From NCBI GenBank assembly GCA_905233145.1, contig CAJODI010000005.1, positions 1 through 48,644 of the forward strand: a stretch of DNA of 48,644 nt, read 5' to 3'. The position numbers and the translations under genes are program-made. The notes below the pieces were generated by a model. It was not told the DNA's origin. It saw only the letters and a program-made list of their open reading frames with translations, and ran no database searches. This stretch comes from an uncultured Ruminococcus sp. GTDB taxonomy: Bacteria > Bacillota > Clostridia > Oscillospirales > Acutalibacteraceae. Shown in pieces: positions 1-48,644 of this stretch (position 1 is its first letter; the number at the start of each line of letters is the position of its first letter).

Positions 1-681
1 TCACGGAAATTTGTGGGATGAACGAACAGAAGGGATAGACAGATAACGAATCAAGGTAAAGAAGAAGTCATCATCCCGGTAACCGTAACCGATACGTTTA
101 GCGACCTTAATCTTGTTGTTGAAGCCTTCAAGTTTACCTGTACTGATGGGAAAAATAGCATGAGCAGCTAAACCGAGAAGTCTTTTCTCCTTCTGCTGAG
201 CAAACTTGACCAAAGCAGGAATAGAACTTTCTTTAGCGGCGTCAAACCATTTTGACCATCCGTCGAGCGATTGTTGGTAGTCTTTCAGCTCATAAAGTCT
301 GCACATTTCCTCTTTCATGGCATAACAAACCGCAAGATCATGATGATCTTGTAGAATAGATTGCAGATGTTCGGTTTTTCTTTCGGAGAGCTTTTTTCCG
401 TTGGTGAGTAATGACCAACGCAGTTTCTTTAGCTGGCTGTATTCTTGCTTCTCGGCTTTAGCTTCCTGCTTGAGAGATTTTAATGTTTCCTTGTCGGTAT
501 CATCCGGAATATCTGCAAGGATTTCTTTTGCTTTGGCTTTATGCTTACGCGCTTCATCCAAACGGACAACGCCGAGAACATCTCTGCCAAATTGTGACTG
601 CATATGAAAACGATCATACACGATCTGTGCCTTTGGCAAATGCTTTGTCACAAGCTTGTTGTATGAAGCGTTCATGTCCAT
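1..681 (-). pseudogene. ISL3-family transposase, C-terminal half only
   Basis: The 226 residues match the second half of ISL3-type DDE transposases: the DMN catalytic-Asp region at the very start, then AQIVYDRFH (typical ISL3 FDRFH block) and the C-terminal GKLEGFNNKIKVAKRIGYGYRD block with the last acidic residue. Family members are about 400 residues, so roughly the first 170-200 are missing. The ORF opens only a few codons upstream of DMN, after an in-frame TGA. Further upstream on the minus strand, GAGGTGATTGGATTG looks like a gene start followed by 13 codons and a stop in another frame, which suggests an internal deletion rather than a normal 5' end. The stop lies at base 1-3; the downstream IS end is outside the window. 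Non-functional remnant. Confidence 0.85.
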
Positions 682-759
682 CGCTATCTGTCAATGAAGG
701 TTTCCGCTTGTTCATTCGCTTTCAATCCAATCACCTCAAAAACACTACTATATATATTA

Positions 760-939
760 TTATAAGTATATTACCTTAATATTCTTTTTTCGAGCGCAGG
801 ACAGCTTGACGATTATTTCATCTATTACATCGGTATATCTCCCTTGTTCGATAAAGGAGTTTTTGAGATCAATCAGGGATTTCAGCACCTCCGATCGTTC
901 TTCATTCGTTAAGTATATATGGTATTTGGGCGTTCTCAT
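760..939 (-). CDS. Small conserved hypothetical protein (59 aa)
   Basis: Start chosen at the internal ATG giving MRTPKYHIYLTNEERSEV: on the minus strand AAGGAAGTGATTTT precedes it at normal spacing, whereas the ORF-track start seven codons upstream has none. The protein is a single short helical domain (EERSEVLKSLIDLKNSFIEQGRYTDVIDEII) with a basic tail. It resembles small proteins seen repeatedly beside mobile elements in gut clostridia, from memory and unverified. No catalytic motif is visible. It lies directly upstream of the transposase remnant and could be part of the same mobile neighbourhood; it may bind nucleic acid or regulate, but no function can be assigned. Confidence 0.6.
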   Translation of the reverse strand: MRTPKYHIYLTNEERSEVLKSLIDLKNSFIEQGRYTDVIDEIIVKLSCARKKNIKVIYL

Positions 940-1012
940 AAAATCACTTCCTTCTGCCATTATTATATGTCAGAAGCTGGCGCAGCTCAATTTTGCGAAC
1001 GAACTACCACCA

Positions 1013-1144
1013 TACCGCACACCTAACTCTGTTAGCAGGGCTTTTGAGGGATTTTTCCTGCTGTTAGCAAGAAAGCGATTTTTGTTAGCAAAAACGGCGG
1101 TTTCGTGCTAACATCTGTTAGATTACCGCACACTTTTGTTAGCA
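1013..1144. repeat. Iterated TGTTAGCA octamer cluster
   Basis: TGTTAGCA occurs in direct orientation at 1030, 1062, 1083 and 1137 and inverted (TGCTAACA) at 1106, all within 115 bp. Two of the copies sit in a longer shared unit, TACCGCACAC plus a short spacer plus TGTTAGCA (1013-1037 and 1124-1144). No gene covers this interval, which is the region upstream of the minus-strand ORF ending at 939. The arrangement looks like iterons or operator sites; the function is unknown. Confidence 0.5.
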
Positions 1145-1179
1145 CGATATGGATAAGCGGAAGCCGTAAAAAGAGAAAA

Positions 1180-1215
1180 GCCGCTTTCGATGAAAATTCA
1201 TCAAAAACGGCTTAA
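1180..1215 (-). terminator. Intrinsic terminator after tRNA-Arg
   Basis: Read on the minus strand just downstream of the tRNA, AAGCCGTTTTTGATGAA pairs imperfectly with TTCATCGAAAGCGGCTT and is followed by TTCTCTTTTT. Confidence 0.65.
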
Positions 1216-1217
1216 AA

Positions 1218-1294
1218 TGGCGTCCTCGGCGGGATTCGAACCCACGGCCTTCCGCTTAGGAGGCGGACGCTCTATCCGGCTGAGCTACGAAGAC
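1218..1294 (-). tRNA. tRNA-Arg (anticodon CCT)
   Basis: A full cloverleaf reads on the minus strand: acceptor GTCTTCG pairs with CGAGGAC (one G-U), the D-arm has AGCTCAGCCGGATAGAGC, the anticodon stem TCCGC/GCGGA carries loop CTCCTAA with anticodon CCT, and the T-arm has GGTTCGAATCC. CCA is encoded at 1218-1220. A terminator-like hairpin follows. A second, truncated copy of the 5' half lies about 75 bp upstream on the same strand. Confidence 0.95.
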
Positions 1295-1367
1295 GTGTAT
1301 TAAATTTGAGATTATTCTACCACATTACCAAACACTTTTCAACCGAAAGTGTGTGTTGCAACATTTT

Positions 1368-1408
1368 CTTAGGAGGCGAACGCTCTATCCAACTGAGCTA
1401 CTGAGACA
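1368..1408 (-). pseudogene. Truncated tRNA-Arg(CCT), 5' half
   Basis: On the minus strand the bases from the acceptor through TAGCTCAGTTGGATAGAGC to CGCCTCCTAAG match a tRNA-Arg(CCT), but immediately 3' of the anticodon loop the sequence turns into AAAATGTTGCAACAC with no 3' anticodon stem, variable loop or T-arm. It differs from the neighbouring intact gene at several positions, so it is not a recent tandem copy. A break just after the anticodon loop is where many tyrosine integrases recombine; it may be the scar of an integration or excision event. Confidence 0.75.
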
Positions 1409-1542
1409 AATGAAAATCCACCCGGATTTACCACTTCATTTTATCGCAAATGCTGCGGTTTGTCAAGGGAAGCAAAATAAAAACTCACACCTATCCTTTG
1501 CGTAGACTGTGTTTTGCGATACGCACAGCCTTAATAAGGGGG

Positions 1543-1571
1543 TTTATTTTGCTGATAAAATGATGTATAAT
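1543..1571 (+). promoter_or_regulatory. Possible promoter for the HD-ATPase gene
   Basis: A perfect -10 hexamer TATAAT lies at 1566-1571, about 40 bases before the start codon. At 17-bp spacing the -35 is only TTTATT, so this is a weak match. Confidence 0.4.
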
Positions 1572-1612
1572 ATACATAGCTTTATCGACAAAATTCGCGC
1601 GGAGGGATTTGC

Positions 1613-4396
1613 ATGTCAACCGGCTTTGAAAAAAACTATAAAGATATTTCAGACACCAAGCTGTGGGAAATTTTCAGAGAAAAATGCAGCGATGATGAAT
1701 TTGTCGTTGCGGTCGGCAGAGTGTGCGAGGAAGGAATACTAAAATCCAAGGATATAATCCGCTTTTTTCCGAATTTCACTCTGCATGATATCACGCATAT
1801 CAGAAACGTCTGCAACTGGATGACCGAGCTGCTCGGCGAAAGGGCAAATGAGCTAACCGCACAAGACGCGGCAATGCTCTTGATGTCGGCGTGCTGTCAC
1901 GATATAGGCATGAGCGTTTCGGCAGAGCAGGAAAAGAAGCTTGAAGAAGAGTATAATTCCAAAGCGGAGCAGAGAGAATATGTCAGGCTTCACCACCACG
2001 AGCGAGTGGGAGAACACCTTACTCCAAATGTTTGGAATGATAAATTAGATAAGGACATGCATTTGCAGAAAAACGGTATCACAATAGATGATTTGATCGA
2101 CCTTTGTGAAAGTCACGGCGAGGCTTTGAAAGTTCCCACCGACAAAAAAGAATATGACCTGAGACTTTGCGCGGTATTGCTGCGCCTTGCGGATATTTTG
2201 GACTTTGATTCGTCGCGCGCGCCACAGTCGCTTTTTGAGCACATGGGGCTTGACGCGCCCGAAAATTTTGAGCAGGAAATCAGTCAGCTCGAATGGATAA
2301 AAAACCGTTCGGGAAGCTTTAAAATCGTTGACGGCGAGCTTGTTTATACGGCACGCTACAACGACCCGAACATTGAGCACAAGGTAAACGAATACCTAAA
2401 ATGGGTAAAAGAGGAAATTGAAGCTTGCAGGGAGTACATTTCAATATATGCCGGAAACTGGAACGATCTCAGACTTCCATTTAAAATCACGCCTGTTATT
2501 GTTAGGAATGGATATGAGGGCGGAGATTTTCACATCACAATGGATCAGGAACGAATCATAAATTTGCTCGCCGGAGAAAATCTTTATTCCGACTCCTGCG
2601 TATTCGTGCGCGAGCTTTTGCAAAATTCGATCGACGCCATTCTTTGGCGCGGCGAAAACGACCCGTATTTCGACGCTAAAAAGGACGGCAAAATCAAAAT
2701 TACAACGTGGCATGACGAGACCGGTCAGGGCTGGTTCAAAATCGAGGACAACGGCACCGGCATGGACGAAAATATCATCAAAAATTATTTTTTGAGAGCC
2801 GGTCGCTCGTACTACACCTCTGACGATTTTGAAAAGGAGCGCGACATTTATTCGCGCAACAAGACCTACAAGCCGATCAGCCGCTTTGGAATCGGAATAC
2901 TTTCCTGCTTTATGAGCGACAAAAACAACAAGCTTGAGGTTTCAACAAAGCGGTATTCGCACGACAGAGCAATTAAAAATCCGGGTCTGCGCCTGAGCGT
3001 GACCGGACTAAAAGGATATTATTCGCTTGCAAAAGAGGATAAACCGGGCGTATGCGACTGGCAGAAAATGCCGGTGCAAAAGGGAGAGAAAGAAGAATAT
3101 TTCAGAACCGAGCCGGGAACAACGATTTGCGTTGGCATGAATCTTTTTGACCTCGGAGATTACCGCAGTATCAAAGAGGTTGTGGATAAGTATGTTCAGT
3201 TTCCCGATATAACAATTGAATATAAAGGAATCGATGGTCCGGACAAATATCCAACCAAAGACGAGCTTATGAAAGCGATCGCAGAGCTGAAAAAGGAGCA
3301 CGGCGATACTTGTCCGATTGTTTGTAAGCACCCGATACCCAAAGAAGAATTTGAAAAGTTAAAAGCTTATTTTCCTGAGCTTGAGTGGAAATCAGTTCCT
3401 GAGTTAGTATTCAGATTTTATCCTTTGGATAATTATACTTCCGGAGATGATCTATGTGGTTTGGCAGTAAGTGGTTATTATCGTTACATAGAACTTCTAT
3501 TTCTCACCGAATTACTCAGCGAATCCGAATATGAATTATTTAATTGCCTTTTTCATAGAAGTAATAGAAATAATGCAACAACATCTTATAATGGAGTTTT
3601 TGCCGATTGTAGAGAATATGAAATTACTGATTTCACAATGATTTTTTTACTTAGAGGCATCTATGCTCCGGAAGTTAATGTTGCTCGTGATTCGATCACT
3701 AATCTCCCGATTGAAGCAGCCGTAGAATTCAACATAATACATGATTCTATTAGATTATATACTGGTGAAGACTATTATACATCAGATTATCATTATATAT
3801 CCGAAAAAGAGCTAAGTGAACTGATAAAAAAACATCCCGAATGGGAATCAAGAATTGTTTTAAAGGATTATGACGGGAATGAAAAAGCCGTATCCGAGAT
3901 AACTAAAGGTGATTCTTTTACTCTCTACCCATTTCAAAAAAAATCTCTAAATGATAATGTAGCTATAGCATTTTTAAAAGAAAAATATTCTTTATCTTTT
4001 TCAGTGGAACAAGAGGAATTTTTCATAGAAGATAAAGAAGAAAACTATTCAGATACAAGTGATTTTCCGGTTCAAATGTTTTTCAAAATTCGGTATAACA
4101 GAGAGCTTCTGGGAGTGATTTCAAACTCCATATTTAATAATGGAATAAATGTCTATTCCCCGGAGCACAGATTTTCACAATGGCTTATAAAAAATCGTGA
4201 AAAGCTTGAAAACGAATTGCCCACAGTTTACAAAAAGATATTGGAAATCATGATAATGTCAGAATATACAACAGTTGTTATAAAAAATCTTAACGAGCAA
4301 CTCACTCAGCTCAAAAACTACCGATACAATTATTTCGGGATCAGCGATGAGCTTTATCTTACGGAAACTGATTTAGCAGTACCAAATATTAGCTAA
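1613..4396 (+). CDS. HD phosphohydrolase fused to Hsp90-like ATPase; candidate defence gene
   Basis: 927 residues; start ATG preceded by GGAGGGATTTGC. Residues ~55-205 hold an HD-type metal phosphohydrolase: H62, CHDIGM (H96-D97), HHHE (127-130), ESHGE, and D194 in RLADILDFD. Residues ~310-560 hold a GHKL/Hsp90-type ATP site: RELLQNSIDA (E334, N338), EDNGTGMDE (~378-386) and FGIGIL (425-430), then EPGTTI. The last ~350 residues match nothing I recognise and the DNA turns markedly AT-rich there. From family knowledge, an HD domain N-terminal to an Hsp90-like ATPase is described in bacterial conflict systems ('HD-CE' type), where ATP-driven conformational change may gate the HD effector. No signal peptide or membrane segment, so cytoplasmic. 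It stands alone between tRNA remnants and a terminator, as accessory genes often do. The domains are secure; the defence role is inference. Confidence 0.85.
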   Translation: MSTGFEKNYKDISDTKLWEIFREKCSDDEFVVAVGRVCEEGILKSKDIIRFFPNFTLHDITHIRNVCNWMTELLGERANELTAQDAAMLLMSACCHDIGMSVSAEQEKKLEEEYNSKAEQREYVRLHHHERVGEHLTPNVWNDKLDKDMHLQKNGITIDDLIDLCESHGEALKVPTDKKEYDLRLCAVLLRLADILDFDSSRAPQSLFEHMGLDAPENFEQEISQLEWIKNRSGSFKIVDGELVYTARYNDPNIEHKVNEYLKWVKEEIEACREYISIYAGNWNDLRLPFKITPVIVRNGYEGGDFHITMDQERIINLLAGENLYSDSCVFVRELLQNSIDAILWRGENDPYFDAKKDGKIKITTWHDETGQGWFKIEDNGTGMDENIIKNYFLRAGRSYYTSDDFEKERDIYSRNKTYKPISRFGIGILSCFMSDKNNKLEVSTKRYSHDRAIKNPGLRLSVTGLKGYYSLAKEDKPGVCDWQKMPVQKGEKEEYFRTEPGTTICVGMNLFDLGDYRSIKEVVDKYVQFPDITIEYKGIDGPDKYPTKDELMKAIAELKKEHGDTCPIVCKHPIPKEEFEKLKAYFPELEWKSVPELVFRFYPLDNYTSGDDLCGLAVSGYYRYIELLFLTELLSESEYELFNCLFHRSNRNNATTSYNGVFADCREYEITDFTMIFLLRGIYAPEVNVARDSITNLPIEAAVEFNIIHDSIRLYTGEDYYTSDYHYISEKELSELIKKHPEWESRIVLKDYDGNEKAVSEITKGDSFTLYPFQKKSLNDNVAIAFLKEKYSLSFSVEQEEFFIEDKEENYSDTSDFPVQMFFKIRYNRELLGVISNSIFNNGINVYSPEHRFSQWLIKNREKLENELPTVYKKILEIMIMSEYTTVVIKNLNEQLTQLKNYRYNYFGISDELYLTETDLAVPNIS

Positions 4397-4406
4397 CCGC
4401 AAAACA

Positions 4407-4430
4407 AAAGGCGACCGTCGGTCGCCTTTG
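4407..4430. terminator. Bidirectional terminator
   Basis: A perfect 10-bp stem AAAGGCGACC / GGTCGCCTTT with loop GTC separates the HD-ATPase gene from the convergent TSCPD gene. The better T-run (TTTTGTTTT) is on the minus strand. Confidence 0.8.
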
Positions 4431-4464
4431 TGTTGGATTTATCATCTTTCGTTGGTTGCCCGGC

Positions 4465-4725
4465 TTATTTCGCCGAAGCTGCCGAATATGCTTCCCTTAC
4501 CGCTATTGCAAGCTGGTCTGCGCACGAGGTGGGGCGTCTGCCGCAGGTGTTGCCCCTCAGCTTTTCTTCGATCTGCTCGACCGTCCAGCCGTCAACCAGC
4601 TTTGAGATCGCCTTTAGGTTGCCGTTGCAGCCGCCCAAAAATTCAATATTGGTTATAACGTTGCCCTCAATGTGAAAATGAATCTCAAGCGCGCAAACGC
4701 TTTTGGTTCGATATACATAGTCCAT
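4465..4725 (-). CDS. TSCPD domain protein (TIGR03905 type)
   Basis: 86 residues forming a single TSCPD domain: FLGGCNGNLKAISKLVDG followed by CGRRPTSCADQLA, the conserved Cys-rich end. The same domain is found at the C-terminus of some ribonucleotide reductases; free-standing copies like this are widespread in clostridia and of unknown function. The start ATG is preceded by AAAAAGGAGATTTCAAA. It lies 70 bp downstream of the DUF6062 gene on the same strand and shares the terminator with the convergent gene. Confidence 0.85.
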   Translation of the reverse strand: MDYVYRTKSVCALEIHFHIEGNVITNIEFLGGCNGNLKAISKLVDGWTVEQIEEKLRGNTCGRRPTSCADQLAIAVREAYSAASAK

Positions 4726-4795
4726 TTTGAAATCTCCTTTTTATTGCCGCCGCGCGGCGTACATGTATACAATAATACTCATTCGCGGCAAAATG

Positions 4796-5506
4796 TCAAG
4801 CAAAATCAACATTTTCGCCCGGCTTTTCTCCTGTCAAAAACTCAATGCTGCGCTCGATCGAGTCCTTTGAGCTGCCCCATTCCTGACCCTTGCTGCGATA
4901 ATCGAACATCGAGCAAAAATGCGTGATGTCCGCCTTGAGCGAGACCAGATAATTTTTGGTCAGCGCGGCGGTGTCCGCATAAAAATCCGACAGGTTCTTT
5001 GAGCCTACTCCGCCCTTGCCCATTGCCGCGCGCATAAGAAAATCATAGTGCTTTAGGCAGATGTACGGCTGCTCGTTAAAAAGCCTTTTGAACTCGCCGC
5101 CCTTTGACCATTCAACAAAGATCGTCGCGGTAAAATGCAGCATGTCGCTTTTGATCCGGTCGCAAACATAGCAGCTCTCAAGCTCGGCTTTTATCCCGTC
5201 AAGCTGCTTTTTGTCGGGCTTTCCCTTTAGCTTTTTGGGCATATATCGGTCGATAAGCTCCTGCAAATGGCTCTCCAAAATCAGCGCGTTGGGCAGCTTT
5301 TGACCCACGGCGAACATCTGAGAAAAATGGCGGTGGCAAAAGCCCTTTTTGTTGGTCTCTATCCTAACGCTCGGCTCCATCATCGCGTCGCCGGTGATAA
5401 ACCTGACGTACTGCTCCTCAAGCATACTCTCCATCCGGCAGATCGGACAGCCGTCCTTTGGGGCAAAAATATCGTTGATCGGAATTGTGCAGATAGTTTC
5501 TTTCAT
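4796..5506 (-). CDS. DUF6062 family Cys-rich protein
   Basis: 236 residues matching the DUF6062 family of Firmicutes. Two internal related halves each carry a CxxC and a CxxxH-like motif: GCPIC (~20-24) with CHRHF (~57), then CYVC (~121) with CLKHY (~151), suggesting a duplicated metal- or redox-active cysteine module. No signal peptide or membrane segment is visible. Function is unknown. It is followed on the same strand by the TSCPD gene. Its upstream side faces the inverted-repeat element at 5574. Confidence 0.75.
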   Translation of the reverse strand: MKETICTIPINDIFAPKDGCPICRMESMLEEQYVRFITGDAMMEPSVRIETNKKGFCHRHFSQMFAVGQKLPNALILESHLQELIDRYMPKKLKGKPDKKQLDGIKAELESCYVCDRIKSDMLHFTATIFVEWSKGGEFKRLFNEQPYICLKHYDFLMRAAMGKGGVGSKNLSDFYADTAALTKNYLVSLKADITHFCSMFDYRSKGQEWGSSKDSIERSIEFLTGEKPGENVDFA

Positions 5507-5564
5507 AAGCTTTGCTTCTCCTTATGGATTCATCAAAGTCATTATACCATATTCTCTCTGAATA

Positions 5565-5573
5565 TGCTATACT
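5565..5573 (+). promoter_or_regulatory. Extended -10 promoter at the left edge of the IR element
   Basis: TGCTATACT fits an extended -10 (TGn plus TATACT). It ends where the left inverted repeat begins, so a transcript would start within the repeat. The same string occurs upstream of the gene at 14339. Confidence 0.45.
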
Positions 5574-5681
5574 TTTTAGTGTGGAGTTTGGAGTGTGGAG
5601 TGTGGAGCTTCGGTCGAGGAGACAGGTTTTCTTTGAAAAACACGTTTGTTCCCGACCGGATAATAAAGGTCGCTTTGCTCC
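5574..5681 (+). repeat. Left inverted repeat of the four-helix-bundle element
   Basis: About 108 bp that reappear inverted at 6079-6184. It begins with the GTGTGGAGT-type microrepeat, continues through CTTCGGTCGAG and CCCGACCGGA and ends with AAGGTCGCTTTGCTCC. The match to the right arm is about 85% with a 3-bp gap after GGTCGAG. Confidence 0.9.
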
Positions 5682-5711
5682 GAAGTATTATTGTTTATTG
5701 GATGTGATACA

Positions 5712-6074
5712 ATGAAACCGGAAAATACGATTAGGTATAAAAGTAAAAAATTCGCCGTCAGGATCGTTAGGGTGTATCGTTATTTGACGTTGGAAAAACA
5801 TGAATATGTTATGTCAAAACAGCTTTTGCGCTGCGGAACAAGCATAGGGGCAAATATAGCTGAGAGCGAGTGTGCCATCAGCCGAAATGACTTTGTTTCA
5901 AAGGTTTATATTGCGCTAAAGGAGTGCTCCGAAACCGCATATTGGCTTGAACTCTTGTTGGAAACAGATTATCTGAACAAAAATCAATTTCAATCGTTGT
6001 ATAATGATTGCATGGAAATGAAAAAAATGATGCAGGCTACCACGAGAACTATGACTGCCGGTAAGCAATTATAA
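5712..6074 (+). CDS. Four-helix-bundle protein (S23/IVS, bAvd-like family)
   Basis: 120 residues from the ATG of MKPENTIRYKSKKFAVRIV; the ORF-track start seven codons upstream lacks family similarity. Family signatures are FAVRIVRVYRYL in helix 1, QLLRCGTSIGANIAESE (the most conserved block), FVSKVYIALKECSETAYWLELL and a final helix KKMMQATTRTM. The family (TIGR02436) was first seen in 23S rRNA intervening sequences and includes Avd accessory proteins of diversity-generating retroelements; members form positively charged pentameric barrels that bind nucleic acid. No reverse transcriptase is nearby. It sits alone inside inverted repeats, so it more likely serves the element than a metabolic pathway. 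Confidence 0.85.
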   Translation: MKPENTIRYKSKKFAVRIVRVYRYLTLEKHEYVMSKQLLRCGTSIGANIAESECAISRNDFVSKVYIALKECSETAYWLELLLETDYLNKNQFQSLYNDCMEMKKMMQATTRTMTAGKQL

Positions 6075-6078
6075 ATTA

Positions 6079-6184
6079 GGAGCGAAGCGACCTTTATAAA
6101 TCCGGTCGGGATTAAACGTCTTTTTCAAATAAAACCTTTCTCGACCGAAACTCCACACTCCACACTCCAAACTCCACACTAAAA
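6079..6184 (-). repeat. Right inverted repeat of the four-helix-bundle element
   Basis: Inverted copy of 5574-5681: GGAGCGAAGCGACCTTTA, then TCCGGTCGGG, then CTCGACCGAAACTCC, ending in the ACTCCACACT microrepeat. It begins 4 bp after the stop codon and ends 15 bp before the glycosylase start codon, so it occupies that gene's leader. Confidence 0.9.
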
Positions 6185-6199
6185 GAAGGTTTATTATTT

Positions 6200-7042
6200 A
6201 TGGAATATATTTTACAAAACAATGGCGTCTTGGTAAAGGGCGTAACCGACCTTGACCTTGCCCAAACTCTTGACTGCGGACAAAGCTTTAGGTGGACGCA
6301 GCAGGGCGACGGCTCGTTTTCGGGCGTTGCGTTCGGGCGGAGAGTAAGCGTTTCGCTCGACGGCGACAGGTTTTTTATTCGCGGCGCGTCGGCTGAGGAT
6401 TTTGAAAAATACTGGCGCGGATATTTTGACCTTGACCTTGATTACGGAAGCATCAGAAAATCGGTAGCTGCCCTTCACCCGGTTTTGTCCGAGGCGGCTC
6501 AGTATGCCCCGGGAATCAGGATTTTGAGGCAAGAGCCGTGGGAGGCTTTGTGTACGTTTATCATTTCGCAAAACAACAACATAAAGCGGATCAAGGGCAT
6601 AGTCGATCGGCTGTGCGAAAGCTTTGGAGAGGACATCGGCGGCGACTTTGCTTTTCCGAGTGCCGAAACGCTTGCCGTGCTTTCGCCCGACGACCTTGCG
6701 CCGCTGCGCGCAGGGTTCAGAAACCGCTACATTATCGACGCGGCTCAAAAAGTGGCTTCGGGCGAGGTTGACCTTGAAGCCTGCCGCACGCTTGAATATG
6801 AGCAGGCGCGGCGCGAGCTGATGAAAATTACGGGCGTGGGCGTAAAGGTCGCCGACTGCACCTTGCTGTTCGGACTGCACAGGATAGAGGCGTTCCCTGT
6901 GGACGTTTGGATGAAGCGCGCGCTTAAAACGCTCTTTCCGGGAATGACTCCGGCGGATTTCGGCGAGTATGCAGGAATCGCTCAGCAATACATATTCCAC
7001 TACAGCCGAATGCACCCGGAGGTATTTGAGAACGATAAATAA
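6200..7042 (+). CDS. 8-oxoguanine DNA glycosylase (OGG1-type, HhH-GPD)
   Basis: 280 residues. The N-terminal OGG domain (LAQTLDCGQSFRW, residues ~20-32) is followed by the HhH-GPD domain: WEALCTFIISQNNNIKRI (~114-131), then the helix-hairpin-helix ITGVGVKVADC with catalytic Lys216 and FPVDVWMKRA with Asp235. Bifunctional enzymes of this family excise oxidised guanine and nick the abasic site. Upstream of the ATG, AGAAGGTTTATTATTT gives a usable ribosome site; the leader is formed by the right arm of the IVS-like element, so expression may be affected by that hairpin. Confidence 0.92.
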   Translation: MEYILQNNGVLVKGVTDLDLAQTLDCGQSFRWTQQGDGSFSGVAFGRRVSVSLDGDRFFIRGASAEDFEKYWRGYFDLDLDYGSIRKSVAALHPVLSEAAQYAPGIRILRQEPWEALCTFIISQNNNIKRIKGIVDRLCESFGEDIGGDFAFPSAETLAVLSPDDLAPLRAGFRNRYIIDAAQKVASGEVDLEACRTLEYEQARRELMKITGVGVKVADCTLLFGLHRIEAFPVDVWMKRALKTLFPGMTPADFGEYAGIAQQYIFHYSRMHPEVFENDK

Positions 7043-7061
7043 GGTTTTTGACGCTTCGCTA

Positions 7062-7090
7062 TTGACACAACAGCGGATTGTATATATTAT
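7062..7090 (+). promoter_or_regulatory. Promoter for the DUF6106-nnrD unit
   Basis: TTGACA at 7062-7067, a 17-bp spacer and TATTAT at 7085-7090, placed about 60 bp before the DUF6106 start. Confidence 0.8.
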
Positions 7091-7151
7091 TAATAAAGAG
7101 AATTATGCAGAAAGCGGCTGTGTGTGCCGCGTTAAGAAAGGAAGATTTTTG

Positions 7152-7697
7152 TTGGAAGGCTTTATAGAACAGGTTGTAAAACGTGTGAACAAGCCAAAGC
7201 AGCTGATTATCAAAATCATTGCGGTGGTTTTGCTAATCACAGTGCCGCTGGGAGTTGCTATGCTCGCGCCGATTGTGGGGATCCCATATTTGATTTATGT
7301 CGGATTTTTCATTTTTATAGGAGGAATCTATGCGGTTTGGTATGTTTTCTCTCAGCAAAAGGTGGACTTTGAATATTCTGTTTCGGACGACGAATTGATT
7401 GTTGCGAAAATCATTTCGCTGAGAAAGCGCAAGAATCTTTGCAAGGTAAAAATCCGCGACATCGAGCGGCTTGACAAGGGCAAAAAGACAATCGAAGACC
7501 TCAGAATTTCAAAAACATTTGAGGCGGCGCACGATATTGACATGGATAGCGAGAATTTTTATGCTGTTTTTAACAGCGCGGCGTACGGAAAATCTGTTTT
7601 GATTTTCTCGCCTAACGAAGAAATCTTGCAGGCAATGAAAAGATATCTTAACCGCGAAATTGTAGTAAAGCTGTTCTATCAGCAGAAGGTTGTATGA
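7152..7697 (+). CDS. DUF6106 family membrane protein
   Basis: 181 residues from a TTG start giving (M)EGFIEQVVKRVNKP. The ORF-track start at 6969 lies inside the glycosylase gene and upstream of a strong promoter, so it is rejected; AAAGGAAG precedes the TTG. Two adjacent hydrophobic helices (residues ~19-65, IIAVVLLITVPLGVAML and IPYLIYVGFFIFIGGIY) are followed by a soluble part, FEYSVSDDELIVAKIISLRKRKNLCKVKIRDIERL, typical of DUF6106. Function is unknown. The stop codon overlaps the start region of nnrD, suggesting co-transcription. Confidence 0.75.
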   Translation: MEGFIEQVVKRVNKPKQLIIKIIAVVLLITVPLGVAMLAPIVGIPYLIYVGFFIFIGGIYAVWYVFSQQKVDFEYSVSDDELIVAKIISLRKRKNLCKVKIRDIERLDKGKKTIEDLRISKTFEAAHDIDMDSENFYAVFNSAAYGKSVLIFSPNEEILQAMKRYLNREIVVKLFYQQKVV

Positions 7698-7698
7698 T

Positions 7699-8568
7699 AT
7701 GCTGCAAACCGACGCAAACATAGTAAAAAAAGCTTTTCCGCCGCGACCGCAGGATTCCAACAAAGGCAGCTTTGGTTCGCTGCTCAGCGTATGCGGCTGC
7801 TACGGAATGGCAGGCGCGGCGATAATGGCAGGCAAGGCGGCTCTGCGCTGCGGCTTGGGACTGCTAAAATGCGCCTTGCCCAAAAGCATATATCCGATTG
7901 CAGCGGCGCAGCTTTTGGAGAGCGTTTTTCTGCCGATTGACGAAACGCACGACGGAAAAATCAGCGCGTCAGAGCTTGAAAAACTGCTTTGTGAAGCGGA
8001 AAAATCCACAGCCGTGTTGATTGGCTGCGGACTTTCGGTGAGTGAGGACACGAAAAAAATCGTCAGGGGCTTTATATGCAATTGCAAAAAGCCGATGCTT
8101 CTTGACGCGGACGCGCTCAATTGCATTTGCGACTCTCCCGAGATCCTCACGACGGCAAAGGCAAAAATAATAATCACTCCTCACCCCGGCGAAATGGGCA
8201 GACTGGTCGGAAAAACCGCTGCTGAGGTGAATTCCGCACGCATCGAAACCGCCGTGAATTTCGCAAAAAAATACGGTGTTGTGACGGTGCTAAAGGGGAG
8301 CGGCACAATAATCGCCTCGCCGAATGGAAAAAGTCTGCTGAACACCACGGGCAACAGCGGAATGGCGACCGGAGGAAGCGGCGACGTTCTTGCAGGCATA
8401 GCCGGCGCGTTGCTCGCGCAGGGAGCCGAGGCGTTTGACGCAGCGGCAGCCGCGGTTTATCTCCACGGAAAAGCAGGAGACATAGCCGCAAATGAGCTCG
8501 GTAAAATCTCGATGCTGCCAACGGATATAATCAACTGTATTCCGGTTGCGCTGAAAGAGATTACATAA
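7699..8568 (+). CDS. nnrD: ADP-dependent NAD(P)H-hydrate dehydratase
   Basis: 289 residues from ATG (MLQTDANIVKK); the ORF-track start is an upstream TTG without support. It has the YjeF C-terminal / ribokinase-like fold: GSFGSLLSVCGCYGMAGAAIMAGKAALRCG near residues 25-55, IITPHPGEMGRL (~157-168), VLKGSGTII, and the nucleotide-site signature NTTGNSGMATGGSGDVLAG (~220-238). It repairs damaged S-form NAD(P)HX using ADP. The YjeF N-terminal epimerase domain is absent from this polypeptide, so the epimerase would be elsewhere. Follows DUF6106 with a 1-bp gap. Confidence 0.92.
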   Translation: MLQTDANIVKKAFPPRPQDSNKGSFGSLLSVCGCYGMAGAAIMAGKAALRCGLGLLKCALPKSIYPIAAAQLLESVFLPIDETHDGKISASELEKLLCEAEKSTAVLIGCGLSVSEDTKKIVRGFICNCKKPMLLDADALNCICDSPEILTTAKAKIIITPHPGEMGRLVGKTAAEVNSARIETAVNFAKKYGVVTVLKGSGTIIASPNGKSLLNTTGNSGMATGGSGDVLAGIAGALLAQGAEAFDAAAAAVYLHGKAGDIAANELGKISMLPTDIINCIPVALKEIT

Positions 8569-8603
8569 TTTTACGATCAACGTAATTAGATAAACCAAAC
8601 AAA

Positions 8604-8640
8604 AGCTCCCGATTTATTAGGGAGCTATTATTTTTTATTG
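8604..8640 (+). terminator. Terminator after nnrD
   Basis: AGCTCCC / GGGAGCT with a 9-base loop, followed by ATTATTTTTTATT. From here to 8826 I see no convincing gene. Confidence 0.85.
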
Positions 8641-8826
8641 ACTTCTTTGCAATACAAAACAGTTGATTTTGAAAACGATATGTCTTAGAAAAAATGCCGA
8701 TTTCGGAATATTTGTTGAATTTGATTATGACGGAATTGTTGTTAAAAACGTGATTGATTAGATGCCGGAGCAGTTTTAGCTCGTCAGCCCCTGTTTGGCG
8801 GAATTTTTGAAGCAAAAGGACATATA

Positions 8827-9366
8827 ATGAATCGGGGTGAGCTTATGACAAAACCTGCGAAAACATTATATGTTATTTTTTTGTGCGCCTTTGGCGGCGT
8901 TTGCGTATTGACAGGCTGCGCAGGCTCCGCGCCCAAGCCGCCTGCCGCAAAGTTTTCCTCGGATTTCAGCGGAAGCTTTAATTCTCTGGGAATAAGCGGC
9001 AGAATGAATGTTGGCAGCGGAGGGCTTATGAGCCTTAGAATCGACGAGCCCAATACTATAAGCGGACTTGAAATTATCTACAAAGACGGCTGCGTTTCTC
9101 TGAGCGAGAATGAAGCGGTTTGCACTGCCGACGAAGCCTATCTTCCGTCCGGCAGCCTTCCGTCAATGCTCAAAGCGGCTGCCGGGTCAATCGCCGAAGG
9201 ACGCTTTGAAATGCAAAGAGAAACGGACGAAACGGTTACATACGTGCTGGACGATGACTTTGTTTTGGTTGCAGACAGGGAAGGACGTTACCTAAGCCTG
9301 AAAAGCAGCGGCAAAGGGCTTGAGCTTGATTTCCAAAATTTCAGTTCAACACAGCCGCAGAAATAA
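8827..9366 (+). CDS. Secreted lipoprotein of unknown function
   Basis: Up to 179 residues. The N-terminus has a basic start, a hydrophobic helix and the lipobox VLTGC, so it is predicted to be lipidated and held on the outer face of the membrane. The mature part is mostly beta (SLGISGRMNVGSGGLMSLRI, TISGLEIIYKDGCVSL, ETVTYVLDDDFVLVADREGRYLSL), which resembles LolA-like lipoprotein folds, though that is only an impression. Two starts are possible: 8827 (AAAGGACATATA upstream) or 8845 (GGGGTGAGCTT upstream, MTKPAKTL); both keep the lipobox. It stands alone after the nnrD terminator. Confidence 0.7.
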   Translation: MNRGELMTKPAKTLYVIFLCAFGGVCVLTGCAGSAPKPPAAKFSSDFSGSFNSLGISGRMNVGSGGLMSLRIDEPNTISGLEIIYKDGCVSLSENEAVCTADEAYLPSGSLPSMLKAAAGSIAEGRFEMQRETDETVTYVLDDDFVLVADREGRYLSLKSSGKGLELDFQNFSSTQPQK

Positions 9367-9535
9367 ATGCGATATACATGATTCAGACGCGCCGCAATTT
9401 GCGCGGCGTTCCTAAAAAATCCAAATCACAAAAACCGCGCCAAAAAATAAAATATAACAGCGGAAGTTTTTTCTGTATAAAATTCTGCGGATTAGCAAAA
9501 ATATAACCGTAATAGTTTTTTGGAGCGTGAATACC

Positions 9536-9883
9536 TTGAATATACGTCGCGGAGATATTTATTATGCGGATCTCAGTCCGGTTGTCGGCTCGGAGCAGGG
9601 CGGAATCCGCCCAGTGCTGATTGTACAGAACAATGTCGGCAACCGTTTTAGTCCAACTGTGATTGCCGCCGCAATAACCAGCCAGCAGTCGAAGGCAAAT
9701 TTGCCTACGCACATACCGCTCAACGCCGATTCATCGGGGCTTTCAAAGGACAGTGTTGTGCTGCTTGAGCAAATGCGTACCATTGACAAACGACGGCTTA
9801 AGGAAAAGATGGGCAGGGTTGACGATACCGCAATGAACGCAGTCAACAATGCGATCTCTATTTCGCTTGGACTAAGCTCGTAA
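9536..9883 (+). CDS. mazF: MazF/PemK-family endoribonuclease toxin
   Basis: 115 residues from TTG, giving (M)[14 protein letters not shown], the usual family N-terminus; GGAG lies 10 bases upstream, while the ORF-track GTG at 9527 is too close to it. Signatures: [29 protein letters not shown], then [11 protein letters not shown] with the conserved Thr/Ser, and [17 protein letters not shown]. MazF toxins cut mRNA at short sequences. No MazE-like antitoxin ORF is visible in the ~170 bp upstream, so it is an orphan toxin here or its partner lies elsewhere. A family-1 repeat element starts a few bases after the stop. Confidence 0.9.
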
Positions 9884-9886
9884 TTA

Positions 9887-10014
9887 AAGGCAACACCGCA
9901 CAATTCATGGCGCACGCCTTGCTTGCATATTATTCCGTCAGACTGCCCAAAAATCAGTATCCATACGTCAGTATGCACACTATCCGCGCACCAGAATTAT
10001 GCGGTATTGCCTAA
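9887..10014 (-). repeat. Family-1 MITE, copy A
   Basis: Begins GGCAACACCGCACAATTC and ends GAATTATGCGGTATTGCC, an imperfect inverted repeat of about 18 bp, with the family interior (GCGCACGCCTTGCTTGCAT, CATACGTCAGTATG) between. Reverse orientation relative to copy C. It sits 4-6 bp after the mazF stop. The ORF-track peptide containing MHTDVWILIFGQSDG is a translation of this repeat, not a gene. Confidence 0.9.
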
Positions 10015-10033
10015 AAGGTAATTTATAGTAACA

Positions 10034-10062
10034 GGGGCTGTCGCTTGTTCTGCGACAGCCCC
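10034..10062. terminator. Hairpin between convergent mazF and ilvB
   Basis: Perfect 11-bp stem GGGGCTGTCGC / GCGACAGCCCC with a 7-base loop; no strong T-run on either side. A related hairpin core occurs at 15006 and 45002. Confidence 0.6.
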
Positions 10063-10150
10063 TTGAAATTATCTGAGATAATTATATTGTGTGAATGAAG
10101 GTCGAGTAACAAACATTAGCATCTAAGCTTATCTTTGTTTTTCGGCAAAA

Positions 10151-11818
10151 TCACATTTCGGTTACGATTTCGTTTACGGTTTTACCCGGCGGGATCATAG
10201 GAAGAACGTTTACATCCGGGCTGATGCGGCAGTCAATTACAACCGGCTTATTAAGCTCGACAGCCTTGCGCAAAACAGCATCTATCTCTTCGCTTTTTGT
10301 GATGCTCATTCCGTCTATGCCGAACGCTTTTGCCAACGCAACAAAGTCTGTTGCTCTGTGGGGATCGGTCTGAGAGAAGCGGCTTCCGTAGAAAAGCTTC
10401 TGCCACTGGCGTACCATTCCCAAAACCGTATTGTTCATAATCAGCACCACAACAGGGAGCTCATAGGATTTGAGAGTTACAAGCTCGTTCAGGTTCATGT
10501 GGAAGCTTCCGTCGCCTGTAACAAGAAACACCCTGTTATCCGGGTGAGCAATTTGCGCGCCGATCGCTGCGCCCATACCAAAGCCCATTGTACCCATACC
10601 GCCTGAGGTGAGCAGGGTTTTTCTTTTTTCGATCCTGCTGTACTGGGCAACCCACATTTGATGCTGTCCAACATCTGTAGCGATAATGTCTGAGTCGCTT
10701 TTGATTTTGTTAAGAGTCTCAAGAATCTCCCACGGCTCCGGATATCCGCTTTTGGGCGGCTCAACATCGTCGAGCTCGTGCTTCCAGACCTCAATCTTTT
10801 CAAGCCATTCGCTGTGGCTTTGCTGTTCCATGCCTGCGGTAAGCGCAATTAAAATATTCTTTACGTCGCCGATGATATATTCGTCAACGGTGACGTTTTT
10901 ATTGATCTCGTTTTCGTCTATTTCAAGCTGAACGATCTTTGCCTGCTTGCCGAATTTTTCGCGGTCACCGGCAACCCTGTCCGAAAAACGCGCGCCGCAG
11001 GTGATCATAAGGTCGCATTCGTCGGTTACTTTGCCGGTTTCGTAGCCGCCGTGCATTCCGATATTGCCTACGCAGAGGGGATGGCTTGCCGGAATACAAC
11101 CCAAGCCCATGAGCGAGCAGCAAACCGGAGCGTCAATAATCTCGGCAAATGCCTGAAGCTCGGGACTGGCGTTTGAGCTGAGTACACCTCCGCCGGCGTA
11201 AATCATAGGTCGCTTGGAATTACGGATAAGCTCCTGAACCTTGCGGATAACCTGCGGGTTTTTTATTTCAAAGGTCAAAGGACGTTTTGGTTTTTCGGGA
11301 GTAAACTCTGTTTTTGCGGCAGTGATATCCTTTGGAATATCAACCAGCACAGGTCCCTTTCTGCCTTCCTTGGCAAGAGCGAAAGCGCGGCGAATTGCCG
11401 GCGCAAGCTCCTCAACGCTTTTGACAAGGTAGCTATCCTTAGTGATTGGCTTTACAATGTCAACAATATCGACCTCCTGAAAGCTGTCTCTGCCAAGCTG
11501 GTCGGTGTTTACGTTAGCTGTAAGGCAGACCATGGGAATACTGTCGATATTTGCTGTTGCGATTCCGGTAACAATATTTGTCGCGCCGGGGCCGGATGTA
11601 GTGATAACCACACCGGTTTTGCCGGTTGAACGCGCATATCCGTCGGCAGCATGAGAGGCACCCTGCTCGTGTGCGGTAAGGATGTGCCTGATTCGGTCGC
11701 TGTATTTGTATAACGCGTCATAGGTGTTCAGTGCGGCTCCGCCCGGATAACCAAAAACAGCGTCAACGCCTTGCTCTATCAAACATTCACAGATGATCTC
11801 TGCGCCTGTAAGTAACAT
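10151..11818 (-). CDS. ilvB: Acetolactate synthase, large (catalytic) subunit
   Basis: 555 residues, full length. The N-terminal ThDP pyrimidine domain has GAEIICECLIEQGVDAVFGYPGG and the catalytic Glu in TAHEQGASHAADGYAR; the C-terminal PP domain has GDGSFHMNLNEL (GDG...N, Mg-ThDP site) and IMNNTVLGMVRQWQ. It condenses pyruvate (or pyruvate and 2-ketobutyrate) in the first common step of branched-chain amino acid synthesis. No ilvN regulatory subunit or other ilv gene is adjacent, so it is a solitary gene here. A strong promoter lies about 40 bp upstream; the ~30-base leader is too short for a T-box or peptide attenuator. Confidence 0.95.
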   Translation of the reverse strand: MLLTGAEIICECLIEQGVDAVFGYPGGAALNTYDALYKYSDRIRHILTAHEQGASHAADGYARSTGKTGVVITTSGPGATNIVTGIATANIDSIPMVCLTANVNTDQLGRDSFQEVDIVDIVKPITKDSYLVKSVEELAPAIRRAFALAKEGRKGPVLVDIPKDITAAKTEFTPEKPKRPLTFEIKNPQVIRKVQELIRNSKRPMIYAGGGVLSSNASPELQAFAEIIDAPVCCSLMGLGCIPASHPLCVGNIGMHGGYETGKVTDECDLMITCGARFSDRVAGDREKFGKQAKIVQLEIDENEINKNVTVDEYIIGDVKNILIALTAGMEQQSHSEWLEKIEVWKHELDDVEPPKSGYPEPWEILETLNKIKSDSDIIATDVGQHQMWVAQYSRIEKRKTLLTSGGMGTMGFGMGAAIGAQIAHPDNRVFLVTGDGSFHMNLNELVTLKSYELPVVVLIMNNTVLGMVRQWQKLFYGSRFSQTDPHRATDFVALAKAFGIDGMSITKSEEIDAVLRKAVELNKPVVIDCRISPDVNVLPMIPPGKTVNEIVTEM

Positions 11819-11855
11819 ATGAAAAACCCCTTCTCATAAAAATGCATTCAATATG

Positions 11856-11884
11856 ATTTTAACTCATTAAAGCAATAATGTCAA
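11856..11884 (-). promoter_or_regulatory. Promoter for ilvB
   Basis: On the minus strand TTGACA, 17 bp, TAAAAT, leaving a ~30-base leader before the ATG; AGAAGGGG is the ribosome site. Confidence 0.8.
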
Positions 11885-11942
11885 TATGCGACGACAAATC
11901 TTCCATACATATGAGCGCAGGAGGATTGCCGGAGGTTTTTTT

Positions 11943-11981
11943 AAGGCAATCCGCGCACCAGAATTATGCGGTATTGCCTAA
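11943..11981 (-). repeat. Family-1 MITE, copy B (minimal)
   Basis: Only 39 bp: AAGGCAAT joined directly to CCGCGCACCAGAATTATGCGGTATTGCC. Most of the interior and part of one end are deleted. It lies in the 368-bp gap between ilvB and the cohesin-like gene. Confidence 0.75.
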
Positions 11982-12117
11982 AGTTTACTATAAACAAGCA
12001 ATCAGTTTTAATATTTTTAATAACAGAATTCACTCTTTTTTGGCTATATTTTTTAGCGCAAATCTATTTTATTAAAATTACATAAAAAAATTTGTAAAAA
12101 TTCTATATCAAGTGTTA

Positions 12118-12146
12118 TTGAAGAAAATGACAAAAAGTGGTAATAT
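12118..12146 (+). promoter_or_regulatory. Promoter for the cohesin-like secreted protein
   Basis: TTGAAG, 17 bp, TAATAT, about 40 bp before the start codon. Confidence 0.65.
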
Positions 12147-12186
12147 AAAAATTAACAAAGATTTATTTTTTTCAAGGAGGATTTTT

Positions 12187-13797
12187 ATGAAAACACTTAA
12201 ACAACTTGTCAGCTTCACACTTTCTGCAATGATGGTTTTGTCTTGCTTTGCAGGACTGTCATCAACCGGAGTTTTCGCGGCTGAGGATGAAACAATCGGG
12301 AATTCTGCTGTAGGTGCGTCGACTGACAAACTCAAAATTTCCGCTGAATCAAACCTTTTCCCTGACAGTGTTATTTCTGTTTCCGAAACGGAATTGAACG
12401 GCAAAGACGATCTTGTCACAGTTTCTTACTACATTAACACGCCTAAGCGTCTTGTTAATTTTGACTGGGAGCTTGACTATGATCCACAGGTTCTTGAATT
12501 CGCTGAGGATTATAACTTTAACGAGGATTATGACCAGATGATTATGCCGCAGGTTTCCGGCGAAATATGTCTTAACACCAAGAACCCGGGAAGAATCCTT
12601 TGCAACTATGTTTCGGTTTCTGCAAAAACAAAGCTTTCAAATAACGATGATTATGTACCTTTTGTAACCGTTACCTTTAAGGCTGTTGGTTCGGGAGATG
12701 CAAAAGTTAATCTTTCGGTTAAAGATTTATCAATCTGCGACAGAAACGGCAACTACGGTGATTACAAGACAATCGAGTCAGTTGTAAAACTGGGCGAAGT
12801 AAACAAAAATTTAAGTGTTCCGGTTTCTTGTGTAACAGCTGCCTATGCGGGAACATACAGCGCATACAAAGATGTTGAGCCGCTGGATCCCGTTAAAGAC
12901 GCCAACCTCAAATTCAAGAACTATTCGCTTTCACTCGCAAGCAACATTGAGATGAACTTTAATGTAGCTCAGTCTACGCTTGAAGGTTACGACGATCCAT
13001 ACGTTGTTGTAAATATAAACGGCGAGGAAACAACAATCGAAGATTATACAGTTTCCGGCACAAACTATGTATTTAAATTTGATAAGATTTATCCGCAGCT
13101 CGTTGGAGAAAACGTTACTGCTGTTCTTCACGCAAAGCAGGGCCGCGCCGATCATTACAGTGCTCCCTATACAAAATCCGTAAAGGGCTACTGCGAAAAC
13201 ATGTTTAAATACGATCACAATACATACGGCAAGCTTCACACACTTCTTGTAAATCTTCTTAATTACGGTGAAGCGGCTCAGAATTATGTAAACTTTAAGA
13301 CAAACGAGCTTTGCACAAGGAATCTTACTTCTGAGCAAAAAGCTTGGGCTCTCACACAGGCTGATTGCGACGAGCTTAAGTCTGTTAAAAACTATCACGC
13401 CGAGAAAGTTGCTGATCCTACAGTTGCGTTCAAGTCAGCAGGTCTTTCAATCGGAAGCACAGTTGGTATCAAGATGTATTTTACATCAACCGATATTGAC
13501 AGTACAACAATCGTTGCAACAATCAACGGCAATGAGTATAACTTCACAAGTGAGGATTTTGAACCGGTTTCAGGCTATACTGACAGATATTGCCTCACGT
13601 TCAACAATCTACTCGCTAACGATATGAGAAAGACTGTTTACTTCAGAGGCTATCAAAACGGTAAGCTGGCAGGCGACACAGCAACCTACAGCATCGAATC
13701 ATACGTTTCCGCTCATATCAATGACGGAAACAAGGTTGCCGACCTTATCAAGGCAATGTACCTCTACGGTGAAGCCGCAAAGGCGTTTGCAGGATGA
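12187..13797 (+). CDS. Secreted protein: cohesin-like domain plus paired C-terminal module
   Basis: 536 residues from the ATG after AAGGAGGATTTTT; the ORF-track start 25 codons upstream overlaps the promoter and is rejected. Residues 1-31 are a signal peptide (MKTLKQLVSFTLSAMMVLSC...VFA). Residues ~55-205 are all-beta and resemble a cohesin or related carbohydrate-surface domain (VSYYINTPKRLVNFDWELDYDP, ILCNYVS, FVTVTFKAVGSGDAKVNL). Residues ~240-536 form a module in two related halves, each with an LSL..NI/LSIGS.VGI strand, an ING turn and a closing helix (LLVNLLNYGEAAQNY; LIKAMYLYGEAAKAFAG). The same module ends the CBM26 protein at 25552. No LPXTG, dockerin or SLH is present. Likely a cell-surface protein of a starch-degrading assembly; the module may mediate attachment, but that is inference. 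Confidence 0.75.
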   Translation: MKTLKQLVSFTLSAMMVLSCFAGLSSTGVFAAEDETIGNSAVGASTDKLKISAESNLFPDSVISVSETELNGKDDLVTVSYYINTPKRLVNFDWELDYDPQVLEFAEDYNFNEDYDQMIMPQVSGEICLNTKNPGRILCNYVSVSAKTKLSNNDDYVPFVTVTFKAVGSGDAKVNLSVKDLSICDRNGNYGDYKTIESVVKLGEVNKNLSVPVSCVTAAYAGTYSAYKDVEPLDPVKDANLKFKNYSLSLASNIEMNFNVAQSTLEGYDDPYVVVNINGEETTIEDYTVSGTNYVFKFDKIYPQLVGENVTAVLHAKQGRADHYSAPYTKSVKGYCENMFKYDHNTYGKLHTLLVNLLNYGEAAQNYVNFKTNELCTRNLTSEQKAWALTQADCDELKSVKNYHAEKVADPTVAFKSAGLSIGSTVGIKMYFTSTDIDSTTIVATINGNEYNFTSEDFEPVSGYTDRYCLTFNNLLANDMRKTVYFRGYQNGKLAGDTATYSIESYVSAHINDGNKVADLIKAMYLYGEAAKAFAG

Positions 13798-13873
13798 TTT
13801 CTAATCAATAACAGTCGCTGTTGCCTTGATTATTCTGTAAATCAGATGGTTTCGGAGTAAAAGAATAAGTTCT

Positions 13874-13911
13874 CTTTGGATTATGAATTTATCTTTGGAT
13901 TATGAATTTAT
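13874..13911 (+). repeat. 19-bp tandem duplication
   Basis: CTTTGGATTATGAATTTAT occurs twice head to tail in the 3' flank of the cohesin-like gene. Confidence 0.85.
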
Positions 13912-13924
13912 AATCCACTAGATT

Positions 13925-13963
13925 AAGCCCTTAGCTGTGCAAAGATGCAGCTAAGGGCTTTTA
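13925..13963 (+). terminator. Terminator of the cohesin-like gene
   Basis: AAGCCCTTAGCTG pairs perfectly with CAGCTAAGGGCTT around a 10-base loop, followed by TTATACTATT. Confidence 0.85.
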
Positions 13964-14065
13964 TACTATTATCTAATAAAACCTATTAACAGTGTATTGT
14001 CAAAAACAGAATAAATTTCCATTTTGTTTAATTTTGTTTAATTATAATAACCGTGTGTTTTTTAC

Positions 14066-14211
14066 TTAAGGCAATACCGCATAATTCTGGTGCGCGGATT
14101 GCGTAGTCAGATTTTTCGTCAGAATGTACAAATAATCAGTGTGCATACTGATTTTTGGGCAGTCAATATGCAAGCAAGGCGTGCGCCATGAATTGTGCGG
14201 TGTTGCCTTAA
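14066..14211 (+). repeat. Family-1 MITE, copy C
   Basis: 146 bp with both ends: TTAAGGCAATACCGCATAA ... GAATTGTGCGGTGTTGCC plus TTAA. This is the reference orientation. It occupies most of the gap before the gene at 14339 and lies upstream of that gene's promoter. Confidence 0.92.
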
Positions 14212-14277
14212 AATATATCATTATAAAAAAATAATCAAAAATCCCTTTTGTTTGTAATTATCTTGTCACACAGCATA

Positions 14278-14286
14278 TGCTATACT
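14278..14286 (+). promoter_or_regulatory. Extended -10 promoter for the 14339 gene
   Basis: TGCTATACT at the end of CATATGCTATACT, the same string as at 5565; no good -35 at 17 bp. Confidence 0.5.
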
Positions 14287-14338
14287 TTAGTCACAACAAA
14301 ACAAAAACAAAACAAATTTAACGAAAGGCGGAATTACC

Positions 14339-14818
14339 ATGAAACAAACAAAATTATTTAACGAGTTTAACCTGAGATATCCCGAGAATTTTAATGTTAT
14401 GAGCAAGGAAGAGCTTAAGAAGCATTTTATCGGCCGTGTCGAACGTTGGGGAATAAAGAATTCCGAACAGCATTTGATGTTTTCGGTATCGCGCTCTAAG
14501 GATATGGGCAGGGGCCTTTTTTCAAGAATCACAGATTCAAAGTCAGTGGCAAACGGCGCGGGACACCAAATGAAAAGAACTCTGCTCGACTACAAAAGAT
14601 CATATACTATCAATCAGACAATTTGCGGTTACAAGGCATGCGGCTTTGGATTTTCTTTCATGCCAAAGGATTCTGACGTAAGACAAACGGGAGAGCTGAT
14701 CGTATTCAAACGCCAAAACCGCTATTACGCAGCAGTTTTTCAATCTCCGGAAGAAACCTTTCATTCGGTTCGCGGCGTACTTGAAGGAATTCTGGACTCC
14801 TTTGAGCTTGCGGCGTAA
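14339..14818 (+). CDS. Hypothetical protein, possibly MOG1/PsbP-like
   Basis: 159 residues, start ATG after AAAGGCGGAATTACC. No signal peptide or membrane segment. The order FNEFNLRYPENFNVM near the start, a central beta region, QTGELIVFKRQNRYYAAVFQSP and a closing helix GVLEGILDSFEL resembles the MOG1/PsbP fold (DUF1795-like), in which a final 'ILDSF' helix is common. That is a fold-level guess; I do not recognise the family. It is monocistronic, between family-1 MITE copies C and D. Confidence 0.6.
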   Translation: MKQTKLFNEFNLRYPENFNVMSKEELKKHFIGRVERWGIKNSEQHLMFSVSRSKDMGRGLFSRITDSKSVANGAGHQMKRTLLDYKRSYTINQTICGYKACGFGFSFMPKDSDVRQTGELIVFKRQNRYYAAVFQSPEETFHSVRGVLEGILDSFELAA

Positions 14819-14843
14819 CTACAGGGGATTTTCAGAGTTTCCC

Positions 14844-14997
14844 TTAAGGCAATACCGCATAATTCAGGTGTACGGATTGCGCAGTCAGATTTTTCGTCAG
14901 AATGTTCAAATTGACGTATGAGGACTGATTTTTGGGCAGTCTGACGGAATAATATGCAAGCAAGGCGTGCGCCGCGAATTGTGCGGTGTTGCCTTAA
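14844..14997 (+). repeat. Family-1 MITE, copy D
   Basis: 154 bp with complete ends (TTAAGGCAATACCGCATAA and GTGCGGTGTTGCCTTAA). It lies between the 14339 gene's stop and the hairpin at 15006. Confidence 0.92.
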
Positions 14998-15005
14998 TAT
15001 AAAAA

Positions 15006-15047
15006 CAAGCGGCAGCCGGGCGTTTGCTCAGGCTGTCGCTTGCTTTT
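15006..15047. terminator. Terminator between 14339 gene and spoVAC
   Basis: CAAGCGGCAGCC pairs with GGCTGTCGCTTG (one G-U). The plus side has CTTTTG, the minus side TTGTTTTTAT, so it likely serves both convergent genes. Shares the GGCTGTCGC core with 10034 and 45002. Confidence 0.75.
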
Positions 15048-15078
15048 GATGATTCCTTATGCCGTTAGCGCAGCATAA

Positions 15079-15534
15079 TCAGAACAGAGTGAATCCGAAC
15101 AAATGAAGCGTCCAAAGAATTGCTCCGTAGATTATCGAGGCGGAAACTCCGTATACGATTACGGGTCCTGCGATTATAAAAAGCTTTGCTCCAAGACCCG
15201 AAACAAACCCTTCGCTCTTAAACTCTATAGCCGGGGAAGAAACCGCGTTCGCAAAGCCGGTTATCGGTACGAGCGTTCCTGCCCCGGCGTGCTTCGCCAC
15301 TTTGTCGTAAACTCCGAGCGCAGTCAACAGAACGCCTATGAAAATCAGCGTAACAGAGGTCAGCGTTTTGCTTATTTCCTCTGACAGCTCAAGCGAGGTG
15401 AAAATTGTGTAGAAAATTTGACCGACCAGGCAAATTCCGCCACCGAACAAAAATGCTTTTACGCAGTTTTTTACACATTTGCTGTTAGGCGATACCTTTT
15501 CAACAATTTTGCTGTATTCCTGTTTTGAAATCAT
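15079..15534 (-). CDS. spoVAC: Stage V sporulation protein AC
   Basis: 151 residues from the internal ATG giving MISKQEYSKIVEKVSPNSKC; GGAGATACGAGT precedes it. The ORF-track start 14 codons upstream reads into a family-1 repeat remnant and is rejected. SpoVAC features: SPNSKCVKNCVKAFLFGGGICLVGQ, GVYDKVAKHAGAGTLVPITGFANA and SPAIEFKSEGFVSGLG between hydrophobic helices. SpoVA channel proteins move Ca-dipicolinate into the forespore and out at germination; SpoVAC can act as a mechanosensitive channel. spoVAD and spoVAE are not adjacent, which is unusual for the typical operon order. Confidence 0.85.
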   Translation of the reverse strand: MISKQEYSKIVEKVSPNSKCVKNCVKAFLFGGGICLVGQIFYTIFTSLELSEEISKTLTSVTLIFIGVLLTALGVYDKVAKHAGAGTLVPITGFANAVSSPAIEFKSEGFVSGLGAKLFIIAGPVIVYGVSASIIYGAILWTLHLFGFTLF

Positions 15535-15559
15535 ACTCGTATCTCCAAAAATAATTTTA

Positions 15560-15670
15560 TAGGCAACATCGTACAACGGGCAGATCGCGTCTTGTTCTGC
15601 GAGATTCTCCGCTGATATCCGATTGAAAGCGTTTTAATGGAACTTGATATAAATTATGCGTTGTTGCCTA
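15560..15670 (-). repeat. Family-1 MITE, copy E (diverged)
   Basis: Ends TAGGCAACATCGTACAA and ATAAATTATGCGTTGTTGCC still recognisable, but the interior is much diverged. It lies just upstream of spoVAC, between the gene and any more distal promoter. Confidence 0.6.
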
Positions 15671-15722
15671 TACAAATATCTTTTACACAGAAAAAGGAAA
15701 TATTATTAATTTTAAAAAAAAC

Positions 15723-15751
15723 TTTATTTTTCGTTTTATATGTTGTATAAT
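15723..15751 (+). promoter_or_regulatory. Promoter for the cysteine desulfurase-thiI unit
   Basis: TATAAT at 15746-15751, about 40 bp before the GTG start; the -35 at 17 bp is only TTTATT. Confidence 0.5.
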
Positions 15752-15791
15752 TAAAATGAATATACAATAAAAGCAAAAGGAGAGAGCGTGT

Positions 15792-16916
15792 GTGCATTAT
15801 CTTGACAACAGCGCGACAACGCGCGTATCAAAAAACGCCGCTGAAAAGGCGTATGAGATAATGACCGAGATTTACGGAAATCCGTCCTCTCTCCACCTTA
15901 TGGGAATGAACGCCGAAAAAGAGCTTGAGCTTGCGCGAAAACGCGTTTCTTCTGCTTTGGGCGCGGCAAACGAAGAGCTTTTTTTTACTAGCGGAGGTAC
16001 AGAGGCGAACAATACGGCAATGTTCGGCGCGGCATATGCAAAACGGCGGTCGGGAAAAAGGATCGTTATTTCCTCCGTTGAGCACAGCAGTGTGCTTGAG
16101 GCAGCGGCAAGGCTTGAACAGGAGGGCTTTGAGATTATCAAAATCGATCCGCAAGGCGACGGAATAATTCATCCCGGAGACATTGCCGAAGCGGTGAATG
16201 ACGGTACGATTCTTGTTTCGGTTATGCTGGTAAACAACGAAACCGGCGCGGTTATGCCGGTCAAGGATATTTTTGAAGCCGCAAGGGATAAAAACGACAA
16301 AATAATTTGCCATACCGACGCGGTTCAGGCTTTTGGAAAGCTTGATTTCAGTCCGAAGAAGCTGGGTGCCGATTTGCTCAGCGTGAGCGCGCACAAGGTT
16401 CACGCGCCAAAGGGCTGCGGAGCGTTATACATAAAGCGCAGAGTCAGGATAATACCGCGTCAATTCGGCGGCGAGCAGGAGAAAAGAATTCGCCCGGGTA
16501 CAGAGGCTTTGCCCCTTATTTCGGCGTTCGGAGTGGCTTGCGAGGAATTTGATATTGTAGCCAACGGTGAAAGGATAGCTGCGCTAAACCGGTACGCAAG
16601 GCAAAGGCTGCTTGAAATTGAAGGAGTAGTTATAAATTCACCGGAAAACGCCCTGCCCTATGTGCTGAATATTTCGGCAGGCAGGGTCAGAAGCGAGACC
16701 ATGCTGCATTTTCTTGAAGAAAGAGAGGTCTTTGTTTCTTCGGGAAGCGCGTGCGCCAAGGGCAAGCCCAGCCATGTGCTCAGCGCTATGGGGATAGACA
16801 GAGACCGCGCAGACAGCGCGCTGAGGATCAGCTTTTCAAAGCTTAACAACGAAGTGGACGTTGACGCACTATGCGAGGGGATTTCCCTTGGGCTTAAAAC
16901 CCTAGCGCATAGATAG
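15792..16916 (+). CDS. Cysteine desulfurase (NifS/IscS family), ThiI partner
   Basis: 374 residues from GTG, with AAAAGGAGAG upstream. PLP enzyme signatures: YLDNSATTRVS, YGNPSSLHLMG, FTSGGTEANN, SVEHSSVLE, HTDAVQAFGK, the PLP-Lys in SVSAHKVHAPKG, RPGTEALP, and the catalytic Cys loop SSGSACAKGKPSHVL. It removes sulfur from cysteine as a persulfide. thiI follows 34 bp downstream in the same direction; in Bacillus the NifZ desulfurase is dedicated to ThiI for 4-thiouridine in tRNA, so that role is likely here. Confidence 0.93.
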   Translation: MHYLDNSATTRVSKNAAEKAYEIMTEIYGNPSSLHLMGMNAEKELELARKRVSSALGAANEELFFTSGGTEANNTAMFGAAYAKRRSGKRIVISSVEHSSVLEAAARLEQEGFEIIKIDPQGDGIIHPGDIAEAVNDGTILVSVMLVNNETGAVMPVKDIFEAARDKNDKIICHTDAVQAFGKLDFSPKKLGADLLSVSAHKVHAPKGCGALYIKRRVRIIPRQFGGEQEKRIRPGTEALPLISAFGVACEEFDIVANGERIAALNRYARQRLLEIEGVVINSPENALPYVLNISAGRVRSETMLHFLEEREVFVSSGSACAKGKPSHVLSAMGIDRDRADSALRISFSKLNNEVDVDALCEGISLGLKTLAHR

Positions 16917-16950
16917 TACTGTTCATAAACGGTATAAATCAGGAGTTAAT

Positions 16951-18120
16951 ATGAAAGAAATTTTACTGCTAAAGGACGGCGAGATCGTTCTCAAGGGACT
17001 CAACCGCCGCACGTTTGAGGACGTTTTAAAAAAGAATATAAAGAATGTGATAAGTCCGCTGGGACGTTTTGAGATCACCTCGGCACAGTCAACAATTTAT
17101 ATCAAGCCGCTTTCGGACGACGTTGACTGGGACGAGGTTTGCGAAAGAGTTGCCAGGGTTTTTGGTATCGTCAGCTTTTCGCGCGCGGCTGTTTGCGAAA
17201 AAAAGCTTGAAGCCGTGCTTGAGACCGCACCCAAATACCTTGAAAAGCAGCTCAAAATCGCAAAGACCTTTAAGGTTGAGGCAAAGAGAAGCGACAAGAG
17301 CTTTCCGTATAAATCACCCGAGATCTGCGCGGAGACCGGCGGAGTGATACTCGAAAAATTTCCGCACCTTACGGTTGACGTGCATAACCCCGACGTGACC
17401 GTATACGTTGAAATTCGCGATTTTGGCGCGTATATCCACGCAAATCCTGTCAAAGGAGCCGGAGGCATCCCTGTGGGAACCGGCGGCAAGGCGGTCATCC
17501 TTATCAGCGGAGGAATAGATTCTCCGGTGGCGGCGTATATGATGGCAAAGCGCGGCATCAAGCTTACTGCGGTTCACTTTGCAAGTCCGCCCTACACAAG
17601 CCCCAGAGCAGAGGAAAAGGTCGTGCGTCTGCTCCAAAAGGTCAGCCTTTATGCAGGCCCGATGAAGATGATAACAGTTCCGTTCACAGCCTTGCAGGAA
17701 AAGCTCAGGGACGACTGCCCTGAGGAGCTTTTTACGATAATAATGCGCAGGCTTATGATGCAGATTTCGCAGAGGATCGCCGAGCAAAACGACTGTGCCG
17801 CGCTGATTACCGGCGAAAGCCTGGGTCAGGTTGCAAGCCAGACAATCGGCGCGCTGGGCTGTACCGACGAAGCGACGGATATGGTGGTTTTCAGACCGCT
17901 GATTGGAATGGATAAGCAGGAAATTATTGATATTTCCTACAAAATTGATACTTATGAAACCTCGATTGAGCCTTATGAGGATTGCTGCACGGTGTTTACT
18001 CCAAAGCATCCGCGCACACGCCCGGTGCTCAAATTCGTAAAAGAAGCTCAGGAAAGAGCAGGCTTTGAGCCGCTGATTGAGGAAGCCTTGCAGAATCTAA
18101 AAATAACGTTTATCAAGTAA
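16951..18120 (+). CDS. thiI: tRNA 4-thiouridine synthase
   Basis: 389 residues. N-terminal ferredoxin-like and THUMP domain (to ~residue 165), then the PP-loop ATPase with AVILISGGIDSPVAAYMMAKRG (~179-200), TGESLGQVASQT and the C-terminal EDCCTVFTPKHPRTRP. The rhodanese domain of the E. coli enzyme is absent, as in Bacillus and other Firmicutes, so sulfur comes straight from the upstream desulfurase. Modifies U8 of tRNA. Start ATG after CAGGAGTTAAT. Confidence 0.95.
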   Translation: MKEILLLKDGEIVLKGLNRRTFEDVLKKNIKNVISPLGRFEITSAQSTIYIKPLSDDVDWDEVCERVARVFGIVSFSRAAVCEKKLEAVLETAPKYLEKQLKIAKTFKVEAKRSDKSFPYKSPEICAETGGVILEKFPHLTVDVHNPDVTVYVEIRDFGAYIHANPVKGAGGIPVGTGGKAVILISGGIDSPVAAYMMAKRGIKLTAVHFASPPYTSPRAEEKVVRLLQKVSLYAGPMKMITVPFTALQEKLRDDCPEELFTIIMRRLMMQISQRIAEQNDCAALITGESLGQVASQTIGALGCTDEATDMVVFRPLIGMDKQEIIDISYKIDTYETSIEPYEDCCTVFTPKHPRTRPVLKFVKEAQERAGFEPLIEEALQNLKITFIK

Positions 18121-18154
18121 CTTTATCAATTGATTTACGGAAGGAAGGAAATGT

Positions 18155-20200
18155 GTGTTTATAGAGATTTTATCTGTAAGCAAAAAAAAGGAGATCGAAA
18201 CCGATTCCTTGCCCTCGCAAAGCGAATCCTTGCGCCGAAAGCTCGGAAAATACGGCTTTGATCTTACGGCAATCAAAAAGACCGTAATGCATCCCACAAT
18301 GATCAATTCGGCTCTCAACAGCATCGCCAAAAGCGACGAAAAGCCGGATGTAGTGATCATTGCCAATGCACTGAACACCAAGGACAGCAAGTCTTTCAGA
18401 AAGTATTTTGTCGAAACCGTTGTTGCTGCCGAACGTGCGGAGAATACCCCTGCGCCTAAGGACTATTGGAAAAGGCGCAGCAAGGCTTTTGCCAAAGCCA
18501 AGCGCGAAGGTGCCGGCGAAGCAAAGCTCAAAGAGCTTGAAGAAGAATTCAGGCTCACAAAAAAGAAAGCCAAGGTTTTTTCTCTCGGTGATTTCGGCAA
18601 CGGATACAATGGCTATTGCTTTATGTACAAGGGAGTTAGGGTCGCAGCCATACCCAAGGCGGAGCTGACAGGCGTTGAGTTCGGCGATGTTGCCGCGCTT
18701 GCCGCGGTGAGAACCGCTGAGGTTTTCCAAAATTCCGCCGAGGACTATCCGGATGGCTTTGGAATCGTTGATTATGTTCCGCCCAAAACCGGATTTGCAA
18801 ATCAGTTTATTCCCATGAAGGGCGACGGCAAAAAGGAAATCACAAGAAAATGCATCACAATCGCAGCTTTTCTTGTTTTTTTGGCGGCGTTTGCAATGCT
18901 GTTTTACAATATGTTTTTTCTCAGCTACAAGAACGCCCAGCTCAACGGCGAAATTCAAAAAATAGCCCACGGAGTTTCCGACAGCGAGGACGACCAAAAG
19001 CCGGAGGTCGGAGATTCAATCAACTGGGATGAGCTTAAGGATATAAATGACGAGATTGTCGGTTGGATTCAAATTGACAATACGGTAATCGACTATCCGG
19101 TGCTTTGGCACAAGGGCGACGACAGAACCTATCAGTATTATCTCGCTCATAACTACAAGGGTGAATATGACGCGTTCGGAAGCATTTTTGTGGATTATCG
19201 GTGTCCGGACGGAGCTCAGAGCAAGAACGTTGTGCTTCACGGCCATCATATGAACGATGGCTCAATGTTTGGCAACCTGCTCTATTACGGAGGCACGAGC
19301 GGCAATTTGGATTTCTACTCAGAATCGCCGACAGTGCGCTTTGATACCTCCGACGGCGACGGAATATATAAAATTATTTCTGTGTTCAAGACCAACACAC
19401 TCTCAAGCCACGGTGAGTTTTTCAATTATATGATGGGCGAGTTCCAAAACGAAAAAGACTTTATGAACTACGTTTATAATGTTAGGGTTCGCTCGATGAT
19501 CAACTGTCCGGTAGACGTGAACGAGGACGATACGCTGCTCACGCTTTCAACATGTTCGTATGAGTACACAAACTTCCGCACCGTTGTTGTTGCAAGAAAG
19601 GTCAGAGACGGCGAAAGCCCAAAGGTCGACGTTTCCAAGGCAAGCCTGAATGACAACGCGGTTTGGCCTCAGGTGTATTATTCGGCGCGCGGAGGCACGC
19701 GTCCCGAGGTTACGGATTTTGTGACTGCATATGAGGCAGGCGAAATCGACTGGTACAACGGCGACTACGATTTTAAGGATCAAAAGGTTATCGATCCCGA
19801 CGCCACAACCTCTCCGTCCTCAACCAAAAATGACGACAAGAGCGACAGCGAAGATAAAGATGAAAAGAATGATGATGACGATAAGGACGACAGCGAAAGC
19901 AGCGGCAGCAAGAGCGAGAAGAACGACGAAAAGCCAAAGGAAACCGAGGCGGAGGTAACTCAGCCCAAGATCTATTTGACTGTCAAATTCATCAACTATG
20001 ACGGCAGCGAGATCGACACTCAGCAAGTCGAATACGGTCATGCGGCTGAGGCTCCGGAGGACCCCGAAAAGCCAAGCGATGAGTATTATGACTATGTTTT
20101 CCGGGGTTGGGGACTGGATTTTGATAAGGTAGAAGCCAATTTGACAATAGCACCCGTGTTTGAGCCGGTGCTAAAGCCGGAGTATGCTGATCAGGAGTGA
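18155..20200 (+). CDS. Multidomain class B-like sortase with cytoplasmic N-domain
   Basis: 681 residues from GTG (GGAAGGAAATGT upstream). Residues 1-~228 are a soluble, charged domain I do not recognise; 233-258 is one membrane helix; ~275-485 is the sortase, with catalytic H364 in LHGHHMNDGSMFGNL, C467 in TLSTCSYE and R475 in NFRTVVVARK. Then a tail, an acidic Asp/Ser/Lys linker (~560-610) and a C-terminal Listeria-Bacteroides (InlB B-repeat type) domain, YLTVKFINYDGSEIDTQQVEYG...FRGWG. Sortase B enzymes cleave sorting signals and attach proteins to peptidoglycan or build pili. The large N-terminal domain and extra C-terminal repeat are unusual for SrtB; no obvious substrate with a sorting motif is in this window. 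A small gene follows 6 bp downstream. Confidence 0.88.
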   Translation: MFIEILSVSKKKEIETDSLPSQSESLRRKLGKYGFDLTAIKKTVMHPTMINSALNSIAKSDEKPDVVIIANALNTKDSKSFRKYFVETVVAAERAENTPAPKDYWKRRSKAFAKAKREGAGEAKLKELEEEFRLTKKKAKVFSLGDFGNGYNGYCFMYKGVRVAAIPKAELTGVEFGDVAALAAVRTAEVFQNSAEDYPDGFGIVDYVPPKTGFANQFIPMKGDGKKEITRKCITIAAFLVFLAAFAMLFYNMFFLSYKNAQLNGEIQKIAHGVSDSEDDQKPEVGDSINWDELKDINDEIVGWIQIDNTVIDYPVLWHKGDDRTYQYYLAHNYKGEYDAFGSIFVDYRCPDGAQSKNVVLHGHHMNDGSMFGNLLYYGGTSGNLDFYSESPTVRFDTSDGDGIYKIISVFKTNTLSSHGEFFNYMMGEFQNEKDFMNYVYNVRVRSMINCPVDVNEDDTLLTLSTCSYEYTNFRTVVVARKVRDGESPKVDVSKASLNDNAVWPQVYYSARGGTRPEVTDFVTAYEAGEIDWYNGDYDFKDQKVIDPDATTSPSSTKNDDKSDSEDKDEKNDDDDKDDSESSGSKSEKNDEKPKETEAEVTQPKIYLTVKFINYDGSEIDTQQVEYGHAAEAPEDPEKPSDEYYDYVFRGWGLDFDKVEANLTIAPVFEPVLKPEYADQE

Positions 20201-20206
20201 GAATGA

Positions 20207-20608
20207 ATGGATTGCAAAATTGTATTTTGTTCGGCAAAAAAAACCGCGTACTGTGAAAAGACACTTAAAAAGCTTTTTTCAAAGTCGGGAATAAAACTAA
20301 AGGGAACAAGCTTTTCTATCAACGCCGAAGGACTTGGAGAGCAGCTTTGTTCCGCGCTGTCGGAATGTAAAGCTGTGTTTGTTATCGGCGGACTGGATTT
20401 GGAAGCGGAACGAAATCCGGCTGAGATTTTGAGCCGCGCGGTCAGTGCCGAAAGAGTTGACGACTGTAAACGTATTAAAAACAACGGCGGCCCGGACGGA
20501 TATTATCTTAGGGCAGGTGACAGCAGCCTGGTGCTTCTTCCGGACGACCCAAAGCAGATACAGAAAATGCTGTCGCTGTGTAATGTTTTGGATGCAATAT
20601 TGGTATGA
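20207..20608 (+). CDS. Hypothetical protein, possibly MoCF/CinA-like fold
   Basis: 133 residues; CAGGAGTGAGA precedes the ATG and the gene begins 6 bp after the sortase stop, so the two are almost certainly co-transcribed. It is a small alpha/beta protein: INAEGLGEQLCSALSECKAVFVIGGLDLE looks like the 'VIxxGGxG' strand-turn of molybdopterin-binding (CinA N-terminal) domains, and NNGGPDGYYLRAGDSSLVLLPDDPKQIQKML recalls their C-terminal part. No full motif set is present and no enzymatic role is claimed. Confidence 0.55.
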   Translation: MDCKIVFCSAKKTAYCEKTLKKLFSKSGIKLKGTSFSINAEGLGEQLCSALSECKAVFVIGGLDLEAERNPAEILSRAVSAERVDDCKRIKNNGGPDGYYLRAGDSSLVLLPDDPKQIQKMLSLCNVLDAILV

Positions 20609-20650
20609 GTAAAATATTAATCCATGCTTAAAACAAGCAAAAATTTGATA

Positions 20651-20679
20651 TTGACATTATATCCAAAATAAATTACAAT
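20651..20679 (+). promoter_or_regulatory. Strong promoter of a unit without an ORF
   Basis: TTGACA, exactly 17 bp, TACAAT. No coding sequence lies between it and the terminator at 20781. Confidence 0.8.
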
Positions 20680-20684
20680 ATAGA

Positions 20685-20813
20685 CAGTATTATAAGGTTA
20701 CCTGACGCGGAAATTCTATTGACGCGAAAGCTGACAGATTATGACGGGATTTTGTGTTCCCTCGCTTTATACTGTTTGTTAAGCTGTATGGTAGCCACCA
20801 TACAGCTTTTGTT
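20685..20813 (+). ncRNA. Candidate small RNA (~125-130 nt)
   Basis: Bounded by a near-consensus promoter (20651-20679) and a 12-bp terminator hairpin (20781-20812). The body contains three related units, TGACGCGGAAATT (20703), TGACGCGAAAGC (20720) and TGACGGGATTT (20742), and ACAGTAT (20684) can pair with ATACTGT (20769) to close the whole body. No open frame with a ribosome site is visible. I could not match it to a known riboswitch or sRNA class by eye. Terminated before the repeat element and hyd genes, so an independent RNA is more likely than a leader. Confidence 0.5.
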
Positions 20814-20815
20814 TT
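20781..20815 (+). terminator. Terminator of the candidate small RNA
   Basis: AAGCTGTATGGT pairs perfectly with ACCATACAGCTT around loop AGCC, followed by TTGTTTT. Confidence 0.88.
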
Positions 20816-20842
20816 ACTTAATACCTTATTTATATCTATGAA

Positions 20843-20991
20843 TTAAGGCAATACCGCATAATTCTGGTGCGCGGATTGCGTAGTCAGATTTTTCGTCAGA
20901 ATGTACAAATAATCAGTGTGCATACTGACGTATGGATACTGAATAATATGCAAGCAAGGCGTGCGCCATGAATTGTGCGGTGTTGCCTTAA
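20843..20991 (+). repeat. Family-1 MITE, copy F
   Basis: 149 bp, full ends with flanking TTAA on both sides, very close in sequence to copy C (shared GTCAGATTTTTCGTCAGAAT). Located directly upstream of the TM1266-type gene. Confidence 0.92.
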
Positions 20992-21022
20992 TGATTAACT
21001 GACTGTACCGGAGGTGTTTAGC

Positions 21023-21283
21023 GTGGAGGGCGAAGCAAACAAAAACCGCGTTGCGGTTATCAGCATAATCGTTGAGGAGTCCGAACGTGTTTCGGAAATC
21101 AACGACATTTTACATTCATCGTCCGATTTTATTATAGGACGAATGGGGATCCCCTATCGGGAGAAAAATATCAGTATAATAAGTATTGTGATCGACGCGC
21201 CTATGGAAACAATCAGTTCGGTTTCGGGCAGATTGGGCAGACTTTCGGGCGTGACTGTCAAGACTGCTTATTCCAAGAGTTGA
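21023..21283 (+). CDS. TM1266-family [FeFe]-hydrogenase system regulator
   Basis: 86 residues from GTG at 21023, nine bases after GGAGG; the ORF-track GTG at 21014 touches the Shine-Dalgarno and is rejected. The small ACT-like/NikR-C-like fold shows RVAVISIIVEESERVSEIND, IIGRMGIPYREKNISIISIVID and GRLSGVTVKTAYSK, as in TM1266 (TIGR03959). This family is regularly encoded with hydE/hydG/hydF and is thought to regulate them or bind a ligand. Followed 4 bp later by hydE. Confidence 0.88.
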   Translation: MEGEANKNRVAVISIIVEESERVSEINDILHSSSDFIIGRMGIPYREKNISIISIVIDAPMETISSVSGRLGRLSGVTVKTAYSKS

Positions 21284-21287
21284 GACT

Positions 21288-22346
21288 ATGAAGGTAAAGG
21301 AAATAATCAACAAGCTTGCCGAAACAACCTGCGCCGAAAAAGAGGAACTGATTTTTTTACTTAAAAATATTACTTCCGATGAGCATGAGCTCCTCAGAGC
21401 AAAGGCGCAGTCGGCAGCGCAGCAAAGCTTTGGAAACAAAATCTATATTCGCGGCTTGATCGAGCTCACAAATATTTGCAAAAACGATTGTTATTATTGC
21501 GGGATTCGCCGGTCCAATACTAAGGCTGTGCGCTATCGTCTTAGCCCTGAGCAGATTTTGAGCTGTTGTAAAACTGGATATTCACTCGGCTTTCGCACCT
21601 TTGTGATGCAGGGCGGTGAGGACGGATTTTTTACCGATGAATTGATGTGCGATATCGTTCGCAAAATCAAAACAGCCTATCCCGACTGCGCAGTCACACT
21701 TTCTCTGGGCGAACGCGGCGAAGAAAGCTTTCGGCGACTTAAGGAGGCCGGAGCGGACAGATATCTTTTGCGTCACGAAACCGCAGACGAAGCACACTAC
21801 GCGCTGCTTCATCCCCCGGAAATGACGCTGAAAACCCGAAAAGAATCGCTTTTTACACTCAAAAGGCTGGGCTACCAGACAGGCGCAGGATTTATGGTCG
21901 GTTCACCGGGACAGACAACTGAAACGCTTGTCAGCGATTTGATGTTTTTGAAGGAGCTGGAACCGCAAATGTGCGGTATCGGTCCTTTTATTCCGCACCG
22001 CGATACTCCGTTTGCGGACAGACCTGCCGGAAGCCTCGAACTTACCTTGATCCTGCTTTCGGTGATTAGGCTTATGCATCCGAAAGTTTTGCTTCCGTCA
22101 ACCACCGCGCTCGGAACAATCAGTCCGCGCGGAAGAGAAGAAGGAATTTTGCACGGAGCAAATGTGGTTATGCCCAACCTTTCGCCTGCCGAACACAGGA
22201 AAGACTATTCGCTTTATGACAACAAAATTTGCACAGGCGACGAGGCCGCTGAATGTATACGCTGTCTGTCAAACAGAATGAATAACATAGGCTATGAAAT
22301 TGTCACCGACCGAGGTGACTTTATACTAAACTCAAATAAAAAATAG
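21288..22346 (+). CDS. hydE: [FeFe]-hydrogenase H-cluster maturase HydE (radical SAM)
   Basis: 352 residues. Radical-SAM cluster motif CKNDCYYC (CX3CX2C) in GLIELTNICKNDCYYCGIRRSN, then FVMQGGEDGFF and GAGFMVGSPGQTTE. HydE belongs to the BioB/HydE group and acts on a HydG-derived Fe complex in building the azadithiolate-bridged diiron site. The last residues (ILNSNKK) and the stop are encoded by the left end of a family-2 MITE, so the native C-terminus has been replaced. Start ATG follows the TM1266 stop by 4 bp. Confidence 0.95.
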   Translation: MKVKEIINKLAETTCAEKEELIFLLKNITSDEHELLRAKAQSAAQQSFGNKIYIRGLIELTNICKNDCYYCGIRRSNTKAVRYRLSPEQILSCCKTGYSLGFRTFVMQGGEDGFFTDELMCDIVRKIKTAYPDCAVTLSLGERGEESFRRLKEAGADRYLLRHETADEAHYALLHPPEMTLKTRKESLFTLKRLGYQTGAGFMVGSPGQTTETLVSDLMFLKELEPQMCGIGPFIPHRDTPFADRPAGSLELTLILLSVIRLMHPKVLLPSTTALGTISPRGREEGILHGANVVMPNLSPAEHRKDYSLYDNKICTGDEAAECIRCLSNRMNNIGYEIVTDRGDFILNSNKK

Positions 22347-22451
22347 ACAATCTTTGCGGTCTATTTTCCGCAATACTTCGTTGTCGTCCTTGCAAGGCGA
22401 CAGCCTTGCGGCGTCCCAAATCTTTGTCCACTTTTTATCTGAGATTAGTAT
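22323..22451 (+). repeat. Family-2 MITE, copy 1
   Basis: 129 bp. The left end ATACTAAACTCAAATAAAAA and the right end (complement ATACTAATCTCAGATAAAAA) form an imperfect ~28-bp inverted repeat ending GACAA/TTGTC. The interior has the hairpin GCAAGG/CCTTGC. A second copy is at 29178. It overlaps the last 24 bases of hydE and fills the hydE-hydG gap. Confidence 0.9.
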
Positions 22452-22475
22452 TAATAAATGATACAGGAGCAGAAA

Positions 22476-23903
22476 ATGAGTAACTACGATCCAAAATCAC
22501 TAAAAGCAGAGGAATTCATCAACGACGCCGAAATTCAGGAAACCCTGAAATTCGCTGACGAAAACAAAGATAACTTTGAGCTTATCGACAGTATAATTGA
22601 AAAAGCAAAGCTCCGCAAGGGACTTGACCACAGAGAGGCAAGCGTGCTTCTTGCCTGCGAGGATGAAGCAAAGCTAAAGGAAATATATGCCCTTGCCGAA
22701 CAAATCAAGAAGGATTACTACGGAGACAGAATCGTGATGTTTGCGCCGCTTTATCTGTCAAATTACTGTGTGAACGGCTGTGTTTACTGTCCGTATCATG
22801 CTAAAAATAAGCATATCTGCCGAAAAAAGCTAACCCAGGAAGAGGTAAAAGCAGAGGTAATCGCTTTGCAGGATATGGGACACAAGCGTTTGGCAATAGA
22901 AGCCGGTGAGGATCCTGTCAACAATCCGATCGAATATATTTTGGAATGCATAGATACAATTTACTCGATCAAGCACAAAAACGGCGCGATTCGCAGGGTA
23001 AACGTCAATATTGCCGCAACCACCGTGGAAAATTACCGAAAGCTTCACGATGCCGGAATCGGCACATATATCCTCTTTCAGGAGACCTATCACAAAAAAA
23101 GCTATGAACAGCTTCACCCAACCGGACCAAAGCACAACTATGACTATCATACCGAGGCGATGGACAGAGCTATGGAGGGCGGTATTGATGATGTGGGACT
23201 TGGCGTGCTTTTCGGTCTTGAGCTGTACCGCTATGAGCTTGCCGGACTGCTTATGCACGCCGAACATCTCGAAGCAGTTCACGGCGTGGGACCTCATACA
23301 ATCAGCGTTCCGCGAATCAAGCGCGCTGACGATATTGATCCCGAAACCTTTGACAACGGAATTGACGATGAAACCTTTGCAAAGATCATCGCGATAATCA
23401 GAATTGCCGTGCCATACACCGGCATGATTATTTCCACACGTGAAAGCAAGAGTGTGCGAGAAAAGGCTTTGCGTCTTGGAATTTCACAAATCAGCGGCGG
23501 CTCGCGTACCAGCGTGGGCGGATACGTTGAGCCCGAGGACGAGGACGAAAACTCCGCGCAGTTTGATGTTTCAGACCAAAGAACCTTGGACGAGGTAGTA
23601 AAATGGTTAATGGAGCTGGGCTATATTCCGTCCTTCTGTACTGCATGTTACCGCGAGGGCAGAACCGGCGACCGCTTTATGTCGCTGTGCAAAAGCGGAC
23701 AGATCCAAAACTGCTGTCACCCCAACGCGCTTATGACTTTGCAGGAATATCTGGTGGATTACGCTTCACCCGCCACGCGCGAAATCGGAGAAAAAGTGAT
23801 AGAGAGCGAGCTTGAGAATATTCCGAAAGAAAAAGTCAGGAAAATTGCCTCCGAATATATTGAGGAGATAAAAAACGACGGTAAACGCGATTTTAGATTC
23901 TAA
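22476..23903 (+). CDS. hydG: [FeFe]-hydrogenase H-cluster maturase HydG (radical SAM)
   Basis: 475 residues from the ATG of MSNYDPKSLK; AGGAGCAGAAA lies just upstream, so the ORF-track start six codons earlier is not preferred. Features: YLSNYCVNGCVYCPYHAKNK with the CX3CX2C radical-SAM cluster, LAIEAGEDP, GGSRTSVGGY, and the C-terminal second cluster site FCTACYREGRTGDRFM. HydG splits tyrosine to make the CO and CN ligands of the H-cluster. Part of the TM1266-hydE-hydG-hydF run; the hydrogenase itself is outside the window. Confidence 0.96.
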   Translation: MSNYDPKSLKAEEFINDAEIQETLKFADENKDNFELIDSIIEKAKLRKGLDHREASVLLACEDEAKLKEIYALAEQIKKDYYGDRIVMFAPLYLSNYCVNGCVYCPYHAKNKHICRKKLTQEEVKAEVIALQDMGHKRLAIEAGEDPVNNPIEYILECIDTIYSIKHKNGAIRRVNVNIAATTVENYRKLHDAGIGTYILFQETYHKKSYEQLHPTGPKHNYDYHTEAMDRAMEGGIDDVGLGVLFGLELYRYELAGLLMHAEHLEAVHGVGPHTISVPRIKRADDIDPETFDNGIDDETFAKIIAIIRIAVPYTGMIISTRESKSVREKALRLGISQISGGSRTSVGGYVEPEDEDENSAQFDVSDQRTLDEVVKWLMELGYIPSFCTACYREGRTGDRFMSLCKSGQIQNCCHPNALMTLQEYLVDYASPATREIGEKVIESELENIPKEKVRKIASEYIEEIKNDGKRDFRF

Positions 23904-23911
23904 ATTAATAT

Positions 23912-23983
23912 AGGCAATACCGCATAATTCAGGTGTGCGGATTGCGTAGCAAGGCGTGCGCCGTGAATTGTGCGGTGTTGCCT
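23912..23983 (+). repeat. Family-1 MITE, copy G (short)
   Basis: 72 bp: both ends (GGCAATACCGCATAATTC, GAATTGTGCGGTGTTGCC) kept, most of the interior deleted. Lies between the hydG stop and the hydF start. Confidence 0.88.
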
Positions 23984-24001
23984 GTATAATGAGGTGATGT
24001 T

Positions 24002-25195
24002 TTGAGCCTGAATTCAACTCCTGCGGCAGAAAGAACGCATATCGGCTTTTTTGGGAGACGAAACGCCGGGAAGTCGAGCGTGGTCAACGCCGTGACAAAT
24101 CAACAGGTTTCCGTAGTTTCCGACTATGCAGGAACAACTACAGATCCGGTCACAAAGACAATGGAGCTGCTTCCTCTCGGTCCGGTTGTCATTATAGACA
24201 CTCCCGGCTTTGACGACGAGGGAAGTCTTGGCGAGCTGAGGGTTAAGCGCACCCGTCAGACGCTTAACAGGATAGATATCGCCGTTTTGGTGGTTGACGG
24301 AACGTGCGGAAAAACTGCCGTGGATGACGAGCTAATTGGTATATTTAAAGAAAAGAATATACCATATATAGTAGTATACAATAAATCCGACATTTTTGAA
24401 AAAGAGAAATACCCAGACGGCTTTTGCGTAAGCGCAATAACCGGTGAGAACATAAATAAGCTTAAGGAACGCATTGCCGAGCTCAAACCCGGCGACAGTG
24501 ACAAGAGAATATGCGACGGTATTATTAAATCCGGTGATTTAGCGGTTTTAGTTGTTCCAATCGACAGTGCCGCACCCAAGGGCAGGCTGATCTTGCCTCA
24601 GCAGCAGACAATTCGGGATATACTCGATTTTGGCGCGGCAGCAGTCGTTTGCCGTGAAACCGAGCTGTCGGAAACTCTTCAAAGCCTGGGAAAAAAGCCT
24701 TCACTGGTAATAACAGACAGCCAAGCTTTTGCAAAGGTCTCAAAAATAGTTCCCGAAAATATACCTTTGACCTCTTTTTCGATTCTTATGGCAAGATACA
24801 AAGGTTTTTTGGAAAGCGCGGTAAAAGGCGCAGCTGCAATCAGCACTCTTAAGGACGGCGACTCGGTGCTGATTGCCGAGGGATGTACTCATCACAAGCA
24901 GTGTGAGGACATAGGCACGGTAAAGCTTCCGCGATGGTTAAAGAGCTTTACAGGTAAGGAGCTGGAAATAAGTACCGCCTCGGGCAGAGATTTTCCCGAA
25001 GATCTTTCGCGTTATTCACTTATTATCCACTGCGGCGGCTGTATGCTAAACGAAAGAGAGATGAACTACCGAAGAAATCACTCCTTGGACAGCGGAATCC
25101 CTATTACCAATTACGGAACGGCTATAGCCTATATGAATGGAATTTTAAGAAGAACCTTGGAGATTTTTCCAAGTATTTTGACGTTGTTAAAATAA
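24002..25195 (+). CDS. hydF: [FeFe]-hydrogenase maturation GTPase/scaffold HydF
   Basis: 397 residues from TTG, with GAGGTGATGT upstream. N-terminal GTPase: P-loop FFGRRNAGKSSVVN, G2 Thr in AGTTTDPVTKTME, DTPGFDD and YNKSD. The C-terminal cluster-binding part has EGCTHHKQC and IIHCGGCMLNERE, the family CxHx(n)HCxxC ligands. HydF carries the [2Fe] precursor and delivers it to the hydrogenase. Last gene of the cluster; no clear terminator hairpin follows, only AT-rich sequence. Confidence 0.95.
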   Translation: MSLNSTPAAERTHIGFFGRRNAGKSSVVNAVTNQQVSVVSDYAGTTTDPVTKTMELLPLGPVVIIDTPGFDDEGSLGELRVKRTRQTLNRIDIAVLVVDGTCGKTAVDDELIGIFKEKNIPYIVVYNKSDIFEKEKYPDGFCVSAITGENINKLKERIAELKPGDSDKRICDGIIKSGDLAVLVVPIDSAAPKGRLILPQQQTIRDILDFGAAAVVCRETELSETLQSLGKKPSLVITDSQAFAKVSKIVPENIPLTSFSILMARYKGFLESAVKGAAAISTLKDGDSVLIAEGCTHHKQCEDIGTVKLPRWLKSFTGKELEISTASGRDFPEDLSRYSLIIHCGGCMLNEREMNYRRNHSLDSGIPITNYGTAIAYMNGILRRTLEIFPSILTLLK

Positions 25196-25257
25196 ATTCA
25201 ATATAAACACAACAAAATGTAATAATATATAATTTAATATATATATTAATATATATA

Positions 25258-25286
25258 TTGACAAAAAGAAAAAAGTATGATATTCT
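25258..25286 (+). promoter_or_regulatory. Distal promoter of the CBM26 protein gene
   Basis: TTGACA, 17 bp, TATTCT, giving a leader of about 260 bases. Confidence 0.65.
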
Positions 25287-25365
25287 AATAAGCAGCTTGA
25301 AACGATATAGTTTAACACAAGCGCACAGAATCTTTTAGAATTATTAAAGAAATTATGTTAAAATA

Positions 25366-25410
25366 TGGTAAAATTCGGCATTTTGACGATGAACTAATGA
25401 AATTTTACCA
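25366..25410 (+). promoter_or_regulatory. Leader hairpin upstream of the CBM26 gene
   Basis: TGGTAAAATT pairs with AATTTTACCA across a ~23-base loop, between the two promoters; a possible operator or RNA structure. No T-run follows. Confidence 0.35.
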
Positions 25411-25443
25411 AAGATATACTCCTATTATTGTGCAATTAGCAGA

Positions 25444-25473
25444 TTGAAAATTGCGAAAAAAAGTGATATCATA
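25444..25473 (+). promoter_or_regulatory. Proximal promoter of the CBM26 protein gene
   Basis: TTGAAA, 18 bp, TATCAT, about 75 bp before the start codon. Confidence 0.55.
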
Positions 25474-25551
25474 TTTGTATTCTAAACGAGGTGTGTTTTG
25501 CGTGCCGTACTTTAGAATTCAGAATTTCATTTTTTATAAGGAGGAAGAAAC

Positions 25552-28500
25552 ATGCGAAACTTCAAAAGCGTAAAGAAGCTCACAAGTATTGTGCTTGCTG
25601 TTATGATGGTTCTTTCTTGCGTTGTTGTAGGCGTTAGTTCTGCTAACAATGTAAAAATTGCTTTCACAAACAACAAGGGCTGGAGCAAGGTAAATATTTA
25701 CTCTTGGGACGGCAGTTTCAACAGTTGCACGGGCGATTGGCCTGGAACACAGATTACCAATACATCGACAAATGATTATGGTGAAACTGTATACTATGCG
25801 GAAATCCCATCTAACGTAAGCGGCATTGTTTTCAATGACGGCGGAAACCAGCAGACAGCTGATATTAGCTTTAACGGTCAGCCAACAGGTTGGTATATGA
25901 CCAATCAGAATGGAAACGGAAACTGGAATGTTGAGACATGGGCTTATAGTCCTGAAGGACAGACATCAACAACAGCTACTGCAGACACAAACAATCCTAA
26001 AACAGTTTACTTCACAAACGACAAGGGTTGGGGCAACATAACAGCTTTTGCTTGGAACACATACGGTGATGCAGTTGTTGGTGATTGGCCTGGTCAGTCA
26101 ATGACTAAGGACTACACAAATGACTATGGTCAGGATGTATACAAGATAACTCTTCCGGCAGCAGCAGTAGGCGTTGTTTTCTCAAACAACGGCAGCGATC
26201 AGACAGTTGACATTACACCTGTTGATAACACCGGTTATTATGCAACAAATAAGAACGGTGAAGGCAACTACGAAGTTGGTGTATGGGCACCCGTAAAGGA
26301 CGTTCAGACGACTACAGCAAAGCCACAGGGTACAACTGCTACAGTTGACACATCAGTTGAAAAGACAATTTACTTCACAAACGATAAAAACTGGTCCAAC
26401 ATTAAAGCTTATGCTTGGGACAAGGACGAGAATGCTCTTATTGGAGATTTCCCGGGAACAGGCATGACTAAGGACTACACAAATACCTATGGTCAGGATG
26501 TATACAAGATTAAAATTCCCGCAGGCGCAGTTGGCGTTGTAATTTCAGACAACGGCGGTGCTCAGACAGTTGATATTACACCTGCTGACAACACAGGTTA
26601 TTACTGCACATCGCAGAACAGCGAAAACAAGTGGGAAGTTCAGCCGTGGTCACCTGTAAAGACAGACGGAACAACAGGTCCGACAACGGTATATGATGAC
26701 AGCGCTAAGGTAGTTTACTTTACAAACAACCAGAATTGGGCTAATGTAAAGGCTTATGCATGGGATAAAAACGATAACGGCCTCCTCGGCGATTATCCCG
26801 GTACAGGTATGACTAAGGCATATACAAATGACTATGGTCAGGATGTATACAAGATTACAGTCCCCGAAGGCGCAGTTGGCGTAGTATTTTCCGACAACGG
26901 CGGAGCTCAGACAGTTGATGTTACTCCCGCTAAAGGCACAGGTTACTATCCAACAAATCAGGGTAATGACGGCAAGTGGGAAGTTGCAACATGGGCTCCT
27001 GTAGTTGAACCGACAACAGCAGCTGCAACTACTATAGACACAACAACTCAAAAGACAGTTTACTTCACAAATAACCAGAATTGGGCTAATGTAAAGGCTT
27101 ATGCATGGGACAGCGAAGATCAGCCGCTTCTCGGAGATTATCCGGGTACAGGCATGACTAAGGACAGCACAAATGGCTACGGTCAGGATGTATACAGGAT
27201 TATAATTCCTGCAGGCGCAGTTGGTGTAGTATTCTCAGACAACGGCGGTGCTCAGACAGTTGACATCGTACCGTTTGATAACACAGATTACTATCCTACA
27301 TCTCAGAATGAAGACACCAGGTGGGAAGTTGACACATGGTATCCTGTAAAGGAAACTACCGGAACAACCGGCACGATTCCTCCGGGACCAAAGACAATTT
27401 ACTTCACAAATAACCAGAATTGGGCTAATGTAAAGGCTTATGCATGGAATAAAGACAATGATGGTGTTATCGGCGATTGGCCGGGTACAGGAATGACATA
27501 TGACCATAAGAATACCTACGGCGAGGATATATACAAGATTGTTCTTCCCGAAGGAGCAGTTGGCGTAGTATTTTCAGACAATGGCGGAACACAGACAGTT
27601 GATCTTGTTCCTGTTGACAACACAGGTTATTATCCTGATTCCAAGGATAACCTTGGCAAGTGGATTTGTAAAACATGGGCTCCTGTAATAGAAGAAGGAA
27701 CAACAGTTCAGGAAACTACTGTTCAAGAATCAACTGTTCAGGAGACAACAGTTCAAGAAACAACTGTTCAGGAAACAACAGTTCAGGAGACAACAGTTCA
27801 GGAAACAACTGTTGATCAAAAAGCTCCTATTTACGTAGAAAATCAGTTTAGACCTACTTCTTACTCACTTTCACTTAAGGACAACATTGCTATTAACTTC
27901 AGAGTTAAGCCTGAAACACTTGTTGGATACACTAATCCTTATCTCGAAGTAACAATGAACGGTGAAAAGACAGTACTTAACGAGTACAAGACTCTTGATG
28001 ACGGCACAGTTGTATTCGAGTTTGACAAGGTTTATCCACAGACTGTAATTGATGACGCATCAGCTGTTCTCCACGCATTCAAGGGTGAGCAGGAATATTA
28101 CGGCGAGCCTTATGTAAAGTCAGTTAAGGAATATGCTGTAAACAACATGGCAAGAAGCACTAATCCGAATTCACTCAGAGGTCTCCTTGTAAACCTTCTC
28201 AGATATGCTGCAGAAGCACAGAAGTTTACACATTATAAGGAAGATGACCTTGCTTCAAATTACATTGACAATTCAGCAAAGCGTTTCGCAAAGACACAGC
28301 TTAACGATTTGGTTGATGTTAAGAACTATAGCGCAGAACCTTGCCCGGGTACAGTGAAAGCTACATTTACATCCGGTACACTTGTACTTGGCAGCAATGT
28401 AGGAATCAAGGTAGGCTTCAATGTAGATTCTCTTGAGAATAAGTCAATCAGAGTTGACTTCAACGGCGAATCAAAATACTATGAGGCTGATCAGCTTGCT

Positions 28501-28731
28501 CCTAACGGCAACGGTAAGGGTACATTCACATACTCAGTTTACGCTAATCAGCTCCATGAGACTGTTAAGTTCACAGTATGTGAAGGTGCAAACCACACAC
28601 CAATCAGTGATACAATGACATACAGTGCAGCTTCCTATGCAAGCAAGTACATCACAAACGAGAATGTTGGCTCGCTCCTTAAGGAACTCATGCTTTATGG
28701 ACAGGCTGCTGAAACATACGCAGCAGGCTAA
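25552..28731 (+). CDS. Secreted starch-binding protein with six CBM26-type repeats
   Basis: 1059 residues; start ATG after AAGGAGGAAGAAAC. A signal peptide (1-30, VLAVMMVLSC...) is followed by six ~115-residue repeats beginning near residues 32, 150, 270, 386, 500 and 613. Each has FTN..W.NV.AYAW, GDWPG..MTK, TN.YGQDVYKI, GVVFSDNGG.QTVD and GYY.T, the CBM26 starch-binding pattern with its aromatic residues. Repeats 2-6 are near copies; the first is diverged. Pro/Thr linkers separate them, and a TTVQE-repeat linker (~720-755) leads to the ~290-residue two-half module shared with the 12187 protein (ends LYGQAAETYAAG). No glycoside hydrolase domain and no LPXTG or dockerin. It likely binds starch granules at the cell surface or in the matrix. 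Codon use is strongly biased (GTA, ACA, AAG), as in a highly expressed gene. Confidence 0.88.
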   Translation: MRNFKSVKKLTSIVLAVMMVLSCVVVGVSSANNVKIAFTNNKGWSKVNIYSWDGSFNSCTGDWPGTQITNTSTNDYGETVYYAEIPSNVSGIVFNDGGNQQTADISFNGQPTGWYMTNQNGNGNWNVETWAYSPEGQTSTTATADTNNPKTVYFTNDKGWGNITAFAWNTYGDAVVGDWPGQSMTKDYTNDYGQDVYKITLPAAAVGVVFSNNGSDQTVDITPVDNTGYYATNKNGEGNYEVGVWAPVKDVQTTTAKPQGTTATVDTSVEKTIYFTNDKNWSNIKAYAWDKDENALIGDFPGTGMTKDYTNTYGQDVYKIKIPAGAVGVVISDNGGAQTVDITPADNTGYYCTSQNSENKWEVQPWSPVKTDGTTGPTTVYDDSAKVVYFTNNQNWANVKAYAWDKNDNGLLGDYPGTGMTKAYTNDYGQDVYKITVPEGAVGVVFSDNGGAQTVDVTPAKGTGYYPTNQGNDGKWEVATWAPVVEPTTAAATTIDTTTQKTVYFTNNQNWANVKAYAWDSEDQPLLGDYPGTGMTKDSTNGYGQDVYRIIIPAGAVGVVFSDNGGAQTVDIVPFDNTDYYPTSQNEDTRWEVDTWYPVKETTGTTGTIPPGPKTIYFTNNQNWANVKAYAWNKDNDGVIGDWPGTGMTYDHKNTYGEDIYKIVLPEGAVGVVFSDNGGTQTVDLVPVDNTGYYPDSKDNLGKWICKTWAPVIEEGTTVQETTVQESTVQETTVQETTVQETTVQETTVQETTVDQKAPIYVENQFRPTSYSLSLKDNIAINFRVKPETLVGYTNPYLEVTMNGEKTVLNEYKTLDDGTVVFEFDKVYPQTVIDDASAVLHAFKGEQEYYGEPYVKSVKEYAVNNMARSTNPNSLRGLLVNLLRYAAEAQKFTHYKEDDLASNYIDNSAKRFAKTQLNDLVDVKNYSAEPCPGTVKATFTSGTLVLGSNVGIKVGFNVDSLENKSIRVDFNGESKYYEADQLAPNGNGKGTFTYSVYANQLHETVKFTVCEGANHTPISDTMTYSAASYASKYITNENVGSLLKELMLYGQAAETYAAG
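25645..27687 (+). repeat. Six tandem CBM26-encoding repeats
   Basis: Units start near 25645, 25997, 26359, 26707, 27049 and 27388. Units 3-6 share long identical DNA stretches (for example GGCTAATGTAAAGGCTTATG in units 4, 5 and 6), pointing to recent expansion by recombination. Confidence 0.9.
27703..27810 (+). repeat. TTVQE-coding microrepeat linker
   Basis: About seven 15-bp units of ACAGTTCAGGAAACA type encode the Thr-rich linker between the CBM26 array and the C-terminal module; its length is likely variable between strains. Confidence 0.9.
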
Positions 28732-28850
28732 TAGTATCAGCATTATTTATTGTTGGTCATTACCAACAAAATAGTAATTTAACTTAATAATCCTCACCTA
28801 TCAATTTAGTAGGGATTATATAAATTCAAAAAGAAAACGAGGTGATAACA

Positions 28851-28976
28851 ATGAAAGAGATGTACACAAAGGCTACAGTTGCTATCAGCGCATTCACAGC
28901 TGAGGATGTTATCAGAACTAGCGACACATCATCACAGGGTGGTCAGCAGCCAATCGAACTTCCACCAGATGAATAA
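28851..28976 (+). CDS. 41-residue peptide, possible EDVI-type short secreted/modified peptide
   Basis: Not in the ORF track. ATG after GAGGTGATAACA opens a 41-codon frame ending TAA: MKEMYTKATVAISAFTAEDV, then IRTSDTSSQGGQQPIELPPDE. It is followed 30 bp later by a strong terminator, and its codon use (ACA, GCT, ATC) matches the CBM26 gene upstream. The layout, a charged Tyr/Lys start, F-x-x-EDVI-x-T-S, then a Gly/Gln/Pro tail, resembles short peptides common in gut Firmicutes ('...KP....F..EDVI..S'), some suspected to be peptide precursors; that link is from memory. No maturation enzyme or transporter is adjacent. Probably on the same transcript as the CBM26 gene. Confidence 0.7.
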   Translation: MKEMYTKATVAISAFTAEDVIRTSDTSSQGGQQPIELPPDE

Positions 28977-29006
28977 TTAAATTTATTTATTAAATGGAAT
29001 TTGAAC

Positions 29007-29043
29007 GGAAGCCCCTCGACTTTGTCGAGGGGCTTTCGTTTTT
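29007..29043 (+). terminator. Terminator after the 41-aa peptide gene
   Basis: AAGCCCCTCGAC pairs perfectly with GTCGAGGGGCTT around TTT, followed by TCGTTTTTGG. Confidence 0.92.
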
Positions 29044-29087
29044 GGCTTTTCTTTGAATAAGGCATTCTGCCATGCTTTAGGTAAAGC

Positions 29088-29126
29088 GAAAAAACAGTCA
29101 TATTGCGGTTAATGCAACATGACTGT
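29088..29126 (-). terminator. Terminator of the dCMP deaminase unit
   Basis: On the minus strand ACAGTCATGTTGC pairs with GCAATATGACTGT (one mismatch) and is followed by TTTTTTCGC. Confidence 0.82.
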
Positions 29127-29177
29127 ATATTCTAATCTATTCTTCAAGTCATTAAAAATATAGTTTGCTTAGTTTTA

Positions 29178-29320
29178 ATACTAAACTCAAATAAAAAATA
29201 GACAATCTTTGCGGTCTATTTTCCGCAATACTTCGTTGTCGTCCTTGCAAGGCGACAGCCTTGCGGCGTCCTAAAAATATCCTCGCAAATCTTTGTCCAC
29301 TTTTTATCTGAGATTAGTAT
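29178..29320 (+). repeat. Family-2 MITE, copy 2
   Basis: 143 bp; the same ends and interior as copy 1 at 22323, nearly identical apart from a 14-bp insertion (TAAAAATATCCTCG region) absent from copy 1. Lies between the dCMP deaminase stop and its terminator. Confidence 0.92.
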
Positions 29321-29348
29321 AAAGTAAAATTCTTAGAGAAATCGAATA

Positions 29349-29831
29349 TTATTTTAAATCAAAATCAAGCGTAATAGTATTTCTGCTGGAAACAAACTGG
29401 GTCAGTTTAACGCCGGCAGAGGAGAGCATTTTTTTTGATGCAATTGTAGACGGAGCGTTGGCATATTTGTCATATAAATATACAACTTCTGAGATTCCCG
29501 ATTGGATTATTGCTTTGGCGCATTCGTTGCACGGAAAAAGATCAACATAAAGCTTTGCACCCTTTAGATTTTTTCCTCTGGCATTGAGAATAGCATTCAG
29601 TTCAGCATGTACAACGTAGTTGTATTTTGTATCGTCTCCGTCTCTTTCCCATGGATACAAGTCATCTGAACATCCATATGGAAATCCGTTATATCCTGTT
29701 GAAAGTATAATATTATTGCTGTCTACGATACATGCTCCGACCTGAGTGTTTGGGTCCTTGCTGCGCTTTGCCGCAAGCAGAGATACGCCCATAAAATATT
29801 CGTCCCACGAAATATAGTCGTTTCGTTTCAT
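29349..29831 (-). CDS. dCMP deaminase (ComEB-type)
   Basis: 160 residues; start ATG after GGAGTGAGAAC. Zinc deaminase motifs HAELNAI (His and catalytic Glu) and PCNECAKAI (two Cys ligands); SKDPNTQVGACIVD and GYNGFPYGCSDD are typical of dCMP deaminases rather than cytidine deaminases. It makes dUMP from dCMP for thymidylate synthesis. In the competence-locus homologue ComEB the same domain is used, but no com genes are nearby. Gene is followed by a family-2 MITE and a terminator. Confidence 0.92.
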   Translation of the reverse strand: MKRNDYISWDEYFMGVSLLAAKRSKDPNTQVGACIVDSNNIILSTGYNGFPYGCSDDLYPWERDGDDTKYNYVVHAELNAILNARGKNLKGAKLYVDLFPCNECAKAIIQSGISEVVYLYDKYANAPSTIASKKMLSSAGVKLTQFVSSRNTITLDFDLK

Positions 29832-29873
29832 GTTCTCACTCCAATTGATATTGATTTGTAATTTAAAATATAG

Positions 29874-30230
29874 TTAGAAACACAGTTTGGTCTCCCAATC
29901 ATTTTCTTTGAATCCGACCAAAACAAAATTATCGCTGATAATAATAGGTCTTTTTACCAACATTCCGTCTTGACCAAGAATTTCCAGTTGCTCGTCCTCT
30001 GTCATTGCAGGGATTTTGTCCTTAAGCGACATTTGCTTGTATAATACTCCGCTTGTATTAAAAAACCTCTTTAACGGAAGTCCGCTTTTTATGTGCCAGT
30101 CTTTAAGCTCATCTGCTGTGGGATTGTTTTCTTTTATATTGCGGTCGATATAGCTAATGTTTTTAGAATCGAGCCAGGCTTTCGCTTTTTTGCATGTCGT
30201 ACATTTAGGATATTCAACAAAAATCACCAA
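29874..30230 (-). CDS. ArsC/Spx-family thioredoxin-fold protein
   Basis: 118 residues from TTG (next codon GTG also possible), after GAGGTGATTTAT. The ORF-track ATG at 30260 falls inside the -10 box of the promoter and is rejected. Features: FVEYPKCTTCKKAKAWL with a CxxC redox pair, RNIKENNPTADELKDW, and MLVKRPII near the C-terminus with the conserved Arg-Pro. This is the ArsC-like/YffB/Spx superfamily; the single CxxC without the three-Cys arsenate-reductase pattern makes true arsenate reduction uncertain. It may be a glutaredoxin-like reductase. Confidence 0.85.
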   Translation of the reverse strand: MVIFVEYPKCTTCKKAKAWLDSKNISYIDRNIKENNPTADELKDWHIKSGLPLKRFFNTSGVLYKQMSLKDKIPAMTEDEQLEILGQDGMLVKRPIIISDNFVLVGFKENDWETKLCF

Positions 30231-30258
30231 ATAAATCACCTCGAACTGTATTAATATC

Positions 30259-30287
30259 ATTTTATCAAATATTACATATATTGTAAA
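30259..30287 (-). promoter_or_regulatory. Promoter of the ArsC/Spx-family gene
   Basis: Minus strand TTTACA, 17 bp, TAAAAT; leader ~23 bases to the TTG start. Confidence 0.7.
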
Positions 30288-30318
30288 TATAATTATAAAA
30301 TAAAGTTGCTAAATACTA

Positions 30319-30347
30319 TTGATTTTTGGGATAAAAAGGTGTATTAT
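30319..30347 (+). promoter_or_regulatory. Promoter of trkA-trkH
   Basis: TTGATT, 17 bp, TATTAT, about 65 bp before the trkA start; back to back with the ArsC-family promoter. Confidence 0.7.
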
Positions 30348-30413
30348 GACTATAAAATCAACCGCTTCATTTATGTAATTTTTAGTTGAGGCGGTAATAT
30401 GCGAGAGGGTATT

Positions 30414-31772
30414 ATGAATATTGTAATTGTCGGTTGCGGAAAAGTTGGTGCTTCTATCGCAGTGGAGCTTAATGCAGCAGGACATGATATTGTTGTCGTT
30501 GATATCAACGGCTCTGCTGTGTCACGCCTTGCCGATTCAATTGACGCAATGGGAGTTGAAGGTAACGGAGCCACCTATGAGGTTCTTTCTGAAGCCGGAG
30601 TAGCTTACGCGGATTTGGTTGTTGCGGCAACTGCGCGAGATGAGATAAATCTTTATACTTGCCTTATGGCAAAGGCTTCGGGGGCGAAGCATACAATTGC
30701 CAGAGTCAGAAGCCCCGAATATACTAATGATCTTTTCAGAATCAAAGATCTTCTCGGACTTTCGATGTCTATCAACCCCGAATTAACAGCCGCGGTTGAA
30801 ATCAGCAGGCTTCTTAGATTTTCGGGAGCGATAGAAATTGACGCTTTTTCAAAAGGTGCAGTTGAGCTTATTAAGGTTGTCATTCCGGAAGGTTCACCGG
30901 CATGTAACCGAAAAGTAAGCGATATCGACGTGCTCAAGGGAAAGGTACGTATTGCCAGCGTTGAGCGCGGAGAAGATGTTTATATTCCAAACGGCGATTT
31001 CATGATTATGCCCGGAGACAGGGCTTCGATTGTTACAAAACCTGAAACGGCAATCAAATTTTTCAAAAAAATGAATATAAACATCGGCAAGAGCAGGGAT
31101 GTTATGATTTTGGGCGGAGGTAAAATTTCGTATTATCTCGCACAAAGACTGATCAAAACCGGTGCAAACGTTAAGATCATAGAGCAAAACGCTCAGAGAT
31201 GCGAGGAGCTTTCACAAATGCTTCCGGACGCGATGATAATTCACGGCGATTGCATGGATCAGGCTTTGCTGCTCAGCGAGGGAATAACCCACGTTGACGG
31301 TGTTGCTGCTCTTATGGACTACGATGAGGAAAACATACTTATCTCGCTGTATATAAAAGGCGTTTCTAAGGCGAATATTATCACAAAAGTTAATAATCAG
31401 TATTTTGATTCGATAATAGATAAGCTTGGGCTGGAGTGTGTTATCAATCCCAAAAAGCTGACGGGTGAGTATATTGCGCGTTATATCAGAGCTATGCAAA
31501 ACTCGCTGGGAAGCAACGTTGAAACACTTTATCGCCTCAACGAAAACCGTATTGAAGCTCTTGAATTCAGAGCAAAAAGCAGCTCCAAGCTGACTGGTGT
31601 TCCGATCGAAAAGCTCAGCCTAAGGGATAATTTGCAAATTATCAGCATTTTCCGCAAGGGTAAGATTATTTTGCCCACAGGTAAGGACGCTATTTTGCCG
31701 GACGATTTAGTTGTTGTTATAACAATGCACAAGGGCTTGAGTGACCTTGACGATATTATGAACAAACGTTGA
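30414..31772 (+). CDS. trkA: Trk potassium uptake regulatory protein TrkA
   Basis: 452 residues from the ATG of MNIVIVGCGKVGAS after GAGAGGGTATT. Two RCK (TrkA-N plus TrkA-C) units: Rossmann GxGxxG in IVGCGKVGASIA (1-~130), first TrkA-C (~140-220), second Rossmann VMILGGGKISYYLAQ (~225-345) and second TrkA-C (~370-450). It binds nucleotides (NAD(H)/ATP) and gates the TrkH channel at the membrane. trkH follows 9 bp downstream. Confidence 0.95.
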   Translation: MNIVIVGCGKVGASIAVELNAAGHDIVVVDINGSAVSRLADSIDAMGVEGNGATYEVLSEAGVAYADLVVAATARDEINLYTCLMAKASGAKHTIARVRSPEYTNDLFRIKDLLGLSMSINPELTAAVEISRLLRFSGAIEIDAFSKGAVELIKVVIPEGSPACNRKVSDIDVLKGKVRIASVERGEDVYIPNGDFMIMPGDRASIVTKPETAIKFFKKMNINIGKSRDVMILGGGKISYYLAQRLIKTGANVKIIEQNAQRCEELSQMLPDAMIIHGDCMDQALLLSEGITHVDGVAALMDYDEENILISLYIKGVSKANIITKVNNQYFDSIIDKLGLECVINPKKLTGEYIARYIRAMQNSLGSNVETLYRLNENRIEALEFRAKSSSKLTGVPIEKLSLRDNLQIISIFRKGKIILPTGKDAILPDDLVVVITMHKGLSDLDDIMNKR

Positions 31773-31781
31773 GGATTGATT

Positions 31782-33230
31782 ATGAATAAGCGTATAATAA
31801 TATATATTCTCGGTTGGGTTCTGATTGTTGAAGGCATAACAATGCAAATTTCGACAGTCACTTCACTGATTTACCAAGAGCATGAAGGACTGTATTTTCT
31901 AATTACCGGAGCTGTTTGCGTTGGCTTGGGCTTGCTTGCTGTAAAGGTTAAAAAACCACACAACATGGTGCTTTATCAAAAAGCGGGCTTTGCTGCCACT
32001 GCTCTGAGCTGGGTTTTGCTTGCACTGGTTGGGGCATTGCCGCTGTGCATAAGCGGAGAGATACCCTCGTTTGTAGATGCGTTCTTTGAGATGTCCTCGG
32101 GCTTCTCAACCACAGGCTCGACGATTTTGACAGAGGTTGAGCATCTCAGCCATACAATGCTGATTTGGCGAAGCTTTTCAAACTGGCTGGGCGGCATGGG
32201 CGTAATTGTCTTTTTGCTTGCTCTTATACCAAAGCTCGGCGGTCAGCAAAATATTTACCTTATGCGTGCAGAAAGCCCGGGACCCATTGTGGGCAAGGCT
32301 GTTCCGCGAATGAGGAATTATGCTGCACTGCTCTATGCGATTTATATCGGACTTACCGTATTGGAGCTGATTTTGCTCTTATGCGGAGGCATGGGATTCT
32401 TTGACGCTATTAATACCTGCTTTGCAACTGCCGGAACCGGCGGATTCGGAATCAGAAACGAAAATATGGCTGCATACGATTCCTACTACCTGCAAACTGT
32501 AATTGCAAGCTTTTTGGTCCTTTTTGGATTGAATTTCAGCGTTTATATACTGCTGATAGCGCGAAAGTTCAAGCAAGCGTTGTTGATGGAAGAGCTGTGG
32601 GTATATATTGGAGTTATTGTGGTTTCAACCGCGATCATCGCCGTAAATATTAACGATCTTTATCCTACCGTCCATGATTCGATTCACAACAGCTTCTTCT
32701 ATGTTACATCAATAATAAGTACAGCCGGATTTGGCATTGATGACGCAAACCGCTGGCCTGAGCTTTCAAAAGCGATTATACTTGTAATCACATTTTTAGG
32801 CGCGATGGCAGGCAGCACGGGTGGCGGATTCAAGGTTTCCAGAGTTATTATCCTCTTTAAAGAGGTCAAAAAGGAATTCGCGCTTTTGGTTCATCCGCGC
32901 AATATTAAGGCGGTCAAGCTAGACGGCAAGACAGTTGATCACAGCATAATGCGCTCAACCTCAATGTATCTTGTGATATACATGGGGGTTTTTGTAGGAA
33001 GCTTTGTGCTTATTTCAATCGAGGGCAAGGATTTTCTGACGAGCTTTACCAGCGTTGCGGCGTGTATGAACAATACCGGTCCGGGCTTGGGTGAGGTTGG
33101 TCCTGTGGGCAACTATGCGAATTTCACCATTTTCTCAAAATGTGTATTGATTTTTGACATGCTCGCGGGCAGACTTGAATTTTTGCCTATGCTGATTTTG
33201 TTCTCGCCCAAGGCGTGGAAAAAAGCATAA
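31782..33230 (+). CDS. trkH: Trk potassium transporter membrane subunit TrkH
   Basis: 482 residues from the ATG after GAGGATTGATT. Four pore loops with selectivity Gly: FSTTGST, ATAGTGGFG, STAGFGI and NNTGPGLG; NWLGGMGVIVF and GSTGGGFKVSR are further family marks. About ten membrane helices. Takes up K+ together with TrkA. Family-1 MITE copy H begins a few bases after the stop, before the terminator at 33386. Confidence 0.95.
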   Translation: MNKRIIIYILGWVLIVEGITMQISTVTSLIYQEHEGLYFLITGAVCVGLGLLAVKVKKPHNMVLYQKAGFAATALSWVLLALVGALPLCISGEIPSFVDAFFEMSSGFSTTGSTILTEVEHLSHTMLIWRSFSNWLGGMGVIVFLLALIPKLGGQQNIYLMRAESPGPIVGKAVPRMRNYAALLYAIYIGLTVLELILLLCGGMGFFDAINTCFATAGTGGFGIRNENMAAYDSYYLQTVIASFLVLFGLNFSVYILLIARKFKQALLMEELWVYIGVIVVSTAIIAVNINDLYPTVHDSIHNSFFYVTSIISTAGFGIDDANRWPELSKAIILVITFLGAMAGSTGGGFKVSRVIILFKEVKKEFALLVHPRNIKAVKLDGKTVDHSIMRSTSMYLVIYMGVFVGSFVLISIEGKDFLTSFTSVAACMNNTGPGLGEVGPVGNYANFTIFSKCVLIFDMLAGRLEFLPMLILFSPKAWKKA

Positions 33231-33234
33231 CAGT

Positions 33235-33378
33235 AAGGCAACACCGCACAATTCATGGCGCACGCCTTGCTTGCATATTATTCCGTCAGACTGCCCAAAA
33301 ATCAGTATCCATACGTCAGTATGCACACTGATATCTGACTACGCAATCCGCGCACCGGAATTATGCGGTATTGCCTAA
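33235..33378 (-). repeat. Family-1 MITE, copy H
   Basis: 144 bp, reverse orientation (GGCAACACCGCACAATTC ... GGAATTATGCGGTATTGCC). Inserted between the trkH stop and the terminator. The ORF-track peptide at 33135-33326 comes partly from it and repeats the copy A peptide. Confidence 0.92.
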
Positions 33379-33385
33379 AATTTGT

Positions 33386-33412
33386 GGGCAGCCATAAAAC
33401 GGCTGCCCTTTT
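33386..33412 (+). terminator. Terminator of trkA-trkH
   Basis: GGGCAGCC / GGCTGCCC, loop ATAAAAC, followed by TTTTGG. Confidence 0.75.
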
Positions 33413-33429
33413 GGATTGGTGTGATATAT

Positions 33430-34455
33430 TTGAAAAAAGCATCAGCTGCCGCAATCCTTTCTGTGCTTTGTCTGAGCTGTGTGTTCTGCGGCTGCTCTCA
33501 TGCGGAAAGTGAAGCAGACGATCGGATTTTTGCGATGGAAACGATTATGACCAACAAGGCGTTCGGCGAAAATGCCCAGGCGGCTCTTGAAAAAATCAAT
33601 GCAAAGGCAAAGTTGCTTGATGGTCTTTTGTCTGTGACAAATGAAAACAGCGAGGTGTATGCACTCAACTCAGGAAAAACACTTGTTCCCTCAGAGGACA
33701 CGCGTCAAATAATAAAGCAATCTGCTGAGTTGTGCGGATTTACCGGCGGAAGGCTTGACATTACCTCTTACCCGGTATTAAAAGCATGGGGATTTACTAC
33801 CCAAGGCTATAGGATTCCGTCTCAAACAGAGCTGGACAAGCTTTTGGATAATGTAGGAACTGAGAATATCTGCATTGAAGAGTCAGGGATATATCTAAAA
33901 AACAATGCTCAAATCGACCTTGGAGCTACGGCAAAGGGGTATCTTGCAGACCGTGCGATTGAAATCTTGGACGAAAACAAAATCGCTTCCGCTCTGCTTA
34001 ATCTCGGCGGAACTATAGTTGCGCGTGGCGAAAAGCCGAGCGGAGAAAAATGGAAAATCGGTGTTGCCGACCCGAAAAACAGCTCGTCATACTTCGGGTT
34101 TCTTAATCTAAGTGACAAAATTGCCGCTACCTCGGGTGGATACGAAAGATATTTTGTCGGTGAGGATGGCGAGACTTATATCCACATAATCGACCCAAAA
34201 AGCGGCAGACCCGTCAAAAACGGAACTGCCTCGGTTACGGTGATTTCTGATAGCGGCATCAAAAGCGACGCGCTTTCGACCGCGCTTTTCGTTGCAGGAA
34301 AAGACGAAGCAGAAAATATTTGGAAAAAAGACGGCAAAACCTTTGATTATATTATTCTGACTGATGATAACGAGCTTTTTGTCACAAAAGAGGTTTCAGA
34401 CAGCCTTAGGCTTGCAGACGGATTTGACGAGATAAAAATAAACGTTGTACAATAA
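33430..34455 (+). CDS. apbE: FAD:protein FMN transferase (ApbE lipoprotein)
   Basis: 341 residues from TTG (GGTGTGATATA upstream); the ORF-track start would include the trk terminator and is rejected. Signal peptide with lipobox VFCGC, so a lipoprotein on the outer face. ApbE motifs: TGGRLDITSYPVLKAWGF, IDLGATAKGYLAD, LLNLGGTI, ATSGGYERYF, HIIDPKSGRPVKN and SDALSTALFV. It links FMN to Thr/Ser of target proteins such as Rnf/Nqr subunits or extracellular flavoproteins. No Rnf genes are in the window. It ends before a hairpin shared with the convergent gtrA gene. Confidence 0.93.
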   Translation: MKKASAAAILSVLCLSCVFCGCSHAESEADDRIFAMETIMTNKAFGENAQAALEKINAKAKLLDGLLSVTNENSEVYALNSGKTLVPSEDTRQIIKQSAELCGFTGGRLDITSYPVLKAWGFTTQGYRIPSQTELDKLLDNVGTENICIEESGIYLKNNAQIDLGATAKGYLADRAIEILDENKIASALLNLGGTIVARGEKPSGEKWKIGVADPKNSSSYFGFLNLSDKIAATSGGYERYFVGEDGETYIHIIDPKSGRPVKNGTASVTVISDSGIKSDALSTALFVAGKDEAENIWKKDGKTFDYIILTDDNELFVTKEVSDSLRLADGFDEIKINVVQ

Positions 34456-34476
34456 TTTCTCAATAAATTCAAATAA

Positions 34477-34524
34477 AAAATGTGGGGATAAGGGTATTAA
34501 GACACCTTTATTCCCACATTTATA
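34477..34524. terminator. Bidirectional terminator between apbE and the gtrA gene
   Basis: AATGTGGGGATAAGGGT pairs with ACCTTTATTCCCACATT (15 of 17). T-runs on both sides, better on the minus strand. Confidence 0.78.
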
Positions 34525-34983
34525 TTATTCGTTTGTTTCCTTAAAAGTAAAGAAGCGCTGCCCGATATAATTGCAGCCTACAAACACACATGCGCCTATT
34601 GCCCAGCTTAGGTTGGCTGCAAAGGTGTTTATATCCATGCCGAACATTGTCCAGCCCATTGCCTTGCTCAGCTCGCTTACTGCTGTTGCTACTATAACTC
34701 TGATAAGCAGACAGGCAGCTATATTAACCGTAAATTTAACGACAGGCTTCCAACCCTTTTCGGTGCTCTTAAAGGTAAAGTATTTGTTTAGAAAATAGCT
34801 TACAATACTACCGACAACCGTACCAACGAAAGCTGCTGTTCCCGCGCCCCACGTGAACTGCTTCCAACCCACAAGGTTGAGCAAAATCAGAATTACTCCT
34901 TCGCCAACCAGAGTGTTCAAAATACCCACCAGAATGAATTTCCAGAATTTTATGTCAAAAAATTTCTTTAAAAAATTTCCCAT
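34525..34983 (-). CDS. GtrA/GtcA-family membrane protein
   Basis: 152 residues with four membrane helices: WKFILVGILNTLVGEGVILIL, a second with AAFVGTVVGSIVSYFLNKYFTF, and two C-terminal ones ending ANLSWAIGACVFVGCNYIGQRFFTF. 'GNTLVG...FLNKYFTF' and 'NYIGQRFFTF' are GtrA family marks. These small proteins are proposed flippases of polyprenyl-phosphate sugars. Its start lies 2 bp after the glycosyltransferase stop, so the two are co-transcribed, and YfhO is divergent next door; together they match the CsbB-GtcA-YfhO system. Confidence 0.9.
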   Translation of the reverse strand: MGNFLKKFFDIKFWKFILVGILNTLVGEGVILILLNLVGWKQFTWGAGTAAFVGTVVGSIVSYFLNKYFTFKSTEKGWKPVVKFTVNIAACLLIRVIVATAVSELSKAMGWTMFGMDINTFAANLSWAIGACVFVGCNYIGQRFFTFKETNE

Positions 34984-34985
34984 AT

Positions 34986-35945
34986 TTACTCCTGTTCTTC
35001 GTTGTTTTCTTCCTCAAAATTTGAAAACTTTGTAATGTATATAGGCCTGTCCTTGGTTTCCATGTAAATCCTGCCGATGTATTCGCCCAAAATGCCAATT
35101 GACATTTCGGTGATTCCGCCCAAAAACAGCACAGCACACAAGGTTGTAACATAGCCTGGGGTAGTTACGCCGAAAAACAGCGTTTGGATCAAGGTTATTA
35201 TTATGTAAATCAGCGAGATTGAAAATATTACACCGCCCATAACGGCTGTAAACCGCAGCGGAGCGACCGAAAAGCATGTGATTCCGTCAATAGCGTATTT
35301 GAAAAGGCTTGAAAACTTCCAGGTTGTGGTGCCAAGCTGGCGGTCAACTGTCTTGAACGAAATCCACTTTGTATTGAAGCCGACCCACGAGAAAATACCC
35401 TTTGAAAATCTTTGCACCTCGCTTAGCTCCAATATAGAGTCCACCATCTGGCGCGTCATCATACGATAATCCATTGCGCCATAGGGGTTTTTAACGTCTG
35501 TAAGACGATTGGAAAGGCGGAAAAACAGCTTTGAAAATATTCCGCGAAAGAAGCTTTCGCCTTCTCGCTCGTCGCGCTTTGTGGCGCAGCAATCATAGCC
35601 GTTTTCAAGAGCTTCCGTCATCTGAGGGAAAATCTCGGGCGGATGCTGCAAATCTGCGTCCATTACTACAATGTAGTCGGCGGTGGTGTGTTGCAAACCG
35701 GCATACATTGCGGCTTCCTTGCCAAAATTGCGCGAAAAAGAAATGTATTTTATGTTGTCAAACTTTTTTGCGAGTTTTTTCATAATCAGATAGGTTTTGT
35801 CGCGGCTGCCGTCGTTAATGAGGATATAGCGAAAGCTGTAGCCGGGCATTGAGGCAATAACCTTGTTGGTTTCGGTAACAAAGTGCTCAAGCCCTTCTTC
35901 CTCGTTGTAACAGGGGACAACCAAGTCGATAGTTTTTTTAATCAT
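34986..35945 (-). CDS. GtrB/CsbB-type glycosyltransferase (GT2)
   Basis: 319 residues. The N-terminal GT-A domain has VVPCYNEEEGLEHF, ILINDGSRD and the DxD in VVMDADLQHPPE (D96/D98); then PYGAMDYRMMTR and WVGFNTKWISF. Two C-terminal membrane helices (~230-300) anchor it. Such enzymes load a sugar onto undecaprenyl phosphate on the inner face. Donor sugar cannot be read from the sequence; GlcNAc is the precedent for CsbB. First gene of the minus-strand pair with gtrA. Confidence 0.9.
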   Translation of the reverse strand: MIKKTIDLVVPCYNEEEGLEHFVTETNKVIASMPGYSFRYILINDGSRDKTYLIMKKLAKKFDNIKYISFSRNFGKEAAMYAGLQHTTADYIVVMDADLQHPPEIFPQMTEALENGYDCCATKRDEREGESFFRGIFSKLFFRLSNRLTDVKNPYGAMDYRMMTRQMVDSILELSEVQRFSKGIFSWVGFNTKWISFKTVDRQLGTTTWKFSSLFKYAIDGITCFSVAPLRFTAVMGGVIFSISLIYIIITLIQTLFFGVTTPGYVTTLCAVLFLGGITEMSIGILGEYIGRIYMETKDRPIYITKFSNFEEENNEEQE

Positions 35946-36091
35946 ATATAATCACCTTTTTGAAGAAAAGCCGTTGTTATCACCGTGACGGCGATAAACC
36001 GGCAAAATACTGCCGTGATTTTTCTGTATTTGTGTACTACATTTGGTTTTTGAGGCTACTTATATTTTTTACTTATGAGTCTTTCTTTTCT

Positions 36092-36120
36092 ATTATAGCA
36101 AACCTAAGAAAAAAAGTCTA
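36092..36120 (-). promoter_or_regulatory. Promoter of the glycosyltransferase-gtrA unit
   Basis: Minus strand TAGACT, 17 bp, TGCTATAAT (extended -10), with a leader of about 140 bases. Confidence 0.65.
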
Positions 36121-36148
36121 TTTTTTTTAAGAAATTTCGCATATTTTA

Positions 36149-36177
36149 TTTACCAATACAAAATTTCGTGGTAGAAT
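36149..36177 (+). promoter_or_regulatory. Promoter of yfhO
   Basis: TTTACC, 17 bp, TAGAAT, about 130 bases before the start; divergent from the promoter at 36092. Confidence 0.55.
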
Positions 36178-36313
36178 ATAAAAGTAAAATACTGCCTGAT
36201 TGCAAATTGATACCGGTTTGCATTTTATTCTGTTTTCTGATAAAACACTTAAAAACAGGTTTTAGCGAAAATTTTGCCGGCCGGTATAAGGCACAATTGG
36301 AGGTTAAACAAGT

Positions 36314-39097
36314 ATGTCCAAAACCAAAACTTTGAAAACGGACGCGCCGTCGCTGCAAAACCGCAGCCACAACAAGGTTACGGCGTTTCTGCTTGACCAC
36401 ATTTATGTGATCTGCACCTTTTTGGCTTCATTCTTTCTCATGACGCTGGCGTTCGGCTTGATGAACGTTTCTCCGTTTGGAACGGCGGACAAGCAGATCA
36501 TGGTTGTTGACAACTGGCACCAGTATTATCCGTTTTTGGCTGACTATCAATACAAGCTCCAGCACGGCGAATCGCTGTTTTGGAACTGGTCGGTGGGCGC
36601 AGGTGTAAACAATTTTGCTCTGATGTCCTACTACCTTGCAAGTCCGCTAAACTTTTTGACTGTATTTTTGCCTCCCGAATGGCTCAGAGAGTTTTTGATG
36701 TTCTCGGTTGTGCTCAAAATCGCGCTCGGCGGTACCTTTACTGCTTATTTTCTTCGCAAGGTCTACAACCGCAATGATATTTCGCTTGTGCTATTTGGCG
36801 TAAGCTTCTCATTTTGCGCGTTTTTTATGGGCTATTACTGGAACACTATTTGGCTTGACACGGTATGCATAACTCCGCTTGTTGCGCTTGGAGTGTATTC
36901 CCTGCTCAAAGACGGCAATTTTAGGCTATACACCATCACTCTTACTTTGTCTCTCCTTGCAAACTACTATATAGGATTTTTCACCTGTATTTTTGTGCTG
37001 CTTATATTTATTGTATACCATATTGTCCGTTGGGAAGGTATCAAGAAGCTCGCGTTTAATCTTCTAAAGGTTGGCGGCTTCTCGGTGATTGCTATAGGTA
37101 TGACTGCGTTTTTCCTTTTGCCTGCTTACTTCGGGCTTCAGAATACCAATTCATCCGGAAGCAGTTTCCCGGCTGATTTTGCAATAAACATGGGTGGCTC
37201 CAACGATCTTATCGGCGTGCTCAGAGCTTTGAAATACATTGTTGCAAACCTTGTTAATTTCTCCTGTGCCGCAACCAAGGCAGCCGACGCTATTCCGAAT
37301 ATTTCCTGCGGAGCCATTTCGGTTTTCTTTGGCTTGCTGTTCTTTACTACCAAGAAAATCAGTCTTAAGGAAAAGCTTGTGGATTTCGGTCTGTTGCTTT
37401 TCATGTTCCTGAGCTGTATTATCAGATGGCTTGACTATATGTGGCATGGTTTCCATTTTACAAACATGATCCCATACCGCTTTAGCTACCTTATCAGCTT
37501 TGTGATCATTATTATGGCGTTCAGAGCATATATGGTGATCGATTCCATATCTCTTCTCAACGTTATTTCCGCTTCGCTGCTCAGTGCGCTTGTGCTGACA
37601 ATGGCGATCGGCGACAAGGGATATGACATCACCTTTAAGGACCACCTTGATTGGATGACCCCTACAATTATCGGCTCGGCAATCATGCTCTTCCTTGTGG
37701 CGGCTATGGTCGCGCTGTTCTCAAAACGAATCATATCCAAGCGCGCAATGGCGGCTGTGCTGGTTGTTATCGTGCTTGCCCAAAGCGGAATGTCAGCGTT
37801 TTACGGTGTTACTGTCACAACCGTTACCGGAACCTATGACTATCCGCGCGGCGAGAGCAACACTGCGGCTGTTATTGAGGAAATGAACAAGCTCGAAGAA
37901 AACTCGCCGGAGCTTTGGAGAGCTGAAATGACCTCAACTCAAACTCTAAACGACGGCGCGCTTAATCACTACAGAGGTATTTCATTATTTAACTCCATGG
38001 CGAACGTTGATATGTCGCGCTTTTGTGAAAACTTCGGCATGATGGGCTGGAAGGGCGGAAATCGCTACACCTACGCCGAGGGTTCTCCTGTAACTAACAC
38101 ATTTATGAACCTCAAATATCTTATTTCGCGTGACAACACCTTTATGAACTCCTACGACTTTGATGAGGTTCACGCTGTAAACGGCGTCAAGCTTCTTAAA
38201 AACAAGCACTATATCCCAATGGGCTTTATGATCGACAGATGGATTTCAATGTGGGAAGAAAACGACAACGAGGATCAGTTCAATCCGTTTGATAAACAGA
38301 ACGAGTTTTTCAGATACGCGACGGGCATCAGAGAGGATGTTTATGAACCGCTTGAGGTCGTTTCTCAGGGTCACAGCGAAGCAAACCAAATCACCGTTAC
38401 CAAAAACGGCTACGGCGATTATTATGTAAACTGTGTTGATCAAACTACCGCGAACCATGTAAAGTGGAATTATACCGCGCCGCAGGACGGAGAATACTTT
38501 ATGTATGCCGACATTGCGAACGGCGATGATGTGACAGTTATGCAAAACGATGTGGCTCAGACCAAGAAATACGGTATGGGACGTTCGTATATTGCGGCAA
38601 TCGGTCATTTTGCCAAGGGCGACAAGATTTCGGTATACGCCGACCTTGAAGCAGGCAAGTCAGGCTCGGCAAAGGTTTATGTAAATAGGCTTAAAACCGA
38701 TATTTTTGAGCAGGGCTTTGAGAAAATCAGCAAGGATGTTATGACAACAACAAGCTATTCGGGCAACTCTGTCGAGGGTAACATCACTGTCAGCGAGGAA
38801 GGAATGTTCTACACCTCTATACCGTACGAGGAGGGCTGGACCGCTGTTGTTGACGGCGAAGAGACCAAGATCACTCCAATCGGCGGCTCACTGCTTGCGT
38901 TTCCTCTTAAGCCCGGCGAGCACACAATCAAGCTCGTTTATTATCCGCAGGGCTTCAAGATCGGTCTGACTGTAAGTATAGTTGCTTTGGCTGCGTTTAT
39001 AGCGGCGTGCATATTCTTCTGTATTTCAAAAAGGAAGAAAAAGTCCGCAAGCTCAGCCGAATCTACGCCTGAAACGGCTGCTGAAAACAACGAATAA
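36314..39097 (+). CDS. YfhO-family membrane glycosyltransferase
   Basis: 927 residues; GGAGGTTAAACAAGT before the ATG. About a dozen membrane helices fill residues ~30-510, then a large extracellular part (~515-885) and one last helix (~890-910) before a charged tail. Family marks: FLMTLAFGLMNVSPFG, QYYPFLADYQYKLQHGESLFWNWSVGAG, FYNSM-like SLFNSMANVD and the C-terminal PYEEGWTAVVDGEE. YfhO proteins use polyprenyl-phosphate sugars to decorate polymers such as lipoteichoic acid at the outer face. Divergent from the GT2 and GtrA genes that would supply the lipid-linked sugar. Confidence 0.92.
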   Translation: MSKTKTLKTDAPSLQNRSHNKVTAFLLDHIYVICTFLASFFLMTLAFGLMNVSPFGTADKQIMVVDNWHQYYPFLADYQYKLQHGESLFWNWSVGAGVNNFALMSYYLASPLNFLTVFLPPEWLREFLMFSVVLKIALGGTFTAYFLRKVYNRNDISLVLFGVSFSFCAFFMGYYWNTIWLDTVCITPLVALGVYSLLKDGNFRLYTITLTLSLLANYYIGFFTCIFVLLIFIVYHIVRWEGIKKLAFNLLKVGGFSVIAIGMTAFFLLPAYFGLQNTNSSGSSFPADFAINMGGSNDLIGVLRALKYIVANLVNFSCAATKAADAIPNISCGAISVFFGLLFFTTKKISLKEKLVDFGLLLFMFLSCIIRWLDYMWHGFHFTNMIPYRFSYLISFVIIIMAFRAYMVIDSISLLNVISASLLSALVLTMAIGDKGYDITFKDHLDWMTPTIIGSAIMLFLVAAMVALFSKRIISKRAMAAVLVVIVLAQSGMSAFYGVTVTTVTGTYDYPRGESNTAAVIEEMNKLEENSPELWRAEMTSTQTLNDGALNHYRGISLFNSMANVDMSRFCENFGMMGWKGGNRYTYAEGSPVTNTFMNLKYLISRDNTFMNSYDFDEVHAVNGVKLLKNKHYIPMGFMIDRWISMWEENDNEDQFNPFDKQNEFFRYATGIREDVYEPLEVVSQGHSEANQITVTKNGYGDYYVNCVDQTTANHVKWNYTAPQDGEYFMYADIANGDDVTVMQNDVAQTKKYGMGRSYIAAIGHFAKGDKISVYADLEAGKSGSAKVYVNRLKTDIFEQGFEKISKDVMTTTSYSGNSVEGNITVSEEGMFYTSIPYEEGWTAVVDGEETKITPIGGSLLAFPLKPGEHTIKLVYYPQGFKIGLTVSIVALAAFIAACIFFCISKRKKKSASSAESTPETAAENNE

Positions 39098-39280
39098 GCG
39101 GCACCTTTTAGTCCGGGCAGATGAGTTATTTTAGAATCAAACTCAAAGCCCGATAGTGCCTCAATTATAATTAAACAGTAAATTGCCGAACCCCGCCGTT
39201 GAACACGGTTGTTGTCGCCGGCGTGGCTCGGACAGGCGGGCGAGAGGGCCCACTGTCACTTTTAGAAAAGAGATGACGAA

Positions 39281-40063
39281 ATGAAACGCGTAATAATATC
39301 CATGCTGCTTGCGGCAATTTTCTCGGCGGCATTGCTGTGTGGCTGTGACAACGCCGGTTCAGAGGTTCAGGAAACAACTGTTGATTCCAACGCGACTACT
39401 GCCGAACCCACAACCATAAATCCCGAAGAGGACAAGGAGGCCAACCTTGCCGCGCTGCACACATTTGACGCCGAAAACGGCGACGACTTCGCAGGCGTGT
39501 GGAAGATTACCGGAGGAAGCGGTTCTCAGCTTGAAAGCTTTGTATTTTTGCTTGACGGTCACAATAAGTCAAGCATGGTGCTTGGCAACATGGGCTTTAT
39601 GAGCAACTACAAGCTTGACACTGACAAAAACGGCAAGCCGACCTTTGAAACGCATTTTTACTATGGGCTTGAGGGCGTATACAACTATGAATTTTCAAAG
39701 GACAAGTCGTCAATCACCCTTACCAATACCAAAACCGACGAAGAATCGGTGCTCAAAAGGGTAGAGGAATACAGCTTTATTCCCGATTATCCCGATGACC
39801 CACAGCTTGATCCGCAGCTTTACGGTGCGTGGATGTCAGAAAACGGAGATTCCTATTATTTTGACAACCGCGGAATCATGTATAACAATTCTTTTGATTC
39901 TCAGTTTACTTTCATGACCTACTCTGCCGCTGACGGCGAGATTACTGCTGAATACACGGCACAGGATAAGGAAACCGACAGCTACAAATACAGTATCGCA
40001 GCCGACAAGCTAACGCTGAACGGCATGGAATACAGTCGCATAGCGGCAAGCGAGCTAAAGTAA
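39281..40063 (+). CDS. Secreted lipoprotein of unknown function
   Basis: 260 residues. Signal peptide MKRVIISMLLAAIFSAALLC with lipobox LLCGC, then a Thr/Glu-rich linker (VQETTVDSNATTAEPTT, similar to the linkers of the CBM26 and dockerin proteins). Two related beta units, each opening with a GxW/WM plus 'YYFDNRG' or 'FVFLLDGHN' pattern (FAGVWKITGGSGSQLESF, ~70-140; LYGAWMSENGDSYYF, ~185-255), suggest a duplicated small barrel of lipocalin- or DUF5640-like type. Function unknown. Confidence 0.7.
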   Translation: MKRVIISMLLAAIFSAALLCGCDNAGSEVQETTVDSNATTAEPTTINPEEDKEANLAALHTFDAENGDDFAGVWKITGGSGSQLESFVFLLDGHNKSSMVLGNMGFMSNYKLDTDKNGKPTFETHFYYGLEGVYNYEFSKDKSSITLTNTKTDEESVLKRVEEYSFIPDYPDDPQLDPQLYGAWMSENGDSYYFDNRGIMYNNSFDSQFTFMTYSAADGEITAEYTAQDKETDSYKYSIAADKLTLNGMEYSRIAASELK

Positions 40064-40082
40064 ACCGCAATATTCAAATCAT

Positions 40083-40124
40083 TTCGGGCAGAAGCGTTTT
40101 TTGAACAGCTTCTGCCCGAATTTT
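40083..40124 (+). terminator. Terminator after the lipoprotein gene
   Basis: TTCGGGCAGAAGC pairs perfectly with GCTTCTGCCCGAA around a 12-base loop, followed by TTTT. Confidence 0.9.
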
Positions 40125-40181
40125 CAGATATAAAGCAGTGCTTTACCGGTCGCACATATGGGCGCGACGTTACAATAAAGA

Positions 40182-40334
40182 TTAAGGCAATACCGCACAA
40201 TTCGCGGTGCACGCCTTGCTTGCATATTATTCCGTCAGACTGCCCAAAAATCAGCTCCCATACGTCAGTATGCGAACTGAACGAAAAATCTGACTACGCA
40301 ATCCGCACACCCGAATTGTGCGGTGTTGCCTTAA
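40182..40334 (-). repeat. Family-1 MITE, copy I
   Basis: 153 bp with TTAA at both edges; reverse orientation. Located between the lipoprotein terminator and the 5S rRNA promoter. Confidence 0.92.
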
Positions 40335-40353
40335 GATTAATTTAAAAAAACTA

Positions 40354-40382
40354 TTGACAAATGCAGAATTGTGTGATAAAAT
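40354..40382 (+). promoter_or_regulatory. Strong promoter of the 5S rRNA gene
   Basis: TTGACA, 17 bp, TAAAAT with an upstream TG (extended -10); about 25 bp before the 5S RNA. Confidence 0.85.
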
Positions 40383-40406
40383 CATATTTGTTGTTGAAAA
40401 CAAATA

Positions 40407-40522
40407 GTTGGTGTTGATGACGCTGAGGGTCCACCTGTTCCCATACCGAACACAGAAGTTAAGCTCAGTGGTGCCGAAAATAGTGCTCTGGCGACGGGGT
40501 GTGAAAATAGGGAGATGCCAAC
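40407..40522 (+). rRNA. rrf: 5S ribosomal RNA, solitary
   Basis: About 116 nt with the conserved 5S core CCACCTGTTCCCATACCGAA, CACAGAAGTTAAGCTC and GGGAGATGCCAAC; the ends GTTGGTGT and ATGCCAAC pair as helix I. No 16S, 23S or tRNA gene is adjacent, and it has its own promoter and terminator, so it is an independent unit. Confidence 0.95.
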
Positions 40523-40532
40523 ACACAAAAGT

Positions 40533-40557
40533 GTCCACCCAGTAGGGTGGGCGTTTT
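40533..40557 (+). terminator. Terminator of the 5S rRNA gene
   Basis: GTCCACCC / GGGTGGGC, loop AGTA, followed by GTTTTTATTTT. Confidence 0.92.
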
Positions 40558-40573
40558 TATTTTGGTGGTAAAT

Positions 40574-41632
40574 ATGAACGAATTTTTTTACGGGCTTACC
40601 CCGGTCTGGGCTGCGCTGAAAAACTCAAACAAGCCGGTGGTGCTCTACGGCATGGGTGACGGCGCAGACAAGGTACTTGCTGCCTTTGAGCGGTTTAATA
40701 TAGAGGCGAGCGGCGTTATGGCAAGCGATGATTTTGTCAGAGGACAGAGTTTTCGCGGATTTCGCGTTAAAAAGCTTTCCGAAATCGAAAAGGAGCTTGG
40801 CGATTTTGTCATAGCACTTTGTTTTGCTTCACAGCTTCCCGAAGTTATGGAGACGATTCGCTTGGTTTCTGCAAGACACAAAACTCTTGTGCCAAGCGTT
40901 CCTGTTTTTGGAAGCAATTTGTTTGATGATGATTTTATTGCCAAATACAGCGATAGCATAAGCCAAGCGCGTGAGCTTCTCGCTGACGAACAGTCAAGGC
41001 TTGTTTATGATAATGTGATAAGATTTTACTACACAGGGGAGCTTGAATTGCTGGAGAAAATAACTACCGACAAAAACGAGGCGTTTGCAAATATCCTCAA
41101 ACTTGGCAGCAACGAGCTTTACGTCGATTTGGGAGCGTATAACGGCGACACTATTGATGAATTCCTTGCTCAGTCCGGCGGCAGCTACCGCAAAATTGTC
41201 GCGCTTGAGCCAAATGGGAAAAATTATGAGAAGCTAAAGCTTCATTGCGCCGGCATGGAACGAGTTGAGCTTTGGCAGCTTGGCGCGTGGAGCAAAAACA
41301 CGACCTTGAGCTTTAATAATAAAGCCGGCAGAAACAGCGCGATTTGCGAAAACGGTGTCAAAACTCCGGTTGCGGCGGTTGACGCAATTCTCTGCGGTGC
41401 GGCGGCAAGCTACGTAAAGGCAGACGTTGAGGGTGCAGATTATGAAACAATTTTGGGCATGAAAAATACGCTGAAAAGCTTTAAGCCAAAGCTAAATTTT
41501 TCAGCGTATCACAGGTTTGAAGATATTTTCAGGCTTCCGCTTTTGATAAAAAGCATCAATCCGGAATACAAGATTTATATTCGACATCATCCGTATATCC
41601 CTGCGTGGGATACAAATCTTTATTGTGTGTGA
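40574..41632 (+). CDS. FkbM-family methyltransferase
   Basis: 352 residues from the ATG of MNEFFYGLTP after GGTGGTAAAT; the upstream ORF-track start lies in the 5S terminator. Residues ~20-110 resemble a Rossmann-like N-terminal unit (VVLYGMGDGADKVLAAFERF). Residues ~175-330 are the SAM-dependent FkbM methyltransferase: NELYVDLGAYNGDTIDEF (SAM loop), VALEPNGKNYEKL and SYVKADVEGADYETILGMKNT. Such enzymes O-methylate sugars or small molecules; here a cell-surface glycan target is a guess. How it is transcribed is unclear since it sits directly after the 5S terminator; read-through is one option. Confidence 0.85.
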   Translation: MNEFFYGLTPVWAALKNSNKPVVLYGMGDGADKVLAAFERFNIEASGVMASDDFVRGQSFRGFRVKKLSEIEKELGDFVIALCFASQLPEVMETIRLVSARHKTLVPSVPVFGSNLFDDDFIAKYSDSISQARELLADEQSRLVYDNVIRFYYTGELELLEKITTDKNEAFANILKLGSNELYVDLGAYNGDTIDEFLAQSGGSYRKIVALEPNGKNYEKLKLHCAGMERVELWQLGAWSKNTTLSFNNKAGRNSAICENGVKTPVAAVDAILCGAAASYVKADVEGADYETILGMKNTLKSFKPKLNFSAYHRFEDIFRLPLLIKSINPEYKIYIRHHPYIPAWDTNLYCV

Positions 41633-41679
41633 TTTTTATTTATCCTATAAAAACCGCAAAAAATTTTAATGAAAGAGTT

Positions 41680-42363
41680 TTATTCACGGTTTTTTAATAT
41701 ATCGTCAATCTCATTGTCAAGCTTTGTCTTGCGGTCGATGTCGGCAAGATATTTATCGTAATCAAAATCATCGTCGTCATTTGGGCGCGGTGATTGTTTT
41801 TTTGTACTGCGATTTTGGTTTGTGCGCTGGCTGTAACGTTGGTGGCCTGTATGCTGCGCGGAACGCTTTTGCGGAGTTTTGTGGTTTGCGCGCTGCTTGC
41901 GTTCATTTCGCTGTGGTTCTTTCTTCACGTCAGCCATGCGCTCTCTTTCGTGTTCATCGCGACGCTTTGCTTCAAGAAGAATTTCCTCCGCTTCTCGTCT
42001 TTCGCGCTGCTCCTTTTTGTGCCTTTCATCTCCAAAAGCCAAATCGCCCAAAAACAGCCCGAAAATTCCCGCGACGAGATATACTCCCAAAAGGATAATA
42101 TTAGTGATATTTGAAAAGCCGCCGCAGTAGATTATCATTGTGAACAAGAACGCGATTGGCGCAATCAGCGCGAAAAGAAAATCAAGTCCGTGCTTTGAGC
42201 AGTAAATCGCTGAGCACGCCACGGTTGTTACAAGAAAAATAAAATACAGCGCAATCCCGAAAAAGTTTTCCATCGTTTTGTTGGCGAAGAAAATCGGGAC
42301 AATTAAAAATACCGCAAAAATAATAAGTGCATAGGGAAGATATTTTTTTATTAATCCGCTCAT
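41680..42363 (-). CDS. Membrane protein with long charged cytoplasmic tail
   Basis: 227 residues; CAGGAGAGCTAAT precedes the ATG. Residues 1-~110 contain four hydrophobic helices (YALIIFAVFLIVPIFF, FFGIALYFIFLVTTVA, LFALIAPIAFLFTMIIY, IILLGVYLVAGIFGLFLG). From ~112 the rest is highly charged: a Glu/Arg coiled-coil stretch (EQRERREAEEILLEAKRRDEH), an Arg/Gln/Asn-rich segment, then DDDDFDYDKYLADIDRKTKL. No family recognised and no catalytic motif; it may be a scaffold at the membrane. Confidence 0.65.
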   Translation of the reverse strand: MSGLIKKYLPYALIIFAVFLIVPIFFANKTMENFFGIALYFIFLVTTVACSAIYCSKHGLDFLFALIAPIAFLFTMIIYCGGFSNITNIILLGVYLVAGIFGLFLGDLAFGDERHKKEQRERREAEEILLEAKRRDEHERERMADVKKEPQRNERKQRANHKTPQKRSAQHTGHQRYSQRTNQNRSTKKQSPRPNDDDDFDYDKYLADIDRKTKLDNEIDDILKNRE

Positions 42364-42436
42364 ATTAGCTCTCCTGATTATTTTATACTATTTTCTAACT
42401 ATTATTTATTATACAATATATTCACAAAAAATCAAG

Positions 42437-42476
42437 TAACGCCGCGGAGGAAGTTTTCCGTCCGCGGCGTCATTTT
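42437..42476 (-). terminator. Terminator of the dockerin protein gene
   Basis: ACGCCGCGGA / TCCGCGGCGT, a perfect 10-bp stem; on the minus strand followed by TACTTGATTTTTTG. Confidence 0.8.
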
Positions 42477-42477
42477 G

Positions 42478-42637
42478 AGGCAATACAGCATAATTCGGGT
42501 GTATGGATTGCGCATTAAAATTTTTCGTTAAGCTTACAAATGATCAGTGCGCATACTGACATATGTGTGCCGATTTTTGAACAGAAGGAATTCTGTTCAG
42601 GAAGGTCGTGCGCCGTGAATTGTACGGTGCTGCTTAA
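42478..42637 (+). repeat. Family-1 MITE, copy J (diverged)
   Basis: 160 bp; ends GGCAATACAGCATAATTC and GAATTGTACGGTGCTGC with several substitutions, and an altered interior. Its right edge (TTAA) overlaps the stop codon of the dockerin protein gene. Confidence 0.8.
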
Positions 42638-44322
42638 AGCGCTTCTATCAAAAACGCTAAATAAAGCTGAATTCTTGTCGCGTCGTCAATACTAACCATT
42701 TTGTCGTGATTTATGTCTGAAGCTGCCAGCGCGTCGTCGCCAAGCTGAATCATTCCGGCGAGGTACTTTTGAATACAGGTTACATCCTGAATACTGAGAT
42801 ATCCGTCTAAGTTCACATCTCCGAGATTGGTCTGAGTTGGTTCCGTTGGCTCTGTTGGAGTTGTAGAAATTGTTTCAATTTCTACTGTTGTGGGCTCAAT
42901 TGTAGTTGGTTCAACTGTCGTCGGCGGTTCTGTGGTCGGCGGAACTGTTGGCGGAGGTGTTGTGGTTGGATAAATTGTAGTCGGCTCGATCGTCGTTTGC
43001 TCAATCGTAGTGGGTTCAGCTGTCGTAGTTTCAGTTGGTGTAGGCATTTCGGTATAAACAGTCTCGCCCAGATAGAGCCAGCTTCCTATGCTTTGCGGGC
43101 TGTTGTTTACAGCCGCATATACTCTGCCGTTCTCAACCTTAACTCCGTAGCACTTGTTTTGAAGCTCGCTGTTGTTAGAATACAGAGCTTCTTCTCCGGT
43201 AGCGATGTTATATGAATAAACCGAATTTGGGCCGTTGTAGTACAGAATCCCATTTTCGGAATCGAGAGTGGCGTAGCTCTTTAGATAATACATGTTAGAG
43301 CCTGCGCTCCATTGTCCCGAAAGTATTTTAACAGTTTCGGTGCTGTTGTTTGCAGCGTTGTATTTTTTCAAAGTTGTGTGCTGACTGCTCTCGTTGTCAA
43401 TATAGTAGAGTTCACCGTTTTCGTAGCAGAATTTTGAGCTTGAAGACGCAAACGGAAGATTGTCATAGGTTGCGGGTGATTCAAAAAGCGAGGTGTAGCC
43501 TGTATGTTTTCTTAGATATTGGTCGTTTTGGAAGGTGTAATCGCTTTTTAGAAAGTAGTTGTGAAAAGCGTGTCCCAGGTTATCATAATAAGTATAGTTG
43601 CCGTTTTCGTCCTGCGTACGATAGGTTGTGGAATCATCCCAGGTTAAGTCAACGTTATAGTATGAGCCGTCAAGACAAACCTTGTTCCAGGCGTGATTAA
43701 TTGAATCTGACTCAACGATTTCTGAGTCAATTCCCACAAGCGAAAGCAGATAGGAATATGCTCCGGCGTATGAGCTGCACTGACCTAAGCCCTCAATCAT
43801 AATATAATCGGCTGTTGGATTGTAGGCATATTTGCCGTATACAGCGATTTCATCATGAAGAATGAGAGCCTTTTCAAAATCGCTCATGCTGTCAGAGAGC
43901 TTTGCAAGGCAAGCGTCAACCGCGGCGTTAAAAAGCTGCCTTCTGGACTGAATCTCTTCTGTGCTGTATGAATATTTTGGCTTGATTGCAACAATGTTAC
44001 CGTTTCTGGTCATATAGGAAATGCCTGAAAAATAGAATAGCTGAGGATAGTTGTTTTTGAGCACATTGATAAGATAGCTCAGTTCACTTGCCTGCACGTT
44101 ATAGGAGGATACGTCTGCCAAAGTGCCGTACTCGTCAACACAGGCGGCAACTGCCTCTACAACTGCCGGATTAACGTATTGCTCATCAACACAGTGTATG
44201 GTTCCGACCTGATTTTCCTGTGCCGAAGCTACACAAAACATAGACGAAGCCGAAACTAAAACCATTATTGCCGCAAGCGCGGCAGAGATAATTTTGCTGA
44301 ATTTCCTTTTCTTTAATAACAT
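42634..44322 (-). CDS. Secreted transglutaminase-like protein with dockerin
   Basis: 562 residues; GGGGAGAGAACAGT before the ATG. Signal peptide (1-34, VASA). Residues ~145-235 form a transglutaminase-like core with the Cys-His-Asp triad C182 (GLGQCSSYAGAYSYLL), H210 (SINHAWNKVCLDG) and D225 (YYNVDLTWDD). Residues ~290-420 look like a beta-propeller-type domain (DUF5050-like: YYIDNESS, ILYYNGPNSVYSYN). A Thr/Pro linker leads to a type-I-like dockerin (~500-560) with two Ca-binding loops, GDVNLDGYLSIQDV and SDINHDKMVSIDDA. The dockerin should attach it to a cohesin scaffold; the core domain may act as a protease or crosslinker. Stop codon overlaps a family-1 MITE. Confidence 0.88.
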   Translation of the reverse strand: MLLKKRKFSKIISAALAAIMVLVSASSMFCVASAQENQVGTIHCVDEQYVNPAVVEAVAACVDEYGTLADVSSYNVQASELSYLINVLKNNYPQLFYFSGISYMTRNGNIVAIKPKYSYSTEEIQSRRQLFNAAVDACLAKLSDSMSDFEKALILHDEIAVYGKYAYNPTADYIMIEGLGQCSSYAGAYSYLLSLVGIDSEIVESDSINHAWNKVCLDGSYYNVDLTWDDSTTYRTQDENGNYTYYDNLGHAFHNYFLKSDYTFQNDQYLRKHTGYTSLFESPATYDNLPFASSSSKFCYENGELYYIDNESSQHTTLKKYNAANNSTETVKILSGQWSAGSNMYYLKSYATLDSENGILYYNGPNSVYSYNIATGEEALYSNNSELQNKCYGVKVENGRVYAAVNNSPQSIGSWLYLGETVYTEMPTPTETTTAEPTTIEQTTIEPTTIYPTTTPPPTVPPTTEPPTTVEPTTIEPTTVEIETISTTPTEPTEPTQTNLGDVNLDGYLSIQDVTCIQKYLAGMIQLGDDALAASDINHDKMVSIDDATRIQLYLAFLIEAL

Positions 44323-44370
44323 ACTGTTCTCTCCCCTTCAATTTTGTGATTTATGTGTGTATACTATTAT

Positions 44371-44463
44371 GGCAACACCGCACAATTCGCGGCGCACGCC
44401 TTGCTTGCATATTATTTCGTCAAACTGCGCAGTCCGCACACCCGAATTATGCGGTATTGCCCT
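44371..44463 (-). repeat. Family-1 MITE, copy K (short)
   Basis: 93 bp, ends GGCAACACCGCACAATTC and GAATTATGCGGTATTGCC, partly deleted interior. It lies between the promoter at 44553 and the start codon of the dockerin gene, so it is in that leader RNA. Confidence 0.88.
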
Positions 44464-44552
44464 AATTTGACAGCAAAGCCTCATCAGGCATTATTTATAA
44501 AAATATTCAAAGATTATAGTTGTTTTTCTTAAATACAACATCTTTTGATTTA

Positions 44553-44580
44553 ATTATATCACTATTCAAAATTTATTCAA
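44553..44580 (-). promoter_or_regulatory. Promoter of the dockerin protein gene
   Basis: Minus strand TTGAAT, 16 bp, TATAAT with upstream TG (TGATATAAT). Confidence 0.7.
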
Positions 44581-44660
44581 CCTTACAAATCACCAAGGAT
44601 TTGTTATTTTTTTTAGCAATAATCACGATTTTCATGTGCGATTTTTATAAATAAGACAAG

Positions 44661-44690
44661 TGAATAATACCGCCGGCAATATCATATTAT
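44661..44690 (+). promoter_or_regulatory. Possible SigE-type promoter of spoIIID
   Basis: GAATAAT, ~14 bp, CATATTAT resembles the SigE consensus (ATATT / CATACAAT), expected because spoIIID is SigE-controlled in Bacillus. Weak match. Confidence 0.35.
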
Positions 44691-44714
44691 GTATTGTTAA
44701 GAGGAGGGCGGATT

Positions 44715-44993
44715 ATGAACTACGAAATAGAAAACCGCGCCGAAAAACTGGGCGAATACATAATTGAGCACAAGGCTACGGTAAGAGGAGCGGCACAAAA
44801 GTTCGGAGTCAGCAAAAGCACGGTTCACAAGGACGTTAGCCAGCGGCTGAGAGCTTTGAACCCGGCTTTGTATACACAGGTGCGAATAGTGCTCGACGCT
44901 AACAAAAGTGAAAGACATATTCGTGGGGGAATGGCAACAAAGAACAAGTATTTGCTCAGAAAAAAGCTCAGTAATGATTTTGAGAATCAATAA
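44715..44993 (+). CDS. spoIIID: Sporulation transcription regulator SpoIIID
   Basis: 92 residues, the family length, from the ATG after AGGAGGGCGGATT (the ORF-track start seven codons earlier is not used). Helix-turn-helix: ATVRGAAQKFGVSKSTVHKDVSQRL; then RHIRGGMATKNKYL, the SpoIIID C-terminal signature. It is a mother-cell DNA-binding protein that switches genes between the SigE and SigK stages. Its presence supports a spore former. Monocistronic with its own terminator. Confidence 0.95.
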   Translation: MNYEIENRAEKLGEYIIEHKATVRGAAQKFGVSKSTVHKDVSQRLRALNPALYTQVRIVLDANKSERHIRGGMATKNKYLLRKKLSNDFENQ

Positions 44994-45001
44994 AAATATA
45001 A

Positions 45002-45050
45002 AAAGGGGGCTGTCGCAAAATCTTTCGATTTGCGACAGCCCTTTGTGTTT
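45002..45050 (+). terminator. Terminator of spoIIID
   Basis: AAAGGGGGCTGTCGCAAA pairs with TTTGCGACAGCCCTTT (small bulge), followed by GTGTTTTGTG. Shares the GGCTGTCGC core with 10034 and 15006. Confidence 0.85.
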
Positions 45051-45128
45051 TGTGATTATACTATTTTCTGAAAAAACTTTATAACAGATGTTAAAGAGTT
45101 TTATTAGAGGTTCCCATTAGATAAAGTA

Positions 45129-45171
45129 TTAAGGAAATACCGCATAATTCGGGTGTGCGGTGTTGCCTTAA
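45129..45171 (+). repeat. Family-1 MITE, copy L (minimal)
   Basis: 43 bp: AAGGAAATACCGCATAATTC then GGGTGTGCGG and TGTTGCCTTAA. Interior lost. Its TTAA contains the stop codon of the fumarase beta gene. Confidence 0.85.
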
Positions 45172-45716
45172 CCCTTTGCGTATTTTTCGGTGGCAGTATA
45201 AACATTATTTCCGTGGCAGTCAACCGCAACAATACACGGGAAATCCTCGATTACATATCTTCTGACTGCCTCTGTGCCCAAGTCCTCGTAGCAGAGGATT
45301 TCCTCGCCCTTTATGCTCTTGGCAATCAGCGCGGCTGCTCCTCCGATCGCGGCAAAGTATACGCAGTGGTTCTTTACAATAGAATCAATAACCTCCGGGC
45401 TTCTCGCGCCCTTGCCTATCATTCCCTTTAGCCCCAGCTCCATAAGAGACGGTGCGTATTTGTCCATGCGGTAGCTTGAGGTGGGTCCTGCCGGTCCCAC
45501 AACATATCCCGGCTTTGCAGGAGCCGGACCCACATAATATATCAGCTCTCCCTTTAGCTCAACCGGAAGCGGCTTGCCCTCACAAATCAGGTCGTACAGA
45601 CGCTTGTGCGCGGCGTCTCTGCCGGTCAGCACCGAGCCGCTAAGCAGCACGCTGTCGCCTGCCTGTAGGTTTTCTATTTGCTCGTCGGTAATCGGAAGCG
45701 TAATTTTCTTGGTCAT
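45168..45716 (-). CDS. Fumarate hydratase class I, beta subunit
   Basis: 182 residues from the ATG of MTKKITLPIT after AAGGGAGGAAACAGC. Matches the beta/C-terminal part of iron-sulfur hydro-lyases (FumA/TtdB): GDSVLLSGSVLTGRDAAHKRL, YYVGPAPAKPGYVVGPAGPTSSYRMD, MIGKGARSP and FAAIGGAAAL. It forms the fumarase with the alpha subunit encoded just upstream (13 bp gap). A tartrate dehydratase cannot be fully excluded from sequence alone. The stop codon is part of a minimal family-1 MITE, so the last codons may have been altered. Confidence 0.92.
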   Translation of the reverse strand: MTKKITLPITDEQIENLQAGDSVLLSGSVLTGRDAAHKRLYDLICEGKPLPVELKGELIYYVGPAPAKPGYVVGPAGPTSSYRMDKYAPSLMELGLKGMIGKGARSPEVIDSIVKNHCVYFAAIGGAAALIAKSIKGEEILCYEDLGTEAVRRYVIEDFPCIVAVDCHGNNVYTATEKYAKG

Positions 45717-45729
45717 GCTGTTTCCTCCC

Positions 45730-46581
45730 TTATATTTCCGCAAAAGCGTGTCTTGCCGCATGACAGCAGATGTTTACCGCCACCGGCATCCCGGCAATAT
45801 GAGTCGGTGATGTTTCGATATTCAGTCCCAGAGCAGTTGTATTTCCTCCGAGACCGGCAGGTCCAAAGCCCATTTTGTTGATTTCTTCAAGCAGCTCTGT
45901 TTCAAGCGCGGCGTAGTGTTCGTCGGGGTTTCTTTTGTCAATGGGGCGGAAGGTCGCTTTTTTGGCGAGCTGAGCGGCTCTCTCAAACGTTCCTCCGATT
46001 CCCACACCCACAACAATCGGCGGACAAGGATTGGGACCTGCGGCTCTTACGGTATCGAGAATAAATTTTTTGACTCCCTCAACGCCATATGAGGGAGTCA
46101 GCATTTTTATTGCCGACATATTTTCGCTGCCAAAGCCCTTGCCTCCGACAGTAAATCTGATTTTGTCTCCGCTCACGATTTTGGTGTGAATAATAGCCGG
46201 CGTGTTGTCTTTGGTGTTTGTGCGGTCAAAAACAGGATCACGAACAACGCTTTTTCTCAGATAACCTTCGGTATAGGCAAGGCGAACGCCTTCGTTTACC
46301 GCATCGTCAAAGCTTCCGCCGGCAATTACAACCTTGTCTCCGTACTCAACGAACAGCACAGCCATTCCGGTGTCTTGACAAAGCGGGATTTTTTCGTTCG
46401 CGGCTATCTTGTCGTTTTCTATAATCTGATCAAGAACCGATTTCCCAACAGGTGAAGCTTCTGTTTTTTTGGCGTTTTCGAGGGCGTTCATTATGTCGCT
46501 GCCTATAAAATAGTTGCAGTCCATAAACAATTGTCTGACAGTTTGGGTGATCTCAGACGCTTTGATTTCTCGTATATCCAT
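45730..46581 (-). CDS. Fumarate hydratase class I, alpha subunit
   Basis: 283 residues from the ATG of [21 protein letters not shown] upstream (ORF-track start seven codons earlier not used). Oxygen-sensitive [4Fe-4S] hydro-lyase alpha part: the cluster Cys in [48 protein letters not shown] and the C-terminal [11 protein letters not shown]. Interconverts fumarate and malate, in anaerobes part of the reductive branch to succinate. Transcribed from a strong promoter shared back to back with the response regulator. Confidence 0.93.
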
Positions 46582-46618
46582 TTTTTCCTCCGAATTTTGC
46601 AATTTATTTTATATTTAT

Positions 46619-46647
46619 ATTATAAATCTTTTTCTACGGTATTTCAA
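46619..46647 (-). promoter_or_regulatory. Promoter of the fumarase operon
   Basis: Minus strand TTGAAA, 17 bp, TATAAT. The -35 box is the same six base pairs as the -35 of the plus-strand promoter at 46642. Confidence 0.8.
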
Positions 46648-46670
46648 TATCAAATACTTTGTGATATAAT
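46642..46670 (+). promoter_or_regulatory. Promoter of the two-component system
   Basis: TTTCAA, 17 bp, TATAAT with upstream TG (TGATATAAT). Its -35 coincides exactly with the -35 of the divergent fumarase promoter. Confidence 0.7.
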
Positions 46671-46753
46671 TTTTATAATTCAGTCATAAATTCGTCACAA
46701 TCCCGGTGTAAAATACTGATTGTAACGCTATATAAGAGAATGGGAGAACCGAA

Positions 46754-47434
46754 ATGAGTAAAATACTTGTTGTTGACGACGAATTCAGGATTCGTCAAAT
46801 CATAAGAAAATATGCCGAATTTGAAGGCTATGAGGTTGAAGAAGCCGTTGACGGTATGCAGGCGATCGAGGTTTGCAGAAAAAACAGCTTTGACTTAATT
46901 ATCATGGACGTTATGATGCCCGAGCTTGACGGCTTTTCCGCGTGCCGCGAGATTCGCAAGTTTTGCGACACCCCCATTATCATGCTTTCGGCAAGAGGTG
47001 AGGAATACGACAAAATCCACGGCTTTGAGCTTGGAAGCGACGACTACGTTGTGAAGCCGTTTTCTCCAAAGGAACTGATGATGCGCGTCAACGCGGTCAT
47101 AAAGCGCACCGGCAGTTCGTCAGAGACCGAGCCCAAAAAAGAAGTATTTAAATATCAGGGGCTGGAGGTTGATTTTTCGGCAAGGATTGTCACAATTGAC
47201 GGCAAGCGTATTGAGATGACACCCAAGGAATATGATCTGTTTTTCTATATGGTCAAGAACCGCGGACTTGCGCTAACAAGAGAAAGTCTTATCAGCGAGG
47301 TGTGGGGCTATGACTTTTTTGGCGACGAAAGAACGCTTGACACTCATATAAAGCTGCTTAGACGCAGCCTTGGAGAATACAGCAGGTGCATTGTTACTCT
47401 GCGGGGGGTGGGTTACCGCTTTGAAACGCTTTAA
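46754..47434 (+). CDS. OmpR/PhoB-family response regulator
   Basis: 226 residues. Receiver domain 1-~120: acidic pocket VVDDE, phosphoacceptor D52 in IIMDVMMPELDG, Ser in MLSARGEE and Lys in DDYVVKPFSPKEL. C-terminal winged helix (~130-226): EMTPKEYDLFFYMVKNRG, LTRESLISEVWGYDFFGDERTLDTHIKLLRRSLG and GVGYRFE. Acts as a transcription factor when phosphorylated by the kinase gene that overlaps its 3' end. Regulated genes are not evident; its promoter overlaps the fumarase promoter. Confidence 0.95.
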   Translation: MSKILVVDDEFRIRQIIRKYAEFEGYEVEEAVDGMQAIEVCRKNSFDLIIMDVMMPELDGFSACREIRKFCDTPIIMLSARGEEYDKIHGFELGSDDYVVKPFSPKELMMRVNAVIKRTGSSSETEPKKEVFKYQGLEVDFSARIVTIDGKRIEMTPKEYDLFFYMVKNRGLALTRESLISEVWGYDFFGDERTLDTHIKLLRRSLGEYSRCIVTLRGVGYRFETL

Positions 47435-48644
47435 CCGAAATTATATTCCTCTGAAATTCAAGCTGCTTTTGTATTTTTTGGTTTTCGGAGCGATTATCCT
47501 TGTTGTTTTGTGGGCATTTCAATCGTTTTTTCTGGAATCCTTTTATACAATGTCAAAATCCGCTCAGGTTGAGCGCCAGGCAAAAATAATTTCGCGCTCG
47601 ATACAAGAGAACAAAAACATAAAATCAACCATTCAAGACGTTGCTTCGTCAAACGGACTGTCGGTGTATATCTACTTATCCTCGGGATCGCTTTTGGACA
47701 AAATTTATTCGTGCGAATATGATATCCCGGCAACTGCGCTTAACCTTGAATATCATGACGTTTATTCATATTACAATGAAGCAAAGGCAAACGGCGGAAC
47801 ATATATGTGCGTTACCTCTAACAGCGAAGAGGATGTTGCAAGACAGAAAATCACCAAGCTTATCAATCAGTTTTCTTCGCCAGACAGTGCGCAAAGCGAC
47901 ATTCGCTTTAAGGTTGACAAGGAAAAAAACCGCACCAAAAATATGGTGTATACCGATATTATTACACCGCCTGACGGAAGCGAGTATTTTTTGATTATCA
48001 CTTCGTCCATAACGCCGCTGACAAACACCGTTGACATCATAAAAAGCCAGCTTATTATAGTTTCAATCGTGTTTGTGCTGCTGTCTATTCTGTTTTCAAT
48101 CTACGCCAGCCGCAGAATTGCAAAGCCGATTTCCCGTACCAACAACGCCGCAAAGGAACTTGCAAAAAAGAACTACGATGTTGACTTCAACGCAGTGGGA
48201 TATCTTGAGGTTGAGGAGCTGAACGAAACCCTTAACTACGCAAAATCCGAGCTTGCTGCAACCGAAAAACTACAGCGCGAGCTGATTGCCAATATCTCGC
48301 ACGACCTGCGCACGCCGCTGACAATGATTACGGGCTACGGCGAGGTTATGCGCGATTTGCCGGGCGAGAATACTCCGGAGAATATCCAGATTATTATAGA
48401 TGAGGCGGCAAGGCTTTCAACGCTCGTAAATGACTTGCTTGATCTGTCAAAATTGCAGTCAGGGGCTACGGAGATGAAAAAAACACGTTTTTGCCTGACT
48501 GACAGCGTAAAGGATATTTTTATGCGCTATTCAAAGCTCAGGGAGCAGGATGGCTATAACATCACCTTTGAATACACCGAGAACGTTTATGTAATGGCGG
48601 ACGAGCTGAGAATTTCTCAGGTTATTTATAATCTTGTGAATAAT
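47421..48644 (+). CDS. Sensor histidine kinase, cut by the window end
   Basis: 408 codons are present, missing from the ORF track because the frame runs off the end. TTG start (LKRFNRNYIPLKFKLL) after GGGGGGTGGG, overlapping the regulator's stop by 14 bases. TM helix 1 (~15-35, YFLVFGAIILVVLWAF), extracellular sensor (~40-205), TM helix 2 (~210-230, LIIVSIVFVLLSILFSIYAS), HAMP linker (SRRIAKPISRTNNAAKELA), HisKA with phospho-His H294 in ANISHDLRTPLTM, and the start of HATPase with the N-box (VIYNLVNN) at the end. The ATP-binding remainder is outside. Ligand unknown; it should phosphorylate the adjacent regulator. Confidence 0.93.
   Translation, partial: MKRFNRNYIPLKFKLLLYFLVFGAIILVVLWAFQSFFLESFYTMSKSAQVERQAKIISRSIQENKNIKSTIQDVASSNGLSVYIYLSSGSLLDKIYSCEYDIPATALNLEYHDVYSYYNEAKANGGTYMCVTSNSEEDVARQKITKLINQFSSPDSAQSDIRFKVDKEKNRTKNMVYTDIITPPDGSEYFLIITSSITPLTNTVDIIKSQLIIVSIVFVLLSILFSIYASRRIAKPISRTNNAAKELAKKNYDVDFNAVGYLEVEELNETLNYAKSELAATEKLQRELIANISHDLRTPLTMITGYGEVMRDLPGENTPENIQIIIDEAARLSTLVNDLLDLSKLQSGATEMKKTRFCLTDSVKDIFMRYSKLREQDGYNITFEYTENVYVMADELRISQVIYNLVNN

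Follow-up and report, generated by a model that had tools for sequence, protein, structure and literature searches.

A conserved 41-residue peptide gene behind a starch-binding protein gene of an uncultured Ruminococcus, and its family's linkage to PqqD, peptidase-like and secreted-protein genes

A small peptide gene behind a starch-binding protein gene

Within a 48,644-nt stretch of an uncultured Ruminococcus sp. genome (contig CAJODI010000005.1 of assembly GCA_905233145.1; hereafter 'the window'), a 41-codon open reading frame follows the gene of a large secreted starch-binding protein. The features of the locus, and a second protein of the window used for comparison, are as follows:

25552–28731, + strand: secreted 1059-residue protein with six CBM26 starch-binding modules, the upstream partner (PF16738 in six stretches, E 5.4e-76; signal-peptide pattern)
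27847–28728, + strand: the partner's C-terminal domain (CTD), common to most upstream partners of the peptide family (iterated HMM, E 5e-41)
28788–28849, + strand: conserved intergenic element with two 6-bp complementarities, one of them over the Shine-Dalgarno site (interspecies comparison)
28840–28845, + strand: Shine-Dalgarno sequence AGGTGA, 5 nt ahead of the ATG
28851–28976, + strand: peptide open reading frame, 41 residues, MKEMYTKATVAISAFTAEDVIRTSDTSSQGGQQPIELPPDE
28851–28922, + strand: conserved leader-like part, residues 1–24, MKEMYTKATVAISAFTAEDVIRTS (74-member alignment; dN 0 between species)
28923–28976, + strand: variable tail, residues 25–41, DTSSQGGQQPIELPPDE, plus stop codon (interspecies indel; subfamily-specific tails)
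29003–29041, + strand: putative intrinsic terminator, a terminator-like hairpin followed by a T-rich tail; 10 of its 18 pairs are G-C
12112–13797, + strand: second CTD protein of the window (CTD E 4e-48), with no peptide gene downstream

The peptide gene lies exactly where an earlier note, made by reading the sequence alone, had proposed it, and the good ribosome site, strong terminator and neighbour-like codon bias which that note listed are all borne out. With the codon usage of the upstream CBM26 gene as reference, the codon adaptiveness of the peptide frame is 0.712, as compared to 0.772 for the CBM26 gene itself, 0.58 for the other CTD gene of the window and 0.37–0.47 for nine other large window genes; the best 41-codon window in five control genes reaches 0.67, and the two alternative frames at the peptide locus score 0.27 and 0.44. 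While a 41-codon frame readily arises by chance, the combination of signals and codon bias seen here does not: this is a genuine, conserved gene whose expression is apparently strong. Since the gap between the CBM26 gene and the peptide gene is 119 nt, and not the 13–24 nt usual in the peptide family, we can only infer that the two are co-transcribed.

A relative from the same genus (genome G313) carries the peptide gene at the same place with the same flanking genes, and this locus is also present in the uncultured Clostridiales RUG109 (contig OMZU01000010.1). Loss of the frame in close relatives had been named by the earlier note as grounds for dismissing the gene; the second species keeps it. 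The window and G313 peptides share 86–90% amino acid identity: the leaders are identical (dN 0, dS 0.23), and the tails differ by an in-frame two-codon indel. As the neighbouring genes have a dS of 0.66–2.7 and the C-terminal 200 residues of the upstream protein a dN of 0.20, the peptide is better conserved than its neighbour, and the leader is, judging by these substitution rates, under purifying selection.

The intergenic element just upstream contains the pairs TAATCC/GGATTA and TCACCT/AGGTGA, and could, from its sequence, fold into an H-type pseudoknot hiding the Shine-Dalgarno site; its two interspecies differences both fall in loops. Among 88 genus genomes the element was found at the orthologous locus only, and an Rfam scan of the intergenic region returned nothing at gathering score. 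As a separate observation, a dispersed repeat of about 100 bp (GGCAATACCGCA / GGCAACACCGCACAATTCATGG..) occurs in intergenic regions of the window's own genome, including about 14070–14210 of the window and sites downstream of CTD genes at two other loci (L179 and L181).

The CTD of the upstream partner is modelled by AlphaFold2 (pLDDT 93.6) as two beta-sandwich modules with helices after each. In those partners that were scanned, the CTD matched nothing in Pfam, and a fold search against solved structures gave generic tandem Ig-like matches only, with TM at most about 0.35. The window's own genome has six CTD genes and a peptide gene behind just one of them, the CBM26 gene of the window; the CTD does not require the peptide.

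The peptide family and its neighbouring genes

With the single sequence as query and loose E-values allowed, relatives turned up in 35 of 100 genus genomes. A family profile built from 29 sequences detected members in 41 of 81 good genus genomes (E below 1e-4), in 24 of the 107 genera sampled within the taxonomic family and in two of 349 phylum-wide genomes, one being the window's own and the other belonging to the same order; some genomes hold up to 12 copies. The window peptide is recovered by the profile in its own genome at E 7e-16, with Y5, D19, T23 and S24 kept, and it was itself a seed of that profile, the single-sequence search having found relatives beforehand. The family follows the pattern MKExYERxxLxITxFxxEDVITTS plus a variable tail: in a 74-member alignment Tyr5 and Asp19 are invariant, Phe15, Val20, Ile21, Thr23 and Ser24 nearly so, and position 25 is most often Gly. 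The tails differ between subfamilies and are conserved within them, and are not hypervariable. Pfam and NCBIfam, run on the peptide and 28 relatives, gave scattered weak single-member matches and no model that fits, and literature searches for the motif and for the gene set retrieved no paper describing either. At one locus (L067, contig C20 of genome G012) three tandem units about 3 kb apart each consist of a secreted protein followed by an identical family peptide.

The copies keep close company with large secreted proteins. Among 106 copies with flanks, the upstream gene is on the same strand in 98 and on the opposite strand in two, and six copies are at contig edges; the median gap to the peptide is 15 nt. 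Many upstream genes are truncated by breaks in the assembly; the complete ones encode proteins with a median length of 911 residues, as compared to 242 for control genes, and by a simple, loose rule applied to both sets a signal-peptide pattern is seen in 61 of 82 complete upstream genes versus 43% of control genes. The CTD is present in 61 of the 98 upstream proteins, other partners having an Ig-like C-terminal domain or being small dockerin proteins or radical-SAM enzymes. We considered whether the tail is tailored to the partner and rejected this: the rank correlation of tail with CTD (0.33) is weaker than that of leader with CTD (0.48), and we therefore read the former as co-inheritance.

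A second set of neighbours recurs downstream. Counting once each unique peptide with at least 2.4 kb of downstream sequence, we find a PqqD gene within 3 kb on the same strand for 21 of 72, with about 0.5 expected, in loci that were chosen via the profile and in some cases fetched because a PqqD gene was near. Operons combining the peptide with an HprK-like kinase, a PqqD-family protein and a signal-peptidase-like (S26) protein are found at three loci (L075, L108 and L216), and the PqqD-family protein of the kinase operons matches PF05402 above cut-off. One further locus (L039) has the kinase, PqqD and the beginning of an apparent transporter gene, another (L219) a PF14907-like gene, the kinase and PqqD, and in one cluster an ABC transporter follows the kinase, PqqD and S26 genes. 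Many more copies show the order peptide, PqqD, S26-like protein; in these operons a PF14907 nucleotidyltransferase is often fused to or adjoins the S26-like protein, and a membrane protein, a dockerin protein and a lipoprotein also occur. The assignment as signal-peptidase-like is to be read with the fact that Pfam and NCBIfam peptidase models matched these proteins only near or below cut-off. At four loci (L239, L240, L243 and L246) the signal-peptidase-like domain and the PF14907 nucleotidyltransferase form a single protein of about 488 residues. Because PqqD is encoded in 87 of 88 genus genomes and the HprK-like kinase in 86 of 88, their presence alone is uninformative, and it is proximity and clade that inform: in a PqqD tree, most peptide-adjacent sequences fall into one clade.

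Cysteine-bearing copies adjoin a radical-SAM/SPASM gene, the peptide following the enzyme at some loci (L102/L158, L097 and L159) and lying between a CTD-type protein and the enzyme at others (L162–L165). The family is present in 12 of the 13 genus genomes that bear this enzyme, as compared to 47 of 88 overall, and cysteine is absent from the roughly 1,490 tail residues of copies linked to CTD, Ig or dockerin proteins. At another locus (L006, about 1795–1925) the middle one of three peptide copies, behind a radical-SAM gene, is frameshifted and its two neighbours are intact.

Finally, secreted proteins encoded downstream of the peptides often end in the peptide tail motif ELPFIP, as in DPYELPFIPNK; one secreted protein ending in TDEDELPFVPAD adjoins a peptide ending in SDPDELPFVPAN. 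Among secreted-like proteins, 17 of the 69 encoded downstream of a peptide carry the motif, versus four of 279 elsewhere (Fisher p 6e-10, an optimistic value because the motif was defined after being noticed), and all four of the latter also lie in loci with a peptide gene. The same motif expression matches 20 of 74 peptides. The window tail, PIELPPDE, bears a loose resemblance to the motif and does not match the strict expression, and no tagged protein was seen in the fetched parts of the window's own genome.

Candidate processing genes in the window's own genome, and known systems

Neither in the window nor at the second-species locus is there a processing gene next to the peptide gene, and a PqqD-type RRE gene adjoining the precursor is absent from both. 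The window's own genome carries two peptide copies by profile search. The second, on contig C29, has a dN of 0.07 as compared to 0.28 in its dockerin neighbour; the ortholog of its locus in G313 adjoins a PqqD gene, which the window's own genome lacks there. Elsewhere in this genome the peptide-adjacent clade is represented by an orphan PqqD (contig C10, L236), whose G313 ortholog also belongs to it; a PqqD gene accompanies a signal-peptidase-like protein (contig C13, L235), and HprK-like kinase, S26-like and PF14907 genes stand together (contig C45, L214). Solitary HprK-like genes without PqqD on two further contigs (C72, L213; C20, L215) may have another role.

Radical-SAM genes were examined as possible partners of the window peptide and set aside. 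Two such genes in the window (21288–23903) adjoin hydF and fit hydrogenase maturation, the whole forming a hydrogenase-maturation cluster (21288–25195). The earlier note had pointed to radical-SAM genes elsewhere in the genome; the only match is the SCIFF maturase, which has its own precursor, the two genes lying in the order SCIFF peptide, maturase (5913–7741 of L065, contig C17). This is a radical-SAM peptide system of the same genome, with a precursor unrelated to the window peptide. No homologue of the family's own radical-SAM/SPASM enzyme was found in this genome at E 1e-30, and the window peptide contains no cysteine, which led us to reject the ranthipeptide and sactipeptide assignments for this copy. 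The cysteine-bearing family members resemble PapB-type ranthipeptides and other radical-SAM/SPASM peptides in that the SPASM enzyme next to them has such maturases among its best matches, although this enzyme scores below every curated cut-off shown.

In lasso peptide clusters the PqqD-type protein B1 binds a leader with Tyr-x-x-Pro-x-Leu and a Thr at position -2; the precursor is a substrate of kinases, and the addition of hexoses depends on a nucleotidyltransferase homologue (PMC9266682, PMC10368454). The paeninodin/pseudomycoidin-type clusters share with our family the PqqD-type leader-binding protein, the HprK-like kinase, the nucleotidyltransferase and sometimes an ABC transporter, as well as a leader that conserves a Tyr and has a Thr two positions ahead of a frequent Gly. 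However, the Tyr–Thr spacing is 18 rather than 15: if cut after S24, the window peptide would match the lasso leaders in its Thr at -2 but would have Tyr at -20 rather than -17 and Asp rather than Gly at +1. No lasso leader protease B2 or cyclase C was recognised among the operon genes listed, part of which were scanned with Pfam; the family's operons have a signal-peptidase-like protein in place of the lasso protease, and their partners are secreted CTD and dockerin proteins and lipoproteins. The HPr-rel-A and SynChlorMet cassettes (TIGR04352/04353, TIGR04248/04249) likewise combine an HprK-related and a PqqD-like protein but differ in precursor and gene content, and membership is rejected by NCBIfam scores of 15–33 bits against cut-offs of 125–200 for the kinase models and 18.6–19.8 bits against cut-offs of 100 and 35 for PqqD.

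An orphan precursor, and what else the peptide could be

The reading that we favour, and regard as about evenly poised between right and wrong, is that the window gene belongs to an RRE-guided (RiPP-like) family and that its product is an orphan precursor-type peptide, processed in trans. Residues 1–24 would be the leader bound by a PqqD-type protein; AlphaFold2 gives the peptide no secondary structure and a confidently extended N-terminal half, a model compatible with strand binding to an RRE. A signal-peptidase-like protease, acting in trans and possibly standing in for the lasso protease, would cut near T23–S24, the nucleotidyltransferase and/or the HprK-like kinase may modify the 17-residue tail, and the tail would then act together with, or upon, the starch-binding surface protein encoded at the same locus or the assembly of that protein. 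We infer all of these steps: co-transcription, binding, cleavage, modification, trans processing and the surface role. In favour of a precursor are the leader/tail split with its near-invariant residues, the purifying selection, the specificity of the family profile, the excess of PqqD genes near relatives, the two operon types with PqqD and S26-like genes, the radical-SAM/SPASM genes beside cysteine-bearing copies, the same-clade PqqD on C10 and the kinase, S26-like and PF14907 genes on C45, and the PqqD gene that G313 has beside its ortholog of the second copy. Counting against a precursor are the lack of processing genes next to the window copy in both species, the linkage to secreted proteins, which is more constant than that to PqqD, the conservation of tails within subfamilies, the departure from lasso leader spacing, and the covariation of tail with partner, which is no stronger than that of leader with partner.

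It is precisely because the secreted-protein linkage is far more constant than the PqqD linkage that one alternative stays serious, even though we consider it unlikely: the peptide may be an unprocessed small cytosolic protein co-translated with the large secreted protein, its conserved N-terminus binding this partner, its mRNA or the secretion machinery and so aiding the partner's folding, export or dosage. The 98 of 100 upstream genes on the same strand at a median 15 nt, mostly encoding large proteins with a signal-peptide pattern, the one CTD shared by 61 of 98 partners and the partner-like codon bias of the peptide all speak for such a companion; however, five of the six CTD proteins in the window's own genome lack a peptide, the partners' folds (CTD, Ig-like, dockerin, radical-SAM) are unrelated, and the linkage to PqqD, S26, PF14907 and radical-SAM genes is left unexplained. 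The earlier note had likened the peptide to poorly understood short peptides of gut Firmicutes that look like precursors or signals. Such a family does exist, with a constant leader, variable tails and home operons containing PqqD, S26-like, PF14907, HprK-like and sometimes radical-SAM/SPASM genes, while the signalling half of that comparison gained no direct support. Release and export of the tail as a pheromone reporting surface-protein expression would suit the constant leader, the short variable tails and the ABC transporter of one cluster, but the operons share no constant receptor or regulator, genomes hold many paralogues, and acidic, proline-rich tails also end secreted proteins, a sharing for which a private signal would have no use; we rate this as quite improbable.

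The shared C-terminal motif allows the tail to be read as one instance of a tag that is also found on secreted products of the operons, namely dockerin proteins and lipoproteins, with the PqqD/peptidase/nucleotidyltransferase/kinase set acting on the tag. The enrichment downstream of peptides, with even the four exceptions in peptide-bearing loci, and the 20 matching peptides favour this, but given a post hoc motif, a window tail that fails its strict form and an own genome in which the fetched parts held no tagged protein, it seems improbable for the window peptide. Taken further, peptides and secreted proteins would share a tag of approximately [DE]x[YD]ELP[FIV]xP, which a machine made up of the PqqD, signal-peptidase-like, nucleotidyltransferase and kinase proteins would recognise, modify or attach. 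This would be an undescribed system of surface-protein decoration or assembly in gut bacteria that degrade fibre and starch, the window peptide being a stray substrate tied to the starch-binding protein; this speculation we hold to be fairly improbable. Finally, it would take decay to make the gene a remnant, a former precursor whose processing system is lost and which persists solely because of recent descent or a highly expressed neighbour. That the genome has only two copies and no adjacent PqqD, and that the second locus lacks the PqqD which G313 keeps, fits such decay, but a leader dN of 0 at a dS of 0.23 and the strong codon bias make it hardly credible.

The peptide family connects genes for PqqD, peptidase, nucleotidyltransferase, kinase and radical-SAM proteins with surface proteins that bind starch or bear dockerins, and these gene linkages offer partners that can be tested for a large and so far unexplained family of peptides in a gut-bacterial lineage. 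This suggests that peptide processing is linked to the polysaccharide-degrading cell surface.
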